Source: Luteolibacter pohnpeiensis
GTDB taxonomy: Bacteria > Verrucomicrobiota > Verrucomicrobiia > Verrucomicrobiales > Akkermansiaceae
Assembly: GCF_016595435.1 (NCBI RefSeq)
Contig: NZ_JAENIJ010000005.1
Location: 124,001-188,000, forward strand
Direction of reading: 5' to 3'
Length of the DNA stretch: 64,000 nucleotides
The notes beneath the pieces were generated by a model, which was not told the DNA's origin, made no database searches, and worked only from the letters and a program-made list of their open reading frames with translations. Made by a program: the position numbers and the translations under genes. Every line of letters begins with the position of its first letter. The first letter of the stretch is position 1. This document shows positions 1-64,000 of this stretch, one piece after another.

Positions 1-483
1 TACTGATTTGGTAATTCGATCGCCAGTATGGATTAAATCGATATTAACAGAATCGCCTGCTTTGTAATTCGCGAGACTATTTGAAAGTTCTTCGGGGGAT
101 CCGATAGCTGTATCAGCTACTTTGAGGATAATATCATATTTGGCAAATCCACTCGTTATGGCTGGAGCACCAGGAACCAAACCATTCACCATCACTCCTT
201 CACCCGTTTTCAAGCCTAGGTGCATGCGGAGCATTTCCGGGACTTCTTTGGTCATAAGGCCTAGAAAGCCACGGGAGTTGCTCGCGCGAGAAGTGGCTTG
301 GGCGGCCGGTGCTATTGGTGCGGTGCTATCTTCTTGGGGGTTCTGGGCTATGGAATTCGAGGATGATCGAACTCTGGATTCCACCGATGGTGGCGGTGGC
401 GCATTGTCAGGTGGGGGTTCAATCGCGAGAGCTGGAATAATACAGGCCAGGCCAATTCCAATATGATAGAGATTTTCTTTCAT
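1..483 (-). CDS. Secreted PDZ-domain protein, partial (C-terminus beyond the window)
   Basis: The frame is open from an ATG at 481-483 down to base 1, giving 161 residues with no stop, so the gene continues outside the window. Residues 1-20 form a short signal peptide ending in ALA. A low-complexity linker rich in Pro, Ser and Ala follows (about 21-70). From about 71 there is a PDZ-like region with GFLGLM, then GEGVMVNGLVPGAPA, then KYDIILKVADTAI, the usual order in bacterial HtrA/DegP-type PDZ domains. No protease domain is visible in the part present. It lies 67 bases after the anti-sigma-like gene on the same strand, so it is probably the third gene of the sigma/anti-sigma unit and may act in the envelope. 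A trypsin-like domain could lie outside the window. Confidence 0.75.
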   Translation of the reverse strand, partial: MKENLYHIGIGLACIIPALAIEPPPDNAPPPPSVESRVRSSSNSIAQNPQEDSTAPIAPAAQATSRASNSRGFLGLMTKEVPEMLRMHLGLKTGEGVMVNGLVPGAPAITSGFAKYDIILKVADTAIGSPEELSNSLANYKAGDSVNIDLIHTGDRITKSV

Positions 484-550
484 AAGCTTGATTGTTTACA
501 AACTATAAGCGTGATGGAGTTGCGATTTTGTTTCCTGATATGAATTCTAA

Positions 551-1225
551 TTAGTCTACTTTTTCCGGAACTAAGATATATTGAGTGCGGGGCAAGTTGG
601 TGGTGTAAGTTTTGCCGTCTTTGGATTTCATGATGTAATGATCCATATATTCGACGCGCAATACACGATGTGGCGTATTACTTGAGTCCCAATAAATGCC
701 TTCGTCCCGTGTGCTGTTCAGTCCACGCTCAAATCCTGCAGGAACGAGGCTGGCATTCGTCGGCGAAACCCGATCTGCCAGTGGGGCGGGGACTGAGGCT
801 GGCAAATGATTGGAAGCCTGCTGGATGGGGGAGACCGATGCTGACCGGTTCGGCAGCAAAAGCGCGGCAGAAGCACCAAGGATGGCGACCGCTGCGGCGG
901 CAGACCACATGGAGCGGGAAAAACGCGCGGGTTTGACAGCTTCGGGGGCGGCTTTCGGGAAAAGTAGAATTTTCTTGTTAACGGGAAATGGGGTACTGGA
1001 AAGTTGCTGTTCCAGGCAGTTGAAGAAATTCTCAGGCAATGCTGAGGGTTTTACCCGGCGAAGGCTGGCCTCGAACTGCATTTCCTCAAGACTGAGCGAC
1101 TCTAACGAGCCATCAGCTGCTTGTTCGAGACGGTCCAGTAAATCCAGGTCCAATGCTTTTGGCGAAAGCTGCCGGAGCAGGGATTCGAGTTCTTTGGGAT
1201 CAGGAGTATCGGATTGCAATGACAT
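551..1225 (-). CDS. Anti-sigma-factor-like single-pass membrane protein
   Basis: A 224-residue protein directly downstream of an ECF sigma gene. The N-terminal ~100 residues are helical and charged, as in cytoplasmic sigma-binding domains, but there is no HxxxCxxC zinc anti-sigma motif. A membrane helix spans about residues 107-124 (SAAAAVAILGASAALLL). The C-terminal ~100 residues would be periplasmic and end in a compact region with the sequence YMDHYIMKSKDGKTY. The ATG at 1223-1225 was preferred, 13 bases after the sigma stop. An upstream in-frame GTG at 1253-1255 would overlap the sigma gene. The role is inferred from gene order and topology, not from a recognised domain. Confidence 0.6.
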   Translation of the reverse strand: MSLQSDTPDPKELESLLRQLSPKALDLDLLDRLEQAADGSLESLSLEEMQFEASLRRVKPSALPENFFNCLEQQLSSTPFPVNKKILLFPKAAPEAVKPARFSRSMWSAAAAVAILGASAALLLPNRSASVSPIQQASNHLPASVPAPLADRVSPTNASLVPAGFERGLNSTRDEGIYWDSSNTPHRVLRVEYMDHYIMKSKDGKTYTTNLPRTQYILVPEKVD

Positions 1226-1238
1226 GGGAAAGGGGAAA

Positions 1239-1832
1239 TCAGATGGATAGATCACCGCGGCGGCGGGCTCCGCCGAGCTGCTTTTTCAGCGCTTCAAGGC
1301 CATAGCGATACCGGGATGCGGCGGTGTTTTGAGAAATTTGTAAAGTTTCGCCAATTTCTGCGAAGGTCTTTTCACCCCAGATTTTGAGAACGATGACCTC
1401 GGAAAATTTGGCAGGTAAGTCCTTTAGACTTTCTTCGAGTTGGGAACGGGTTTCGTCGTCGGAAGCATCACTTTCGAACCAAGGATGAAAGGCGTCGCGT
1501 TGCTCAGCTTCCTGATCGGCGCTGACATTGTCTTCACGCCGCTTGCGACGATCATCCTTGCGGCTCAGATCAATCGCGAGGCGCCGAATGCTGGTGTAAA
1601 GATAGGGCATCCAGGATTCCTGGCCCCCGACGAATTCTCCGCTGCGGAGTTTTTCGACAAGTTTCACCAAAGCATCCTGCAGGACATCCTGAGCATCCTC
1701 GGTGGAACGAGTTTGCTGGCGCGCGAACAGGAATAACTTTGGACCGTTCTCTTCCAGCCAGGCTCGCCAGGCATTGGCGGCCGGTGATTTTTCCGGGGTC
1801 TGTAAACTTGCCATATCGGGAGGTGGTTCCAT
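1239..1832 (-). CDS. RNA polymerase sigma factor, ECF (sigma-70) family
   Basis: About 197 residues, the usual ECF length. Region 2 includes DAQDVLQDALVKLVEKL and YLYTSIRRLAIDLSRK, the core-binding and -10 recognition helices. A variable acidic linker follows. Region 4 is an HTH of the form SEVIVLKIWGEKTFAEIGE followed by ISQNTAASRYRYGLEALKK. Such factors replace the housekeeping sigma at a few promoters and are held inactive by an anti-sigma protein, here probably the next gene. The ATG at 1830-1832 was chosen. The frame stays open upstream only through a TTG inside the neighbouring EVE gene, and a second ATG at 1812-1814 is possible. Confidence 0.88.
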   Translation of the reverse strand: MEPPPDMASLQTPEKSPAANAWRAWLEENGPKLFLFARQQTRSTEDAQDVLQDALVKLVEKLRSGEFVGGQESWMPYLYTSIRRLAIDLSRKDDRRKRREDNVSADQEAEQRDAFHPWFESDASDDETRSQLEESLKDLPAKFSEVIVLKIWGEKTFAEIGETLQISQNTAASRYRYGLEALKKQLGGARRRGDLSI

Positions 1833-1921
1833 AGGCAAAGCGACATCATACCGGTTTTTTGTCTCGAATCCCAGATGGAATCCTCGCTGGCAGAGGAATC
1901 CTCCGCAAAAATAAGACCAGC

Positions 1922-2386
1922 CTACGGCTTCCAGCCCGCGAGTTTGCAAACCCGGGTGAAATGCACCTTCTCAACTGGGGTGATGGACAACCGCGAGCCG
2001 CGCTGGCAGACGATCATTTCCTGCAAAACTTCATCATTTTTCAGGCTATCGAGCGGCAGCAGTTCTTTGAAGGCGCCGACGTATTCGAAGTCGACCAGCC
2101 ACCAGCGGGGTTTTTCCTGCGTGGCTTTGGGATCGAAGTATTCGCTTTTCTCGTCGAACTGAGAGGGGTCCGGGTACGCTTCACTGGCGACTTTCGCAAC
2201 CCCGGCAACTCCCGGAGGCTTCGCGTTGGAATGGTAAAAAAGCGCGAGATCGCCCGGCTTCATGTCCTTCCACATGTAGTTGCGGGCCTGGTAGTTGCGA
2301 ACGCCATTCCATGGCTCGCGCCCAACCTTTTCCAGATCTGTGATGGAAAAGACGTCGGGCTCGGATTTGATCAACCAGTGTGACAT
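1922..2386 (-). CDS. EVE domain-containing protein
   Basis: A 154-residue single-domain EVE (PUA-like) protein. It opens with WLIKSEPDVFSITDL, followed by GVRNYQARNYMW and GDLALFYHSN, all hallmarks of the family. EVE domains recognise modified bases in DNA or RNA in restriction-linked and other proteins, but the substrate of stand-alone bacterial members is not settled. The gene begins 4 bases after lipA, so the two are probably co-transcribed, a pairing with no obvious functional reason. The protein is full length for the family. Confidence 0.88.
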   Translation of the reverse strand: MSHWLIKSEPDVFSITDLEKVGREPWNGVRNYQARNYMWKDMKPGDLALFYHSNAKPPGVAGVAKVASEAYPDPSQFDEKSEYFDPKATQEKPRWWLVDFEYVGAFKELLPLDSLKNDEVLQEMIVCQRGSRLSITPVEKVHFTRVCKLAGWKP

Positions 2387-2390
2387 GGCG

Positions 2391-3401
2391 TCAGGCGATC
2401 GCTTGGATCATGCCGTCTTTTGGCGCTGGGATTTGCAGGTGCTCAGGGCCGATTTCCAGTCCTTTGGCAGCACGCAGATCGCTCTCGATCGCCTCAAGCA
2501 CATCGAGCTCCGGACGAAAATCCGCAGCGTGATAGGAACTCCGGACCAGAGGACCGCTGGCAACGTGACGGAAGCCTTTCTCCAGCGCGATGGCTTTGTA
2601 TTCATCGAATTTTTCCGGTGTGACGTAGTCGACTACCGGCAAATGCTTTGGCGTCGGACGGAGATACTGGCCGAGGGTCAGGACCGTCACATCGTGCTCT
2701 AACAGATCATCCATGCTGCGGAGAATCTCATCGTGGCGCTCGCCAAGACCCAGCATCATGCCGCTTTTGGTCGACACGTTGCCATTCGCCATGGCTTTCG
2801 CTTTTTTCAGAACCGTGAGGGAACGCTGGTATTTGGCTCGTGACCGGACCAGTGGAGTCAGCCGCTCCACGGTTTCCAGGTTGTGGTTGAAGATGTGCGG
2901 CCGGGCATCCATGACCATCGACAGGGCCCAGTCGCGATCGTTGAAATCAGGGACCAGGACTTCGATGATGATGCCGGGATTGGCCGCGCGGACAGCTTCG
3001 ATCGTTTTTTGGAAATGCTCAGCGCCGCCGTCTTTCATGTCATCACGCGCCACAGCGGTGATAACCACGTGGCGGAGGTTCATGCGACGGGTTGCTTCCG
3101 CGACGCGATCCGGCTCATCGCTTTCGAGCGCGTCCGGACGGGCGGTTTTGACCGCGCAGAATCCGCAGGCGCGGGTGCACTTGTCGCCGGCGATCATGAA
3201 TGTCGCGGTTCCTTGGCCCCAACATTCCCAACGGTTCGGGCACTGCGCCTCTTCGCAAACCGTTACCAGTTTGAGGTCCGTGATCAGGGATTTGGTCGAC
3301 CAGAATGCCGGATTGTTTGGAAGCCGGACCTTGATCCAGGACGGTTTCTTGTCCCGGTGCAGGGTTGGATCCATCTTCATTTTCGGTCCGCAGGTGCTCA
3401 T
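2391..3401 (-). CDS. lipA: Lipoyl synthase (radical SAM)
   Basis: A 336-residue enzyme that inserts two sulfurs into octanoyl groups on lipoyl domains of 2-oxoacid dehydrogenases and the glycine cleavage H protein. The auxiliary iron-sulfur cluster cysteines are C49, C54 and C60 (CEEAQCPNRWEC). The radical SAM CxxxCxxC is C75, C79 and C82 (CTRACGFC). The C-terminal RSSYHA carries the conserved serine ligand of the auxiliary cluster. The ATG at 3399-3401 was used; internal Met8 or Met10 are alternatives. No lipB lies nearby. It is divergent from murI across 97 bases. Confidence 0.96.
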   Translation of the reverse strand: MSTCGPKMKMDPTLHRDKKPSWIKVRLPNNPAFWSTKSLITDLKLVTVCEEAQCPNRWECWGQGTATFMIAGDKCTRACGFCAVKTARPDALESDEPDRVAEATRRMNLRHVVITAVARDDMKDGGAEHFQKTIEAVRAANPGIIIEVLVPDFNDRDWALSMVMDARPHIFNHNLETVERLTPLVRSRAKYQRSLTVLKKAKAMANGNVSTKSGMMLGLGERHDEILRSMDDLLEHDVTVLTLGQYLRPTPKHLPVVDYVTPEKFDEYKAIALEKGFRHVASGPLVRSSYHAADFRPELDVLEAIESDLRAAKGLEIGPEHLQIPAPKDGMIQAIA

Positions 3402-3498
3402 GTCGGCGGGAGGCTACGCCTGCGAACCTCCGGGGAAAAGGGCAAAGTAGGGATGTTTTTTCGATCGGTTGCCACTTGCGGACCAGCGGGGGATTGGC

Positions 3499-4314
3499 AT
3501 GCTTGCCGCAGTGAATTCAGCGCCTCTAGGTATTTTCGATTCGGGTGTCGGCGGGTTGACCGTGGTGAAAGCGGTCCAGGAGCTTCTTCCTGCGGAAGAT
3601 GTTCTTTATCTGGGAGATACCGCTCGTTTGCCGTACGGATCCAAAAGCCCGGAGACCATCCGCCAATTCGCGGATGAGGATGTCCGGTTCCTCATCGCAA
3701 AAGGGGTGAAAGCGATCGTCGTCGCCTGCAACACTGCCACCGCCCATGCCTTACCCCAGCTGCGGGAAAAGTATCGGACGCCGATTTTGGGTGTCATTGA
3801 GCCGGGAGTCACCGCTGCGCTTGCCGATCCCGCGACGGAGCGGGTTGGAATCATCGCGACCCGTGGGACGATCCGCTCACACGCCTACCAGCACGCATTG
3901 GCGCTGCGTCGCACCGGGCTTATCATCCACGGTCAAGCAGCACCGCTGCTGGTTCCCTTGGTAGAAGAAAACTGGATCGAACACCCGGCAACCCGGCAGG
4001 TTTTGAAAGCCTATCTCGATCCCTTGGTGGATAAAGGCATTGATACCCTGATGCTTGCCTGCACGCACTATCCGATTTTGATTCCGGTGCTGAAAGACCT
4101 GCTACCGCCGGATGTCCGATTGGTTGATTCCGCAACCACCTGCGCCGAGCATTTGAAGCATGAACTGACCCGTCTTGATCTCTTGGCGGATGGCGATCGC
4201 GAAGGGAAACTGGAACTTCATTTGACCGACTTGTCGGAAGAGTTCGAAACACTCACTCGTCGATTCCTTAAAAAATCTCCCGGCCGGATCCGGCGTGCGG
4301 TGCTGGGTGCCTGA
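3499..4314 (+). CDS. murI: Glutamate racemase
   Basis: A 271-residue cofactor-independent racemase supplying D-glutamate for peptidoglycan. Motifs are GIFDSGVGGLTVV at the N-terminus, catalytic Cys77 in VACNTATA and catalytic Cys188 in LACTHYPIL. The ATG at 3499 was chosen because a G-rich Shine-Dalgarno (GGGGGAT) precedes it and the protein then starts close to the conserved GIFDSG motif. The frame extends upstream only to a TTG. It belongs with the glm genes downstream as part of cell-wall precursor supply, though the GH92 gene lies between. Confidence 0.95.
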   Translation: MLAAVNSAPLGIFDSGVGGLTVVKAVQELLPAEDVLYLGDTARLPYGSKSPETIRQFADEDVRFLIAKGVKAIVVACNTATAHALPQLREKYRTPILGVIEPGVTAALADPATERVGIIATRGTIRSHAYQHALALRRTGLIIHGQAAPLLVPLVEENWIEHPATRQVLKAYLDPLVDKGIDTLMLACTHYPILIPVLKDLLPPDVRLVDSATTCAEHLKHELTRLDLLADGDREGKLELHLTDLSEEFETLTRRFLKKSPGRIRRAVLGA

Positions 4315-4406
4315 TCTCTTATCATGCCCATGCGCAGCTGGGGAAAATCGTTGCGCCAGCGGATCACCTTTCATTGAGTTGCCTGGTAACTCATTGCTTG
4401 GCTCCC

Positions 4407-6698
4407 GTGAAAAAGTTCCCGCTCTATCCGAAACTGACAGGCCCTTTGTTGGCATTCCTCTTCTGCATTCCGGCCCTGGCTGCAGAAAAACAACCAGCGG
4501 AATACGTAAACACCCTTCAGGGGACGAATTCGAAATACGAGCTCACCCGCGGTAACACGTATCCCACCACGGCTTTGCCGTTCGGGATGAATACCTGGAC
4601 TCCGCAGACCGGTGAAAATGGCAATGGCTGGAAATACCAGTATGAGAAGGATACCATCCGCGGTTTCCAGCAAGCGCATCAGTGCAGCTCATGGACCAAC
4701 GATTATGCGGTGTTTTCACTGATGCCCGTTACCGGGCCGTTGGTGGTGGGCGAAAATGACCGGCAGGCGAAGTTCAGTCACGATCACGAAGAAGCGCACC
4801 CTTATCATTATCAGGTCGATTTGGAAAACGGCATCCGCGCTGAAATCGCTCCCACCGAGCGTGGTGCCTACCTTCGTTTCCGCTTTCCCAAAGACAGCCC
4901 GGCGCATGTGATTCTGGACGGGTATACCAAATTCAGCGCGGTAAAGATTTTACCGGAAGAACACAAAATCATCGGCCGGGTGAACAACGGCAGAGGGTTG
5001 CGGGATGATGTGTTCAGCAACTTTGTCATCGTGTTCGATCAGCCGTTCAGTTCCTGGGGGACATGGGAAAATCAGAACAACACGATTCAAAAGGATCAAT
5101 TGGAGGCCGATGGGAAAGGCGTCGGTGCTTTTGTAACATTCGAACCGGGAGTTGTGGTTCAGGCAAAGGTGGCATCATCCTATGTCGATTCGGAGCAAGC
5201 GGAACGAACCCTGAAGCAAGAGCTGGGTGCCTTTCAGTCAGTCGATGAGGCAAGTGCGGCAGCGAAGAAGATTTGGAACGATCATCTTTCGCGCATCAAA
5301 ATGGAAGGCGGTTCTGAGGATGATCTTGCGACGTTCTATTCCTGCTTCTTCCGTGCGAGTTTATTCTCGCGCAAATTTTATGAAATCAATGCGGAAGGAA
5401 AAGCCTATTACCGCAGCCCTTATGACGGGAAATTGCACGATGGTAAAATGTTCACCGATACCGGCTTCTGGGATACATTCCGCGCGCAATTTCCATTATC
5501 GATTGTCATGCATCCGACGATGCAGGGCGAGTATGTCCATGCCTTGTTAGATGCGTATGATCAATGTGGCTGGCTGCCTTCCTGGTCGTTTCCAAGTGAG
5601 CGTGGTGGTATGATCGGCAATCACGCGATTTCATTGTTGGCCGATGCATGGGCGAAAGGGATTCATACCTTCGATCCGAAAAAAGCGCTTGAAGCCTATC
5701 ATCACGAAGCCACCCAAAAAGGTCCATGGGGGCCATCGAATGGACGCGATGGCGGGAAGTATTATGACAGTTTGGGATATGTTCCTTACCCCGAGGTGCG
5801 TGAGGCGACCGCGAAGACATTGGAATATGCTTATGATGATTTCTGCGGTTATCATCTTGCTGAGATGAGCGGCCAAATCGAACAGGCTGAGTTCTTTGCG
5901 AAGTCGATGTATAACTTCAAAAATGTATTTGATCCTGAAACCGAATTCATGCGCGGGCGCGATGCGGATGGAAAGTGGAATGATAATTTTGATCCCACCG
6001 AATGGGGCGGTCCGTTCACGGAAGGTTGCGCCTGGCACTGGGTGTGGTCCGTGTTCCATGATGTGGATGGATTGATCGAGTTGTTAGGTGGTGATGAGAA
6101 GTTTGTGCAAAAACTCGATGGCGTTTTCACCGCAACCAACGAGTTCAAGGTCGGAACTTATGGAGGGCCGATCCATGAGATGACGGAGATGAAAATGGCG
6201 AATATGGGCCAGTATGCGCATGGCAACCAGCCGATCCAGCACATGACCTACCTCTATGACTACGCCGGCCAACCGTGGAAAACCCAGCAGCATGTCCGCG
6301 AAGTGATGGCAAAGCTCTACAACGCGACTGAAAATGGCTATCCGGGTGATGAAGACCAGGGCCAAACCTCTTCATGGTATGTTCTCAGCGCGCTCGGTTT
6401 TTACGCCGTTTGTCCCGGGACGGATCAGTATGTGATCGGCAGCCCGGCATTTGAAAAGGCAACCATCACCCTGGAAGACGGCAAAACATTCACCGTTCAT
6501 GCCAAGAACAACTCGCCGCAAAACGTCTACATCCAGTCCGCGAAATTGAATGGCGAGACCTGGACCAAGAATTTCATCCGCTACGCCGATCTGATGAAGG
6601 GTGGGGTTCTTGAGTTGGAAATGGGGCCAACCCCGAACAAGCAGCGTGGTGTCGCAAAGAGCGATCGGCCATTTTCACTGTCGGCTTCCAAAGAATGA
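4407..6698 (+). CDS. Secreted GH92 family alpha-mannosidase
   Basis: About 763 residues. From a GTG at 4407 the N-terminus reads as a signal peptide with Lys residues, a hydrophobic core and cleavage after ALA near residue 26. A TTG 33 bases upstream would give an atypical leader. The N-terminal sandwich domain begins with YVNTLQGTNSKYELTRGNTY. The catalytic barrel contains HPTMQGEYVHALLDAYDQ, GYPGDEDQGQTSSWY and ALGFYAVCPGTDQYVIGSP, standard GH92 landmarks. GH92 enzymes are calcium-dependent exo-mannosidases acting on alpha-1,2/1,3/1,4/1,6-linked mannose of N-glycans or mannan; the linkage cannot be told here. It likely acts in the periplasm or outside the cell. Confidence 0.93.
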   Translation: MKKFPLYPKLTGPLLAFLFCIPALAAEKQPAEYVNTLQGTNSKYELTRGNTYPTTALPFGMNTWTPQTGENGNGWKYQYEKDTIRGFQQAHQCSSWTNDYAVFSLMPVTGPLVVGENDRQAKFSHDHEEAHPYHYQVDLENGIRAEIAPTERGAYLRFRFPKDSPAHVILDGYTKFSAVKILPEEHKIIGRVNNGRGLRDDVFSNFVIVFDQPFSSWGTWENQNNTIQKDQLEADGKGVGAFVTFEPGVVVQAKVASSYVDSEQAERTLKQELGAFQSVDEASAAAKKIWNDHLSRIKMEGGSEDDLATFYSCFFRASLFSRKFYEINAEGKAYYRSPYDGKLHDGKMFTDTGFWDTFRAQFPLSIVMHPTMQGEYVHALLDAYDQCGWLPSWSFPSERGGMIGNHAISLLADAWAKGIHTFDPKKALEAYHHEATQKGPWGPSNGRDGGKYYDSLGYVPYPEVREATAKTLEYAYDDFCGYHLAEMSGQIEQAEFFAKSMYNFKNVFDPETEFMRGRDADGKWNDNFDPTEWGGPFTEGCAWHWVWSVFHDVDGLIELLGGDEKFVQKLDGVFTATNEFKVGTYGGPIHEMTEMKMANMGQYAHGNQPIQHMTYLYDYAGQPWKTQQHVREVMAKLYNATENGYPGDEDQGQTSSWYVLSALGFYAVCPGTDQYVIGSPAFEKATITLEDGKTFTVHAKNNSPQNVYIQSAKLNGETWTKNFIRYADLMKGGVLELEMGPTPNKQRGVAKSDRPFSLSASKE

Positions 6699-6724
6699 CT
6701 TCGAGCTGGATTCGAAGTCTTTTT
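6697..6724 (+). terminator. Intrinsic terminator of the GH92 gene
   Basis: An 8-bp perfect stem GACTTCGA/TCGAAGTC (6697-6704 and 6712-6719) with a 7-base loop is followed at once by five T. The stem begins inside the TGA stop codon of the mannosidase, so transcription is probably cut before glmM. Confidence 0.85.
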
Positions 6725-6816
6725 CGAAGCATCAGGAACCCACCTAGGCCACCAAATACGTGGTGGTTTGTCTTGTCGGAAGGCTCTGATATGGGAGAAT
6801 CCGCCTTCACGGATTT

Positions 6817-8163
6817 ATGAAACTATTTGGTACGGATGGGATTCGGGGACGGGTAAATGAATTCCCGATCACTGCGGAAGTGGCGCTACGGCTTGGAAAA
6901 GCGGTGGCGCGGGTGCTGCGTTCATCGGAACCAAACCGGAACCGTGTTTTGGTCGGCAAGGATACTCGCATTTCCGGCTACATGCTGGAAACGGCTCTCA
7001 CCAGTGGCCTGGTTTCGATGGGCATGGATGTGCTTTTGGTAGGACCTTTGCCGACTCCAGCTGTTGCTCATTTGACCAAATCGATGGGCGCCGTCGCCGG
7101 CATCATGCTCACCGCTTCCCACAATCCGTATGAGGACAATGGGATGAAAATCTTCGGCCCGGATGGCTACAAGCTTTCCGATGAGCTGGAGTTGGCGATC
7201 GAAAGTTACATTCTCGGCAAGGACACCGAGGTGGCCCCGCTGCCACCAGGACGCATTGGCAAGGCCAAGCGGATCGACGATGCGCGCGGTCGTTACATTG
7301 AGTTCGTGAAGCAAACGGCGGACAATATTTCACTCGCTGGATACAAAGTGGTCGTCGATTGCGGTCACGGCGCTGCGTATTCGATCGCTCCCTTGATTTT
7401 TGGCGAACTTGGCGCGGAGGTGGTGGCGACCGGAGTCGAACCGGATGGTTTGAATATCAATGCAGGTTATGGCGCGCTCCATCCTGAAACGGCGGGAGCT
7501 TTGGTGCGGGAGCACAACGCCGATCTCGGCGTGTCATTTGATGGCGATGCCGATCGCGTGATTTTCACCGATGCGAATGGCCACGTGGTCAGTGGGGATC
7601 GTGTTTTGGCGCTGTGTGCCCTCGGTATGAAAGATCGTGGCAAGCTGCGCAACGATACCGTAGTCGCAACGGTGATGAGCAATCTTGGTTTGATCGAGGC
7701 AATGCGTGAAAACGGCATCGCGGTGGAAACCACTCCGGTGGGGGATCGCAGCGTGATCGAGCGGATTCGCAAAGGCGGCCATGCCTTCGGCGGAGAAAAC
7801 TCCGGACATTTGATCTTTGCTGACTACTCGACAACAGGCGACGGCATCCTGAGCGCTTTGCAAATCCTGCGATTGATGAAGGACCGCAAGGCGACGCTCG
7901 CTCGTCTCTCGACGGTGATGAATGAGTACCCCAGCCAGTTGAAAAATTTACCGGTGAAATCGAAGCCGCCGATGGAATCACTGACTGGCTTGAATCAATT
8001 GATGCGCGAGGCCGATGAGGCATTCGGTAATCGGGGTCGTCACCTGATCCGCTACTCAGGCACGGAGAATAAAATCCGTGTCTTGATTGAGCATCAGGAT
8101 GCGGCCGAGGTGGAACATTGGATCGAACGTTTCTGCGAAGTCATCGCCAAGGAAATCGGTTGA
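6817..8163 (+). CDS. glmM: Phosphoglucosamine mutase
   Basis: A 448-residue enzyme converting glucosamine-6-phosphate to glucosamine-1-phosphate, the second step to UDP-GlcNAc. It begins MKLFGTDGIRG. The phospho-accepting serine is Ser101 in TASHNP, the metal-binding loop is DGDADR (about 240-246), and the C-terminal phosphate-binding loop is RYSGTE. Length and motifs match the family. It leads a co-directional group with a GlmU-like acyltransferase gene and glmS. Confidence 0.97.
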   Translation: MKLFGTDGIRGRVNEFPITAEVALRLGKAVARVLRSSEPNRNRVLVGKDTRISGYMLETALTSGLVSMGMDVLLVGPLPTPAVAHLTKSMGAVAGIMLTASHNPYEDNGMKIFGPDGYKLSDELELAIESYILGKDTEVAPLPPGRIGKAKRIDDARGRYIEFVKQTADNISLAGYKVVVDCGHGAAYSIAPLIFGELGAEVVATGVEPDGLNINAGYGALHPETAGALVREHNADLGVSFDGDADRVIFTDANGHVVSGDRVLALCALGMKDRGKLRNDTVVATVMSNLGLIEAMRENGIAVETTPVGDRSVIERIRKGGHAFGGENSGHLIFADYSTTGDGILSALQILRLMKDRKATLARLSTVMNEYPSQLKNLPVKSKPPMESLTGLNQLMREADEAFGNRGRHLIRYSGTENKIRVLIEHQDAAEVEHWIERFCEVIAKEIG

Positions 8164-8190
8164 ACTGTTAGTTGTTAGAACAGGAGATTC

Positions 8191-9036
8191 ATGAGCTGCG
8201 AACCATTATCACTGGACCGGGAAATTGCCGATTTTCCGATCGCGAACATTCCGCTGCGGGATCACCAAGCGATGGTGTTGCAACAATCAGGAATCAAAGT
8301 GGATTTGCGACATGATCCGCATGCCTGGTTGGAAGTTTCCGATTTGCGCCAGCTTGCAGAATCGCACCGGACAACCTTGATCGATGACCAGGGAAATCCG
8401 GTAGCGTGGTGTGGAGAAAAACCCGATCTCAGTTCGGTGATGCTGGCTGCCGAGTCGTTCGTCATCCAATTTCCGTGGGATTTACTCAAGGCCAACGAGC
8501 ACTTCATCGGTCAGCATGGAGAGCCATCCATTGCGGGTGAGGTTCATCCATCTGCAGTCATTGAAGGAGTTGCCGTGATTGGCGAAGGCACGCGAATTCT
8601 GCCTGGCGTTTTTATCGAGGGAAATGTCGTGATTGGGAAGAACTGCAAAATCGGTCCAAACTGTTACATCCGCGGCAATACCAGCATTGGCGATAAGTGC
8701 CACATCGGGCAATCGGTGGAGATCAAGAACTGCCTGATTCTATCCCAAACCAATGTCGGGCATTTATCGTACGTCGGCGATTCGGTGTTGGGACACCGGG
8801 TGAATTTTGGAGCCGGGACGACGGTATCGAATCTGCGCCATGATGGGCAAAATCATCGCTCGATGGTCGATGGAAAACTCATCGACACAGGGCGGAGAAA
8901 ATTCGGCACGATTGTTGGCGACAACGTCCACACCGGAATCAACACATCCGTTTATCCCGGGCGAAAATTCTGGCCGGCCACCAGCACGCTTCCAGGGGAA
9001 GTGGTGAAACACGACGTCAGATCATTTTTTCATTAA
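8191..9036 (+). CDS. GlmU-like left-handed beta-helix protein (probable sugar-phosphate acetyltransferase)
   Basis: A 281-residue protein between glmM and glmS, 27 and 7 bases from its neighbours, with an AGGAG site 5 bases before the ATG. The first ~110 residues match no domain I recognise. From about 115 hexapeptide repeats build a left-handed beta-helix: HPSAVIEGVAVIGEGT, VVIGKNCKIGPN and SIGDKCHIGQSVEIKN, then YVGDSVLGHRVNFGAGTTV. This resembles the C-terminal acetyltransferase half of GlmU. The N-terminal pyrophosphorylase signature (LAAGxGTRM and a following PK) is absent. Inferred role: N-acetylation of glucosamine-1-phosphate, with uridylylation done elsewhere. It could instead be an uncharacterised nucleotidyltransferase relative. 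Confidence 0.72.
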   Translation: MSCEPLSLDREIADFPIANIPLRDHQAMVLQQSGIKVDLRHDPHAWLEVSDLRQLAESHRTTLIDDQGNPVAWCGEKPDLSSVMLAAESFVIQFPWDLLKANEHFIGQHGEPSIAGEVHPSAVIEGVAVIGEGTRILPGVFIEGNVVIGKNCKIGPNCYIRGNTSIGDKCHIGQSVEIKNCLILSQTNVGHLSYVGDSVLGHRVNFGAGTTVSNLRHDGQNHRSMVDGKLIDTGRRKFGTIVGDNVHTGINTSVYPGRKFWPATSTLPGEVVKHDVRSFFH

Positions 9037-9043
9037 CCAATTT

Positions 9044-10885
9044 ATGTGCGGAATCGTTGGATACATCGGAAAAGCGGACGCTCCGTCCGTTCTCATCAAC
9101 GGGCTGAAGCGGCTTGAATATCGAGGCTATGACTCTGCGGGTTTGGCGATCCTGGATCACGATCAGGTGCGGGTCGCGAAATCACCGGGCAAGGTGATGA
9201 ACCTGAAGGAGAAAACCCGTCACGACTGGACACCCGAGCTATGCCGCCAATCTGCGATCGGCATCGCCCACACCCGATGGGCAACCCACGGCCCGCCCAC
9301 GGAAGTCAATGCTCACCCGCATCTGGATCAATCCGGCGACATTGCATTGGTCCACAATGGCATCATCGAAAACTATCGTGCCTTGCGCTCGCGGCTGGAG
9401 GGAAAAGGTCATCATTTCTACTCCGAAACCGACACTGAGGTGCTGGTGCATTTGATCGGCGACTGCGATAAGGGTGATCTGTTCCAGGCGATCTGCGATG
9501 CCCTGCACCAGGTGGAAGGGACATTCGGGATCGCCGTTCTTTCGGCGCGTGAGCCGGACCGGATCATCACCGCGCGCCGTGGAAGTCCGATCGTGATTGG
9601 CGTTGGTGATGGCGAAACCATCATCGCATCCGATGCCGCTGCGATTGTGGCTCACACCCAGCGAGTCATTTATTTGGATGACAATGACATCGCGATCGTC
9701 ACGGGCGAATCGGTCGAGATTCGCGATCTCAATAACGTTCCGGTCACGCGTGAAATCGCCGAGTTGAGCTTGGATGCGGCCGCTGCCGAAAAGGGTGGTT
9801 TCGATCATTTCATGCTCAAGGAAATCCACGAGCAACCGGACTCGCTGGCCAATGCGATCCGGGGTCGGCTTGATCATGACATCGGATCCTCTGTCCTGGC
9901 TGGCATGGGAACTTCACCGCGCGAGCTCGCCGAGTTGTCTCGGGTGGTTCTCGTAGGTTGCGGAACTTCGCTGCACGCTGGATTGGTCGGTGAGTATGCA
10001 TTTGAAGATCTTGCGGACGTGCATGCCGAAGTCGAGCAGGCGGCTGAATTCCGCTATCGGAATCCACTGCTTGGCAGTCGGGATTTTGTAGTGGCGATTT
10101 CGCAATCCGGAGAAACGGCAGACACCTTGGCGGCAGTTCGCGAAGCGAAGCAAAAAGGCGCTTTCGTGATGAGTCTTTGCAACGTGGTCGGATCGACGAT
10201 TGCTCGCGAAACCGGGCGCGGGGTTTACCTGCATGCCGGACCTGAAATATCGGTGGCGTCGACCAAGGCATTCACCTCGCAAGTGGCGGTGCTCTTGATG
10301 ATGGCGCTCAAACTGGGCCGAGGTCGCAGGCTTTCGCGGGATGAGGGAATTCGTTTTGCGCGCGATATCGAGTCCATTCCCACGCTCGTCAGCCGGGTCG
10401 TTGCCCAAAGCGAACGGATTTCCAGAATTGCGGAAGGATATGCCCAAAACGAGCATGCGTTTTTCATCGGTCGTGGTCCCATGTATCCAGTGGCCTTGGA
10501 AGGGGCGCTCAAACTCAAGGAGATCTCGTACATCCACGCGGAGGGATACCACGCGGCAGAGCTGAAGCACGGGCCGATTGCCTTGCTGCAGGAAGGAACT
10601 CCGGTAATCGGGCTTGCGTTGGATATTCCGGGAAAGGACAAAACCTTGGGGAATATCGAAGAATGTCGCGCTCGCGGTGCGAGAATCCTGGGTATCATCA
10701 CCGAGGGCGACGATGAAGCAGCGGAGTTTATGGACGATTACATCATGGTGCCAAAAACCCACCCATTGGTTTCTACGGTACCTGCCGTAGTGGCGCTGCA
10801 GTTGTTCGCCTATCACGTTGCAAGAATCCGCGGCTGCGAGATCGATCAGCCGCGCAATCTTGCGAAAAGTGTCACCGTGGAGTGA
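9044..10885 (+). CDS. glmS: Glutamine--fructose-6-phosphate aminotransferase (isomerizing)
   Basis: A 613-residue enzyme making glucosamine-6-phosphate from fructose-6-phosphate and glutamine, the entry step to UDP-GlcNAc. The N-terminal class II amidotransferase domain starts MCGIVGYIG with nucleophile Cys2 after Met removal. Two SIS isomerase domains follow, with SQSGETADT in the first. The C-terminus ends NLAKSVTVE, the usual closing loop. There is no sign of a glmS ribozyme in the 7-base gap upstream, so if the enzyme is regulated it is by other means. Confidence 0.97.
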   Translation: MCGIVGYIGKADAPSVLINGLKRLEYRGYDSAGLAILDHDQVRVAKSPGKVMNLKEKTRHDWTPELCRQSAIGIAHTRWATHGPPTEVNAHPHLDQSGDIALVHNGIIENYRALRSRLEGKGHHFYSETDTEVLVHLIGDCDKGDLFQAICDALHQVEGTFGIAVLSAREPDRIITARRGSPIVIGVGDGETIIASDAAAIVAHTQRVIYLDDNDIAIVTGESVEIRDLNNVPVTREIAELSLDAAAAEKGGFDHFMLKEIHEQPDSLANAIRGRLDHDIGSSVLAGMGTSPRELAELSRVVLVGCGTSLHAGLVGEYAFEDLADVHAEVEQAAEFRYRNPLLGSRDFVVAISQSGETADTLAAVREAKQKGAFVMSLCNVVGSTIARETGRGVYLHAGPEISVASTKAFTSQVAVLLMMALKLGRGRRLSRDEGIRFARDIESIPTLVSRVVAQSERISRIAEGYAQNEHAFFIGRGPMYPVALEGALKLKEISYIHAEGYHAAELKHGPIALLQEGTPVIGLALDIPGKDKTLGNIEECRARGARILGIITEGDDEAAEFMDDYIMVPKTHPLVSTVPAVVALQLFAYHVARIRGCEIDQPRNLAKSVTVE

Positions 10886-10893
10886 GGCAGAAG

Positions 10894-10927
10894 GGGAGTC
10901 CAAGACGCCATCGGGCGATGGACTCCC
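10894..10927. other. Strong two-tier hairpin between convergent glmS and S41 peptidase genes
   Basis: GGGAGTCCA (10894-10902) pairs perfectly with TGGACTCCC (10919-10927). The enclosed bases contain a second stem CGCC-ATCG-GGCG. An alternative fold uses CCATCG/CGATGG. It starts 9 bases after the glmS stop and ends 22 bases before the stop of the convergent peptidase gene. No T-run follows on either strand, so it is either a 3' end-protecting structure or a non-canonical terminator. Confidence 0.6.
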
Positions 10928-10948
10928 TGCATGATCACGGCATCAGGA

Positions 10949-11968
10949 TCAATTCTTCTTCAAATCCTCGTCGATCAGTTCGCGGGCGACATCCAGTGCG
11001 TTTTTGTCACCGGAATCGACATCGGGAATCACTCCCGTGCCTTCCCATCCTTCCAGTGTGCGTGGGCCTACCACCATTTTCACCGGGATGAATGCGGAAA
11101 ATCCGCTTCCATTTTTCAGCGGAATAAACGAACCCGCGATGCCGGCACCGGCACTTGGTTTACCGACAATCGTCGCCCGGCCCATTTTTTGCATCGCGTA
11201 GGCAAAACCTTCCGATGCGGAACCCGTGCCGGGGCCAATCAGGATGTAAACCTTGGCGTCTGGATTTCTCCGGCCAGGGACGTAAGAATAAGTCCACTCC
11301 TGATCGTCCATCGAGCGGTCCTTGTGGAATCCGTTGAGGTAAAATTGCTCCTGCCCGGTTTGAAAGAAGTAGGAAGCGATGAAGCGCCCCATCTGTCCGG
11401 TGCCGCCTGGATTGTGACGGATATCAAGGATCACATACTTGCTATGTGCGGAAAGGGTCATCGCGGCGCCTGCGGCCTCGAAAGCCTCATCGCTCGCCAT
11501 GAAAGGACCTGGGATGTCGAGGTAGGCCGTGGATTTTTGAGAATCGAGGTCCACGCTGTTGAATCCGAAGTTGCTGCGTGCGCGCCCTTGGCCACGACCG
11601 TTGTTACCGCGGGGCCGACGTTGGCGGCCTTGATCATCGCCATTTTGATCCGGCGCTGGCTTCCGGAAAATCACGTTCAAGTGCACGTCCTTGTGGATCG
11701 TCCGCAGATCCTCCGTGAGTTGCTTGGCGAGATCTTGATCCGAGAGATCCTTGTATTTCCCTGCTTTTTCGTTCTCAAGGAGACCCGCTTGATATTTGGC
11801 TGAAATTTCCGGGAACGGGTAGGCATCCACCAGGCGATCCGTTAGATTCGCGATGATTTCATGGGTGTCGCTTTCACTTACGGTGTCCGCATAGATGGAC
11901 GTGCTGGCGAAGGAGATTGCCAGCGCAACGCTGCAGGCATGCTTGAGGACAGAGGGAGAGAATTTCAT
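10949..11968 (-). CDS. Secreted S41-family (C-terminal processing-like) peptidase
   Basis: A 339-residue protein with a signal peptide (about 1-27, ending IYA). Residues 30-100 form a helical lead-in of the type seen in IRBP-like S41 proteins. A glycine/arginine-rich insert (about 107-133) follows. The catalytic core includes YVILDIRHNPGGTG, the nucleophile region GPGTGSASEGFA (probably Ser252) and VGKPSAGAG. No PDZ domain is visible. It is likely a periplasmic serine peptidase of unknown substrate. The Gly/Arg/Asn insert is unusual and possibly disordered. Confidence 0.82.
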   Translation of the reverse strand: MKFSPSVLKHACSVALAISFASTSIYADTVSESDTHEIIANLTDRLVDAYPFPEISAKYQAGLLENEKAGKYKDLSDQDLAKQLTEDLRTIHKDVHLNVIFRKPAPDQNGDDQGRQRRPRGNNGRGQGRARSNFGFNSVDLDSQKSTAYLDIPGPFMASDEAFEAAGAAMTLSAHSKYVILDIRHNPGGTGQMGRFIASYFFQTGQEQFYLNGFHKDRSMDDQEWTYSYVPGRRNPDAKVYILIGPGTGSASEGFAYAMQKMGRATIVGKPSAGAGIAGSFIPLKNGSGFSAFIPVKMVVGPRTLEGWEGTGVIPDVDSGDKNALDVARELIDEDLKKN

Positions 11969-12084
11969 ATGAGTGAGCAGATAATTCTAATTTGGATAAG
12001 TTTTCGCTAAGTTACCGATACCGTGGCCGGAAACTTTCTAAAAAAGCCAATCTTCCGGTTGTGGAGTAATCGAGGATTTCGAAC

Positions 12085-12120
12085 GCAAAAAAACCGCCCT
12101 GTGGATCACAGGACGGTTTT
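12085..12120 (-). terminator. Intrinsic terminator of ftsH
   Basis: AAACCG-C-CCTGTG (12091-12103) pairs with CACAGG-A-CGGTTT (12107-12119) around a 3-base loop, with one mismatch. Read on the minus strand it is followed by a run of seven T (plus-strand A at 12087-12093), as expected for a terminator just after the ftsH stop at 12147. Confidence 0.88.
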
Positions 12121-12146
12121 GAATCATTCAAAGGCTTGAATTTGAA

Positions 12147-14510
12147 TCAGGCTGGGGCGCCAACAACACCTGGCAGCGGGCCGTCATCGGGACGGTCTTC
12201 CCCGGTTGGTTTGCTCGCAGGCTTTTTGCGAAACTCATCCGGCACCGGTGGTGGAGTTGGTGCGCTTGGTGGATTCCGCATTTCGCCGAACTCGATCAAG
12301 TCCTGCAGATGCTTCGCATCCAGAGTCTCGTATTCGAGCAGGGCATTGGCGATCAGCTCAACCTTGTCGCGATACTTGTTCAGGATTTCTTCCGCTTTCT
12401 GATAAGCCTCGTCGATGAAGCGCTTGATTTCGGAATCGATGATCCGGGCGGTTTCTTCGGAGTAATTGCGGCCACGTGATACATCGCGGGCGAGGAAAAC
12501 CGGGGATTCGCCTTCGCCATATTCGATCATGCCGAGGGCGTCGCTCATGCCCCATTCGCAAACCATGTTCCGCGCTAGGGAGGTGGCTTGGCGGATATCG
12601 CCGGATGCGCCGTTCGACACATCGTCGCTGTGGAAAGCTTCGGCGATGCGTCCACCCATGGTCACGACCAGGTTGGCGAGTGCTTCTTTCTTCTGAGTCG
12701 AATACTTGTCGCCATCTGGAAGATACATCGTGGCACCGAGATACGGACCCCGTGGGATGATGGTGACTTTGTGAAGCGGGTGCGTGTGAGGCAGAACAAT
12801 ATTGAGGAGCGCGTGACCGGCTTCGTGCCAGGCGGTGCCGATCTTTTCCTTATCGGACATGGCAAGCGAGCGGCGCTCACGACCCCAACGGACTTTATCC
12901 CGTGCCTCCTCCATTTCAGCGAGTGTCACGGCGGAGAGTCCTTTGCGGGCGGCAAGCAGGGCGGACTCGTTGATCAGGTTGGCCAGCTCGGCACCGGAGA
13001 ATCCTGGGGTTCCGCGGGCGATTACGGCGAGATCCACACCAGCTGCGAGTTTGATCTTCTTCACGTGAACACGAAGGATTTCTTCGCGGCCGTTCACATC
13101 TGGAAGGGAAACCGTCACTTGGCGGTCGAAACGGCCGGGGCGGAGCAATGCTGGATCGAGAACATCTGGACGGTTGGTGGCGGCGATGATGATCACACCT
13201 TCCTGGGTGTCGAAACCGTCCATCTCCACCAGCAATTGGTTGAGGGTTTGCTCACGTTCATCGTGGCCACCGCCCATGCCGTGTCCGCGGTGACGACCGA
13301 CTGCGTCGATCTCATCGATGAAGATCAGGCAGGGAGCATGTTTTTTGCCTTGCTCGAACATGTCGCGAACCCGCGATGCTCCGACGCCGACGAACATTTC
13401 GACGAAGTCAGAACCAGAGATGGAGAAGAAAGGAACGTCCGCTTCGCCAGCGATCGCGCGGGCCAGCAAGGTTTTGCCGGTTCCCGGGGAGCCAACCATC
13501 AGCACGCCTTTTGGAATCGAGCCGCCGAGTTTCTGGAACTTGCGTGGGTCACGCAGGAAATCGACGATTTCGAACAGTTCTTCTTTCGCTTCCTGAATGC
13601 CGGCGACGTCTTTGAACGTCACCTTGTTGCGATCCATCGTCAGAAGGCGTGCCTTGGATTTTCCAAAGGACATCGCACCGCGGCCAGCGGATTTCATTTG
13701 CTGACGGAACAGGAAGAACAGCAGCAGAATGATCAGAAGGAAGGGCAGGAAGGTAAAGATCGCACCCTTGAGCCAATCGTTGGTGCGGATGTAGCTCGCG
13801 TCCTCCTTGACGAGAAGTTTGCGCAAGTCATCACCAAGAATCGCGATAGATGCGACGACTTGGAATGGTCTTGGACCCACCGCTTTGCCGTCCTCGGTTT
13901 TCTTAGGGACAAGGTTGGTAGGCGCTTGGCGGGTGCCAACGATCAGTGCTTCGGACGAATTCGGAACGAGTAGGATACTCAGCGGATTGTCCGCATTCGT
14001 GGTATCGACTTCACCAGCAGCAACGTATTTGCGGAATTCTGCGAGCGTGAGCTGCTCCAGATCGCTTTCCACTGGAAGTTCAGCTTCAGTGACTTGGCGT
14101 GTGGTGAAATTGTCACCGAGAATGTCGCGCACGGCATCCTGCTGAAGGCTGAGGTTGAACCGGACTTTAAAATCTTTCGGCTCGGTCTTCAATTTACCGC
14201 CTTCAGGGACCATTTCGGGTTGAAGGAAGCCGCTGATGGTGGCGTCTATCGAGCTATCCGAGGTCACCACTTTAAATGGGTAATCCTTCGGGTTTGAGGT
14301 GATCACGAGATCCTGATCCCAATACTTGCGGAATTGCGAGTAGCTCAAATTCTGGGAATTCCCATTGATTTTCGGGCTGAAAACAGCTGCGCCGATCAGA
14401 AGAGCACCTACAGAAAGAAGGACGAGAAGACGCCAATTGAATCCGCCCGTGTCCCCTGGGCCACGGTTCGGGCTGGGAGGCGGCGGCGTTGAATTCGGTT
14501 GTTCGGACAT
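12147..14510 (-). CDS. ftsH: ATP-dependent zinc metalloprotease FtsH
   Basis: A 787-residue membrane AAA protease that degrades misfolded membrane proteins and regulators. The Pro-rich N-terminus is followed by a first membrane helix ([17 protein letters not shown]), a long periplasmic domain and a second helix ([15 protein letters not shown]). The AAA domain carries Walker A GSPGTGKT, where Ser replaces the usual first Pro. It also carries Walker [10 protein letters not shown], and the second region of homology [20 protein letters not shown]. The zinc site is HEAGH. The start [10 protein letters not shown] (ATG 14508-14510) was preferred over an upstream in-frame start that would add 47 non-conserved residues. 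A Pro-rich tail ends the protein. Confidence 0.96.
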
Positions 14511-14581
14511 GATGGACTGGAAATGCCTGCTTAGCGGGAGGGCCTCCGCGACAGCAGGAATGATGGAGGATAAGCGGCACG

Positions 14582-14608
14582 TTGCAAAAGGAAACCCCTT
14601 TTTTGCAA
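14582..14608. promoter_or_regulatory. Inverted repeat in the ftsH / ABC transporter divergent region
   Basis: TTGCAAAAGG (14582-14591) is mirrored by CCTTTTTTGCAA (14597-14608), giving an 8+2 bp inverted repeat in the 233 bases between two divergent genes. It lies 72 bases upstream of the ftsH ATG and about 135 upstream of the transporter GTG. It could be an operator or a short hairpin. No clear -35/-10 pair could be assigned around it. The rest of the gap holds the AGGAGG site of the transporter and nothing else recognised. Confidence 0.3.
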
Positions 14609-14743
14609 TGTTCCCCCAGATCGTTTTACGCGTTTTCCCGAATTTAAGCAATCTCAGGCTGCTTTGTGCAGGGTCTTGCGAGGATTCGCTCCGTCTGCCA
14701 AGGATGCTGCGTGGATTTTCAACCTCAGGAGGAGCAAAGACCG

Positions 14744-17700
14744 GTGCGGAAGCGAAAGTCCCGGAAATGGGATTGGCTGCAATCGTTGCCGGGAATCGGG
14801 CGCCTACGCGCGTTACGTCCTGGGGCGGATGCGCATGTGGGCGCGTTGGTGGATGCGTTTGCGACTTTTGCCACGCTTGATGACGTGCTCACGCCGTTGG
14901 AGGCGGATCTGATCCTGGATATGCTGCGCAGCGCGTTTCCGGAGGTGGACCATGCTTGGCTTGCAGCACGCCTGCAGCGCGCGGTGAAAAATCCACGCCC
15001 CTTGCAAGGGTTGGCAGCGGCCTTGAAGGATTCTTTGGATGATCCGGCCAAGCTCGCGGTCGGCCTGCAATTGTTCACTTTGGTGGATGCGGCTGGAAAA
15101 TCAGAGCGCAGCCGGGCGAGCTTTGAAATTTTCATGCGTCGCCTGGGCCGACCCGACTACGGGATCGCCATTTTGCGTGAAATGCGTGGCGAGGTTGCGG
15201 AAAATGAGGAGCTGCCATTTGAGCGGCTAGTTTTCGGCACCGATCTTTCGTCATCCGATGTGCTGTTGCCACCTGCGGCGCGCAGTCAGGAATTCCGGGT
15301 TTACCGCACTGGCGATCTGGTTCTGGTGAGGAATACCGGTGCTGCTGCCTTGTGGTTGCGCGGCAAGCCCTTGGAGAGCGGTGCGTTTTTGCGAATGCGC
15401 GAGCGTCAACCGTTGGTGGTTCCCGGTTGGACCCTCACTCACGAGGATTTGAATTTTTTCCTGAACGTCAAAAGAACCGGCAACTCACCGTCGATTTATC
15501 TTGAGCAAACGGATGATGCGGTGACGGCGGAAAGAGCCCGTGGACGGAATAGCGCGATCCGCATCCGCTTCGGGTTACAGGCTGAGGTCGAGGCCTTGCG
15601 AGATACAGATTTGACGATAGGAACGCACCGCCAACTCAAAAGAGGCGAGGTGATTCAATGCCTGAACCACGAGCAGTTGGGCGATGACAGCGGGTTCAAT
15701 CTTTCCATCAACGAATTGCGCAGACGTGCTGTCCAATCCGGTCGCCGTTTCAGGCTGGCGCTGGATCGTCAGGAATATCTGGTCTCCAATGATGCCTCGG
15801 CGCTGGCAGCAGGAGATCTTTTGCTGGGCCCCAAAATGGCACCTCGGGTGGTGCTGTTTATTCGGTTCGATCCGCAAAAAGGGAAAGGATTGCTCGAAGT
15901 TCGGGAAAGTGCCGGGCCGGTTTTGGTGAACGGCTTTCCGGTTAGAGGGCAGGTGACATTGCATGATGGTTCATTGATCCGGCTTTCCGGGACACAGGCG
16001 GTGCGATGCCGTTTCAGCGAAGGCTTTTTGGATGAGGAGCGCACCCAGATTGAATCTCTGCAGGTGGAGGATCTGATCCATGATTTCGGCAGCGATTCCC
16101 ACGCGATCGATCACCTCAACTTCAGCGTCAAGCGCGGTGAAATGATGTGCATCATCGGCCCCAGCGGCAGTGGCAAAAGCACGTTGTTGGCGATTCTATC
16201 AGGGCAGCGCGAGCCTTCGCGTGGCCAGGTGAAATTGAATGGTGCCTCGTTGTATGAACACCGCGAGCGGTTGGTTCCATTCATCGCCTACATGCCGCAG
16301 GAAGAGGCGCTCAATCCCCAACTCACGGTGCGGGAACACCTGCGACACGCGGTGACGATCCGGCGTCCGGCATTGACGCCAGCCGAACACGAACGTCGTG
16401 TTGACTCCACCTTGGCAGAGTTGGGGTTGCAGCGGATTGCGCGTCGCCGGGTGGGAGCTCCTGGTGAAAAAACCATCTCCGGTGGTGAACGCAGCCGACT
16501 GAACCTCGGGTTGGAATTGAGCAGTCGGGCCGAAGTTTTCCTGTTCGATGAACCGATCTCCGGACTTTCGTCGAAGGATTCCGAACACGTCGCCGAGACC
16601 CTGCGCTCCTTGGCCCGGGAGAAAATCGTGATCGCTTCCCTGCACCGGCCCGGCGCGCCGGTTCTCAGATTGTTCGATAAGGTGTTGCTGTTGGATAGCG
16701 GCGGAAAGCTTGCTTACTTCGGCGCGCCGGGCGCGATGGTGACCTACTTTCAGGAGGCATGCGAGGAACTGGCCATTTCCCATCCATCGGTGAATTCAAA
16801 AACTCCGCCCGGAGCAGACTTCGTATTCGATGTACTAGAAACCCCGTTGAGCGGGATCGGCGGAGGAGCCAATACCGGCGGTGCCCGACGATTCCCTTCG
16901 TCTTTCTGGCAGGAACGGTTTGAAAGCCTGGCCTTGCTGAAATCCCTGCAACCCGGCGATGTCAGCAGTCGGCTCGGAGATTCCGGCACCGAGGGGCGAC
17001 TGCCTTTACCTCCGAAACCGGTCCGGCGCGTCAAAGCCGTGGTCGCGGTATTCGCAACTCACTTCCTGCGGTCGCTGCTGTCGAAGATTCGCAATCGGGG
17101 AACCATTTACAGCACCTTTCTGGAAGCCCCGATTCTAGCGGCGGTGATTGCGATCACTCTGCGTTCCTCGCCGAAAGGTCCGTATCATTTCTCCACCGCG
17201 CTGCATCTACCGGCGTATTTGTTCCTGAGCGTGACCGTGGCGATGTTCCTTGGTTTGACCAATTCGGCCACCGAGATTCTAAGGGATCGGCCATTGCTCA
17301 GGCGGGAAAGAAATTTTCTGCCCGGAGCTGCTTCGTACATTTTCGCCAAGTTTGTCGCACTCGCATTGGTTTCCGCCGTGCAGAGCTTCATCTACATCGT
17401 CGTCGGGAATCACTTTCTTGAGATTCGCGGCATGCTTTTCGAGCACTGGATCTGGATGACTTTCACGGCGTGGGGAGGGACGGCGATGGCATTGGTGGTT
17501 TCTTCTCTGGTGCGATCGGAGCGCGCAGCACTGACTGCGGTTCCCTTATTGCTGGTTCCTCAGATGTTACTCGCCGGAGCTCTGGTGCCTTACCGGGAAA
17601 TGAATCGCGGCCTGTTTGAAAATGCCGGGATCAATCGCGAAAGAGGCGGATCGCCAGTTCCGGCGAAAATCATGCCTCTGCGGTATGCATACGAGGCGAT

Positions 17701-18259
17701 GGTGGTTGCGCAGGCAACGCGGAATCCATTCGAAGTCGAGCGGATCCGGCTGCAACGCAGAATCGATCGAATCCGCAAGACGACGGGCATCATCGATCCC
17801 GAGCGGGCGGAGAGGTTCGAGCTGTTGAAAGAAGGGCTACGCCGCCTGCTGGCATCGGGAGCGAAGACTCCTGATGAAGCCGCGCAATTGGTTTCCAGAA
17901 TCCGAAAACTGGCTCAATCCGGTAGCAAGGTGGAAGTGGAAACCATGAAGGTCTGGCCGGATGATGACGACGAAAAAGCCAAGCCGACTTCCGAGTTTTT
18001 CGTCAATGAACGGATCGATCTGCTGGTGCGGGAAGCGGAGACATTTCGCAATGACTACCGGAACAAAAAGGCGAGAAACGTCTTCCTTGCACTGAGTAAG
18101 CCGATCCCGTTCGAAAAGGTTGAACCGAATCCCGACTCCCCGGACGATGGATGGTTTGAGACCCAGCGTTACTGCGGAGTGATCTTCCTGCTGCTCATCG
18201 TGGGATGCTGCATTTCTTCCAGTGTGATCATATCCTGGCAGAATCGACGCACTCGATAG
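14744..18259 (+). CDS. ABCG-type fused ABC transporter with TerB-like and FHA-like N-terminal regions
   Basis: About 1171 residues. AGGAGGA at 14727-14733, 10 bases before the GTG at 14744, fixes the start. An upstream in-frame GTG at 14666 lacks such a site. Residues ~35-135 are helical with [19 protein letters not shown] and resemble a TerB fold. Two beta-rich segments follow; the second (about 384-424, [20 protein letters not shown]) looks like an FHA domain. The ATPase has Walker [10 protein letters not shown] (~472), signature ISGGE (~578) and Walker B VFLFDEP (~599). About six membrane helices form the permease (~790-945), interrupted by a long charged segment before a final C-terminal helix. 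The order FHA-ATPase-permease recalls mycobacterial Rv1747, whose activity is controlled by phosphothreonine binding. The substrate is unknown. Confidence 0.82.
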
Positions 18260-18310
18260 GTGAATCGCTGTCAGATGGCGATCATCAGGTTTGGGTGCTC
18301 TCCATCCGTG

Positions 18311-19063
18311 CTAAGCAGGTGGAGAGGCGACTTCTAACAGAGCATGCATGATTTCCTGAACCGAAGACGGGTCCAGGGATTCCTGGACGACTGCGCCGAG
18401 CACCAGACAGCCATAGGGCGTTTCCACAGGGATGACTTCGAGCGTCGCGCTGGAACCGACCTTTACGTGAACATTGCCAGCAGGCGTGCCGGGTCGACGA
18501 GAGGCCAATGCCAGGCTGCGAGCCAGGAAATGCAGTTTGCCGTGTCCGCTTTCGTCGAAAATGACCGATCCTTCGCGGTCGAGAATGAAAATCCCGGTCG
18601 CCGAAAATCGCTCACTGAGCCAGAAGCGGAATTGAATGATTCGCTCCAGAAAGGGCCCGCGGGCATTGCTTTGAGGCGCTCCGGGTTCCAGATCCGAATC
18701 GGTGAATTGAGATGAAACGTCGATGGTCGGCGCAGCTGCAGCGGGGACGTTTTGAAATGCTGTCCTAGGTGGCTCCGGTGCGGGCGGAAGCTGCTCGGGC
18801 GTTGCCTGAGGAGATGGCGCCGCAGGCTCGGCACTTACTGCAGGAGACGTCGGCGGAGCTGGATTCGGAGCTGGATTCGGAGCTTCTGGGGGGCTTTGAG
18901 GCGGTAGGGGGGATGGTGCTGGCTGCTCGGCTTCATAGCCAACGAAGGCCAGGTCGAAGCCAGCATCGGGCTTGGTCATCCGGGGCTGTGCGACTGAAAT
19001 CATCAGCCGCTCTGCCAACCGTCTGACCTCCTCGCGATCCAGCCAAGGATTGATGGGGTCCAT
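18311..19063 (-). CDS. Pro-rich protein with C-terminal roadblock/LC7-like region
   Basis: A 250-residue protein whose ATG directly abuts the TAA of the ParA gene upstream, so the two are surely co-transcribed. Residues 1-48 are helical. Residues ~48-115 are Pro/Ala-rich and partly encoded by a 12-bp tandem repeat. The C-terminal ~120 residues contain GIFILDREGSVIFDESGHG, then a helix of Ala/Leu, then VHVKVGSSATLEVIPVETPYG and a final helix. That alternation of strand-turn-strand-helix resembles roadblock/LC7 domains, small partners of NTPases such as MglA. The fold assignment is an inference from pattern only. Confidence 0.55.
   Translation of the reverse strand: MDPINPWLDREEVRRLAERLMISVAQPRMTKPDAGFDLAFVGYEAEQPAPSPLPPQSPPEAPNPAPNPAPPTSPAVSAEPAAPSPQATPEQLPPAPEPPRTAFQNVPAAAAPTIDVSSQFTDSDLEPGAPQSNARGPFLERIIQFRFWLSERFSATGIFILDREGSVIFDESGHGKLHFLARSLALASRRPGTPAGNVHVKVGSSATLEVIPVETPYGCLVLGAVVQESLDPSSVQEIMHALLEVASPPA
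18855..18884. repeat. 12-bp tandem repeat, 2.5 copies, in the Pro-rich linker
   Basis: GGAGCTGGATTC occurs at 18855-18866 and 18867-18878, followed by GGAGCT. On the coding (minus) strand it encodes a repeated Asn-Pro-Ala-Pro unit. Being a multiple of 3 it can expand or contract without a frameshift. Confidence 0.85.
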
Positions 19064-19852
19064 TTATCCGTTTAAATTGCGGTATCCATCGGAAAGGTCC
19101 AGCTTTCCTTCAATTTCTGCACGGAGTGAATCAAAAACGATCTGAGCACCAGCTCCTTCTTCCAGCACCCCGATGGGCAAGCCGCGTGCGCTGGCGCGGA
19201 CGAAGAGCGAGTCGCGTGGGATTTGGGTTTTTAATACCATTTCCTGCGGGAGAAGCTCGCGGAGTGCCATGGCCGCTTCGCGACTTTCTGCCAGATCATT
19301 CTGCACCATGGTCAGGCAAACTCCTAGCACGGTCAGGTGAGGGTTCATCACGCGGAGTCGATTGAGTCCCTCCAACAGTTTGGGCACGGATCGAATGCCG
19401 AGCGGTTCCGCTTGCTGGGGAACGAGAATCGCATCGCTGGATGCAATGATGTCTCCGGAAACGCCGAACAAACCCGCTGCGGTATCGATCAGGCATAGGT
19501 CGAATCCACGCAGGGCGGCATTTCTCATGAAAGCACGAACGCGGGCGAGGTGGGTTCCCATGCCGCCGCCGGCTTCGTAGTCGCTAGCCTGTCCGCTGGC
19601 AACGAGGGAAAAGGTTTCGAGGCGGGTCGGAACGACCAGGCGATCCAATGGAATTCCGGGATCCGCCAGGAAGTCGTAGAACCCAGTGAGAAGCCGGGAT
19701 TGTCTGGTAAGAGAAAGTCCTACCGAGCCTTGTGGATCGGCATCCACGAGCAAGGTTCTGACGCCTACGCGGGCAAATGCGTGGGCGAGATTGATGGAGA
19801 GGGTAGTCTTACCCACGCCGCCTTTTTGGCTTGAGATCGCAATACTAATCAC
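19064..19852 (-). CDS. ParA/MinD-family ATPase
   Basis: A 262-residue protein with the deviant Walker A motif KGGVGKTT at residues 10-17, switch I DADPQGSVG, and DLCLIDTAAG as the Walker B region. It is full length for chromosomal ParA-like ATPases that position cargo on the nucleoid or at poles. No ParB gene or parS-like site is visible nearby, so plain chromosome segregation is not indicated. The next gene, with zero bases between, encodes a roadblock-like protein. Together they may form an NTPase/partner pair. The divergent neighbour is a lipoprotein gene. Confidence 0.88.
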   Translation of the reverse strand: MISIAISSQKGGVGKTTLSINLAHAFARVGVRTLLVDADPQGSVGLSLTRQSRLLTGFYDFLADPGIPLDRLVVPTRLETFSLVASGQASDYEAGGGMGTHLARVRAFMRNAALRGFDLCLIDTAAGLFGVSGDIIASSDAILVPQQAEPLGIRSVPKLLEGLNRLRVMNPHLTVLGVCLTMVQNDLAESREAAMALRELLPQEMVLKTQIPRDSLFVRASARGLPIGVLEEGAGAQIVFDSLRAEIEGKLDLSDGYRNLNG

Positions 19853-19969
19853 ACTGAGTCGGGAACGCTGGCGAAAGGGTAGCTTCGGCTTGTCACATCG
19901 GAAGTCTTTTCTTTAGATGCAAGTTGTTCCGGAGAACGAAAAACCCCTCGAGCGCCGGATCTAGAAAGC

Positions 19970-22144
19970 ATGAAACTACCTTTCCGCCTCGATTCAGTCT
20001 TCATCAAATTCCTCACCTGCATCGCAGCCTGCTCAGTTCTCGGCGCATGCAAACAAAAACAAGCAGCGGCCAAGTCAGCAACGGCCGTCGAATTACCCGC
20101 TGAACTGCAGCAAAACCTGATCGGCTCTCTTCCCGGGCCGGTCTACCAAAGCCAGCAGAATTCGCCGATTCACTGGCAACCATGGACCGAAGCAACCTTT
20201 GATCTCGCGGCTCGATCCAATCGTTTGTTGATGGTGATGATTGCGATGCCTCAGCAGCCGCATTTCCAGAAAGTTCTGGAAGCACTTTCGGAGGATCCGG
20301 GCATCGTGGAGAAGATCAATCAGAACTACGTGCCGGTGCTCGTCGATGCGGATGCGGCGCGTGAGATGGGTTTGGTATTGATCGATTTCTGGGCGGAATT
20401 GCACCAGCCGGCGAGCATGCCATTCTGTGTTTGGCTCACCAAAGACCGGAATCCGGTGACCTTCCTTGCTCCTAATGGCCAGTCGGCACAAGTGATTCGT
20501 GATCAATTTGGCCAGACCAATTCGGTGATCGAGGAAATGTGGGAGCACGATCAGAATTACGTTTATCAGAATAGTGCGCTGAATTCGGAGCAACGGGCCG
20601 AGCGGATGCTGAAACGTTGGAAGAGTATCGAATACAGCGGCACCCCTGAGGAGGATGCCTTGAAGTCGGTCCGGGCTTTGGTTTCATTGTATGACCCGGT
20701 TTCACGAACACTCGACGATGCCGGCGGGCTTTTCCCGGCCAGTGCCATCGATCTTTTCGCCGGGGTCAGTCTCGGCGTCGGGATTCCTGATTCGACTCGC
20801 AAACCAGCCAAAGAAGCGTTGGAGGAATTGTTGAAAGATCTGCTTCCGAGTCCGATGTTTGACCCGCTGGACGGCGGGATCTTCAGCGGTCGCCAGCGTT
20901 CCTGGATGTTGCCATCGTTTACGAAGGATTGCCAGACCCAGGCAAAATCAGCCATCGCACTCATCCATGCTTATGAGGCGACTGGCAATCAGGGAGCGTT
21001 GGAGAAAGCTCTTGCGGCCATCGCATTTGCCGAAAAATACGACCAAACCCCCGACGGGATGTTTGCATTTGGCATGAGCGCTCCATCCAAAACGGAGGAC
21101 TGGCTTTGGACCGTCGACGATGTCGAAAAAGCACTTCCAGCCCAAGATGCCGCTTGGTGGATCGCCATCACGGGCATGAAAAAACTCGGAAACCTGCCCA
21201 GCGAGATTGATGTGAAACGCCAGTTTTTCCGTTGTAACTCACTTGGCATGCAGGAGTCGTTGGCAAAAACGGCAAAGCGTCTGAAAGTGCCAGTGGAAGA
21301 ATTGCGGGCCAGTTTCGAAAAATCCCGGAAAGTCCTGCTGGATCTGAGAAATGCGCGGGTAGGGGAATCGGTCGATCAAACTCCGCATGCCGGTGCGGTA
21401 TTCCGCATGGTTTCAGCCTATGCGGCAGCCTTTGGCGCGACCGGTGATGAGACTTATCGGAAAAAGGCCATCGAGCTGCTCACAAAAGCAAAGGCTGAGT
21501 TTCAGGATGGTCCGCGCCTGTTGGCGTATCATGCGGATGCTCCGGAATCGGTGAATGGAGCCAGGGCGTTTGTTTACGGCATCGCCATCCAGGCGGCATA
21601 CGATGTGGAAGCCATCACGAACGATGACTCATGGTTGCTGTGGGCGGACGATCTGGTCTCCACGGCGATGGAGCTTTTTGTCACCGACGACTACATCAAG
21701 GAATGTTCCGATCGCGCGGAAATCATGCACGTCGCGGTGGCGGATCAGGCCATGCTGTTCGACGACTCGACCGCCGGTCTGTTTTCATTGGTCGAATGCC
21801 TGGCCGATGCTCAAGGACGGCCGCTGCCTCCCGGATTTTCAAAACACGCGGGCCGGTATCCGCTCAGTGCCATTCAAAATCCGATGCTCTACACCAACGT
21901 CACCCAAGCGACCCTGATTCGCGAATTTGGCCCGGTTGTCGTCCAGTCAGAGGATGCCCCGAAGGAATTACAGCTTGCAGTCGAGCGTTTGCCACTGAGG
22001 GTTATTCCTCGGAAAACGGCGGATTCCAAAGATGAAGTTCCGCCGGGCTCCATCAAAATAGTTTACGCAGATGGAGGCAGCAAGGTTGCAACCACAGCGG
22101 AAGCCGTTAAAGAAGCGGTGCTGCCTAGCACTGCAATTCCTTGA
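19970..22144 (+). CDS. Lipoprotein related to thioredoxin-domain DUF255/COG1331 proteins, lacking the CxxC
   Basis: A 724-residue protein with a lipobox LGAC and lipid-modified Cys27, so probably membrane-anchored. Residues ~60-160 keep the thioredoxin-like lead of COG1331 proteins (NSPIHWQPWTEATFDLA, then a strand). The active-site region normally reading CHWCHVM is MIAMPQQPHFQK (about 90-101), with no cysteines. The remaining ~550 residues are helical repeats with Trp/Gly motifs typical of six-hairpin (alpha/alpha) barrels, as in the C-terminal half of that family. Disulfide chemistry is therefore unlikely, and the function is unknown. It is followed after 38 bases by another secreted-protein gene. 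Confidence 0.68.
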   Translation: MKLPFRLDSVFIKFLTCIAACSVLGACKQKQAAAKSATAVELPAELQQNLIGSLPGPVYQSQQNSPIHWQPWTEATFDLAARSNRLLMVMIAMPQQPHFQKVLEALSEDPGIVEKINQNYVPVLVDADAAREMGLVLIDFWAELHQPASMPFCVWLTKDRNPVTFLAPNGQSAQVIRDQFGQTNSVIEEMWEHDQNYVYQNSALNSEQRAERMLKRWKSIEYSGTPEEDALKSVRALVSLYDPVSRTLDDAGGLFPASAIDLFAGVSLGVGIPDSTRKPAKEALEELLKDLLPSPMFDPLDGGIFSGRQRSWMLPSFTKDCQTQAKSAIALIHAYEATGNQGALEKALAAIAFAEKYDQTPDGMFAFGMSAPSKTEDWLWTVDDVEKALPAQDAAWWIAITGMKKLGNLPSEIDVKRQFFRCNSLGMQESLAKTAKRLKVPVEELRASFEKSRKVLLDLRNARVGESVDQTPHAGAVFRMVSAYAAAFGATGDETYRKKAIELLTKAKAEFQDGPRLLAYHADAPESVNGARAFVYGIAIQAAYDVEAITNDDSWLLWADDLVSTAMELFVTDDYIKECSDRAEIMHVAVADQAMLFDDSTAGLFSLVECLADAQGRPLPPGFSKHAGRYPLSAIQNPMLYTNVTQATLIREFGPVVVQSEDAPKELQLAVERLPLRVIPRKTADSKDEVPPGSIKIVYADGGSKVATTAEAVKEAVLPSTAIP

Positions 22145-22182
22145 AAAATTCCCAAAAACTCGAGTAAACACCTTTCCAGTTC

Positions 22183-23250
22183 ATGAAAATCCAACTCATT
22201 CCGACGCTCTTTACCATAGCAGCCCTCACCATTTCAGCTCATGCGGATGTCTTCGTCATGAAAAATGGCACCAAGGTGGAAGGAACACTTTTGCGTGAGG
22301 AAGGTGACACCTATGTGGTCGAAGTCTATGTAACCAAGACGATTAAAGATCAAAAGCGCATCGCCAAAGCGGATGTAGCGAGCGTGCAAAAGGATCGCCC
22401 GGACGAGAAAGCATTTGAGGAAGTCAAATCCTTGGTTCCGACTCCGGATCTGCTGCCTCCTGAGGAATACAAGCAACGCATTTCCTTGCTGGAAATTTTC
22501 ATCAAACAATATCCGGACACATCGCTGGCTGCAAAAGCCAAAGGGATGATCAGCACGCTGAAATCCGAGCTCGATACCATCACCGCAGGCGGAATGAAGG
22601 TCGATGGCAAGTTGCTGACTCCTGCCGAATACCGTGCCAATGCCTATGAAATTGATGCCCGGGTGCTGGAAGCAAAAATCCGCAGCGCTGCCGAGCGTAA
22701 CGATTACCCAGGTGCGCTGGAACCATTCGTAACCCTTCAAAATGATTTCGATGCATCGGCAACTTATAAAGAAGTGGCGCCATATGTCCGGAAAGTCATG
22801 GAAACCTACCGCACGAAAGTTTCCCAGCTTGCTGCAAGCGTGGACGCCCGTGCAGCCCAACAAAAGAAGGGCCTCGCCAGCATGAATTCCGCAGATCGCG
22901 CCAACTCTGAACGCGCAATCGCTGATGAAATGACCCGTTCGCAAAAATTGTTTCAGCGCGAGAAGGCGATGAAAAAGACCTGGGTGACCCCTTCGATCAA
23001 TAACAAGAGCGTGTTGCAAGACATCGTCCGCACTGCCGACAAGGAACTCGCCACGATCGATCGCAAGAGCAAGGCACTCAAAATCGATGCCGGTGACGCT
23101 TATCGCAAAGCTTGGGATTTGATCCAAAAGACCGATTCCGATCCGAAAGAAGTGAAAGCGGCGGTTTCGACCGTCCGCGGCGCCCGCATTCCAGATCGCT
23201 ACATCAAGTATTTGGAAGAAGCCGCCAAGCAGCACAACTACGACGTTTGA
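22183..23250 (+). CDS. Secreted helical protein of unknown function (PTPDL motif)
   Basis: A 355-residue protein with a signal peptide cleaved after AHA near residue 21. A short beta region follows, DVFVMKNGTKVEGTLL, resembling a small SH3/Sm-like barrel seen at the start of several verrucomicrobial secreted proteins. The sequence VPTPDLLPPEEYKQR comes next. I recall a PTPDL family label used for such proteins but cannot confirm it here. The rest is mainly helical and rich in Lys, Ala and Glu. It probably forms a unit with the lipoprotein gene upstream (38-base gap). No enzymatic motif is visible. Confidence 0.7.
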   Translation: MKIQLIPTLFTIAALTISAHADVFVMKNGTKVEGTLLREEGDTYVVEVYVTKTIKDQKRIAKADVASVQKDRPDEKAFEEVKSLVPTPDLLPPEEYKQRISLLEIFIKQYPDTSLAAKAKGMISTLKSELDTITAGGMKVDGKLLTPAEYRANAYEIDARVLEAKIRSAAERNDYPGALEPFVTLQNDFDASATYKEVAPYVRKVMETYRTKVSQLAASVDARAAQQKKGLASMNSADRANSERAIADEMTRSQKLFQREKAMKKTWVTPSINNKSVLQDIVRTADKELATIDRKSKALKIDAGDAYRKAWDLIQKTDSDPKEVKAAVSTVRGARIPDRYIKYLEEAAKQHNYDV

Positions 23251-23286
23251 GAAACGCCCGAAGTTCCCGATTTTCTATCCCCAATA

Positions 23287-23880
23287 ATGTCAGTAGACCG
23301 TCAAGCCACCCGCACGCGCAAAACCGCAGAGACCGATATTGAGCTATCGATCGACCTGGACGGTAGCGGCAATTCTTCGATCGAGACCGGAGTTCCGTTC
23401 TTCGATCACATGCTCACGGCGTTTTCGAAACATGGGTTGTTCGACCTGAAGTTGAAAACGGTGGGTGACCTTGAGGTGGATTCGCACCACACGATCGAAG
23501 ACACCGGGATTGCCCTCGGTGAGTGCATGAAGGAAGCGCTGGGGACGAAAGAGGGGATTCGCCGTTTTGGCAGTTCCTATCTTCCGATGGATGAAACGCT
23601 GGCGAGGGTGGTCGTGGATCTTAGCAATCGGCCCTATCTTGAGTTCCGTGCACCTGCCGGAACTCCTGATGCGCCGAACATGCGATTCACGTTGGTCGAG
23701 GAATTTTGTCGCGCCTTGGCTTCCAACCTGCGGGCGAACATCCACGTCGAGCTGCTTTACGGTCGGGATGGTCACCACATTGCAGAAGCCATTTTCAAGG
23801 GCCTCGGCCGGGCTTTGCGCGAGGCTTGCGAAATCGATCCACGCGTCAAAGGAATCCCCAGCACGAAGGAGGCGCTGTGA
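23287..23880 (+). CDS. hisB: Imidazoleglycerol-phosphate dehydratase
   Basis: A 197-residue enzyme for the sixth step of histidine synthesis, dehydrating imidazole-glycerol phosphate. Metal-binding histidine motifs are FFDHMLTAFSKHG, DSHHTIEDTGIALGE and DGHHIAEAIFKGLG. It is the monofunctional form with no phosphatase domain fused. It overlaps the hisH start by 4 bases, which suggests translational coupling. Confidence 0.97.
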   Translation: MSVDRQATRTRKTAETDIELSIDLDGSGNSSIETGVPFFDHMLTAFSKHGLFDLKLKTVGDLEVDSHHTIEDTGIALGECMKEALGTKEGIRRFGSSYLPMDETLARVVVDLSNRPYLEFRAPAGTPDAPNMRFTLVEEFCRALASNLRANIHVELLYGRDGHHIAEAIFKGLGRALREACEIDPRVKGIPSTKEAL

Positions 23881-24527
23881 AAATCGCGCTGATTGATTAC
23901 GGAGCTGGAAATCTGCGCAGTGTTGCCAACGCGCTGCGCGAAATTGGAGCCGATCCCACCATCGCATCCGGCCCGCAAGATCTGGAGGGAGCGACCCACC
24001 TGATTCTTCCCGGCGTGGGCTCATTTGGCGATTGCATGTCGGAACTGACCAAGCGTGGCTTGGTTGAACCGATCCGGGAGTGGGTCAAACAAGGGCGTCC
24101 TTACCTCGGGATTTGCCTGGGTTACCAGATTCTGTTCGATTCGAGCGAAGAATCGCCGGGTGTTAGCGGCCTGGGACTTTTCCGTGGTGCAGTTCGCCGG
24201 TTCAAGGAGGTCGATTCCTTGAAAATTCCCCACATGGGCTGGAATTCCGTCATCCCGACCCATCCAGAACAGGAACTCTGGTCAGAGTTGGGGGCGGAGC
24301 CATTTTTCTACTACGTCCACTCCTTCTTTCCCGTGCCGGATGATCCATCGGTGATCGCCGCGCAGACTGAATATGGCGCAGACCGATTTGCTGCGGCGAT
24401 CGGGCAAGACAAATTGTTTGCCTGCCAATATCACCCGGAAAAAAGTCAGGATGCAGGACTGCGCTTGATTCGGAATTTCCTGATCTTCACTGAAAAAGAT
24501 CTGGAGCTTGCTGCTACGGCTCCATAA
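23877..24527 (+). CDS. hisH: Imidazole glycerol phosphate synthase, glutamine amidotransferase subunit
   Basis: A 216-residue class I glutaminase that feeds ammonia to HisF. The GTG at 23877-23879 overlaps the hisB stop and is preceded by AAGGAGG, which decides the start; the frame is open further upstream inside hisB but that is antedated by this site. The nucleophile is Cys80 in GICLGYQ, and the His/Glu pair is in CQYHPEKSQ. hisF is not in the window; hisC lies 4 kb away on the other strand, so the pathway genes are dispersed. Confidence 0.96.
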   Translation: MKIALIDYGAGNLRSVANALREIGADPTIASGPQDLEGATHLILPGVGSFGDCMSELTKRGLVEPIREWVKQGRPYLGICLGYQILFDSSEESPGVSGLGLFRGAVRRFKEVDSLKIPHMGWNSVIPTHPEQELWSELGAEPFFYYVHSFFPVPDDPSVIAAQTEYGADRFAAAIGQDKLFACQYHPEKSQDAGLRLIRNFLIFTEKDLELAATAP

Positions 24528-24534
24528 TCGGATG

Positions 24535-24561
24535 GTGATTCGTTCATAACGATTCACTTTT
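24535..24561 (+). terminator. Probable terminator after hisH
   Basis: GTGATTCGT (24535-24543) pairs with ACGATTCAC (24549-24557), 8 of 9 positions, around a short loop, followed by four T. It lies 8 bases after the hisH stop and before rplI. Confidence 0.55.
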
Positions 24562-24646
24562 AAGCAAGCGGGACTTTTGTAGCATTCTTCTTGACTCAAT
24601 CCGCCAACTTGAGCAAAACCCCGCCCCCAAACGTATTTTACTTCCC

Positions 24647-25120
24647 ATGGCCACCGCCCAAGTCATTCTCAAAGAAAAAATCGAAGGTCTCGGTGCTGAA
24701 GCCGATGTTGTCAAAGTTCGCGCCGGTTACGCACGTAACTTCCTGATTCCACAAGGCAAAGCTTTCGAAGCAACCAAATCGAACCTTCGTCACGTAGAAG
24801 CTTTGAAGGCAGAGCGTGCTCGCCGTGAGGGTGAAGAGCTGCTCGCTGCTCAAGAACTCGCGACCAAGATTTCCAAGCTCAAGCCGAAGTTCACCCTTTC
24901 CACAGGTCAAGGCGGCAAAGCATTCGGCTCTGTTACCAGCATCGACATTCACAAAGAACTCGAAGCTGCTGGTATCAACATCGATCGCCACGCGATTGAG
25001 CTCGATAAGCCAGTCAAGAAGTCCGGCAAAACCGAAGTTTCCATCCGCCTGCACCCACAAGTAGCAGCCACCCTCACCATCAGCGTCGACGCTGGCGATG
25101 TGGAAGAGACTGAAGGCTAA
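24647..25120 (+). CDS. rplI: 50S ribosomal protein L9
   Basis: A 157-residue L9. The N-terminal rRNA-binding domain shows EKIEGLGAEADVVKVRAG followed by ARNFLIPQGKA. The long connecting helix (about 45-80) is rich in Ala, Glu and Arg, and the C-terminal domain ends with repeated strands around ATLTISVDAGDV. Codon use is more biased than in neighbours, as expected of a highly expressed gene. It stands alone here, between hisH and its own terminator, rather than in the rpsF-ssb-rpsR-rplI operon of other bacteria. Confidence 0.97.
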   Translation: MATAQVILKEKIEGLGAEADVVKVRAGYARNFLIPQGKAFEATKSNLRHVEALKAERARREGEELLAAQELATKISKLKPKFTLSTGQGGKAFGSVTSIDIHKELEAAGINIDRHAIELDKPVKKSGKTEVSIRLHPQVAATLTISVDAGDVEETEG

Positions 25121-25143
25121 TCTACCTGTCCAAGTTTTTTCAA

Positions 25144-25179
25144 AAACCCGGCAGTGCTAAGCACTGTTCGGGTTTTTTT
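25144..25179 (+). terminator. Intrinsic terminator of rplI
   Basis: AAACCCG (25144-25150) pairs with CGGGTTT (25169-25175). An inner AGTGC/GCACT stem is separated by a small internal bulge, with loop TAA, and the run of seven T is at 25173-25179. Confidence 0.92.
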
Positions 25180-25205
25180 GTAATCGGATGATAAGAATTT
25201 CTTGC

Positions 25206-25901
25206 TCAGCCGAGGATTTCATTCACCCAGGCGGGAACCAATTGGGTTGCCGGGCCGAGACGTGATTCCTGGAATGAATCGCTGGTTTGGCTCGGATCCA
25301 GATTGAGTTCGAGGGTTCTCGCTCCTGCATGGCTGGCCAGTGAAACAAATCCGGCAGCAGGGTAAACATTGCCGGAGGTGCCGATGGAAACGAACCAATC
25401 CGCAGCGCGAAGTGCGGATGAGATTTCCTCCAGATGGAATGGCATCTCACCAAACCAAACGATGTGAGGGCGCAATGTCCCGATGTTTCCACAAGCTTGG
25501 CATTTCGAGCTCGTGGATGTTTCCGCAAGCAATGGGGCCACATTGCCGCAAGTGGTGCAGCGGGATTTCAGCAATTCACCGTGAAGATGGAGTAGATTTT
25601 CTGAGCCTGCGCGCTCGTGTAAATCGTCGATGTTTTGGGTGATCAACAACACATGGGCGGCACTTTCCTTTTCCAAGCGGGCGAGCGCAAGATGAGCGGC
25701 ATTTGGCTGGATGGCTGGATCTAACAGCTTTGCCCGCCGCTGATTGTAGAATCGGTGAACCAACTCGGGGTTAGCTTCGAAGGCTTCTGGCGTTGCCACA
25801 TCCTCGACCCGGTGACCTTCCCAGAGGCCGTCCGGACCGCGGAATACCGGAACTCCGGATTCTGCTGAGATGCCCGCGCCGGTGAGGATGACTATGTTCA
25901 T
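25206..25901 (-). CDS. cobB: NAD-dependent protein deacylase, sirtuin family
   Basis: A 231-residue class III sirtuin that removes acyl groups from lysine using NAD. Motifs are GAGISAESGVPVFRG (residues 8-22), TQNIDDLHERAG, catalytic His in HLHGE, and a zinc ribbon with CTTCG and CQACG. Its ATG overlaps the mnmE stop (ATGA), so the two are translationally coupled. Whether it deacetylates or desuccinylates cannot be told securely. Confidence 0.93.
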   Translation of the reverse strand: MNIVILTGAGISAESGVPVFRGPDGLWEGHRVEDVATPEAFEANPELVHRFYNQRRAKLLDPAIQPNAAHLALARLEKESAAHVLLITQNIDDLHERAGSENLLHLHGELLKSRCTTCGNVAPLLAETSTSSKCQACGNIGTLRPHIVWFGEMPFHLEEISSALRAADWFVSIGTSGNVYPAAGFVSLASHAGARTLELNLDPSQTSDSFQESRLGPATQLVPAWVNEILG

Positions 25902-27253
25902 TTGCCGATGCAGAAGCTGCTGAAAATGACACCTAACAGATCTTCTGTGTCGACCCGGCCGGGAATTTCGCCCAAGGCGTCGAGCGCTTCACGCAGGTCA
26001 ATGGCGGCGAGTTCAGGATCGGCTCCTTCGTTTTCGATCAAATCCAGGGCGGCGATCAGGCTGTTACGAGCGGTTTGCAAACTGGCTTGGTGGCGTGCGT
26101 TGATCGCCACCGAATGTTCGCCCCAATCGGCTTCATTGAAGTGAAGCGCATCGCGAATGGCTGCCGATAATTCATCAAAGCCGCTGCCAGTGGAGCAAGA
26201 GAGTCGGACTGCCTCAACTCCACTCCAGCTTTCGTTTTCTCCAAGGTCTGTTTTGTTCAGCACCAGCAGCTTCTTCGCCTCAGTGTGGGGAAGAACTGCC
26301 TTGCTGGGTTTGGGTTGGCTGGCGTCGTAGATTTCTAGTAGCAGGTCCGCTGATTCGATCTGCCTCACGGTGCGTTGAATGCCCTCTGCTTCGATTTGAT
26401 CACCAGCTTCCCGAACTCCGGCGGTGTCGATCAGGCGCAGTGGCAGTCCATGCAGGTTGACGATTTCTTCGATGGTGTCGCGCGTCGTGCCAGCAACATC
26501 GGAAACGATGGCGCGATCGAAGCCGAGCAGTCGATTCAGCAAGCTGGATTTTCCGACATTGGGTTCGCCGAAAATGACCGTGCGAACCCCTTCGCGCAGG
26601 ACCCGGCCTTGATCCGCAGTCGCAAGTAGCGAGCGGACCGTGTCCAACACACTCCGGATGCGGGAGATGAGAAGTTGGCCCGTTTGCGGGTCGATGTCTT
26701 CTTCCGGGAAATCGATCCAGGCTTCCAGATGCGCGAGTGTTTCAAGGAGTTGGTCGCGAGCTTCCGTAGTGCGTTTGCCAAGAGTGCCTTCAAGTTGAGA
26801 TCGGGCAGCGCGCATGGACAGACGGGTTTGGGCGGAAATCAAATCCATGATGCCCTCCGCCTGAGTCAGATCGAGTTTGCCATTGATAAAAGCGCGCTGG
26901 GTGAATTCACCCGGACCCGCCGGAATTGCCCCGCATTCAAGAAATCTGCCTAGAACCTCACGCGTTACCAACATTCCGCCGTGGCCGGTAAATTCGACAC
27001 AATCTTCACCCGTGAAACTGTGCGGTGCGTGGAAAACGGTAATCAATCCGTCATCGATTGCATTCTGCTGCTCATCAAAAATCCGGCAATGGCGGACGGT
27101 GCGGGGCAGGAGAGCCGCCGCTTTACCACGAGTCGCGCGATCCGCGATCTGAATCGCACGCGGCCCGGAGAGTCGGATCATCGATACTGCGCCGGTTCCA
27201 GAGGGTGAAGCGACGGCCGCAATGGTACTGCGGTTTTCAGAAAGTGGTTGCAT
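25898..27253 (-). CDS. mnmE: tRNA modification GTPase MnmE
   Basis: A 451-residue GTPase that works with MnmG to make the 5-carboxymethylaminomethyl modification at wobble U34 of tRNAs. The N-terminal tetrahydrofolate-binding domain carries GEFTQRAFINGKLDL. The G domain starts with GEPNVGKS (229-236), followed by DVAGTTRDT, DTAG and NKTD. The C-terminus is CIGK, the conserved end with the catalytic Cys448. It is followed by cobB with a 4-base overlap. Confidence 0.97.
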   Translation of the reverse strand: MQPLSENRSTIAAVASPSGTGAVSMIRLSGPRAIQIADRATRGKAAALLPRTVRHCRIFDEQQNAIDDGLITVFHAPHSFTGEDCVEFTGHGGMLVTREVLGRFLECGAIPAGPGEFTQRAFINGKLDLTQAEGIMDLISAQTRLSMRAARSQLEGTLGKRTTEARDQLLETLAHLEAWIDFPEEDIDPQTGQLLISRIRSVLDTVRSLLATADQGRVLREGVRTVIFGEPNVGKSSLLNRLLGFDRAIVSDVAGTTRDTIEEIVNLHGLPLRLIDTAGVREAGDQIEAEGIQRTVRQIESADLLLEIYDASQPKPSKAVLPHTEAKKLLVLNKTDLGENESWSGVEAVRLSCSTGSGFDELSAAIRDALHFNEADWGEHSVAINARHQASLQTARNSLIAALDLIENEGADPELAAIDLREALDALGEIPGRVDTEDLLGVIFSSFCIGK

Positions 27254-27265
27254 GCAAGGTGGAGA

Positions 27266-28597
27266 TCAATTCCCGGAACCAGTCTGGCTGGCTGGATCGA
27301 TCTTACCGCCGAGTCCAAGAAACTCCCAGCAAAGAAAGCGTTTGATCTCCAGTTGGGATGGTTCCTGATCGGACCAAGCCAGCTCAAGTGTGGCGGTGCG
27401 GGTGATCGGCATTTCACGATTGCCGCCACGCCAGTTGATCACATTAAGCGAGCGGCCGACATCCGAGTCGACCGGGACATTGATGCGAACGGAGTCGGTG
27501 ACAATGCGCGATGCGTAGAGAGTTCCAGTAGGATCGGCGACGCGGTAGGTTCGCATGCCAGTGACGGCGCGCCCTTTGTCCGGGACATCCTCTGCAATGA
27601 GAACGCGAAAGATTTTTGATTCACCCGGTTTCGGTAGATCCAGGAAGTGGCGGAATGTCCGGTATTTTGTTTGTGCGTAAACATCCCAGTCCAGCTTCAG
27701 ACCTTGGGGAGTTTTTTTGAACAAAGCCTCAACCAATACCGGGTCCATTGCGAAATTATCCAATTTGGCAACGGTGCTGAGCAGGATGTCAGCCTCTTCA
27801 AGACCATACTGCACTTCCAGTGTGGCGAGTGGCCGGAAGAATTCCTTCATCGCAAATTGCGGAGGCTGATCATAGATCATCATGAAAAGCCCATTGTGTG
27901 CATCCTCATCCGTTAACGGGTAAGTGGTGAAGGAATTGGCCGGAGTTTCGTCTTCAGAAATAGGACCCGCACCGTAAAATGCCTCCATCTCGGCTCTTTT
28001 TTCTTCCGGGTTCAGGATATATGGCAGTTTAGCCTCAATGGTGGATGCCTTGAGAAACTCGTTCAGGACTTGATAGGCGTCTTTTTTCCAGCCGGATTGA
28101 ATGTAGATATCTTCCTCAACAACCGGGTCTTCGGGTGGAGGTATGGGAAGTGCCGTAGTTCGTTTTGGCTGCGAACTCAGTTGATTGGCGAAATAAACAA
28201 TGCCAGCGCCGAGCAACAAAACCAGGATCAGGATGCCGCCGAGAAGCAGGCACATGGTCAGTATCGGCTTTGACTTCGCCGGATTTTGGGAAGCCGATGC
28301 CTGAACTTTCGCCGGGACGACGTCTTTTTCTTTTTTGGCTGGAGCTGGCTCCGGCTTCGTCACTGGTGCTTCAGCAGCTGGAACTGGAGCCGCTGCAATC
28401 GGCTTTTCCGCCGCCGGTGAACCACTCGGAGTTTTGGGCAGATCACCCTGAGATTCAGGGGCGGGGGATGTGATGATGCCTGAGCAGTGCGGGCAAGGGC
28501 CCGTGGTTGCAGGCAAGTTGCGAGGGATGCGGATGTTTCCGTTGCAGTGGATGCAACGGAACTCCCTCAAATCACCGGGTATGGGTTGGTTTGACAT
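27266..28597 (-). CDS. Zinc-ribbon single-pass membrane protein of unknown function
   Basis: A 443-residue protein. The N-terminus has a two-CxxC ribbon (FRCIHCNGNIRI and GPCPHCSGII) like the MJ0042-type zinc fingers found on membrane proteins of Planctomycetes and Verrucomicrobia. A Pro/Ala/Lys linker (~45-110) leads to one membrane helix (about 114-135, TMCLLLGGILILVLLLGAGI). The ~300-residue C-terminal part has no domain I recognise but looks globular, ending in a segment with the sequence WSDQEPSQLEIKRFLCWEF. It follows hisC on the same strand and lies 12 bases before mnmE. The topology puts the C-terminal domain outside the cytoplasm. Confidence 0.7.
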   Translation of the reverse strand: MSNQPIPGDLREFRCIHCNGNIRIPRNLPATTGPCPHCSGIITSPAPESQGDLPKTPSGSPAAEKPIAAAPVPAAEAPVTKPEPAPAKKEKDVVPAKVQASASQNPAKSKPILTMCLLLGGILILVLLLGAGIVYFANQLSSQPKRTTALPIPPPEDPVVEEDIYIQSGWKKDAYQVLNEFLKASTIEAKLPYILNPEEKRAEMEAFYGAGPISEDETPANSFTTYPLTDEDAHNGLFMMIYDQPPQFAMKEFFRPLATLEVQYGLEEADILLSTVAKLDNFAMDPVLVEALFKKTPQGLKLDWDVYAQTKYRTFRHFLDLPKPGESKIFRVLIAEDVPDKGRAVTGMRTYRVADPTGTLYASRIVTDSVRINVPVDSDVGRSLNVINWRGGNREMPITRTATLELAWSDQEPSQLEIKRFLCWEFLGLGGKIDPASQTGSGN

Positions 28598-28667
28598 TGG
28601 ACGACGCTCGTAAAACTCCTGGAATGTTGTTTAAATAGGTGGTTGGACTCTGTCAAACCTCCTACTC

Positions 28668-29774
28668 TCACGCGGTGACAGCACCCGCGAGAACGGAGTC
28701 GAGTACTTCCATGCATCGGGCGTTCTGCTCGGGCGTGCCGATCGAGATCCGCACCCATTCCGGCAGTTTGTATCCGGCCATAGCGCGGACGATGACGCCC
28801 TGATTGAGCATTTCTCGGAACACGCGGTTGCCATCGCCGACCTTGACCAGAATGAAATTGGCCACGCTAGGAACAAATTCCAGGCCGCGTTTTTTGAATT
28901 CCGCTTCGTAGTAGTCGAGGCCGATGCGGTTGATCTTGCGGGTGTTTTCGACGTGATCGTCATCGGCCAAGGCGGCAAGCGCACCAGCCTGGGCGATGGC
29001 ATTGACGTTGAACGGCTGGCGTGCCTTTTGCAGCAGCGCGGCCACTTCTTTTCCGGCAAGTCCGTAGCCGACGCGCAAGGCGGCAAGTCCATGGATTTTC
29101 GAGCAGGTGCGCAGCACGCAGACATTGCGGTTTTCGCGGACGAATTTGAGGGTGTCGAACGGCTCGTCGAGGAACTCGAAATAGGCTTCGTCGAAGGCGA
29201 CCACGACGTGATCCGGCACGCGGGCCATGAATCGATCGATCGCTTCCTGCCCGACGACTGTTCCCGTGGGGTTGTTCGGATTTGCGATGAAAACCAACCG
29301 GGTTTGCAGTGTGATCGCGTCTGCCATGGCGTCGAGATCGTGGATGAAATCAGGATCGGGGACTTCCACGTATTTCGCGCCGAAGAGGGTCGCCATCAGT
29401 TTGTAGACGACGAAGGCGTGGTCGGAGGCGATCAGTTCCGCGTCCTTGTTGAGAAAAGTATGGCAGAGCAGTTCGATGATTTCGTTCGAACCATTGCCAA
29501 TGACGACATTTTCAATGCCGACATCGAACTTCGCAGCGATGGCCGTGCGCAGGCGGTATGCGCCTCCATCGGGATAGATGTTGGATTCTTCCAACGCATC
29601 GCGCATGGCGGCCTTGGCCTTTGGCGATGGGCCGAGCGGGTTTTCATTGGAAGCCAGCTTGACGATGTCCGCCGGATCCAGCCCCAACTCGCGGGCGGTT
29701 TCTTCGATGGGTTTCCCGGGTTCATAAGCGACGAGGTCGCAGACGAAGGCATTCGCGTATTGGTCGATCGGCAT
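28668..29774 (-). CDS. hisC: Histidinol-phosphate aminotransferase
   Basis: A 368-residue type I PLP aminotransferase for histidine synthesis. It shows LASNENPLGPSPKA near the N-terminus, NPNNPTGT, and the PLP lysine in CSKIHGLAALRVGYG with the phosphate-contacting Arg after it. The ATG at 29772-29774 (MPIDQYAN) gives a family-like start; a further in-frame ATG at 29844-29846 would run into the upstream gene. Tyrosine/phenylalanine transamination is a possible side activity. Confidence 0.92.
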   Translation of the reverse strand: MPIDQYANAFVCDLVAYEPGKPIEETARELGLDPADIVKLASNENPLGPSPKAKAAMRDALEESNIYPDGGAYRLRTAIAAKFDVGIENVVIGNGSNEIIELLCHTFLNKDAELIASDHAFVVYKLMATLFGAKYVEVPDPDFIHDLDAMADAITLQTRLVFIANPNNPTGTVVGQEAIDRFMARVPDHVVVAFDEAYFEFLDEPFDTLKFVRENRNVCVLRTCSKIHGLAALRVGYGLAGKEVAALLQKARQPFNVNAIAQAGALAALADDDHVENTRKINRIGLDYYEAEFKKRGLEFVPSVANFILVKVGDGNRVFREMLNQGVIVRAMAGYKLPEWVRISIGTPEQNARCMEVLDSVLAGAVTA

Positions 29775-29824
29775 GGGCAAAGCGTTGTGAATCCTGCGAT
29801 AAGAAGCAAGTGAAGAGGCGTGAA

Positions 29825-30178
29825 TCAAGCGAACGCAGTGGTCCATGCGGATTCGTTGAAGCCGATCAGCACAAAATCATCCGCAAGCAGCAGCGGCCTT
29901 TTGACCAGATTGCCATTTTGGCTGAGCAGGGTGAGCGCTTCATCCTCAGAGAGACCGGGCAGTTTGTCTTTCATGCCGAGCTGGCGGTAATCGACGCCCG
30001 AGGTGTTGAAAAGTTTTCGGAGATCACCATTTTGCGATTTCAGAGCGATTTTGAGCTCTTCAAGGGTCGGCGGCGTATCACGGATGGCTTTGGTTTCGTG
30101 AGAAATATCGTGCTGCTGCAGCCACTTGCTGGCTTTGCGGCAGGTGTCGCAGTTCTTGTAGGCGTAGAGGACGGGCAT
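29825..30178 (-). CDS. ArsC/Spx-family thioredoxin-fold protein
   Basis: A 117-residue protein with CDTC at Cys10-Cys13 in YAYKNCDTCRKASKWL, then KAIRDTPPTLEEL, and LVKRPLLL near the C-terminus. This is the ArsC/Spx/YffB fold. YffB-like members are of unclear role, true arsenate reductases use one N-terminal Cys with glutaredoxin, and Spx binds RNA polymerase. No arsenic genes are nearby, and the ArsR gene 2 kb away is paired with a rhodanese instead. Only a general redox label is justified. Confidence 0.85.
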   Translation of the reverse strand: MPVLYAYKNCDTCRKASKWLQQHDISHETKAIRDTPPTLEELKIALKSQNGDLRKLFNTSGVDYRQLGMKDKLPGLSEDEALTLLSQNGNLVKRPLLLADDFVLIGFNESAWTTAFA

Positions 30179-30228
30179 GAATCATTCTTGCGCTGCTGTC
30201 GGCAACCGGCAAGTCTCCGAGCCCCCTG

Positions 30229-30687
30229 ATGAAGACCGAATTACTGGAGAAAGTTCGCTTGGAACTGAGGCAACGGCTGGACCGCCTGGCAAAAGCGGCG
30301 ATGGATGCGCATGCGGCGGCGACTGACTCCGACAGCAAGGCGGAAAGCAAATACGACACGCGCAATCTCGAGGCATCCTACTTGGCATCCGGCCAGGCCC
30401 GTCAGGTGGAGGAACTCGCCGAGGCCGTCAGGATTTTTGACGCCCTTTCCTTGCCGGATTTCGACATGGACGACGCGATTGATGCGGGCGCTTTGGTTGA
30501 AGTTGATCTGGAGGACGAAGAGTCGTTTTTCCTGCTGGTTCCCGCCGCGGGCGGGATCTCCATCGAGTCGGCAGGGCGCGAAGTGACCTTGCTCACGCCG
30601 GAGAGCGGGCTTTATCAAAAACTCGTCGGCCTGAAAGTCGGCGACCAGCTTGAGGAACCGCCGTTGATGGTGATGGAAATCAGCTAA
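30229..30687 (+). CDS. GreA/GreB-family-like protein
   Basis: A 152-residue protein. The N-terminal half is a helical hairpin with DSKAESKYDTRNLEASYLA. The C-terminal half is an FKBP-like beta domain with SFFLLVPAAGGI and SPESGL-like spacing (LLTPESGLYQKLVGLKVGD). This arrangement matches small Gre-like transcript-cleavage-factor relatives found in several phyla, though the acidic tip residues of true GreA are not clearly conserved. It may bind the RNA polymerase secondary channel. Its end overlaps the end of convergent ubiE by 8 bases. Confidence 0.65.
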   Translation: MKTELLEKVRLELRQRLDRLAKAAMDAHAAATDSDSKAESKYDTRNLEASYLASGQARQVEELAEAVRIFDALSLPDFDMDDAIDAGALVEVDLEDEESFFLLVPAAGGISIESAGREVTLLTPESGLYQKLVGLKVGDQLEEPPLMVMEIS

Positions 30688-31360
30688 CTGCTTTGGTCCC
30701 CTGATAGATCGAGACCACGCCGAATGTGAGTGGGGTGTCGATGGTTTCGCTGAAGCCGACCGATTCTAACAAGGCGTTCATTTTTTCACCGGCAGGGAAT
30801 TGTTCGATCGAACCGCCGAGGTATTCGTAGGCATCTTTCTCACCTGTGAGCCAACCGGCCAGGTGGGGTAGGATACGGTGGAGGTAAAACCGGTAAGGGC
30901 CTCGAAGGAGATTTTGAGGTAATGAAAAGTCGAGAATGAGCAAGTGCCCGCCGGGCTTGAGAACTCGATGCATTTCCCGCAGGGCGGCAGGGTAGTCAGC
31001 CATGTTGCGGAGGCCGAAGGCGACGGTGACAACGTCGAATTTCCCATCGGAAAATGGCAGGTTCAACGCATCGGCCACCACGGTTTTCTCAATGCCTCGC
31101 TCAGCGGCATGAGCCAGCATTTCAGCGCAGAAATCGGAGGCGATGACTTCGCAATTCGGACATTCATCCTGGATCTCCAAGGCCAGATCGCCGGTTCCGC
31201 TGGCGACATCTAACAGAGCCGCAGGTTTCCATTTTTTGATGCGTGAGGTGACGACGCGTCGCCACCAAATGTCCGTGCCCAAGCTAAGAACGTGATTGGT
31301 CAGGACATAGCGGTCCGCGATTCGTGCGAAGGCATCGCGGACGTAGGTGGCATCAGGCAT
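30680..31360 (-). CDS. menG: Demethylmenaquinone/ubiquinone C-methyltransferase
   Basis: A 226-residue SAM-dependent UbiE/MenG methyltransferase for the last carbon methylation in quinone synthesis. Motifs are LLDVASGTGDLAL (SAM motif I), VVADALNLPFSDGKFD, and the family signature AFGLRNMADYPAALREMHR with LKPGGHLLILDFS. In a Verrucomicrobium the product is probably menaquinone, hence menG rather than ubiE; this naming is inference. The gene stands alone. Confidence 0.93.
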   Translation of the reverse strand: MPDATYVRDAFARIADRYVLTNHVLSLGTDIWWRRVVTSRIKKWKPAALLDVASGTGDLALEIQDECPNCEVIASDFCAEMLAHAAERGIEKTVVADALNLPFSDGKFDVVTVAFGLRNMADYPAALREMHRVLKPGGHLLILDFSLPQNLLRGPYRFYLHRILPHLAGWLTGEKDAYEYLGGSIEQFPAGEKMNALLESVGFSETIDTPLTFGVVSIYQGTKAVS

Positions 31361-31415
31361 GCCCCATCGTTGCTTGGGTGATGAGACGATGCAAGTGAAT
31401 CGCTATTTCGAAAAT

Positions 31416-31988
31416 TCAGCGGTTTGGGTTGAGGCAACAGGAGCTCGGAGCAGCGGATGCTGGCACTCGATTCCACGGCATTTTTGCCAAAACGAACGCC
31501 AAGCCACACCAGCCGGTGCTGCCTGCGATGGTCAGTCCCAGTCCGAGCACCGCTGGCACTGCGGCGAACAGCGGGTTGACGAAAATGGCCAAAATGGAGG
31601 TGACCAGGCTGAGGACTCCGACGATCAACTGGACTTGCCGCATCAGGGGCAGTGCACGACGGCGCGGCGTTTCGCAGGGAAGGCCGCATTGTTTCCAGTT
31701 TTCAAGCCCACCCGAGACGATGGCGAGATGCGAGTAGCCGAGATCCGAAAGGATTCCTGCGGCCCTGGCAGCGCGTTTTCCGCCGAGACAAAGCAGGCTG
31801 TAGTGGCGGTTTGGGTTCAGCTCGGAAACGGCGCTGGAGAGTTGATCGAGTGGAATATGACGGCAATCGGCAACAAATTGTTCCGCGAACTCGACATCCG
31901 TGCGAACATCGATCATAGTGGTTTCACCTTTTCGTAAGAGTTCTTGCACCTCTTGGGGTGATAATTCTGTAACGGATGAAGTGGTCAT
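31416..31988 (-). CDS. Rhodanese-domain protein with C-terminal membrane hairpin (YgaP-like)
   Basis: A 190-residue protein. The N-terminal rhodanese has IDVRTDVEFAEQ and a persulfide-accepting Cys in LLCLGGKRAARAA. The C-terminal half has two membrane helices (GVLSLVTSILAIFV and LGLGLTIAGSTGWCGLAFVL), the DUF2892-type module of YgaP. YgaP-like proteins move sulfane sulfur at the membrane. The start ATG is at 31986-31988, only 28 bases from the divergent ArsR gene, so that regulator probably controls it. Confidence 0.87.
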   Translation of the reverse strand: MTTSSVTELSPQEVQELLRKGETTMIDVRTDVEFAEQFVADCRHIPLDQLSSAVSELNPNRHYSLLCLGGKRAARAAGILSDLGYSHLAIVSGGLENWKQCGLPCETPRRRALPLMRQVQLIVGVLSLVTSILAIFVNPLFAAVPAVLGLGLTIAGSTGWCGLAFVLAKMPWNRVPASAAPSSCCLNPNR

Positions 31989-32016
31989 AATTGAATGTAT
32001 TCCAAATAAAGAATAA
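31989..32016. promoter_or_regulatory. Short AT-rich divergent region between rhodanese and ArsR genes
   Basis: Only 28 bases separate the two start codons. They are almost entirely A/T and contain the partial palindrome GAATGTATTC (GAAT/ATTC arms). This is the natural place for an ArsR-family operator, but leaves little room for leader sequences or Shine-Dalgarno sites, and at least one promoter must lie within the neighbouring gene. Confidence 0.45.
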
Positions 32017-32376
32017 ATGAACCAAAAGTCCAACGAAATTTCTCAAACTGATGGGAAACTGGATGCGCGGGCTTTGGAGAAGGTCGCCGAAACCTTCAGA
32101 ATCCTCAGTGAACCCGGTCGCTTGTCGTTACTTCAGGAATTGAAATCCGCTGAAATGACGGTGGGTGAACTGGTGGAGGCGACCCAGCAAGGCCAGGCCA
32201 GTGTGTCCAAACATCTGAAGCTGATGCATTCCGCCCAGCTTTTGACGCGACGGAAAGAGGGCGTGAAAGTCTACTATTCCGTGAAAGACGAAACGGTATT
32301 TGCGCTCTGCAAACTCGTCTGCGGAAAATTGGCGGCAGAGCAGCAGCAACAGGAGTCGATCGATTTTTCACTCTGA
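32017..32376 (+). CDS. ArsR-family transcriptional repressor
   Basis: A 119-residue winged-helix protein. The HTH region is MTVGELVEATQQGQASVSKHLKLM, split as helix-turn-recognition helix, followed by a wing with RRKEGVKVYYSV. It lacks the arsenic motif ELCVCDL. Two cysteines, Cys98 and Cys102 (LCKLVC), sit in the C-terminal helix. Persulfide-sensing BigR/SqrR regulators instead pair one Cys in an early helix with one in this helix. Paired with a rhodanese gene, a sulfur-responsive role is likely but inferred. Confidence 0.88.
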   Translation: MNQKSNEISQTDGKLDARALEKVAETFRILSEPGRLSLLQELKSAEMTVGELVEATQQGQASVSKHLKLMHSAQLLTRRKEGVKVYYSVKDETVFALCKLVCGKLAAEQQQQESIDFSL

Positions 32377-32409
32377 GAAAGATCAACCGACCCCGGCCGG
32401 GGAGCGGTG

Positions 32410-34209
32410 TCACGCCGTTTCTTCAAGCGCGTTTTGTTGGCGCGCGATGTCGTTGAGCGTGATCCAGCCGAGCAGTTTTTGCGGCTGGCTCGGGGCGACG
32501 ACCGGCATTTGCTGGTAGCCGGTGCGGATCATGTGATTCGCGGCATCGCGGATCGATGTGTGTGAATTGACGGTGACGAGCTTTTGCTCACCGATGCGTT
32601 CACTGATCGGCATCTCGTTATTCGGGCCGAAGAGTTCGCGGCGGGTGATCACGCCGGTCAGTTTTCCTTCTTCGTTCACCACAGGGTAGGCGTGGTAAAT
32701 TTCATCTTCGGCGGTGAGGCGTTTGAGGGCATCGGCGAGCTTCTCGGATTCCTTCAGAGCGAAAGGGGCGTGCGCCATGATGGCTTGGACCGGGAGTTTG
32801 CCGTAATCCTGAGCACCGCGATAGGCAGGCATGGTCCGGAGGGTGACTGAATCCTGCAGCAGAAGCGCGTTGTAGATGGATTCCGGTTGGAGGTGCTTCG
32901 CAATTTGCCAGGCGATGACGTTGCCCGCCATCAATGGCAGGATCAGCGAATAGTTTCCGGTCATTTCGAAGATGATGATCAACGAGGTGAACGGGCAGCG
33001 AATCACGGACGCAAACATCGCGCCCATGCCGAGAAGCACGCAGCCGCCGATGACTTTGGAATCTTCCGGGAATGAAGGAATCCAGGGGCTGAGGTGTTGC
33101 AGATCCGCCAAGCCCACGCCGATCAATCCACCGAGCATGCCACCGAGGAACAATGCCGGTGCGAAAAGTCCGCCTGAACCACCGGTCGCATAGTTCAGCA
33201 CGATGGCGATGAACTTGAGAACCAGCAGCGTCGCGATGATCGAGACATAGAGGTGGTTTTGGAATGCTTGCTCGAGACTTTCGTAACCAATGCTGAATAC
33301 CGAGTGTTGGGAATTTCCGAATGAAGCCGTGAGGTAAACACCGGTGAGACCGAGGATGCCGCAGGAAAGTCCGCCGAAGGCCGGGCGGAGCCATGGCGGA
33401 AGGATGTGCTTTTCCCGCATCCACCCGCGGATGCCGAGGATGCTGCGGACGAAGAAATCACCCAGCAGGCCGGCGCACAAACCGAGGGGAATCGCGACCA
33501 GCATCCAAAGCGAAGTCTGATAGTCTTCGGCAATCTTGGCGGGAATGACCGGGTCCTCGCCCAGAATCGTCCGGGAAACCGCCGCTGCGACGACCACCGC
33601 AACGACCATGCCGCCGAGTGCTTTCATCGAGAAATTTTCCAGCAGTTCTTCGAAAACAAAGGTAAGGGCGGATAGCGGAGCGTTGAATGCAGCTGCAATC
33701 CCGGCAGCCATACCGACTGGCAACATCGACTGCACCCGGGCTGGATCACGGAACGCCCAGCGACCCAGTCGGGATGAAAACGCGGCGCTGACGTGGATGG
33801 TCGGGCCTTCACGACCCAGGCTGTTGCCCAATCCAACGTAAAGTGTGCCAAGAACAAAACGCCACAGGCCTGACCGGGCGGAAATCATGCCGCCTTTGTT
33901 AAAATAAGCTTCTTTGGTTTGAGGAATCCCGCTTCCGGCTGCATCCGGTGCGAAGTAGCGCACTGCCAGACCGACCAGCAAACCGGCGAAGGTAGGCGCG
34001 GCGAGCATGATGATGGCGAATACCACCGGGCTTTGCTTGCTCGCGGTCTTCCACAGGAAGGAGAACGTCTCGTGAATCGAAAGGTGGAAGGCGACTGCAA
34101 CAAGTCCGCAGACGAGGCCGGAGATGATGCACAATACGAGAAATCGCTGACCATCACTCAGTCGATTTCTCATCCAGTCGGGCAAGCTAAGCTTGGATTT
34201 GGCGGTCAT
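32410..34209 (-). CDS. ClC-family chloride channel/antiporter with C-terminal CBS domains
   Basis: A 599-residue membrane protein. The conserved ion-binding loops are GSGIPQTKEA, GREGPTIHV (gating glutamate) and GGLFAPALFLGG. The internal proton glutamate region is FVFEELLEN. Its presence suggests a 2Cl-/H+ exchanger rather than a channel. About 11 hydrophobic segments are followed, after about residue 450, by two CBS domains ending with PVVAPSQPQKLLGWITL. CBS domains on ClC proteins commonly bind adenine nucleotides. It is convergent with the ArsR gene, 33 bases away. Confidence 0.93.
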   Translation of the reverse strand: MTAKSKLSLPDWMRNRLSDGQRFLVLCIISGLVCGLVAVAFHLSIHETFSFLWKTASKQSPVVFAIIMLAAPTFAGLLVGLAVRYFAPDAAGSGIPQTKEAYFNKGGMISARSGLWRFVLGTLYVGLGNSLGREGPTIHVSAAFSSRLGRWAFRDPARVQSMLPVGMAAGIAAAFNAPLSALTFVFEELLENFSMKALGGMVVAVVVAAAVSRTILGEDPVIPAKIAEDYQTSLWMLVAIPLGLCAGLLGDFFVRSILGIRGWMREKHILPPWLRPAFGGLSCGILGLTGVYLTASFGNSQHSVFSIGYESLEQAFQNHLYVSIIATLLVLKFIAIVLNYATGGSGGLFAPALFLGGMLGGLIGVGLADLQHLSPWIPSFPEDSKVIGGCVLLGMGAMFASVIRCPFTSLIIIFEMTGNYSLILPLMAGNVIAWQIAKHLQPESIYNALLLQDSVTLRTMPAYRGAQDYGKLPVQAIMAHAPFALKESEKLADALKRLTAEDEIYHAYPVVNEEGKLTGVITRRELFGPNNEMPISERIGEQKLVTVNSHTSIRDAANHMIRTGYQQMPVVAPSQPQKLLGWITLNDIARQQNALEETA

Positions 34210-34344
34210 TCGGAACGGGCGGTAACAAGAGGTGCCGATATTAGCCAGTTTTGAAATTCACGCTTTTTGTAATGCCACCGCTTTTGCTTGCCAAGAGTTT
34301 CGACGCTTGCCGGAACCCAGGCGGCGGTCTAAATCGGGATCGTT

Positions 34345-35883
34345 ATGGCCAAGAAACCAGTAGTGTTGATTATTCGAGATGGCTGGGGTGTGAATCCCGG
34401 AGGTAAGGAAACCGCTGAGAAGGACGGCAACGCCGTGTTGCTTGCCAACACACCCTTTCATGATGAGGTGCTTGAGGGATATCCGCGTGGATTGGTGAGC
34501 GCGAGTGGGATGGACGTCGGATTGCCGGATGGGCAAATGGGTAACTCGGAAGTGGGACACATGAACCTGGGAGCAGGCCGGGTGGTTTATCAGGACCTGA
34601 CCCGCATCAATAAATCCATCACCGATGGCGAACTGGGCAGCAACCCGGTATTGGTCGAGGCATTCGAAAAGGCGAAATCCAAGCGCATGCACTTCATCGG
34701 CCTCGTCTCGGATGGCGGTGTGCACAGTCATGAAGAGCAACTGATCGCCATGGTCAAACTGGCCAGCGAAGCTGGTGTGAAGGACATTTTCATCCACGCC
34801 ATCACCGATGGTCGGGATACCTCGCCAACCGGCGGTGCTGGCTATCTGGCTAAGGTCGAGGATGAGGCGAGCAAATGCGGTGCCCGCATCGCCACGGTGA
34901 TCGGTCGTTACTTTGCGATGGATCGCGACAAGCGTTGGGACCGGGTCAAGCTCGCTTGGGATGCGATTGTATTGGGCAAGGGGGAGGAACGCGACCTTCT
35001 GGCAAGCGAGTCCGTGGCGGATTACTACCGGATGGATAAAACCGACGAGTTCATGCCGCCCATGATTTTTGCCGAGCCTAATCAGCAACGCGTCAACGAT
35101 GGCGATGTGGTGCTGTTTTTCAATTTCCGCGCAGACCGCGCCCGTGAGCTATCGGAAGCATTCGTGTTTCCGGATTTCGATGGATTCGATCGCGAAGTCA
35201 CTCCGAAGGTTCATTACGTGACCCTCACGGAATACGACAAAAAGTATGGATGCCCGGCGGTCTTCAAGCCACAGACCTTGGAGATGGGACTTGGCGAAGT
35301 GGTTTCGAAAAAAGGTCTCGTCCAAATGCGCATCGCCGAGACTGAGAAATACCCGCACGTGACCTATTTCTTCAACGGTGGGGTGGAGAAAGCCTACGAA
35401 GGGGAGGATCGCTACATCATTCCTTCCCCCAAGGATGTGCCGACCTACGACTTCAAGCCGGAGATGAGTGCGCCGGAAGTGACTCAGACGGTGCTCGACC
35501 ATTTGAAGGATTACGATTTGGTGATCATCAATTTCGCCAACCCGGACATGGTCGGCCACACCGGCGTGGTTGAGGCAGCGATCAAGGCGGTCGAAACCAT
35601 CGATGCCAGTGTGAAGGCGGTGGTTGAGGAAACTCTGAAACTCGGCGGCAAATTGCTGATCACTGCGGACCACGGAAATTGCGAATACATGCGCAATGAA
35701 GACGGTTCGCCAAATACCGCGCACACCACCAACCTGGTGCAGGCGATCTATGTGGCGGACGATGCCGCCGATTACACCGTCAACAACGGCAAGCTCGCGG
35801 ACATGGCTCCGACCTTGTTGGAAATGATGGGTCTGGAAAAGCCAACGGAAATGACCGGAACCAGTTTGCTGGTGAAGAAATGA
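34345..35883 (+). CDS. gpmI: 2,3-bisphosphoglycerate-independent phosphoglycerate mutase
   Basis: A 512-residue enzyme of glycolysis interconverting 3- and 2-phosphoglycerate with two metal ions. It begins RDGWGVNPGG. The phosphoserine nucleophile is Ser68 in GQMGNSEVGHMNLGAGRV, and late metal ligands lie in ADHGNCEYM. It is full length. The TGA overlaps the next gene's ATG (ATGA), coupling it to a HIT protein. Confidence 0.96.
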   Translation: MAKKPVVLIIRDGWGVNPGGKETAEKDGNAVLLANTPFHDEVLEGYPRGLVSASGMDVGLPDGQMGNSEVGHMNLGAGRVVYQDLTRINKSITDGELGSNPVLVEAFEKAKSKRMHFIGLVSDGGVHSHEEQLIAMVKLASEAGVKDIFIHAITDGRDTSPTGGAGYLAKVEDEASKCGARIATVIGRYFAMDRDKRWDRVKLAWDAIVLGKGEERDLLASESVADYYRMDKTDEFMPPMIFAEPNQQRVNDGDVVLFFNFRADRARELSEAFVFPDFDGFDREVTPKVHYVTLTEYDKKYGCPAVFKPQTLEMGLGEVVSKKGLVQMRIAETEKYPHVTYFFNGGVEKAYEGEDRYIIPSPKDVPTYDFKPEMSAPEVTQTVLDHLKDYDLVIINFANPDMVGHTGVVEAAIKAVETIDASVKAVVEETLKLGGKLLITADHGNCEYMRNEDGSPNTAHTTNLVQAIYVADDAADYTVNNGKLADMAPTLLEMMGLEKPTEMTGTSLLVKK

Positions 35884-36296
35884 GCGAATTTGAATTGCAC
35901 CCGCGGCTCGCGGCAGGCGGCTTCGAAATGGGCCGCCTCGCGGGCTGTCGGTTGCTGTTGAAAAACAACGCCCTGTTTCCCTGGTTTTTGCTGGTCCCGG
36001 AAGTCGGGGCCGACGTTGAGGATCTGCATCAGTTGGACGAAGCGCATTATGCCGAGGTGATGTCGGCGGTGCGCAGGGTTTCGCTCTTTGTCTCGACTCA
36101 TTTCAAGCCGGACAAACTGAACGTCGGCTGCATCGGAAACCAGGTGCGGCAAATGCATATCCACATCGTCGGTCGATCCCTGGCCGATCCCGCTTGGCCG
36201 GGGACGGTGTGGGCATTCGATGGCAAAAAACCATGGTCGCCCGAGGAAATCGAATCGATTCGTGCGGCATGGGAAGCGTGGAATGATGCTTCTTGA
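35880..36296 (+). CDS. HIT-family protein
   Basis: A 138-residue protein. The family motif reads QMHIHIVGR, where the first His of the usual triad is Gln, a variant common in one proteobacterial-type HIT subgroup. The central His that forms the nucleotidyl intermediate is kept. LVPEVGADVEDLHQLDE is characteristic of that subgroup. It is probably a nucleotide hydrolase or transferase. Translationally coupled to gpmI by a 4-base overlap. Confidence 0.85.
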   Translation: MSEFELHPRLAAGGFEMGRLAGCRLLLKNNALFPWFLLVPEVGADVEDLHQLDEAHYAEVMSAVRRVSLFVSTHFKPDKLNVGCIGNQVRQMHIHIVGRSLADPAWPGTVWAFDGKKPWSPEEIESIRAAWEAWNDAS

Positions 36297-36362
36297 AACT
36301 TGTTGGAAGTATCCTTCATGGTATGACGTATCCTACGCATTGTATCGTCATCTACCGAAACC

Positions 36363-37043
36363 ATGAAAATCCAACTCGTTGCCGCTCTTTCGCTTCTCTG
36401 TGCTGCTTCCGCTTTCGCGGAGCCTATTTCTCTGTTCAATGGTAAGGATCTCACAGGCTGGTCGGCAGATGTTCCTGAAGCGGACGGCAAGCCCGATACG
36501 AAGCCGAGTTTCATCGTGCGCGACGGGCTGCTGGTGAGCCTTGGCAAGCCGGGCGGGCACCTGATTTCTGACAAGGGATACTCCGACTACAAACTGGTGG
36601 TTGAGTATCGTTTCCCGAAAGACAAGGGGAACTGCGGGGTTTTGGTGAACGCATCCACCCCGCGCTTTTTGTACGGGATGTTCCCGAAATCGATCGAAGT
36701 GCAGATGGAGTCTGGCAATGCCGGCGACTTTTGGTGCATCGGTGAAAACATCGAAGTGCCGGATATGGAGAAACGCCGCCCGCATCAGGAAGGCCAGACC
36801 ATGGGCGGCGGACCTAGCGATGCACGCCGTATTCTCAATCTAACCGATGGTTCGGAAAAACCACTCGGCGAATGGAATACGATGGAAATCGAATGCAAAG
36901 GCGATGAGATCATCGTTCACGTGAATGGAGATTTGGTGAATCACGGGACAAAGTGCACCGCATCATCCGGCAAGATCGCACTCCAGGCCGAAGGCACTGA
37001 GGTGGAATTCCGCAAAGTGGAAATGACCTCATTGAAAGACTGA
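36363..37043 (+). CDS. Secreted DUF1080 (3-keto-disaccharide hydrolase-like) protein
   Basis: A 226-residue protein with a signal peptide cleaved after AFA (~20). The mature part starts EPISLFNGKDLTGWS, the DUF1080 signature, and continues as a concanavalin-like jelly roll (GNCGVLVNAS, NTMEIECKGDEIIVHVNGD). DUF1080 domains are abundant in Verrucomicrobiota and Planctomycetota, and some hydrolyse 3-keto-disaccharides. The substrate here is unknown. It is followed after 5 bases by a DUF1287 gene. Confidence 0.9.
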   Translation: MKIQLVAALSLLCAASAFAEPISLFNGKDLTGWSADVPEADGKPDTKPSFIVRDGLLVSLGKPGGHLISDKGYSDYKLVVEYRFPKDKGNCGVLVNASTPRFLYGMFPKSIEVQMESGNAGDFWCIGENIEVPDMEKRRPHQEGQTMGGGPSDARRILNLTDGSEKPLGEWNTMEIECKGDEIIVHVNGDLVNHGTKCTASSGKIALQAEGTEVEFRKVEMTSLKD

Positions 37044-37048
37044 AATCG

Positions 37049-37630
37049 ATGAGAACTTTATTCTCGCTGCTGTTGTTGCTGGCTTCACTGCAGCTCGCAT
37101 CCGCTCTGGACGCGATCCAACTGGTCACGGCAGCGAGAAAACAGGTGGGTGTCACCGTGTCTTATGATCCGGCTTACACCACCTTGAAATATCCGGGCGG
37201 TGATGTTCCCGAAGATCGCGGAGTCTGCACGGATGTGGTGATCCGTGCGATGCGGAAAGGGTTGTCCATGGACCTTCAAGAGCTGGTTCACGAAGACATG
37301 CTTTCGCATTTTTCGGCGTATCCCAAAAATTGGGACCTCAAAAAACCTGACAAGAATATCGATCATCGGCGCGTGCCCAATTTGCAGACCTGGTTTCGCC
37401 GCAAAGGCTACGAGTTACCGAAACCTGCGGAGCATCCGGATGTGTCTCTGTTCAAGCCGGGCGACATCGTTACCTGCATGGTGGCGGGGAAACTGCCGCA
37501 CATCATGATCGTGAGTGATCAGAAAACAGCCGATGGCCGACCGCTGATCATTCACAACATCGGCAGTGGCACGGTGGAGGAGGATCGATTGTTCGATTTT
37601 CCACTCACCGGTCACTATCGGTTGAAATGA
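37049..37630 (+). CDS. Secreted DUF1287 protein (NlpC/P60-like fold)
   Basis: A 193-residue protein with a signal peptide (~1-19). The mature part shows RKQVGVTVSYDPAY, then PEDRGVCTDVVIRAMR with the likely nucleophile Cys and DVVIRA helix, and LPHIMIVSDQ with the likely catalytic His. This is the DUF1287 pattern. The Cys/His layout suggests a cell-wall amidase-type enzyme, though this is inferred. Its stop and the stop of the convergent histidine kinase share the palindrome TGATCA with no bases between. Confidence 0.87.
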   Translation: MRTLFSLLLLLASLQLASALDAIQLVTAARKQVGVTVSYDPAYTTLKYPGGDVPEDRGVCTDVVIRAMRKGLSMDLQELVHEDMLSHFSAYPKNWDLKKPDKNIDHRRVPNLQTWFRRKGYELPKPAEHPDVSLFKPGDIVTCMVAGKLPHIMIVSDQKTADGRPLIIHNIGSGTVEEDRLFDFPLTGHYRLK

Positions 37631-39097
37631 TCATGCTTCTTGTTCGGGCAGCGGATAGGTTGCCGTAAATGTGGTGCCGACCCCAAGTTCACTCTCGGCA
37701 CTGATCGTGCCTCCGTCGGCGCGGACAATTCCATCGCAGATGGCCAGTCCCAGGCCGAATCTGCCATTCGAGCGGGATCGGGCTTTGTCCGCCCGATAGA
37801 AGCGCTCGAAAATATGCGGCAGATCCTCGGCGCTGATCCCCAGCCCGGTGTCCTTGACGACCAACTCAGCTCCGTTGTCCGTGTTGCGGCACGAAACCTG
37901 AATCGTGCCACCGGGTTTGTTGTAGTGAACCGCATTTTCTAACAGATTCGATACCACCAGGGAAAATCTGCCAATGTTGCCCATGGCTGTTGTCGGTGGC
38001 GTATCCAGGACGATGCTGAGTTCGGCTGCGGTGATTCTGGGAGCGAGCACGGATGCGATTTCTTCGATGCAACTGGCCATGTCGAACGACTCATGAGACG
38101 CGGTATCGTCATTGTCGGCTCTGGCCAACTGGAGCAAAGCTTGGGTGATGCCGCGCATTTGCTGAGCCGCTTCCAGGCAGCCGACCAAGGCTTCCCGGTA
38201 TTCGTGAGGCGAGCGATCCTGCGCGAGAGTTGCCTGGGCCTCGGTGATCATCATCGTTATCGGAGTGCGCAATTCATGCGAGGCATCTGCGGTGAATTGT
38301 TTCTGCCGATTGAAGGCTTCCTCCAACCGCGCGAAGGTTGAATTCAAAATCATCGCGAGACGTCCGAGCTCGTGATCGCCCTCGGTCTGGATGCGTTCGG
38401 TTAGATTTCCTGCCGAGATGCGTCTTGCCGCTTCACTGATGTCATCGATGGGTTTGATGGCCTGCTGCGTCAGCCAGGTGCCACCGGCGATGCCCAGGAT
38501 GAAAATGGCTGCGCCGGCACAAAAAATGAGAATCGCGGAGCGTTGCAAGGCGATGGCCAGGCTTTCACTGGATCGGCCGACGAGGACGCAATCGCCGCGT
38601 TCCGTGAAGTGCCATGCTTCGCGGAAAGCTCCGCGCGAGCGGACCTTGAGCGTGGTGTCCCGCGTGTTCCGCACCGGCATCGGAATTTTGCCGAGCATGG
38701 AAGTCGCGGAATTTTGCGGCCTTCCGTGGCGCCAGACTTGGTGATAGGTCCCGTCCGATTCGTCGGGTAAATTGATTTCCTGTTCCTGCATTTCCGGCTC
38801 TTCCGGCGGCGGGCCACCGCGCGGCCGGAATTCCCGGTCATCGAACTCCGGGGGGATCCGATCGAAATCTCGATCACCGTGAAAACGGCCAGGCGGCTCG
38901 TTGTCGTTAAAATGATCTTTGCCGCCGCGCATGCTGATGCTGATCGCGGAGACACGACTTTCGAGTGCGGCATCGAAGGCATGAATCCTGGAGTTTTTCT
39001 CCAAATGATAAATGCTAAGCCCGAAGCCGGTCAGCAGGATCAGCAAGAGTAGCCCCAGCCAACCTTGCAATCTCCAGCGGATGGAATGGGAAGACAT
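37631..39097 (-). CDS. Sensor histidine kinase
   Basis: A 488-residue membrane kinase. TM1 is at about 11-30 and TM2 at about 188-206, flanking a periplasmic sensor of ~157 residues with an acidic/Pro-rich segment (GRFHGDRDFDRIPPEF). A HAMP domain follows (~210-262). HisKA has the phospho-acceptor His274 in DASHELRTP. The ATPase domain has an N box (LLENAVHY), G1 DTGLGIS and G2 GRFGLGLAI. It starts 8 bases after the response regulator gene and is its clear partner. The acidic sensor could bind metal ions; this is speculation. Confidence 0.93.
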   Translation of the reverse strand: MSSHSIRWRLQGWLGLLLLILLTGFGLSIYHLEKNSRIHAFDAALESRVSAISISMRGGKDHFNDNEPPGRFHGDRDFDRIPPEFDDREFRPRGGPPPEEPEMQEQEINLPDESDGTYHQVWRHGRPQNSATSMLGKIPMPVRNTRDTTLKVRSRGAFREAWHFTERGDCVLVGRSSESLAIALQRSAILIFCAGAAIFILGIAGGTWLTQQAIKPIDDISEAARRISAGNLTERIQTEGDHELGRLAMILNSTFARLEEAFNRQKQFTADASHELRTPITMMITEAQATLAQDRSPHEYREALVGCLEAAQQMRGITQALLQLARADNDDTASHESFDMASCIEEIASVLAPRITAAELSIVLDTPPTTAMGNIGRFSLVVSNLLENAVHYNKPGGTIQVSCRNTDNGAELVVKDTGLGISAEDLPHIFERFYRADKARSRSNGRFGLGLAICDGIVRADGGTISAESELGVGTTFTATYPLPEQEA

Positions 39098-39105
39098 CGG
39101 CAGCG

Positions 39106-39759
39106 TTAAAGTTCGATGATATAGCCTTGGCCGCGGCGCGTGGTGATCAGGTCTGAGCGTAGTTTTTTGCGGATGCTGAAAATGTGCACGTCGATCAAGT
39201 TGGAGAGGGTGTCCTCGTTTTCGTCGAACAGATGATCATGAATCTCTGTCCGGGTCACGAGTTTCCCACGATGAAGCGCCAGATATTCGAGGATCGAATA
39301 CTCCCGTGAGGTCAATGCCACGGGCGAACCCGAAAAGGTGACTTCGCGGGCGCGGGTATCGATGCAAATTTCGTCGATATGGAGAACCGGCATCGCCTGG
39401 CCCGCGTTGCGACGAATGATCGAGCGGACTCGTGCAAACAGCTCAGGAAGATCAAAGGGTTTTACGAGATAATCGTCGGCACCACCGTCCAGACCTTTCA
39501 CCCTGTCCGGCGAAGTGTCCCGCGCGGTGAGCATCAGCACCGGGGTGGATTTGATCGCACGAAGCTTGCTGAGAATTTGCCATCCGTCCATCGCTGGCAA
39601 CATGACGTCCAGGATGATCGCGTCGTAGTCGATGTTCGATGCCTTATACCAACCCTCTTCACCATCCGCAGCCGCATCAACGGCATATCCTTGTTCGCGG
39701 AAGGCTTTTTCCAATGTCTTCAGTAATCTCGGTTCATCTTCAACGATCAACAATCGCAT
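39106..39759 (-). CDS. OmpR/PhoB-family response regulator
   Basis: A 217-residue regulator. The receiver has acidic residues Glu7/Asp8, phospho-acceptor Asp51 (AIILDVMLP), Thr78 and Lys100 (YLVKPF). The C-terminal winged helix shows VALTSREYSILEYLALHRG and LIDVHIFSIRKKL. The ATG at 39757-39759 was used because it gives the canonical MRLLIVEDEP start; the frame extends 22 residues further without conservation. It shares a transcript with the kinase gene. Confidence 0.95.
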   Translation of the reverse strand: MRLLIVEDEPRLLKTLEKAFREQGYAVDAAADGEEGWYKASNIDYDAIILDVMLPAMDGWQILSKLRAIKSTPVLMLTARDTSPDRVKGLDGGADDYLVKPFDLPELFARVRSIIRRNAGQAMPVLHIDEICIDTRAREVTFSGSPVALTSREYSILEYLALHRGKLVTRTEIHDHLFDENEDTLSNLIDVHIFSIRKKLRSDLITTRRGQGYIIEL

Positions 39760-39892
39760 GGCTGAGTATACAACAGTTAAGATGAAGGAATGATTAAATT
39801 CGTTTCCACAGGGTGCGCAGTGCAACGCAAGGAGCTGATAAACGACGGGACTCGAATGGGCTAGCGTTCAAAGGCAGACCGTATTGAAGGTG

Positions 39893-42631
39893 CTATGGTT
39901 GGATTTGTTGCGATGACGAAGAACGGTTGATGAGCCGGATTTCCTTTGCACCAAAGCCGAGATAGTCTGCCGGGGTGCAGGTGAAAATGATGACTTGGAG
40001 TCCACGCGTGGCTGCGAGATCGAGCATGCGTTGCAGCGATTGAATGCGCAGCGGATCGGAGTAGGCAAAGGCATCGTCGAACAAAATAGGCAGGCAACCC
40101 TCGAAATCGGCGGCCAGGATTTCCGCCAAGGCCAGACGAACCGCAGCGGCAACTTGTTCTTTGGCTCCGCCGCTCAAGCTTTCGAACGAAAAGGAGGGGT
40201 CTCCGTTCCGAATGAGTTCGAGTTGCTCGACTCCGGCTTCGGACAGCTGGACGCGGGCTTCGGTGCCGTTGCCAAAGATGCATTGCAGGTAGCCTGAAAT
40301 CCGATCGGCAAGTGGCTGAACCAATGCGCGATCGATCACTTCCCGGGAGGTGGTGAAAAGTTGATGGAGGGTTTCAATGGCTTTTGCACGCCGTTGTTCG
40401 GCTTGAAATTGATCGAGCGCGAGCAGTTGCCGCGCTTCAGCGAAGCGGAGTTCGGCCTCCGGGTCTGTGCTGCCGTCTAGGGTGAGACGATCACGTGCAA
40501 GCAGGCAGGTATTTTCGGCGTCACGGAGACGGTTTTCCTGGGCGCTGATGGCGCGGGAAAAGCGATCGCAGTCCGCGGTGAGAAGCTCAGGTTTGAGGTC
40601 GGCCAGCGTCGCCCTCATGGTCGTGAGCTGATCGTTGGCCAGGGCTTCGGCTTCGCGGAGATTCGTGAGCGCTTGTTCTCTGGATCGACTGTCGCCGTGA
40701 GCTTCCTCGCGGGTGTGGATGGCCGTTTCGAGATCGCGCACCGATTGCCTGGTCGTTGCGGTTAGATCTCGATAGCGGGCAACTTCCGCACTGCAATGGT
40801 CTAGCTTTTCGCGCGCTTGCTCGACCCGCATTCGCGCGGAGATTTCAGCGGCTTCAGCGGATGTCAGTTCGTGACTGGTCTTGCTGACCCGTTCTTTCGC
40901 CGACGAAAGGTCTGCAGGTTGAGATGGAGTTTCGCTTGAAGATGATGCGAGATCCATGCGCCGCCGCAGTTCCTCCCGGGCGGATTCCAGTTCGCTCGTA
41001 GCGCGGGAAATCTGCTGCGCAAGTGAGGTGCCTCCGAGGGCTTCCCATCGGGTTTGAATTCCCATGAGCTGGGGTTCAAGCGTCTGGCGCTGTTCCAGAA
41101 TCGAGGCCGCGTGATCGAGATCGCGCAGGGCTAGAATCTGCAGTTCAGCGGAAAGAGCATCGTTGCATTGATCGACGCGTTGCCGTGCTTCGGTGAGCGA
41201 ATTTCCACCACCCGGTTGAACGCGGAGCCGGGTTCCGTTTCCGATCACCAAATCGCCGGAATCGGTCAAAATACGGGCTTCTCCCGCAGCCAGGGAAGTG
41301 CCATCCAGGATCACGCTTGTGTCCGCAGTGATGAGCTCAATGCTGGTGGCCATGGCCTCAAGCGCCGCTTTGGCTTGGCTTGAGGCTGCATCGAGTTTGC
41401 GCAACCGGGATAGTCCTTGGGCATCCAGTGTTGGCAATTTGTCGAGCTTGCTCCGGACGTTTTGCAGCTCTTGATCCAGTTGTGCCGCTTCCGCGTGGCG
41501 TGTGCTGATCGCCTGATGGATTTCCGCTTTTTCCAAAGCGATAACGGCGGCTTGCTCGATGTCGTGTTGAATCCGGATGCACCGGAGACTGGCGATGGCT
41601 TCCTTGAGCAGTTGATCCGCTGCCGTCACCCCGTTGCGTGCCTGTTGTTCTGCGGTGGTCAATGCAGCAAGCTGAACATCGGCGGGTTGCAGGGCTGCCT
41701 TTGCGGTATCGAGTTTTTTTTGCAGATCGCGAATCGTCTGATCGTTCGCTTCGAGGGCTTCTCGGCGGCTTTTAGCATTTCGCAGCGCCTCGACCCGGAT
41801 ATTCTCATCGCGGCGAAGCACCTCGACTTCGCGCAATTTTGTCTCCGCATGTTTGCGATGTTCAACCAGTGTCGGGAGCTGAAGTTTGATTTCAGCGATG
41901 TCCCGCGATGCTTGATCGTGATCGGTGATCGCTTGGTTCAACCGGCTTGCGACCTCACGTGCTTTGGCAAGTGAGGCCTCTGCTTGTTCGAGTTGAGCGC
42001 GCGCCACATCCAGGCTGGTGTTGCTGCGGATGCGACCGGTGTTGGTGAAAAATTGTTGGTAGAGATCGGCGATGTGGCCGGCAACCCTTTGGTCATTTGC
42101 GGACTGGAGAACGGCGGTGGCACTGTGTTGCTGGAGGTGTTTCGAGAGCCTTTCTTTGTGAGACGCTGTGTAAGTCGCCGGATCATCGTTTGACTGACCT
42201 TGCCAAACCCAGAGATGGGACCAGAGAGTTGGAAGTTGGCTCGCGGCACTGCGACCGCCGATGGTTTCCGCCTTCAGCAATTCAGCGACCTTGGATTCTG
42301 CTTCCTCATCCTTGAGCACCACGCCTGCTTGGGCTGTCAACCTGGTGGAGCCTTTTGCACCCGCGAAATGCTTTTCCAGTTCCCATCGCATGCCACCGGC
42401 TTCGAAGGAAAGGATCACTTCCGGATCACCGCTATGGAGCGTGGAAACCATTTGTGAGCGGATGCTTCCGCCGGTTTTCGCACGCAGAAACAGGGCGCGA
42501 TGAGCCGCTTCCACCAGCGTGCTTTTACCCGATTCATTGGCCCCGCCGATCAACGTTCGCGATGCATCAAAATTCACCGTAAGATCGCGGTGAACCCGAT
42601 AGTTGCGAACGGTTAATGAAAGCAGACGCAT
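39893..42631 (-). CDS. SbcC/YhaN-like coiled-coil ATPase
   Basis: A 912-residue SMC-type ATPase. Walker A is GANESGKST (30-38). Long coiled coils rich in Ala, Glu, Arg and Gln fill about 210-740, without a CxxC zinc hook at the tip. The C-terminal lobe has the ABC signature LSGGAKEQV (~820) and Walker B ILFDDAFAYSD. This is the YhaN/RecF-like branch of DNA-repair ATPases. The gene 32 bases upstream encodes the matching SbcD/YhaO-type nuclease, so the two proteins probably act as one double-strand-end processing complex. A 133-base gap separates it from the two-component genes. Confidence 0.85.
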   Translation of the reverse strand: MRLLSLTVRNYRVHRDLTVNFDASRTLIGGANESGKSTLVEAAHRALFLRAKTGGSIRSQMVSTLHSGDPEVILSFEAGGMRWELEKHFAGAKGSTRLTAQAGVVLKDEEAESKVAELLKAETIGGRSAASQLPTLWSHLWVWQGQSNDDPATYTASHKERLSKHLQQHSATAVLQSANDQRVAGHIADLYQQFFTNTGRIRSNTSLDVARAQLEQAEASLAKAREVASRLNQAITDHDQASRDIAEIKLQLPTLVEHRKHAETKLREVEVLRRDENIRVEALRNAKSRREALEANDQTIRDLQKKLDTAKAALQPADVQLAALTTAEQQARNGVTAADQLLKEAIASLRCIRIQHDIEQAAVIALEKAEIHQAISTRHAEAAQLDQELQNVRSKLDKLPTLDAQGLSRLRKLDAASSQAKAALEAMATSIELITADTSVILDGTSLAAGEARILTDSGDLVIGNGTRLRVQPGGGNSLTEARQRVDQCNDALSAELQILALRDLDHAASILEQRQTLEPQLMGIQTRWEALGGTSLAQQISRATSELESAREELRRRMDLASSSSETPSQPADLSSAKERVSKTSHELTSAEAAEISARMRVEQAREKLDHCSAEVARYRDLTATTRQSVRDLETAIHTREEAHGDSRSREQALTNLREAEALANDQLTTMRATLADLKPELLTADCDRFSRAISAQENRLRDAENTCLLARDRLTLDGSTDPEAELRFAEARQLLALDQFQAEQRRAKAIETLHQLFTTSREVIDRALVQPLADRISGYLQCIFGNGTEARVQLSEAGVEQLELIRNGDPSFSFESLSGGAKEQVAAAVRLALAEILAADFEGCLPILFDDAFAYSDPLRIQSLQRMLDLAATRGLQVIIFTCTPADYLGFGAKEIRLINRSSSSQQIQP

Positions 42632-42663
42632 GGGTGAAACCAGTGGGGTGGGGGTGGATGCCG

Positions 42664-43839
42664 TCAGGTGTCGAGAAGCGCCGCGTGAAGTTCCCGCAGC
42701 GCGATGCGGGCGATGGCGGCTTCATCGGAGTTGCCCTCAGCCCGGATGACGAGCTGGCTGGCAACCGTTGAAATGAGCGGATCGCTTGGATTGCAAGTCA
42801 GGTGCGTGATTTCCTCTTGGGTTGGAGCGATGGTGACCTGGAAATCGAGTTTGAGTCGGACGAGACGGGATTCCCACGATTCGAGGATTTGTTCCAGACG
42901 TGCCGAGGCGGCGATGCCCAAAGCTCCTTGCAGTCGGAGTTTGAGAAGCTGCGTGTTGCTGGACGATCCGATGAACGCATCGATTTGTTCCGCAAACCGA
43001 TCCAGACTGGAGTCTTCTGAAAAGTGGAAGGTGAATTCTTTCCAGATGAAACCACTCACGGGGATTTTTTCCACCTGGGGGGATTGGCCACGCGAAATGG
43101 CGACCTTGAGAAGATTGCCGGGATCGTTGCCATCGCCTTTGGGAAACCGATCCATCTCGGGCGTGCCACTATACCACGCTTTGGCACCGACTTGTTTGGT
43201 GCCATGCCAGTCTCCCAATGCGAGGTAATCCATTTCATCTAACGGAAGACTCGTTAGATCGATCCAGTTGGCGACCGATGGGCCGCTTTGTTCATCGTCG
43301 TTCTCCGCGCTAAAACCTTGAATCGTACCGTGAGCGAGGACAATGCGCGGCAAGTCCGGTGGGAATGATCGGGTGAGCAGAGATTCGCGGATCCACGAAA
43401 CCGGATTCGTGGTTTCATGCCGGCGCAGCAGTGGCGCTGGGAAGATCACCGCCTTTTCGAGAACGACAGGTTCCGGATTGAGAATGATGCGCAGATTGGG
43501 AGCGAGTTGCTGTTGTTCCCTGAGGAAAAAATCCTGCTGCCAAATGCTGCCAGGCCCGCCGTGATCGTGATTGCCGGGAATGATGATCACCGGGATGTTA
43601 ATCTCACCAATCGCTCCGCATGCGGCGGAAACCGTGGCTTTCGTCACGTGAGGGGAATCGAAGAGATCCCCGGCAACCAGAATGAAATCGACCGCAGACT
43701 CTTTGGCGATTTTCCCAATTCTTTCGATCACCCGGAGGCGTTCCTGCTGCAATCGGTGGCGCTTTGACTCATCGCCGACTGAGGCAAAAGGTCTGCCCAG
43801 CTGCCAGTCCGCAGTGTGGAGGAATCGAGCAGTCACCAT
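42664..43839 (-). CDS. SbcD/YhaO-like metallophosphoesterase nuclease
   Basis: A 391-residue protein. Metal-site motifs are TADWQLGRPF (Asp11; the usual His of DxH is Gln13), VAGDLFD (Asp58), PGNHDHGG (Asn90-His91), and later VLAHGTIQGF and LALGDWHGTK. It is the nuclease partner for the ATPase downstream, together resembling Mre11-Rad50. The last ~130 residues form a capping/ATPase-binding region. It overlaps the GNAT gene by 7 bases. Confidence 0.87.
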   Translation of the reverse strand: MVTARFLHTADWQLGRPFASVGDESKRHRLQQERLRVIERIGKIAKESAVDFILVAGDLFDSPHVTKATVSAACGAIGEINIPVIIIPGNHDHGGPGSIWQQDFFLREQQQLAPNLRIILNPEPVVLEKAVIFPAPLLRRHETTNPVSWIRESLLTRSFPPDLPRIVLAHGTIQGFSAENDDEQSGPSVANWIDLTSLPLDEMDYLALGDWHGTKQVGAKAWYSGTPEMDRFPKGDGNDPGNLLKVAISRGQSPQVEKIPVSGFIWKEFTFHFSEDSSLDRFAEQIDAFIGSSSNTQLLKLRLQGALGIAASARLEQILESWESRLVRLKLDFQVTIAPTQEEITHLTCNPSDPLISTVASQLVIRAEGNSDEAAIARIALRELHAALLDT

Positions 43840-44369
43840 GCTGGAATGGGTTGTTCGTGAACGGCATTTGGAGGCTCTGTTAGAGAACGCCGCATGATCA
43901 CACTCTCATAATTGGTCGTCGAATAATCATGGGTGGCGATCACGGAGTAACCCCAGCTTTGATACATGGAAATCAGATTTGTGGCAGGTGCGGCGGTATC
44001 TAACAAAAGGTAATGCGCGCCGCATTTCTTGGCGTGTTGAATCACGGCCTCGTGAAGGGCGAAGCCGATTCCTTGATGCTGGAACGCAGGATCCACTGCA
44101 AACTGGCCGAAAATCATCACACCGGGTTCCCGATACCAGGGAGTCTTGCTGTTAGGGTCAGCAGCATAACAGGTGACGGTGCCGATGATGTTTCCGTCCC
44201 GCTCCGCAACGAGCGGGTGGCCTGAGTTGAGCCGATAGCGGGTGACCTCCGAAGTTTGGTGGGTCGCCGTGTAGTGGAGACCGGCGGCGGCCAGAGGCGC
44301 GTATGCCCGATGCAACAATTCGGTTAGAGCCTCAATGTCATCGTCGGGATGGAACTCTCGAATGATCAT
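43833..44369 (-). CDS. GNAT-family N-acetyltransferase
   Basis: A 178-residue acetyltransferase. The acetyl-CoA loop region is FAVDPAFQHQGIGFALHEA (R/Q-x-x-G-x-G variant QHQGIG). An N-terminal strand/helix (IREFHPDDDIEALTELLHRAY) and a late strand (YQSWGYSVIATHDY) complete the fold. The substrate is unknown. Its 3' end overlaps the SbcD-like gene by 7 bases, placing it first in that trio. Confidence 0.85.
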   Translation of the reverse strand: MIIREFHPDDDIEALTELLHRAYAPLAAAGLHYTATHQTSEVTRYRLNSGHPLVAERDGNIIGTVTCYAADPNSKTPWYREPGVMIFGQFAVDPAFQHQGIGFALHEAVIQHAKKCGAHYLLLDTAAPATNLISMYQSWGYSVIATHDYSTTNYESVIMRRSLTEPPNAVHEQPIPAW

Positions 44370-44386
44370 GAAGGCGGAGGATTCGT

Positions 44387-44521
44387 TCAGTGGGTCGACT
44401 CGGCAGCAGGTTGTTTCGCGCTGAATTCAGAGTTTTCGCTCAGGTAATAAAGTAGCCCACCTCCGCCGATGACACAGATGAGCACCAAAACGACGATGAG
44501 CAGTCCAAGGCAAGATTTCAT
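44387..44521 (-). CDS. 44-residue single-pass membrane protein
   Basis: From the ATG at 44519-44521 a 44-residue reading frame begins MKSCLGLLIVVLVLICVIGGG, with one strong membrane helix (~5-27), a short polar segment (YYLSENSEFSAKQPA) and a stop. It fits exactly between rsmB (20 bases before) and the GNAT gene (17 bases after), on the same strand. The helix pattern and neat fit support a real gene. No function can be assigned. Confidence 0.6.
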   Translation of the reverse strand: MKSCLGLLIVVLVLICVIGGGGLLYYLSENSEFSAKQPAAESTH

Positions 44522-44541
44522 GTATCGCGGGGTCGATGGGT

Positions 44542-45771
44542 TTATTGAATGAGCGCGGCGAAGGAACCGTCGGTATGGTCGCGGAATGGCAATGCATCCC
44601 GCGTTCCGATAAGCTTCAAATCCGGGTGAGCTGCAAGGAAAGATTCGACCTGTTCGAGGTTCTCCTGAGCCTCGATGGAGCAGGTGGAATAGACCAGGCG
44701 TCCGCCCGGTTTGAGGCACGGCAGGGCGTTTTCGAGAATTTTGCGCTGGGTGTTGACCAGTTTTTCGATGTCAGGTGCCTGGAGCCGCCAGCGGACATCA
44801 ACCCGGCGGCGAATCACTCCGGTGTTGGAGCAGGGGACATCGAGAAGGATGCCATCGAACGCGCCATGCCAGGACTCCGGAGCGGGTTTGGTCCAGTCGT
44901 GAACGGACGTTTCGGCGGTCCCGGCGTGGAGCCGCTCAAGGTTTTGTTGCAGGCGCGGAAGGCGTTTTTCGTTGGAATCGGTACAGACCAGATTTTCTGC
45001 GGAACCGAGCGCGGCAGCGATCAAGAATGCTTTACCACCCGGCGCGGCACAAGCGTCGAGAATGCGTTCACCGGGCTTGGGTGCGAGGAGATCGACCGCA
45101 TGACGAGTTGCCGGATCCTGGATATAAATTTGTCCGCTGGCGATGAGCGGGGTGGGGATCGGACCTGATAATTGATAGAAGCCAGGCGCGCCTTCGACCG
45201 GGCTGCCAGGGATGTTTTCCAGTGGTTCGGCCAATGGATTAAGGCGGAAAAACACCTGCGCCGGTGTGTTGTCCCATTCCATGAGCTCGATTGCAGCGTT
45301 CTTGCCAAAGCTGGCTCTCCAGCGCTTGTAGAGCCAATCTGGATGGGAGTGGACCATGGCTGGGGGCAAATCTTCGATTTCCTCAAGCAGTCGCTTGCGG
45401 GAACTCACCGCCCGGCGCAGCACCGCGTTGATCAGGGAGCGGACGCTGGCTTTTCCGGCCTCCACGGTTTCGTTGACGGCGGCGTGTTCCGGGATTTGCA
45501 GGATGATCAGCTGGCATAGGCCAACGCGGAGGATGTCGCGGGTTTCCGGATCGAGTTTGCCATCGCGCAGCTTGCCGATCCAGTGGTCGAGCAGACGCCG
45601 GTGGCGAAGCACCCCAAACAGGATGGCCTGTAGAAGTCCACGATCTGCTGCGGACAACATGCGGCGCTGGGCGTGGCGATCAATGAGCGTTTCCGCGTAA
45701 TCATGCCCCTTTGCCCAGGCGCGGAGGGCGGAGACGGCGGCTTGGCGGACGTGGAAATTTTTAGCAGGCAT
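44542..45771 (-). CDS. rsmB: 16S rRNA (cytosine-C5) methyltransferase RsmB
   Basis: A ~409-residue enzyme that methylates C967 of 16S rRNA. The N-terminal NusB-like RNA-binding domain (~1-140) includes LQAILFGVLRHRRLLDHWI and RSLINAVLRRA. The methyltransferase domain has SAM motif DACAAPGGKA, DVPCSNTGVIRRR with one Cys, and VYSTCSIEAQENL with the catalytic nucleophile Cys. The ATG at 45769-45771 was chosen, 14 bases after bioD; an upstream TTG would overlap the bioD stop. Other RsmB/RsmF-family targets cannot be excluded. Confidence 0.92.
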   Translation of the reverse strand: MPAKNFHVRQAAVSALRAWAKGHDYAETLIDRHAQRRMLSAADRGLLQAILFGVLRHRRLLDHWIGKLRDGKLDPETRDILRVGLCQLIILQIPEHAAVNETVEAGKASVRSLINAVLRRAVSSRKRLLEEIEDLPPAMVHSHPDWLYKRWRASFGKNAAIELMEWDNTPAQVFFRLNPLAEPLENIPGSPVEGAPGFYQLSGPIPTPLIASGQIYIQDPATRHAVDLLAPKPGERILDACAAPGGKAFLIAAALGSAENLVCTDSNEKRLPRLQQNLERLHAGTAETSVHDWTKPAPESWHGAFDGILLDVPCSNTGVIRRRVDVRWRLQAPDIEKLVNTQRKILENALPCLKPGGRLVYSTCSIEAQENLEQVESFLAAHPDLKLIGTRDALPFRDHTDGSFAALIQ

Positions 45772-45785
45772 GCGGTGCGGGTGGC

Positions 45786-46421
45786 TCAACCAATCATTTC
45801 GAGGATCGTGCCGATGTCGACGAAATCCTGACCGTGAATGAGGTGGTCAAGCAAGGGCACACCGGTGAGATCTTCGACCACTCCTTTGTTGGTGATCATG
45901 GCAGTGTCCATTTCATCTTCCAGTTGGTTCAGGATGATGCCGGCGCACTTGAGGCCGCGCGCTTGGATCGCATGAATGGTGAGAATGATGTGATTGAGCG
46001 CGCCGATGCGGTTGCCAGCGACGAGGATCACAGGCAGTCCCAGATCGGTTGCTAGATCGGAAATGCGGTAGCCTGGGGCAAGGGGAACTTCCCAGCCACC
46101 CGCACCTTCAACGATCACGTCCTGATGCTTCGCAGCCAGATTCTTGAATCCTTGGATCAGAACTTCGCGCTCCACACTCTTGTTTTCCAGCATGCCCGCC
46201 ACATAAGGAGCTACAGGCGTATTGAAATGGAGTGGGTTGATTTCTTCGATCGGCAGGGAGCCGGACACTTCAGCGAGGACGGTGGCGTCCCCGCGATCAC
46301 CGCAAGAAACGGGTTTATAGCCCACAGCATCCCGCCCTTCTTCGCGCAGGGCTTGGATGATCAATCGGGTGACGTAGGTTTTACCCACTTCAGTATCGGT
46401 TCCGGTGATGAAAAAGCTCAC
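45786..46421 (-). CDS. bioD: Dethiobiotin synthetase
   Basis: A ~211-residue ATP-dependent carboxylase closing the ureido ring of dethiobiotin from 7,8-diaminopelargonate. The P-loop is GTDTEVGKT near the N-terminus. Substrate-site motifs are GYKPVSCG and VEGAGGWEVPL. The GTG at 46419-46421 gives a start a few residues before the P-loop as in E. coli; a further GTG at 46485-46487 would add 22 residues. No other biotin genes are visible, so bioD is separated from the rest of the pathway. Divergent from nadB over about 95 bases. Confidence 0.93.
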   Translation of the reverse strand: MSFFITGTDTEVGKTYVTRLIIQALREEGRDAVGYKPVSCGDRGDATVLAEVSGSLPIEEINPLHFNTPVAPYVAGMLENKSVEREVLIQGFKNLAAKHQDVIVEGAGGWEVPLAPGYRISDLATDLGLPVILVAGNRIGALNHIILTIHAIQARGLKCAGIILNQLEDEMDTAMITNKGVVEDLTGVPLLDHLIHGQDFVDIGTILEMIG

Positions 46422-46516
46422 GGGAGAGGGGTGGCGTGGCCGGGCCAGCGGGTCAAGACGCGGTAGATGCAAATTTCCCTTTTCCACCGGCTGCCTGGCA
46501 CCGATGCTGGCGGTTC

Positions 46517-48130
46517 ATGACAGCAGATTTCTTGGTCGTGGGTGCGGGTATCGCCGGTTTGTCGTTTGCATTGCGGGCGGCAAAACATGGGTCCGTCGTG
46601 GTTTTGACCAAAGGACGGGCGATCGAATCGAACACCGCGTGGGCACAGGGAGGGATCGCCTCGGTTCTTTCAGAAGAGCTGCGTGAGCCCGGCGATACGG
46701 TGGAGCAACACGTGGCGGACACGCTGGATGCAGGCGGTGGCCTCTGCAATGAAGCGGCCGTCCGAACGATCGTCGCGGAGGGAGAGGCTGCCATTGAGGA
46801 TCTTTTGAGCTATGGGGTGCACTTTGATCGGGAAGGCGACCATTTCGAACTGGGCAAGGAAGGTGGGCACTCGCACCGGAGAATCCTCCACGCGCGCGAT
46901 ACCACCGGCCGTGAAATCGCCAATGCCTTGCTGCAAAAAGCGAGAAACACCCCGAATCTTACTTTAATGGAGGACCATTTGGTGATCGATCTGGTCACCA
47001 CCGGCAAACTCGGCGCCGTTTCAGATGATCGGGTGATCGGAGCTTATGTGCTGGAAACGAAATCCGGCGAGGTGAGGATTTTCCGCTCGGACCGCGTTGT
47101 TTTAGCGACAGGTGGTTGCGGAAAAGTTTACCTCTACACCACCAATCCAGATGCCTCGACCGGTGATGGCGTGGCCTTGGCTTGGCGGGCTGGCGCTTCG
47201 ATTGCGAACATGGAGTTCATCCAGTTCCATCCAACTTGTTTTTACAATCCGGGCGCGACTGGGCCGGAAGCCCGCTCATTCCTGATCAGTGAAGCGATCC
47301 GCGGCGAAGGGGGAATCCTGGTGAACGCGAAAGGGGAAGATTTTACCAAAAAAATCGATCCACGAGGATCACTGGCACCCCGCGATATTGTGGCCCGGGC
47401 GATCGACCGGGAGCTGAAGCGCACCGGCGCACCTTGTGTCTATCTGGATGTGACGCACAAACCGCCAGGTTTCATGCGCGAACGTTTCCCTTATATTTAC
47501 GAGACGCTGGCGAAATTCGGCTTCGATTGTGAGAAGCAACCCATTCCCGTGGTGCCGGCCGCACACTATCAGTGCGGTGGCGTGGTCACTGACGTGAATG
47601 GCAAAACCACGGTGCGCGGCCTTTATGCCGTGGGCGAAGTTGCCTGCACCGGACTCCATGGAGCGAATCGCTTGGCCTCGAATTCCCTGCTGGAAGGAAA
47701 TGTCACCGGCCGCCGCGCTTTGGACGAAATGCTCCGTCTTTATAAACCGGACAAGCCGACTCTTCCTCCTCCCGCGATTCCAGCCTGGGAATACGGCGAT
47801 ACGGCAGAGCCTGATGAACTCGTGGTCATTTATCACAACTGGGATGAGATTCGCCGCCTCATGTGGGACTATGTCTCGATCGTCCGGACGGACAATCGGT
47901 TGGCACGTGCTGCTGCCCGATTGAGGAATCTCAAAAAAGAAGTCCGCGAATTTTACTGGGGACATCGCCTGAATCCCGACATCCTTGAGCTTCGGAATTT
48001 GGTCACGGTCGCCACATTGATCGTCGAATGCGCCCTGCATCGTAAGGAATCACGGGGTTTGCACTTCACTTTGGATCACCCGGATCAGAATCCGCGACTC
48101 GCGCAAGATACCGTTATACGTAAGTTTTAG
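46517..48130 (+). CDS. nadB: L-aspartate oxidase
   Basis: A 537-residue FAD enzyme oxidising L-aspartate to iminoaspartate for quinolinate and NAD synthesis. It shows the N-terminal dinucleotide motif VVGAGIAGLSFAL, NTAWAQGGIASVL, EGGHSHRRILHARD, MEFIQFHPT, and GLYAVGEVACTGLHGANRL. The start ATG at 46517 gives the typical MTADFLVVGAG beginning; upstream in-frame ATG at 46436 lies in the bioD promoter area. nadA and nadC are not in the window. Confidence 0.95.
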   Translation: MTADFLVVGAGIAGLSFALRAAKHGSVVVLTKGRAIESNTAWAQGGIASVLSEELREPGDTVEQHVADTLDAGGGLCNEAAVRTIVAEGEAAIEDLLSYGVHFDREGDHFELGKEGGHSHRRILHARDTTGREIANALLQKARNTPNLTLMEDHLVIDLVTTGKLGAVSDDRVIGAYVLETKSGEVRIFRSDRVVLATGGCGKVYLYTTNPDASTGDGVALAWRAGASIANMEFIQFHPTCFYNPGATGPEARSFLISEAIRGEGGILVNAKGEDFTKKIDPRGSLAPRDIVARAIDRELKRTGAPCVYLDVTHKPPGFMRERFPYIYETLAKFGFDCEKQPIPVVPAAHYQCGGVVTDVNGKTTVRGLYAVGEVACTGLHGANRLASNSLLEGNVTGRRALDEMLRLYKPDKPTLPPPAIPAWEYGDTAEPDELVVIYHNWDEIRRLMWDYVSIVRTDNRLARAAARLRNLKKEVREFYWGHRLNPDILELRNLVTVATLIVECALHRKESRGLHFTLDHPDQNPRLAQDTVIRKF

Positions 48131-48331
48131 ACATAGTTGGGATAAGTGTTTCGCTTAAGATGGCTTGACTATTAAGTTTTTCGAACTAATCTCGAAGTCA
48201 GCTTTTGGGGCTGAGTTGCATCATTCATAATCAAAGAGTTATGGATCATTTATTCTTTAAAACAAAGGATGATTTTCCTCGCTCCTTGATTATTAGTCTC
48301 TCGAGTCCGAAACTGCCGATCTCTCCCCGAC

Positions 48332-48937
48332 ATGAAAATTTCCAAACTACTGCTAGGCGCGGTGGCCCTTGCGATTGCGATATCGTCGGCTGCCCATGGT
48401 CAAACTCTCACAGCGACTCTCACGGAGGTTTCGCCAGGAACGACGGTCTACGGGACGGTGGACGGCAACTTCTACCAAGACTGGGTTACCGGAGTCACCG
48501 CTTTTGATAAGTTCGATGGCTTCTGCGTTCAACCTGCAGAGCACCTCAGCTACGGTGAGACAGTTGTTTACGACATCCAGGACGCATCGACGCTGACCAA
48601 TTCCGCGATTGTGGCGAAATTGATTGGTGGCTATCTGGCCTCTGACATGTCTCCTGCCCAAGCCTCTGCAGTGCAGTGGGCGATTTGGGAGGTGCTGGCA
48701 GAAACGTCCGGGACCTACTCACTTTACGATGGCAATGTGATGATCACGTCCGATACCGAAATTGCTGATCTTGCCAATAATTACCTGACCAATGTCGACA
48801 GCTACACTCCAGCTGATTTGACCTATTACACCAACGACACCATCCAAAACGTGGTTTCCTGGCAGACCATTCCTGAGCCTGCAACTCTTGGTTTGGTCGC
48901 ACTTTCCGGACTGGTCTTCCTTCGCCGTCGTCGCTGA
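48332..48937 (+). CDS. PEP-CTERM sorting-domain protein
   Basis: A 201-residue secreted protein. The signal peptide (~1-23) ends at AHG. The mature region (24-175) resembles the thioester-type Cys-Gln module of surface proteins: FDKFDGFCVQPAEH and, later, AVQWAIWEVL. The C-terminal sorting signal is IPEPATLGLVALSGLVFLRRRR, with PEP, a membrane helix and an Arg cluster. Such proteins are cleaved and anchored or released by an exosortase, none of which is encoded here. The 200 bases upstream hold no gene. They contain AT-rich DNA with a TTGACT at about 48165 but no convincing -10. Confidence 0.88.
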   Translation: MKISKLLLGAVALAIAISSAAHGQTLTATLTEVSPGTTVYGTVDGNFYQDWVTGVTAFDKFDGFCVQPAEHLSYGETVVYDIQDASTLTNSAIVAKLIGGYLASDMSPAQASAVQWAIWEVLAETSGTYSLYDGNVMITSDTEIADLANNYLTNVDSYTPADLTYYTNDTIQNVVSWQTIPEPATLGLVALSGLVFLRRRR

Positions 48938-49078
48938 AATTAGAGGCGGCCGTCGCCCATTTGACTGGAATTCCATCTTCAGTGGTGCTTTAGCGCAATT
49001 GGAGCGGAGCTTTTGCTTGCGTCGGGCAGCAATTCCAGAATGATGGGCACCGGATTCTTTCACTCGGTTCTTTCAACG

Positions 49079-49948
49079 ATGCCCGGCTGTTTCAAAGCAA
49101 TTGCCCCAATTTTACTGCTGTTGGCTGCCGGGGCCAAGGCGGACATTACCCTCCCGAGCGGGGGTAGCGGCGGAGCCTCGCCGCGGGTGGTGGTTCCAAC
49201 CAGTTCCCGGGCGATCACCCCATCGCGGAATCCTCAGGCGTCGCGGGTTTTGTATCCTTGGAAAACCTATGTGACGTCGACCATTTTTTGGATTGGCGAG
49301 AAACCGACCAAAAACAATCCGACTCCTAACTGCATGTCCTCCTGGGACACCCAGTGGTCGATCCATTTTGGAGGGTATGACGATCCGGAACCGGAAAATC
49401 GGATCGCCAATTTCACCACGGGTGAATTTCGTCCGAAGAATTTTATCCCGAAGCTGAACACCTTCTACGTCGCGCTGCCTTATAACGACGTCATCAACCA
49501 CCAGGTTCACAAGCCGGAAGCATCCAAAGTGATCCCTTGGTTCAGCCATGTGAATCCGCAACCGGGGGAGAGTGTTTGCAAGGGCAAGTGGATTCAAATC
49601 TACTACTCCAATCGTAGTTGTTACGCCCAGTGGGAAGATTGCGGTCCGTGGGTGACGGATGATTACGAATACGTTTTCGGCAGCAAGCCGCCAAAGACCA
49701 AACAAAACGGTTCCGCTGGGATTGATGTATCTCCGGCAATCCGCGATTACATGGGCCTGCGCTCCGGCGAAAAAGTTCACTGGCGCTTCGTCGATGCCAG
49801 CCAGGTTCCGTATGGTCCCTGGAAAAAATTTGGATCGAGTCCAGCCCCGGAAACCAATGCGGATCTGGATGCCGAGCGCAAATACTTGGAATACCTGAGA
49901 AAGTTGCGCGACGAGCAGTATTTGAAAAAGCCGCTCAGCGAGATTTAG
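49079..49948 (+). CDS. Secreted protein of unknown function
   Basis: A ~289-residue protein starting at an ATG at 49079, giving a signal peptide MPGCFKAIAPILLLLAAGA with cleavage after KA. A TTG at 49013 and ATGs at 49040/49043 are upstream alternatives. The mature protein has a Gly/Ser-rich start, then a globular Trp/Tyr/Cys-rich region with FWIGEKPTKNNPTP, NFIPKLNTFYVALPYNDV and YYSNRSCYAQWEDCGPWV. It resembles secreted verrucomicrobial proteins of unassigned family. Its stop overlaps that of the convergent hydrolase gene by 4 bases. I do not recognise the fold. Confidence 0.65.
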   Translation: MPGCFKAIAPILLLLAAGAKADITLPSGGSGGASPRVVVPTSSRAITPSRNPQASRVLYPWKTYVTSTIFWIGEKPTKNNPTPNCMSSWDTQWSIHFGGYDDPEPENRIANFTTGEFRPKNFIPKLNTFYVALPYNDVINHQVHKPEASKVIPWFSHVNPQPGESVCKGKWIQIYYSNRSCYAQWEDCGPWVTDDYEYVFGSKPPKTKQNGSAGIDVSPAIRDYMGLRSGEKVHWRFVDASQVPYGPWKKFGSSPAPETNADLDAERKYLEYLRKLRDEQYLKKPLSEI

Positions 49949-50673
49949 GCTATTTCTTTCTGCAAGGTTCCTTCCTTCAGGAAATGCAGAACTTGGCGAA
50001 TGGTGTCCGGGTGGATTTGGATGAAGGTGTGGTCGCCGTCCACCACGGTAAATCCTTTCAAACCTTCGATTTTCCCATATTCGACCGATACGACGCCGTC
50101 GTTTTCCGGCTGAAGCACTTTGTGGAAAAAGTTGATTTTGCTTTTTCGTCCCATGATGACGGCCGCCTCCAAGCCAGCGGGGAGTTGTGGAAGTTTCAAG
50201 GGAACTCCGTCGGTGCCAAGCTCCCGGCCTGCCGGACCCAGAAAAGCTAGGAATAAGCGTTTATTCTGAGCCCAATCGACAATCTCACTTCCTCCATTCG
50301 GCGGAGCGATCATCACCAACTTGCCGACTTTCCACGGTGGAGGAGCACTCAGCATTGCGCGGGCTAAGATTCCTCCGAGCGAGTGGGTTACCAAATGCAC
50401 CTGGTCGCCTTCGGCAAACTCTTCAATTTGGCTGCGAAGTCTCGGGACGATCCAGTCAATCGGCTTGCGCGAAGAGGGATAGGGGAGATTCAGGGTCGAA
50501 TAGCCTGCAGACTGAAGTCGGCGGGCCAAAGGTTCCATGGCATGAAATCCGCGCCACAAACCGTGGATCAGAACGACTTTTTCGCCGTCGGCCCGGTGAG
50601 TTCGAGGCTTGTCCCAGGGAAATGGAGGGATCAACATTTCGGCTTGCTCGAAAATCGAAGGAATCTGGCTCAT
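49945..50673 (-). CDS. Alpha/beta hydrolase, lipase-like
   Basis: A 242-residue protein starting at the ATG at 50671-50673. Motifs are KVVLIHGLWRGFHAM (oxyanion strand), the nucleophile elbow VTHSLGGILAR, and a late His in VVDGDHTFIQIHP. The topology and short lid suggest the triacylglycerol lipase/esterase type (LipA-like). No signal peptide is visible, so it is likely cytoplasmic. It is divergent from rarA with 100 bases between. Confidence 0.85.
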   Translation of the reverse strand: MSQIPSIFEQAEMLIPPFPWDKPRTHRADGEKVVLIHGLWRGFHAMEPLARRLQSAGYSTLNLPYPSSRKPIDWIVPRLRSQIEEFAEGDQVHLVTHSLGGILARAMLSAPPPWKVGKLVMIAPPNGGSEIVDWAQNKRLFLAFLGPAGRELGTDGVPLKLPQLPAGLEAAVIMGRKSKINFFHKVLQPENDGVVSVEYGKIEGLKGFTVVDGDHTFIQIHPDTIRQVLHFLKEGTLQKEIA

Positions 50674-50773
50674 CGGTCTTCGTTCATTTTCGCAAGGAAA
50701 TGACAGGATTCCACCAGAATCGTCGGATTTCCGCTGGCGGCGGATGCAACCAGGTGAAATTCTCCTGAAGTCC

Positions 50774-52129
50774 GTGTCCGATCTCTTTACCACCCCAGCC
50801 GCAATTTCGAACAAGCCAGAGCCAACTGAGCCGCTGGCCGCTCGCATGCGGCCGCGAAGCCTGGCGGAAGTCGCTGGGCAGCAGCATATTCTGGCGGATG
50901 GCAAATTGCTGAGGCGGGCAATCGAATCCGATCGTTTCACCTCACTGATTTTCTATGGTCCGCCAGGAACCGGTAAAACGACACTGGCCAGTGTGATCGC
51001 GCGGACAACCGGGTCACGCTTTGAGGCATTGAACGGGGTGGAATCGAATGTGGCTGAAATCCGCGCCAAGATTGATCAGGCGAGAACCTGGCGCGACCTG
51101 CGTGGAGAAACGACGATCCTGTTCATCGATGAGATCCATCGCTTCAACAAAGCCCAGCAGGACGTCCTGCTACCGCACATCGAGCGCGGGGTGGTTCGAT
51201 TCATCGGTGCGACGACGCATAATCCCTACTTCCATGTGAACTCACCGCTGGTCTCGCGCTCGCAAATTTTCCAACTCGAGCCGGTTCCAGTCGATGCTGT
51301 GGTGGCATTGTTAGAACGCGCGATCGATGATCCGGACCGTGGATTCGGAAACTTGGCAGTGGAGGCGGAAACGGAGGCTTTGCATCACCTCGCGGAAAAA
51401 TCCGATGGCGATGCGCGCAAGGCTTTGACCGCTCTCGAACTGGCAGTTCTAACAACCCAAGCAGATCAGGACGGTGTGGTGCGGCTGACGTTGTCCGTTG
51501 CTGAAGAATCGATTCAGCGCAAAGCGGTTGTTTATGACCGGGATGGTGACGGGCATTACGACACGGCTTCGGCGTTTATCAAATCCATTCGTGGGAGCGA
51601 TCCGGATGCGGCTTTGTATTGGTTGGCCAAAATGCTGCATGCCGGTGAAGACCCGCGCTTTATTTCGCGCCGATTGGTGATTTCCGCCTCGGAAGACATT
51701 GGATTGGCTGATTCAGGAGCGCTCCGGGTTGCGCTGGATGCACATTCCGCTCTGGAGTTTGTGGGATTGCCTGAAGGCCGGATTCCGTTGGCGCATGCCA
51801 CGGTCTATTTGGCGACGGCTCCCAAATCCAACACCGCTTATGCGGCGCTTGGCGCTGCGATGGCCGATGTGGAAAACGGTCGGACCTTGGCAGTGCCACC
51901 TCATTTGCGGACCAGCACACGCAAGAAGCTAGCAGCGGCATCCGGTGAAGATGAAGCAAACATGCGCTACCTTTACTCGCACGATTACGACGGAGCCTAT
52001 GTGCCGCAGGCATATCTGCCCGAGGGGAAAAGATATTATGAACCGGGTCAGCAGGGCATGGAGAAACGCATCAAGGAGCGGCTCGATTATTGGCGTGCGC
52101 TGCATGATGAGGCCAAGCGCACGCCCTGA
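50774..52129 (+). CDS. rarA: Replication-associated recombination protein RarA (MgsA)
   Basis: A 451-residue clamp-loader-like AAA ATPase that acts at stalled forks. The GTG at 50774 yields VSDLFTTPAAIS, close to family starts that begin near (M)xDLF, then PLAARMRPRSLAEVAGQQH. Walker A is GPPGTGKTT, Walker B ILFIDEIHRF, sensor 1 VRFIGATTHNPYF. The C-terminal domain contains RGSDPDAALYWLAKMLHAGEDP and RRLVISASEDIGLAD, specific to RarA/MgsA. An ATG at 50744 is an alternative start. Confidence 0.93.
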   Translation: MSDLFTTPAAISNKPEPTEPLAARMRPRSLAEVAGQQHILADGKLLRRAIESDRFTSLIFYGPPGTGKTTLASVIARTTGSRFEALNGVESNVAEIRAKIDQARTWRDLRGETTILFIDEIHRFNKAQQDVLLPHIERGVVRFIGATTHNPYFHVNSPLVSRSQIFQLEPVPVDAVVALLERAIDDPDRGFGNLAVEAETEALHHLAEKSDGDARKALTALELAVLTTQADQDGVVRLTLSVAEESIQRKAVVYDRDGDGHYDTASAFIKSIRGSDPDAALYWLAKMLHAGEDPRFISRRLVISASEDIGLADSGALRVALDAHSALEFVGLPEGRIPLAHATVYLATAPKSNTAYAALGAAMADVENGRTLAVPPHLRTSTRKKLAAASGEDEANMRYLYSHDYDGAYVPQAYLPEGKRYYEPGQQGMEKRIKERLDYWRALHDEAKRTP

Positions 52130-52132
52130 TGG

Positions 52133-53518
52133 TCAGAGATGCAGAATGGCGCTGGCTGTGGTGAAGTAAATCAACATGCCAGAGACATCCACCGTGGAGG
52201 CAAGCGATGGAGATGATACCACAGCTGGATCGAGTTTGATCGCTCTTGCCACCAGCGGCAGCATGGCGCCGAGAACGGTTGCAGATAGAACCTGAATCGT
52301 AATGGCAACCGCCACTGAGATGGCAAGCCGCGTGAAATCATAGCCGCTACCCGGAAATCGCGGGAGGATGAATACGATGAAGAGCGCGATCGCGATTGCC
52401 AGGGAAATTCCCATGAAAAAACCGGTGCGGGTTTCTTTCCAAGCGACCTTGAGGGCGTTCCCGGGGCCGATTTCTCCCAGTGCCATGGCTCGTATCACCA
52501 TCGTCGCGGCTTGCCCGCCCGAGTTGCCGCCTGCCGCCACCACCATCGGCAGAAACAAGGAAAGCAGCTGTGCTCTTCCCAGAAGATTGTTGAAACGGAA
52601 CATCACGTAGCCGGAGGCAATCGAAACAAACGCGAGTCCCACAAGCCAGGTGACACGCCGTTGATAATGTACGACAACCTTCGTATTCAGATACGATACC
52701 TCGGAATGTTCACCACTGATCGCGGCGAGTTTTTCGATGTCCTCCGTGGATTCTTCCTGAAGAATTTCCAAGGCATCGTCATAAGTGATGACACCTAACA
52801 AGTGATGAAATTCATCGACCACGGGCAGCACGATCAAATCGTAACGGGAAAGGATGCGGGCCGCTTCTTCCTGGTCCTCGCTTGCCAGAACATATTCCAG
52901 CGCTTCCTCCATGATGTCACGGATGGGAGTGTCCCAGGTATTGAACGCAAGATCCCTCAAGCGGACCTTGCCAACCAACCGGCCTTCGGCATCCACCACG
53001 AATATCCGTGACAGCGTCTCGGCGTTGTCCTTGTCACGGCGCAAAACGGCGATGGCTTGTTTCACCGTCATATCCGCCGTGATGCGGCCGCAGTGGGTGG
53101 TCATCCGCCCGCCTGCGGTATCTTCGTCGTATTTCAGCAGGCTTTTGGTGAGCTCTTTGTCGCGCGGCCCGAGAAGGGCGAAAAACCTCCGCTGCGCTTC
53201 TTCGCTGACCACCTGGAACACATCGACCCGGTCATCGTCGGATAAATTGCCGAGCAGCACCCGAAGTTGCGCGGGCTTGAAGTGATTCAATGCTTCCTCG
53301 ATCAATGGGTAGGGCAGCTCCGCCACCACATCGGTTGCGAGTTCGGGACCGATGGTCTTGAGCAGGAAGTCGCGTTCCTCATCGTTCAAATCCTCATAAA
53401 ACCCGGCGAGGTCGGCGTAGTGAACATCTTCTGCCAGCGAAAGCAGGGCGGAGCCGTCACAGGCATCCAGAGCTCTCACCAGCTCGTCCTTCAGGTTTCT
53501 ATCGGAATCATCGACCAC
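52133..53518 (-). CDS. mgtE: Magnesium transporter MgtE
   Basis: A ~461-residue Mg2+ channel-like transporter. The N domain (DGSALLSLAEDVHYADLAG and following) leads to paired CBS domains (IFVVDAEGRLVGKVRLRDL, IVLPVVDEFHHLLGV) and a five-helix membrane domain with SLFLPMVVAAGGNSGGQ, the pore signature. The GTG at 53516-53518 was chosen as the only recognised start codon just before the N domain; the frame upstream continues to a TTG with no conservation. It is convergent with rarA, 3 bases apart. No M-box-like leader was found in the 112 bases to the next gene. Confidence 0.95.
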   Translation of the reverse strand: MVDDSDRNLKDELVRALDACDGSALLSLAEDVHYADLAGFYEDLNDEERDFLLKTIGPELATDVVAELPYPLIEEALNHFKPAQLRVLLGNLSDDDRVDVFQVVSEEAQRRFFALLGPRDKELTKSLLKYDEDTAGGRMTTHCGRITADMTVKQAIAVLRRDKDNAETLSRIFVVDAEGRLVGKVRLRDLAFNTWDTPIRDIMEEALEYVLASEDQEEAARILSRYDLIVLPVVDEFHHLLGVITYDDALEILQEESTEDIEKLAAISGEHSEVSYLNTKVVVHYQRRVTWLVGLAFVSIASGYVMFRFNNLLGRAQLLSLFLPMVVAAGGNSGGQAATMVIRAMALGEIGPGNALKVAWKETRTGFFMGISLAIAIALFIVFILPRFPGSGYDFTRLAISVAVAITIQVLSATVLGAMLPLVARAIKLDPAVVSSPSLASTVDVSGMLIYFTTASAILHL

Positions 53519-53630
53519 GGAGTCAACGTGGTGTGAGACCCGTGCTGCCGCAAGGAAAACGAAAGCATGAGCTGGAAGGATTGGCGGATCAGGGTTGCGG
53601 ATGCTGTCAGGATGTCTAACACTGTTGGTG

Positions 53631-56150
53631 ATGGAACAACCCCGGATCAGAGGACTCACAATCAAGCGCTTTATCGGTTCTGGTGGTTGTGGCAGTGTTT
53701 ATCTGGCGGAGGACGGGAATTCGGTGCCGCTCGCGGTCAAGGAATTGAGCTCAATGTCGATCAACCGCGCGTTGCTGAAGCGGGCGACAGATCGCTTGGC
53801 TGATGGGGGATGGCCGGATGGGGTGATGCAGGTCAACGATTCGGATTTTCAAGGCAGTCCGTGTTTCATGGTGACGGCATGGCATGGGGTGGAGGGCGAC
53901 GTCCCGTTCAACTTGCAACAGCAGCTTGAAGATTATCCTGGTGAGAATTCGTGGCCCTTGGTTCGAGGAATTTCGAAAGCACTTTGCGCGATGCACTCCA
54001 AGCGGGTGGCGCACGGAAACCTCAAGCCGGGAAATGTCTTTTTTGATGGCGCTCGCAACGTGTTGCTGACGGATTGGGCGCTTGGCAATATGCCGGGAGC
54101 GGTGCATTTGGAGTTTACGGATGCGTTGCTCTATCAACCGCCAGAGCAACTCCGGCATGCGGATGGATATTTGCAGGAAGCCGGATATCGCTGGGATGTT
54201 TTCGCGTTCGGAACTCTGGCGTATCGGGTTTTAACGGGCGAGTTTCCACGCTGTAATGAAATTTTTCAAAGGGTTGCCCCAGGGCCGGGCGAGGTTCGGA
54301 AGCCGGGGATCAATGCGGATTTGCCGAAGATTGCGAGGAACCTGGAAAGCCACCCGGAGGTGACCTGGCCCCATCCTCCGGCGAATGATTTGGAAGCCGG
54401 ATACCGTGAGTGGATTGATCGCTGCCTTTCGCTGGATCCCGCAAATCGTCCGTCCTCAATGATCGAGTTGGAAGCTGGATTTGAGGCGGTGGACACCCGG
54501 ATCACTGCCGAGGAGGAACGGGCATCGCTGCTGGATCATCGTCGGCGCTCCGAGCATCGAACATCGAGAGCCTATTTTATCGCGGCGATGATGGCGGTGG
54601 TTGCATTGATCTTTGGTGCGCTCTGGCATCTGAAGGAATCGCAGATCCAGCGCAAAAAGTTGCAGACGGATGCAGAGATCTCGAAGTTGACCCAAGAGCG
54701 GGATGAAGCGGTTGTCGCGCGGACCCAAGCGCTTCGTGACGAGAGCGAGGCAGCCGAAAAATTGAATTATCAAAAAAATCTCGGACTCGCGCGATTGGAA
54801 GCATCCCGTTTAATCGGAGACCGGCTCTTTTCGTGGGCCATGGAAAAAGGCTATCGGCGTCTGCCGCCCTTGGATGGCCGCGAGTTACGGCTCAAACAAT
54901 TGGAGAAGTATTTCGAAGACTTTATTGCAAGGACAGCAGATGTCAGTGATTTGGAGGATGAGCGCAGGCGGGTGAAATTGCAGCTCGCCGAGGTATCGAT
55001 CGCTGAGGGTGATGTGGAAAAATCGATCGTCAATCTGGAGAAAGCCGTTGGAGCTTACGAAAAGATGCCTAGAGAGCCGGAACACAGCCTGCGGCTTGGC
55101 AGGGACCGGTTATTGTTGGCCTTGCTGCTGCAATCCGCGCGGGATGCGCGGGCGGGCGATGCGTTTGTGAAAGCAAGGTCCGCCTTGGACGCGGTGCCTG
55201 CTACCGATGTCGACGCGGACAATTTGGATCAGATGAAAGCCATTCTGGACTTTCACGAAGCCAAGTTGCTTTCCGCAGATCATGAAGATCCCAAGGCATT
55301 GGAGCAGCTGATGCGTGCCACGCAAACCTTGAACCGATTGGCGGACGAGCGGCCGGATGCGGCGGTTCTGCGTTCAGAGCTTGCCGTCTGCTACCTGTCC
55401 TCCGCAACCATTCTGGACGGCATGGGCAATCTGGGGGATGCCCGGGAAGTGCGGATTCTCGCTGCGGCGGAGTACCAGAAACTCCTCAAAAACAATCCGG
55501 ACGATCCCGGACTGCGATTTGAACTCGCCGGGTGTTACGCCGCCATGGCGGATTCCGCGCTGCTCTCCGGTGATACCGGAGCGGCCGATGTGCAGTCGAA
55601 GCGAGCGATGGATATTTTGGAAAAATTGGTCAGCGAGCAGCCTGACAATGTGAAAGCGATTTCACGGCTCGGCGTGCAAATTGGCCTTCGTGCCGGGCTT
55701 TTGCGCGATCGCGGACAGGCAGTTGCCGCGCTTGCCTCATTTGAAGAGGGCATTCGTTTGTTAGAAGGTGTTAGGGCCTCAGATCCGGATAACGCCACGG
55801 CCGCCTACCACCTGGCTTTGTTGTGGTGGCAGAAGGGAAGAATGCTCGGAATCGAGGGCGATGTGGATCACGAAATTGAACTGATCACGGTTGCCAATTC
55901 CTTGCTGGAAAAATTGGAGGGCAATATCAAACCAGACGGGCCGCCGATTGAGCGCATCCAGCGGTCACGGGCTTATTTGTTAGGAGACCTGGGCCATGCC
56001 CAGCAACTGGACCGGAAAACCACCGAGGCCAAGGCAAGTTTCAGCGAGTCTGGTGTCCTTTGGGCAGCTCTGCTGACCTACCAGCCGCAGAGTGAGGAAT
56101 ATCAGGAAGGCGCGAACTGGTGCCGCCAGCGCATCAAGGAGCTGGAGTAA
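53631..56150 (+). CDS. Membrane Ser/Thr kinase-like protein, probable pseudokinase, with helical-repeat tail
   Basis: An 839-residue protein. The kinase domain is ~8-290, with glycine loop GSGGCGSVY, AVKEL (Lys37) and PPEQ for APE. The catalytic HRDxKxxN reads HGNLKPGN (His128-Gly129-Asn130; Lys132; Asn135) and DFG reads DWA (Asp148). So the Asp base is Asn. A membrane helix at about 321-341 (SRAYFIAAMMAVVALIFGAL) is followed by a coiled coil, then a long helical region rich in Ala/Leu with TPR-like pairs (about 400-839). The start ATG at 53631 was used; a TTG at 53595 also fits. Kinases of this sort with TPR tails are common in Verrucomicrobia and Planctomycetes. It may be a sensor or scaffold rather than an enzyme. 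Confidence 0.8.
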   Translation: MEQPRIRGLTIKRFIGSGGCGSVYLAEDGNSVPLAVKELSSMSINRALLKRATDRLADGGWPDGVMQVNDSDFQGSPCFMVTAWHGVEGDVPFNLQQQLEDYPGENSWPLVRGISKALCAMHSKRVAHGNLKPGNVFFDGARNVLLTDWALGNMPGAVHLEFTDALLYQPPEQLRHADGYLQEAGYRWDVFAFGTLAYRVLTGEFPRCNEIFQRVAPGPGEVRKPGINADLPKIARNLESHPEVTWPHPPANDLEAGYREWIDRCLSLDPANRPSSMIELEAGFEAVDTRITAEEERASLLDHRRRSEHRTSRAYFIAAMMAVVALIFGALWHLKESQIQRKKLQTDAEISKLTQERDEAVVARTQALRDESEAAEKLNYQKNLGLARLEASRLIGDRLFSWAMEKGYRRLPPLDGRELRLKQLEKYFEDFIARTADVSDLEDERRRVKLQLAEVSIAEGDVEKSIVNLEKAVGAYEKMPREPEHSLRLGRDRLLLALLLQSARDARAGDAFVKARSALDAVPATDVDADNLDQMKAILDFHEAKLLSADHEDPKALEQLMRATQTLNRLADERPDAAVLRSELAVCYLSSATILDGMGNLGDAREVRILAAAEYQKLLKNNPDDPGLRFELAGCYAAMADSALLSGDTGAADVQSKRAMDILEKLVSEQPDNVKAISRLGVQIGLRAGLLRDRGQAVAALASFEEGIRLLEGVRASDPDNATAAYHLALLWWQKGRMLGIEGDVDHEIELITVANSLLEKLEGNIKPDGPPIERIQRSRAYLLGDLGHAQQLDRKTTEAKASFSESGVLWAALLTYQPQSEEYQEGANWCRQRIKELE

Positions 56151-57081
56151 CGGCCCGGATATCACGCAGTGGCGGCCGTTCTTCTTCGACAATCCGATTG
56201 AGAACCTCGGTCGTTTGTCCTGGCTCAAAAATCCAGCTACGGAAGAGTTCTGGCAGTTCGGAATGAAGCGAGATCCGTCCATCTCGTTCCAATCTCTGCA
56301 GAAACACCCTGAGAATGGCAAATGACATAACTCCAAGTTCGGAGTCGTCACGATTGCGGTGAACTCTTTTGATCAAGTCCGTTTGGGCGAGGCCACTGAG
56401 ATGGCCGTGCTTCCATAAGTCGATCAAATGTGCAATTTCGACTCCGTATCCTGTGGGGAAAGCGAGCGATTCGAGCAGTTTCCTCCGAGCCGCGTATTCT
56501 CCGGCAAGTGGCTGAAAAATGCCGGTTAACTCGGGGTAAAACAAAGACAGCAGGGGCCTGATGAGAATTTCAGAAACGCGTCCGCCACCCGGCTGGCTGC
56601 CGCCGCGCTCGTCTGCCAGTGGCCTTTCGTAGAAGGCTTTGACATAATGGATTTCGGCATCCTCAAGGAGCGGGCCAACCAATCCGGAGATATATCCGGC
56701 ATGGAAGTTTTTGATATCTCCGTCGACATAACAAATGATATCTCCGGTCGCGACATGAAGTGCTTTCCATAAGTTTTCGCCCTTGCCGGTGTAGCTGCCG
56801 GATTCAGGGGAAATGTCCGATGAAAGTATGGCTCGTGCTCCCGCAGAGCTTGCCTCTGCAAGAGTCCGATCGGTCGATTGGGAGTCGATCACCAGGATTT
56901 CATCGACCAGTGGAATTTGTTCCATCAATTCCTGGCGGATAATGCGGACAATCTGACCGATCGTTTCCGCTTCATTCAGCGTCGGAATGCAGACCGAAAT
57001 CTTGGTGGAGGTGTCGTGCTTGAGCGCGGCGAGATTCGCCGTGTTGCTGAAATCACTGTGATGAAACCGCTTGATCGACAT
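56134..57081 (-). CDS. gpgS: Glucosyl-3-phosphoglycerate synthase-like glycosyltransferase (GpgS, GT81-type)
   Basis: A 315-residue GT-A enzyme. Donor and metal motifs are CIPTLNEAETIG (~31) and YVDGDIKNFHAGY (DGD at 120-122). Later signatures GRVSEILIRPLLS, QPLAGEYAARRKLL and FPTGYGVEIAHL are specific to GpgS. GpgS makes glucosyl-3-phosphoglycerate, precursor of the compatible solute glucosylglycerate, which is used under salt or nitrogen stress. The dephosphorylating partner was not seen nearby. It starts 3 bases after the hsp33 stop and its 3' end overlaps the convergent kinase-like gene by 17 bases. Confidence 0.85.
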   Translation of the reverse strand: MSIKRFHHSDFSNTANLAALKHDTSTKISVCIPTLNEAETIGQIVRIIRQELMEQIPLVDEILVIDSQSTDRTLAEASSAGARAILSSDISPESGSYTGKGENLWKALHVATGDIICYVDGDIKNFHAGYISGLVGPLLEDAEIHYVKAFYERPLADERGGSQPGGGRVSEILIRPLLSLFYPELTGIFQPLAGEYAARRKLLESLAFPTGYGVEIAHLIDLWKHGHLSGLAQTDLIKRVHRNRDDSELGVMSFAILRVFLQRLERDGRISLHSELPELFRSWIFEPGQTTEVLNRIVEEERPPLRDIRAVTPAP

Positions 57082-57084
57082 CGC

Positions 57085-57846
57085 TCATAGCATGTCACGC
57101 GTCACCACGTAATTGGCCGCACAACGTGGGCACTGGAGGTTGATCGATTCCGAACCCTCAAACAAATCGTCCAAGCGTTCACGCCAGCCACCCAGGATGG
57201 GAAGAATGCGCTCAAGCGTGCAGCCGCAATGGAAACGGAAACGGCGGGTTTCCAGAACTTTCGTTTCTTCCGTTTCCAGAATCGCAGCGACAGCCGCTTC
57301 GTCCAGGCCAGCCAGCCATTCCAGATCGCAGTCAGGTTGGGCGGCGACCAGCGCGAAGTTTTCGTCTTCCAGACGGAATGCTCGTGCAGGTCGTTGTTCG
57401 GATTGATCGTAAAACTGCGAAACCCACGATACAGGATCGCGGCCGTCGACTTCCAGAGTGGATTGACGCGGTTCTGCTCCGTCCACCGTAGTCGTTTGGG
57501 AGTAGAAAAAATTGCGATCCGGTTCGCGGACGTCTTCGGTGAAAATCCGGCCGGTTATCGATTCTTGAATCGAACCACCGGTGACGAAAAGATTGATCCG
57601 CGGAGCCCGCAAATTCGCCGTCCAGGCAATCGTGTCCGCCCACGGCCGTGCGACCAGATGAAGCGTGAGCATGGCCAACGCGTCCTTCAGCATCTGATCC
57701 AGATCCGCCGGGTAGCGAATGCCTTGCTGCATCAGATGCAGATAGTAATCCGTGTAAATCGGCGTGAACTGGCCACGGACGAGCAACGCATTTTTGTGCC
57801 GGACAAAAACGGATTCGACCTTGGTGAATTCCTCCTGGATTTCCAT
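57085..57846 (-). CDS. hslO: Redox-regulated chaperone Hsp33
   Basis: A 253-residue Hsp33-like protein. The C-terminal zinc/redox switch is CGC at Cys207/Cys209 and CPRC at Cys239/Cys242, 29 residues apart, matching CxC-x(27-32)-CxxC. The N-terminal ~200 residues follow the family in outline (HLVARPWADTIAWTANLRA) but are divergent. Hsp33 is inactive when reduced and zinc-bound and becomes a holdase on oxidation plus unfolding. It lies between rpoD (54 bases upstream) and gpgS. Confidence 0.85.
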   Translation of the reverse strand: MEIQEEFTKVESVFVRHKNALLVRGQFTPIYTDYYLHLMQQGIRYPADLDQMLKDALAMLTLHLVARPWADTIAWTANLRAPRINLFVTGGSIQESITGRIFTEDVREPDRNFFYSQTTTVDGAEPRQSTLEVDGRDPVSWVSQFYDQSEQRPARAFRLEDENFALVAAQPDCDLEWLAGLDEAAVAAILETEETKVLETRRFRFHCGCTLERILPILGGWRERLDDLFEGSESINLQCPRCAANYVVTRDML

Positions 57847-57900
57847 GGCAGGGTGGGGGTGTGTCGGTATGCCCGCGAGGGGCGCTGACGCACACCCAGA

Positions 57901-59748
57901 TCAGGCTCCGGGCAATTCGATGAAGCCTTCCAGTTTGCGGATCCGGGTCGGGTGACGCATTTTCCGGAGTGCTTTGGCTTCGATCTGACGAATCCGTTCG
58001 CGGGTGACCTGGAATTGGCGGCCGACTTCTTCAAGCGTGCGGCTGTAACCGTCCTTGAGGCCGAAGCGTTGTTCCAGAACCTCGCGCTCGCGCTCGGTGA
58101 GGGTATCGAGGACGTCCTTGATCTTGTCCTTCAACATCGAGAAACCAGCTTCCTCCATCGGGTTGTCGGCAGCCTTGTCCTCGATGAAATCTCCGAAGGA
58201 GGTGTCGTCCGAATCTCCGACAGGTGCCTGCAGGGAAATCGGCTGTTGCGCCATTTTGAGAACCGCGCGGACACGCTCGACAGGAAGGTGAATTTCTTCC
58301 GCGATTTCCTCTGGAGAAGGCTCCCGTCCGTATTCTTGAACAAGCTGCTTCTGGACTCGCATCAGCTTGTTGATCGTTTCGATCATGTGAACCGGAATCC
58401 GGATCGTTCTCGCTTGGTCCGCGATGGAGCGAGTGATTGCTTGGCGAATCCACCAAGTTGCATACGTGGAAAACTTGTAACCGCGGCGGTATTCGAATTT
58501 CTCCACCGCTTTCATCAGGCCCATGTTGCCTTCCTGAATGAGATCGAGGAATGAAAGGCCGCGGTTGGTGTATTTCTTCGCAATCGAGATCACCAAACGA
58601 AGGTTGGCTTCCACCATCTCGGTCTTCGCTTTGAGAGCTTCTTTGAGCCAGTGCTTGAGCAGACCATTTGCTGCTTCGAACGACTCTTGGGTGTGCCAGG
58701 AACGTTGCTGGATTTCACGCAGCTTGTTTTGGAATTCCTTGTCTTCAGGATCTGCCTGCAGCTTGCGGCCGTATTTCCAGAAGCGCTGCATGTAGTCGTC
58801 GACCTGCTCGCAGAAATCTTCGATGATCTTCTGCTTGTAGTAAAAGCGGGTGTAGAGGCGGTTCAGGGTCTGGAGATTTTTGGCAAATTCCTCCTCCAGT
58901 TTCTTTTTGCCGCGAGGGGTCTTGGTCGAGAGCTGGCGGAAAATGTCGTCGTTTTCCTGATGCAATTGCTTGAGGTGATCGCAAAGCTTCGGCAAGCCCT
59001 TCATGTAGCGTTCGCGAGACTCGATCTTTTTGTCGAGAATGACGCGGTCGAAGCGCTCTTTGCCTTTGTTCAGTTTGTCAGCGAGATCCAGGTAAGATTC
59101 GGCGGTGAAACCGAAAAGGTGCAGGTGGCGCGCAACCTCGATTTCCGCGTCCTCGATGCGTTTGGAAATTTCAACTTCCTGTTCGCGGGTGAGCAGGGGG
59201 ACCTGGCCCATTTGCTTCAGGTACATCCGGACCGGATCGTCCAGAATGTCCAACTTCTGGTCGGATTTGACGTCCTCTTCATCGCCGTCACCTTCGTCGC
59301 GCTTCTTGTCCTTGTAGCGGTCGACCTCGGAGGCGTCGATGATGTCGAATTCCATGTTGCGGAGGCGCTCCATGATGGCCTCGACATCGTCTGGATCAAC
59401 GAGGTCATTCGGCAGAATCTCGTTGATGTCGTCGTAAGTGAGATATTCCTGCTCCTTCGCCAGCTTGATCAGTTCCCGAATTTTTTCCTGAATTTCAGGA
59501 GTGTCGATCCGGCGCTTGCTGGTCGGAGTCTTCGCTTTGGCGGCAGGAGCTTCGGCTGGGGCTTCTTCGGCGGCCTTCTTGGTTTTGGCAGGAGCTTTTT
59601 TCTCCGTGGATTTAGCCTTGGAAGCGGGTGCCTTTTTCTCGGCGGTTTTCGTGGCCTTGGTCGTTTTCGCTTTCACTGTGTCGCTTTTCCCGCTTTTCGT
59701 CGTTGGCGATTCGCCGGTCTGTTCTGCGGGAGTTTTTTTGGTGGACAT
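57901..59748 (-). CDS. rpoD: RNA polymerase primary sigma factor (RpoD/SigA)
   Basis: A 615-residue housekeeping sigma. The N-terminal ~75 residues are Lys/Ala/Pro/Thr-rich and low complexity. Region 1.1 (~80-150) carries [18 protein letters not shown]. Region 1.2 starts [17 protein letters not shown] non-conserved region (~220-370) follows. Region 2 contains [17 protein letters not shown] and [19 protein letters not shown], region 3 [13 protein letters not shown], and region 4 ends with [20 protein letters not shown]. The long N-terminal tail, rich in repeated AEKKAP-like units, is longer than in E. coli. It leads a minus-strand run with hsp33 and gpgS. Confidence 0.96.
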
Positions 59749-60214
59749 GGAGTGATTGGCGATTGGTTCAAAATTCTGGCGACACTTCGACCATTAGCGT
59801 GGCCATCGCGTCGAAACACGTGCGGGCGGAATGAACGTGGCAACAACCGGTGCGTCAAGAGATTTCTCCTGATAATTCGGGACCATTTCTAAAGAAGGGT
59901 GGCTGGAGAAGAAAGGCAAGCGTGTGATTGGTGGACCGTATCGTGTCTGAATGAAATTTCTAGGGCTGATGTCTGAGGGTGCGCGAGTTGCTGAAAGCAA
60001 TCCCCGGACCTGATGCGACGGATTATTCGTATTTGTGATAAAAGGCATTCTTCGAAGTCACAGTGACTGTGTCCTGATCGCAAAATCAGACGTGAACCAA
60101 GACGCGGTGGACAGTTTAATTTGTGGTTCAGTATCAGTTATTTGCTATGAACTGAATGGGGCTTTCTGAGATGGGGCTTGTCCGCCCGCTCAGGTGTTGG
60201 CAATCTCCGCTCCC
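59749..60214. other. 466-bp intergenic region upstream of rpoD and the AGCS symporter
   Basis: No convincing gene was found here. Short open frames are present but none has a plausible start, composition or motif. It contains a near-perfect palindrome CACAGTGACTGTG at 60059-60071 (arms CACAGT/ACTGTG), nested with GTCACAGTGAC. Both divergent genes (rpoD leftward, the symporter rightward) must be driven from here. No clear -35/-10 could be fixed, though the DNA between about 60115 and 60150 is A/T-rich. Confidence 0.4.
60059..60071. promoter_or_regulatory. Perfect 13-bp palindrome, possible operator
   Basis: CACAGTGACTGTG is symmetrical around the central G. It lies 311 bases upstream of the rpoD ATG and 144 bases upstream of the symporter ATG, closer to the symporter. 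Symmetry and position suggest a regulator site, but the binding protein is unknown. Confidence 0.3.
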
Positions 60215-61858
60215 ATGATTCAGCGACTTTGTCGAAGCATGGTATCCCGATTGACGTTTTTGGCCCTATTTCTCTTCACGAGTGGCCTAGCATCCGCTGC
60301 GGAGGTGGCGCAGCCCGAGAGACTGGATGCGAAAATAGATAAATTGTTTGGTAAAACTACCGGTTGGTTTGTGGACTTGGTTTTCACGACAGTTCCGATT
60401 AACGGCTATCAGGTATTCTTAGTCGTGCTTTGGCTCGCCTTGGCGGGTTTCGCACTCACGTTGTTTTTTAAATTTATCAATCTCCGTGCCTTCGGATTGG
60501 CGATTCGGACGGTTAGAGGGAAATACAGCACTCCAGATGATCCCGGGCAAATCACCCACTTTCAGGCTCTAACGGCAGCGGTCTCCGGGACGGTTGGATT
60601 GGGAAATATTGCCGGTGTTGCCATCGGCATCATGTCCGGTGGGCCAGGGGTTGCTTTCTGGCTGTTCCTTGCGGGATTCCTCGGTATGGCGACGAAGTTT
60701 GCGGAATGTACCCTCGGGGTTAAATATCGTGATATCGACAAAGAAGGCCAAATCCACGGCGGAGCCATGTATTATCTCCCGAGAGGATTCAAAGATCAGT
60801 GGGGGGCTGGTTTCGGAGTCATTGGCAAAGGACTGGCCTTTATTTTCGCGATCTGCTGTGTGTTTGCCTCATTCGGCGGTGGGAATGTTTTCCAGATCAA
60901 CCAAACCGTAAATCAGCTCATCAATGTGACCGGCGGTGAGACCAGTTTCTTTGCTGCTCACCAGTGGGTATTCGGTCTGATCATGGCAGTTGTTACCGGA
61001 CTGGTTATCATTGGTGGTATTCAGGGAATCGCCCGCATCACTGATAAATTGGTGCCGGCAATGTGCATCATTTATGTGCTTAGTTCGGTTCTGGTTCTGA
61101 TTGTGAATCGCGCACATATCGTGGAGGCGTTATCCATGATTATCACTGAGGCCTTCCATCCTCGTCCTGCGGTGACTGGTGGATTGGTCGCCGTCTTTGT
61201 TTGGGGCTTGCGCCGTGCGACATTCTCCAACGAAGCAGGTATCGGCTCAGCACCAATCGCTCACTCTTCTGCCAAGACAAGAATGCCGGCATCTGAAGGG
61301 GTTGTGGCCCTTCTGGAGCCGTTTCTCGATACGGTGGTCGTTTGCACCATGACTTCGCTGGTGCTGGTTACCACGATGTATTTCAAAGGAGATAGTGGTG
61401 ATTTCGTAATCAATGGCCAACAGTTTACCTTGGCGGCTGGTCACAACGATGCGTTTGGCATTGGAATGACGTCTTTGGCTTTCGAGAGTGTTCACAGTGG
61501 ATTCCAGTATATCCTTTTCATGTGCGTTTTGCTCTTCGCGTTTTCAACTCTGATCACGTGGAGTTATTATGGTCTCCAGGCATGGCAGTTCATTTTCGGA
61601 CGCCAGAAAATCGTAGAACTGATCTACAAGCTTCTTTTCTGCTTAATCATCATTGCAGGGTCCGCTGCTTCGGTTTCGAAAGTGATCGATTTCTCGGATG
61701 CTTCCTTGTTTGCAATGAGCGTCCCTAACCTGATCGGTGTCTATTTCCTATTGCCGGTGGTGGTTCGCGAGCTGGGCAAGTTTGTCCGGTTCTCCAAGCG
61801 CATTGATGATGGGGCGACCGTCGAGGAATCCGCGCGGATTGCTCAAACGGAAGGTTGA
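60215..61858 (+). CDS. Alanine/glycine:cation symporter (AGCS/AlsT family)
   Basis: A ~547-residue membrane transporter. A signal-like N-terminus (SRLTFLALFLFTSGLASAAEV) precedes the core. Family motifs include GTVGLGNIAGVAIGI, GPGVAFWLFLAGFLGM, TKFAECTLGVKYRD and FSNEAGIGSAPIAH. About ten helices are visible. It imports alanine or glycine with Na+ (or H+). The ATG at 60215 was used; a GTG at 60194 and ATG at 60239 are alternatives. The C-terminus ends about 20 bases before the terminator hairpin. Confidence 0.9.
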   Translation: MIQRLCRSMVSRLTFLALFLFTSGLASAAEVAQPERLDAKIDKLFGKTTGWFVDLVFTTVPINGYQVFLVVLWLALAGFALTLFFKFINLRAFGLAIRTVRGKYSTPDDPGQITHFQALTAAVSGTVGLGNIAGVAIGIMSGGPGVAFWLFLAGFLGMATKFAECTLGVKYRDIDKEGQIHGGAMYYLPRGFKDQWGAGFGVIGKGLAFIFAICCVFASFGGGNVFQINQTVNQLINVTGGETSFFAAHQWVFGLIMAVVTGLVIIGGIQGIARITDKLVPAMCIIYVLSSVLVLIVNRAHIVEALSMIITEAFHPRPAVTGGLVAVFVWGLRRATFSNEAGIGSAPIAHSSAKTRMPASEGVVALLEPFLDTVVVCTMTSLVLVTTMYFKGDSGDFVINGQQFTLAAGHNDAFGIGMTSLAFESVHSGFQYILFMCVLLFAFSTLITWSYYGLQAWQFIFGRQKIVELIYKLLFCLIIIAGSAASVSKVIDFSDASLFAMSVPNLIGVYFLLPVVVRELGKFVRFSKRIDDGATVEESARIAQTEG

Positions 61859-61880
61859 GTCCCTTAGTTCGTTTCCTCAC

Positions 61881-61917
61881 CAAGCCGCCCGCTGATTCGT
61901 CAGTCGGCGGCTTTTTT
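61881..61917 (+). terminator. Intrinsic terminator of the symporter, overlapping the 3' end of terC
   Basis: AAGCCGCC (61882-61889) pairs with GGCGGCTT, and an inner CTGA-TTCG-TCAG closes with a stable UUCG-type loop, followed by six T (61912-61917). On the opposite strand the same bases encode the stop and last residues (Lys-Lys-Ala-Ala-Asp) of TerC, so one sequence serves as terminator and coding tail. Confidence 0.88.
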
Positions 61918-62979
61918 CTTGGAACAAATTGATGCAATCACTCCAACCGCTAGAATTCCGAATATCAGACCAAGTACGACCAAGTTGGTTGATTCGCCAA
62001 GCCACATTTTGATCCATTTGAGGGCGAGCATTTTGACGCCGACCACGAAGAGGATCAACGAAAGCGCGGGTTTCAGGTAGCGGAAGGTCGAGATCATTCC
62101 GGCCAAGGCAAAATACAGCGATCGCAGGCCAAGGATGGCGAAAACGTTGCTGGTGAAGACTAAGAATGGATCCGCGGTGATCGCAAAAATCGCAGGGATC
62201 GAATCGACCGCGAAAATCAGATCCGTCACCTCCACCAGCACCAGAGCGATCGCAAGTGGAGTGAGCATCCATTTGCCGGATCTCGCTTTTTCCACAGCTT
62301 CATCGGCTTGCTGTTGCTCATCTGGATCCGCCGCCTCACGTGACGCGGCGGAGTCTGCTTTTACGAGGAAATGTTTGCCGTGGTAGTTGCGGGTGACTGG
62401 AAACCTTCGGGAAATCCAGGCGACCAGTTTGTTGTCGGCGGGATTGCCTTCATCCTCATCCGTCACCAGCATTTTAATCGCGGTGAAGACAAGGAATGCG
62501 CCAAAAACGTATAGAATCCAATGGAAGTTGGTCACCAGTGAGGCGCCGATTCCGATCATGACGCCGCGCATGATCAAGGCACCGAGAATCCCCCAGAATA
62601 GCACCCGGTGCTGGTAGCGCGGCCTAACGGCGAGTGAGCTGAACACCATCGCGATCACGAAAATGTTATCCACACTCAGAGATTTTTCGACGACGTAGCC
62701 CGTGAGGTATTTGGTGGCGGCGAGTTTGCCGTCGTTGACCAGTTTGTCCGCCGGATCCATTGCGGCAGAACCGTCCGGGTTGAGACCGAGGTGGAACCAG
62801 TGCTGTTCGTAGCCGAAGTAGACCACGATCGAAAACAGAAGCCCGAGAGTGATCCAGAAAGCCGACCACATTAGGGCTTCCTTGATGTGAATCACATGCG
62901 ACTTGCGGTGAAACACCCCCAAATCCAGTGCCAGCATGACAAACACGAATCCTAAAAATAATATCCAAGCCCAGATCAC
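61900..62979 (-). CDS. TerC-family integral membrane protein
   Basis: A ~359-residue membrane protein of the TerC/Alx family (tellurite/metal resistance or Mn export). Motifs are DNIFVIAMVFSSLAV after helix 3, VFGAFLVFTAIKML, LVLVEVTDLIFAVDSIPAIF, and a C-terminal Lys cluster. About nine helices are visible with a charged loop around 210-250. The GTG at 62977-62979 gives VIWAWILFLGFVF, directly into helix 1; the frame is open far upstream only through the antisense-like region of the next gene. It follows the CBS-domain gene after 79 bases and may be co-transcribed with it. Confidence 0.88.
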   Translation of the reverse strand: MIWAWILFLGFVFVMLALDLGVFHRKSHVIHIKEALMWSAFWITLGLLFSIVVYFGYEQHWFHLGLNPDGSAAMDPADKLVNDGKLAATKYLTGYVVEKSLSVDNIFVIAMVFSSLAVRPRYQHRVLFWGILGALIMRGVMIGIGASLVTNFHWILYVFGAFLVFTAIKMLVTDEDEGNPADNKLVAWISRRFPVTRNYHGKHFLVKADSAASREAADPDEQQQADEAVEKARSGKWMLTPLAIALVLVEVTDLIFAVDSIPAIFAITADPFLVFTSNVFAILGLRSLYFALAGMISTFRYLKPALSLILFVVGVKMLALKWIKMWLGESTNLVVLGLIFGILAVGVIASICSKKKAAD

Positions 62980-63058
62980 CCGGCGAACATATGGTGGTCT
63001 TGGGGAATGGCGATTGGAAATTGAAAGCGATTTCCCACTTCCCAACACCTGGCGGACG

Positions 63059-64000
63059 TCACCGGGTTGTGGCGACTTCGCTGGTAGATTTTGCCAACTT
63101 CGCGGTGACCGGCGATTTTGCGTCGATCCTGCTGGCGATGACCTGATCGGCCCGAATGCCATCGATGCCGACAATTTCGAATTTCCAGCCACTTTCTTCA
63201 ATGCTGTCCGCCATTTCCGGGACCCGCCCGAGGCGGACGCCGAAATATCCAGAGATCGTGTGGAATTCTTCGCGTTCGTTGGCGGGTAACTCGAAGTCAT
63301 CCAGATACTCGCCCAAACGATCGGTTTCGAATGTGCCGTCGATCAGCCAGGAGTGATCATCCCGCCGGCGGATGGTCAGCATTCTCAGTTCTTCCTTGGT
63401 CGGCACATCGCCGACGATGGATTCCATCAAATCGATGAGTGTCACCATGCCGATGACGCAGCCGAATTCGTCCAGGACAAAGGCGACATGAGTTCCTGTG
63501 CTGCGGAATAATTCCAGGGTGACGCTGGTTCTCTGCGTGACCGGAACCAGCAGAGGAGGGCGCATCAGGTGTTTGAAGGACACCTCAATGCCTGCGGCAA
63601 GCTGCGCGTAGCAATCTTTTACCGAAACGACGCCGACGAGGTTATCCCGGTCATTTTCCCAAACCGGAAAGTGGGTTTGGGAACTCCCCACGATCTTTGG
63701 CCACACCTGTTCGTGTGGGGTTGCCAGATTGATCCAGGTGAGCTTGGGCCGTGGGATCATGATGTCATACACGGTCAGCTTCTCAAATCCGATGACCCGC
63801 TCGATCATGATGAAATCCTCTGGTGGGACATTTTCGGATTCCAGCGTATCGCGGATCATTAGGCCCAGCTCTTCCTTCGATAGCGGTGGGGGTGGCTTTT
63901 TTTGACTTCCAACGATTCTAAGCAAGCCGTTTGCGGCGGCAGTCAGCATGCGGATCACTGGCGAAGTCATGCCGGTCAGGGCTTGCACGATTCCCGCGCT
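63059..64000 (-). CDS. CorC/HlyC-type hemolysin-family protein (CBS pair), N-terminus beyond the window
   Basis: The frame is open from the right edge and gives ~314 residues to the stop at 63059. The visible part has the end of a membrane region (SPVIRMLTAAANGLLRIVG), a linker, then two CBS domains with IMIPRPKLTWINL, PVWENDRDNLVGVVSV, LEL, HVAFVLDEFGCVIGMVTL, and the CorC/HlyC domain with DGTFETDRLGEYL and GWKFEIVGIDG. A DUF21 membrane domain is expected upstream, outside the window. Such proteins are linked to Mg2+ or Co2+ efflux. It is followed after 79 bases by terC. Confidence 0.85.
   Translation of the reverse strand, partial: SAGIVQALTGMTSPVIRMLTAAANGLLRIVGSQKKPPPPLSKEELGLMIRDTLESENVPPEDFIMIERVIGFEKLTVYDIMIPRPKLTWINLATPHEQVWPKIVGSSQTHFPVWENDRDNLVGVVSVKDCYAQLAAGIEVSFKHLMRPPLLVPVTQRTSVTLELFRSTGTHVAFVLDEFGCVIGMVTLIDLMESIVGDVPTKEELRMLTIRRRDDHSWLIDGTFETDRLGEYLDDFELPANEREEFHTISGYFGVRLGRVPEMADSIEESGWKFEIVGIDGIRADQVIASRIDAKSPVTAKLAKSTSEVATTR

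Follow-up and report, generated by a model that had tools for sequence, protein, structure and literature searches.

A transporter of 1171 residues encoded by Luteolibacter pohnpeiensis joins, in one polypeptide, an ABC ATPase and an ABC-2 permease to a front end that likely begins with a TerB-like region and holds two FHA-like regions, and the residue set of the canonical FHA phosphothreonine pocket is absent from these regions throughout the 32 family members that we aligned. The gene lies in a 64,000-nucleotide stretch of contig NZ_JAENIJ010000005.1, hereafter the window. We put at about even the chance that the protein is an Rv1747- or ABCG-like envelope exporter of the inner membrane with a phosphothreonine-independent docking front, and it probably represents a variation on a regulated exporter already known, and not a machine of a new type. 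The domain layout, the core ATPase motifs, the absence of the canonical phosphothreonine pocket and the conservation across the family are directly supported by the observations below. The transporter is common to most sampled members of the family (Akkermansiaceae), where a widely kept exporter would bear on envelope biology, and it is well suited to the question of which role FHA folds borne on a membrane pump play once canonical phosphothreonine reading is gone.

Gene structure and domain layout

The 1171-residue protein is real, and is read from a GTG at 14744 that has AGGAGG about 10 bases upstream. An alternative, longer reading would begin at an in-frame GTG at 14666; matches to 11 relatives covered through the C-terminus start within residues 1-15 as numbered from 14744. 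Both the ATPase and the permease, which the sequence-only reading had assigned to a single polypeptide, are over the Pfam cut-offs (ABC_tran, PF00005, E 1.1e-30, residues 456-605; ABC2_membrane, PF01061, E 2.1e-19). The L. pohnpeiensis genome holds one full-length copy, and the second-best place in it is a 583-residue frame without the front end, which shares 34% identity in the ATPase and 30% across residues 826-950. Scans of 14500-20100 gave nothing above chance, either for promoters (0 promoter-like sites against 1.5 expected) or for terminators (10 terminator-like sites against 7.2 expected). Family counts refer to an alignment of 32 rows, made up of the window protein and 31 of 34 loci, from which the partial loci L049, L051 and L052 were dropped. 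Features of the transporter and of its neighbours are collected in Table 1.

Table 1. Coordinates of the transporter gene, its regions and the adjoining genes, in positions of the window.
Feature	Residues	Position	Strand	Basis
FtsH, divergent upstream neighbour		12147..14651	-	PF01434 E 9e-65, PF00004 E 2e-45
Whole transporter gene (TerB-like, FHA-like, beta region, FHA-like, ABC ATPase, ABC-2 permease)	1171 aa	14744..18259	+	single open frame
TerB-like helical region (likely)	26-150	14819..15193	+	sub-cut-off Pfam, hhalign, fold match
FHA-like region 1	159-241	15218..15466	+	hhalign, VIA-align
Beta-rich middle region	250-335	15491..15748	+	AlphaFold2 strands
FHA-like region 2	341-429	15764..16030	+	VIA-align, hhalign
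ABC ATPase	about 438-672	16055..16759	+	Pfam, motif counts in 32 rows
ABC-2 permease core	774-957	17063..17614	+	PF01061, hydrophobic segments
Long stretch between fifth and sixth predicted spans	958-1144	17615..18175	+	32 aligned rows
Last predicted membrane span	1145-1163	18176..18232	+	hydropathy
250-aa protein, Pro/Ala-rich middle and conserved C-terminal domain	250 aa	18311..19063	-	directly after ParA gene
ParA-type ATPase		19064..19852	-	PF13614 E 5.3e-22; abuts 250-aa gene
Protein with thioredoxin-type DUF255 domain	724 aa	19970-22144	+	PF03190 E 1.4e-15

The front end

In Pfam searches at E up to 10, the first 440 residues of the window protein match neither TerB nor FHA. Across the family, PF05099 (TerB) matches 9 of 32 rows at this threshold, with a best E of 6.1e-5 at 23.7 bits and no row over the curated cut-off of 24.4 bits; PF00498 (FHA) matches two rows, with a best E of 0.015 at 16.1 bits and again none over its cut-off of 20.7 bits. 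Profile-profile comparison with hhalign was more informative for FHA than for TerB. The TerB-like region aligned with a TerB profile over 98 of 119 columns with a score of 24.3, at a probability of only 16.7%, and the maximum over 20 column-shuffled runs was 14.6. That profile was made from 12 of 25 loci found by Pfam in related genomes, leaving out partial matches, two loci that were cut (L091 and L099) and two that scored low (L101 and L102). FHA-like region 1 aligned with a profile of 26 FHA domains (26 of 30 loci, the partial L122, L132 and L136 and the cut L129 being dropped) over 68 of 72 columns, with a score of 30.7 and a probability of 81% (shuffled maximum 12.8 over 20 runs). Region 2 reached a score of 31.9 and a probability of 83% (shuffled maximum 15.5 over 20 runs), but over only 28 C-terminal columns. 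Front regions set against the wrong profile scored at most 14.4, and the beta-rich middle region matched neither of the two profiles (scores 10.2 and 8.8).

Fold comparison used an AlphaFold2 model of the front end built from 12 sequences (mean pLDDT 75.8, pTM 0.66). Foldseek returned no match for residues 1-440 at E 0.001 or below, with single FHA domains at E 0.018 and above; its top row, the kinesin-3 KLP-6 (E 3.9e-3), was rejected at a probability of 0.33 and an rmsd of 22.7. A second look, with VIA-align, told the domains of the front end apart. PG1108 (2h5n), which we take to be a TerB-like structure, was placed on the helical front with 120 residues aligned at an rmsd of 3.7 (model range 26..195) and a Z of 10.9, a value that for helical bundles is not conclusive and can reflect a common arrangement; no TerB-named chain was among the best 50 matches listed. 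Many FHA chains were placed on region 1, with Z up to 9.0, and on region 2, with Z up to 9.7. Among these matches was FHA-2 of mycobacterial Rv1747 (6cah; Z 8.3, rmsd 2.6, 74 aligned, model range 161..324). Searched against the PDB, a profile built from all 32 front ends gave six rows, with E between 0.14 and 1.5; the mycobacterial FHA protein TB39.8 accounted for two of these (E 1.4, profile positions 388-425).

The sequence-only reading had proposed a TerB-like N-terminus followed by one FHA-like beta region, to be checked by AlphaFold or profile comparison against PF05099 and PF00498. Both readings find support in that comparison, and the FHA reading is the better supported, since profile-profile and fold comparison back both and FHA more strongly. 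Model-based comparison makes an FHA beta-sandwich fold well supported in two regions, where one had been claimed. The TerB assignment is likely and lies below the Pfam cut-off; it draws on the nine family rows, the hhalign alignment and the 2h5n fold match, and is set against the lack of a Pfam match in the window protein. Elsewhere in the genus, a TerB domain occurs in a long frame that immediately precedes a gene which, by reading, is ATPase-like (L088, 1-3322); this looks like a defence or stress locus outside the ABC transporter family.

The phosphothreonine pocket

A study of Rv1747 gives Gly32, Arg33, Ser47, His50 and Asn69 as the phosphothreonine residues of its FHA I domain (PMC5549992). 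At the corresponding positions of FHA-like region 1, the Gly-Arg pair occurs in one of 32 rows, Ser in five, His in seven and Asn in two, and in no row do all five occur together. For region 2, neither Arg nor Asn stands at the matching place in any of the 32 rows, the Arg position being our own reading in a profile alignment that spans only the C-terminal 28 columns. A loose version of the pocket pattern is present in 25 of 26 Pfam-detected FHA domains from the same bacterial family versus 0 of 32 transporter rows, although the former figure is a biased yardstick, as the Pfam model that picked those domains itself favours the pattern. Given this absence from all the transporters and presence in nearly all Pfam-level FHA domains, canonical phospho-control of the Rv1747 kind is unlikely. 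The analogy with Rv1747 drawn from the sequence therefore stands for the layout, whereas the Ser/Thr-phosphorylation control that it implied is weakened.

At the Pfam level, the host genome has 16 matches to protein kinases and a single FHA match. Kinases thus exist in the host, yet the front end does not resemble a usual phosphothreonine reader; with 16 such matches in the genome, phospho-control might still target the transporter itself or use a non-canonical site. The weakest of the 16 (E 6.6e-15, over the cut-off) lies in the window at 53661-54458 (+), in an 859-residue frame about 35 kb from the transporter.

ATPase and permease

The core motifs of the ATPase are kept throughout the family. 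Walker A reads GKST in 31 rows and GKSS in one, the Walker B DEP and the H-loop His are present in 32 of 32, and the signature motif is SGGER in 27 rows and SDGER in five. The Q-loop Gln is found in 27 rows and is replaced by Arg in four and His in one, and the D-loop reads SGLSS (31 rows) or SGLST (one row); ABC ATPases usually have an Asp where SGLSS has its Ser. The D-loop Ser, together with the replaced Q-loop Gln in five of 32 rows, suggests that the ATPase cycle may differ from the usual one.

Searches of NCBIfam and of PDB sequences place the protein near ABCG and pleiotropic-drug-type exporters. Its best-scoring PDB relatives are ABCG8 (E 2.9e-35), CDR1, ABCG5 and other ABCG-type exporters, and the best NCBIfam row, below the cut-off, is the pigment precursor permease TIGR00955 over residues 461-947. 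The last two predicted spans are separated by 175-231 residues in the 32 aligned rows, and conserved VN, AE and DYR positions lie in this stretch. The model of the C-terminal part (residues 745-1171, 12 sequences) was poor, with a mean pLDDT of 52.

Distribution and gene neighbourhood

Of 178 genomes of the family (completeness 90 or more), 161, belonging to 8 of 14 genera, have an orthologue of the front end at E 1e-15; in a sample of the phylum, the count at E 1e-4 is 40 of 288 genomes. The front ends of the 31 other aligned rows are 25-75% identical to that of the window. A plasmid-borne relative from Parabacteroides distasonis (WP_005856192.1; L082) is among the matches listed from 5000 plasmid records, which give no measure of spread, and a plasmid of the cyanobacterium Brasilonema encodes a protein of similar layout (QDL19157.1; L083). 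The earlier reading knew of no described TerB-like N-terminus on such a layout, and in the open-licence papers searched we likewise found no transporter that combines TerB, FHA and ABC domains.

Seven frames were scanned between 10.9 and 23.3 kb, namely an S41 peptidase, FtsH, the transporter, the 250-aa protein, ParA, the DUF255 protein and a 355-aa protein; none is a kinase. Of the 34 family loci, many of them short, 10 showed an open frame for FtsH and five showed both ParA and the 250-aa gene; the DUF255 gene is also present in the five loci with ParA. In a single-contig genome of genus g2 (2,664,102 bases; L060, G113 C1), the distance from FtsH to the transporter is about 11 kb, and the FtsH neighbourhood may thus be ancestral. 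Elsewhere in the window, a frame at 25206-25901 (-), Sir2-like by reading of its sequence, has within its 3' end a tRNA-Ser (gga) gene of the other strand, at 25234-25311 (+).

The ParA-type neighbour was correctly recognized from the sequence (Table 1), and its gene probably forms an operon with the 250-aa gene (18311-19852, -). The label 'roadblock-like' for the 250-aa protein was not confirmed: six rows gave no match to PF03259, a PDB search with its profile yielded nothing but non-roadblock entries, among them myosin light chain 3 (E 0.0028), and hhalign against eight roadblock members (8 of 10 loci) aligned 20 columns with a score of 17.8, where shuffled runs reached 13.8 and the FHA cross-control 15.1.

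A ParA match at E 1e-60 was found in 114 of 178 family genomes. Placement relative to the transporter took in 104 of the 161 transporter genomes, leaving out the 56 genomes of g2, which have no ParA match, and G464, which does carry the transporter and is not one of the ParA-only genomes given below. Of 101 placeable genomes, 45 have ParA adjoining the transporter, always convergently and never co-directionally, so that the two share no transcript; in the other 56, ParA was not seen adjacent, being on a different contig in 50, where the breaks of mostly draft genomes can hide adjacency, and apart on one contig in six. By genus, adjacency was seen in 19 of 49 genomes of the host genus (g1), 13 of 16 of g3 and all 13 of g169, whose front ends are only 33-36% identical to that of the window, and in none of the genomes of g5 (0/8), g170 (0/8), g171 (0/6) and g172 (0/1). 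The adjacency, for which a genome search had been suggested, is therefore old, reaching across three genera, but not universal. Conversely, 59 of the 161 transporter genomes (all 56 of g2 and three others) lack a ParA match at E 1e-60, and 12 genomes of g4, g174, g168 and g170 have ParA without the transporter. Since the two so often occur apart, the proposal of a shared export system with polar positioning is not borne out.

Proposed mechanism and alternatives

From its family, we infer that two copies would pair into a pump, each polypeptide supplying an ATPase and a permease with some six predicted spans, and that this pump would work in the export direction. The cytoplasmic front, with its TerB-like, FHA-like, beta and FHA-like regions in series, would most likely serve as a scaffold for docking and gating, to which a partner protein binds with no need for phosphothreonine, and docking of the partner may couple pumping to the state of the envelope or to membrane stress. 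The substrate would probably be an envelope lipid or glycolipid, judging only from Rv1747 and the ABCG relatives. A bolder form of this proposal is a class of exporters conserved in the phylum, in which the TerB-like region and two phosphothreonine-blind FHA folds would form a phosphorylation-independent gate, sense the membrane or envelope state and drive an ABCG-type pump whose last span is preceded by a large additional stretch; relatives in the Bacteroidota would then be a shorter branch of this class; we hold this only tentatively and consider it rather doubtful.

Could the protein instead be switched by phosphorylation in the manner of Rv1747, its FHA-like domains recognizing phosphothreonines of a partner or of a linker? 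The order FHA, FHA, ABC, permease is that of Rv1747 and of the cyanobacterial protein, the host genome has its 16 Pkinase matches, and FHA-2 of Rv1747 is among the fold matches at Z 8.3. We nonetheless regard this as unlikely, as not one of the 32 rows has the pocket set and none of the seven neighbouring frames is a kinase, unlike the situation beside the cyanobacterial gene and in Rv1747, which forms an operon with pknF (PMC3908365). Nor is it probable that the protein only has the shape of a transporter and is an ABC-driven transmitter of force, acting through the long stretch between its last two spans. The length of that stretch in all 32 rows, its conserved VN, AE and DYR positions and the altered D-loop would suit such a role; the permease, however, is ABC-2- and ABCG-like, and the shape of the stretch cannot be read from the poor C-terminal model.

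The neighbouring genes suggest a further alternative, that the transporter forms one system with ParA and the 250-aa protein, which would position it in the cell. Convergent adjacency in 45 of 101 placeable genomes, in g1, g3 and the distant g169, speaks for this. Against it are the 56 placeable genomes in which adjacency was not seen, the lack of any co-directional pair, the g2 transporter genomes, all 56 of them without a ParA match, and the 12 genomes with ParA alone, and we find the idea quite improbable.

Comparison with known systems

Eukaryotic ABCG half-transporters have the order ATPase, then permease, and resemble the window protein in the ATPase, as the match to ABCG8 indicates; we know of none with a cytoplasmic TerB/FHA front. 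The Parabacteroides relative is 32% identical over residues 443-996, shares the SGLSS D-loop and has, by reading, a long stretch before its last hydrophobic segment. It differs in its length of 973 residues and in a front end of about 240 residues without a Pfam match. This front end matched the TerB profile weakly (score 18.1, 110 columns, probability 2.6%) and the profile of the 32 front ends over 49 columns at a probability of 0.8%, and its PDB search gave three rows at E 0.24 and above, PG1108 not among them. The Brasilonema protein, of 895 residues, likewise has two FHA stretches, an ABC domain and an ABC-2 permease, but its FHA match is far over the cut-off (E 3.2e-42), a Ser/Thr kinase gene adjoins it, and TerB gave no match to it even when E values up to 1 were allowed.

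Rv1747 has the layout FHA-FHA-ABC-permease, and the window protein has its FHA-like, FHA-like, ABC and ABC-2 permease regions in the same order in one chain, whereas the TerB-like front and the beta region between the FHA-like domains occur only in the window protein. Rv1747 is an ABC protein with two FHA domains (PMC5549992) that forms an operon with pknF (PMC3908365); by contrast, the phosphothreonine residues listed for its FHA I (PMC5549992) are absent in the window protein, and none of the seven frames scanned around the transporter gene is a kinase. A parallel for the front end is offered by EssC, which is a type VII secretion ATPase and no ABC protein. EssC carries an N-terminal pair of FHA domains from which the phosphothreonine-binding residues are absent (PMC4925161), and it thus provides a precedent for a membrane ATPase whose paired FHA folds lack those residues.
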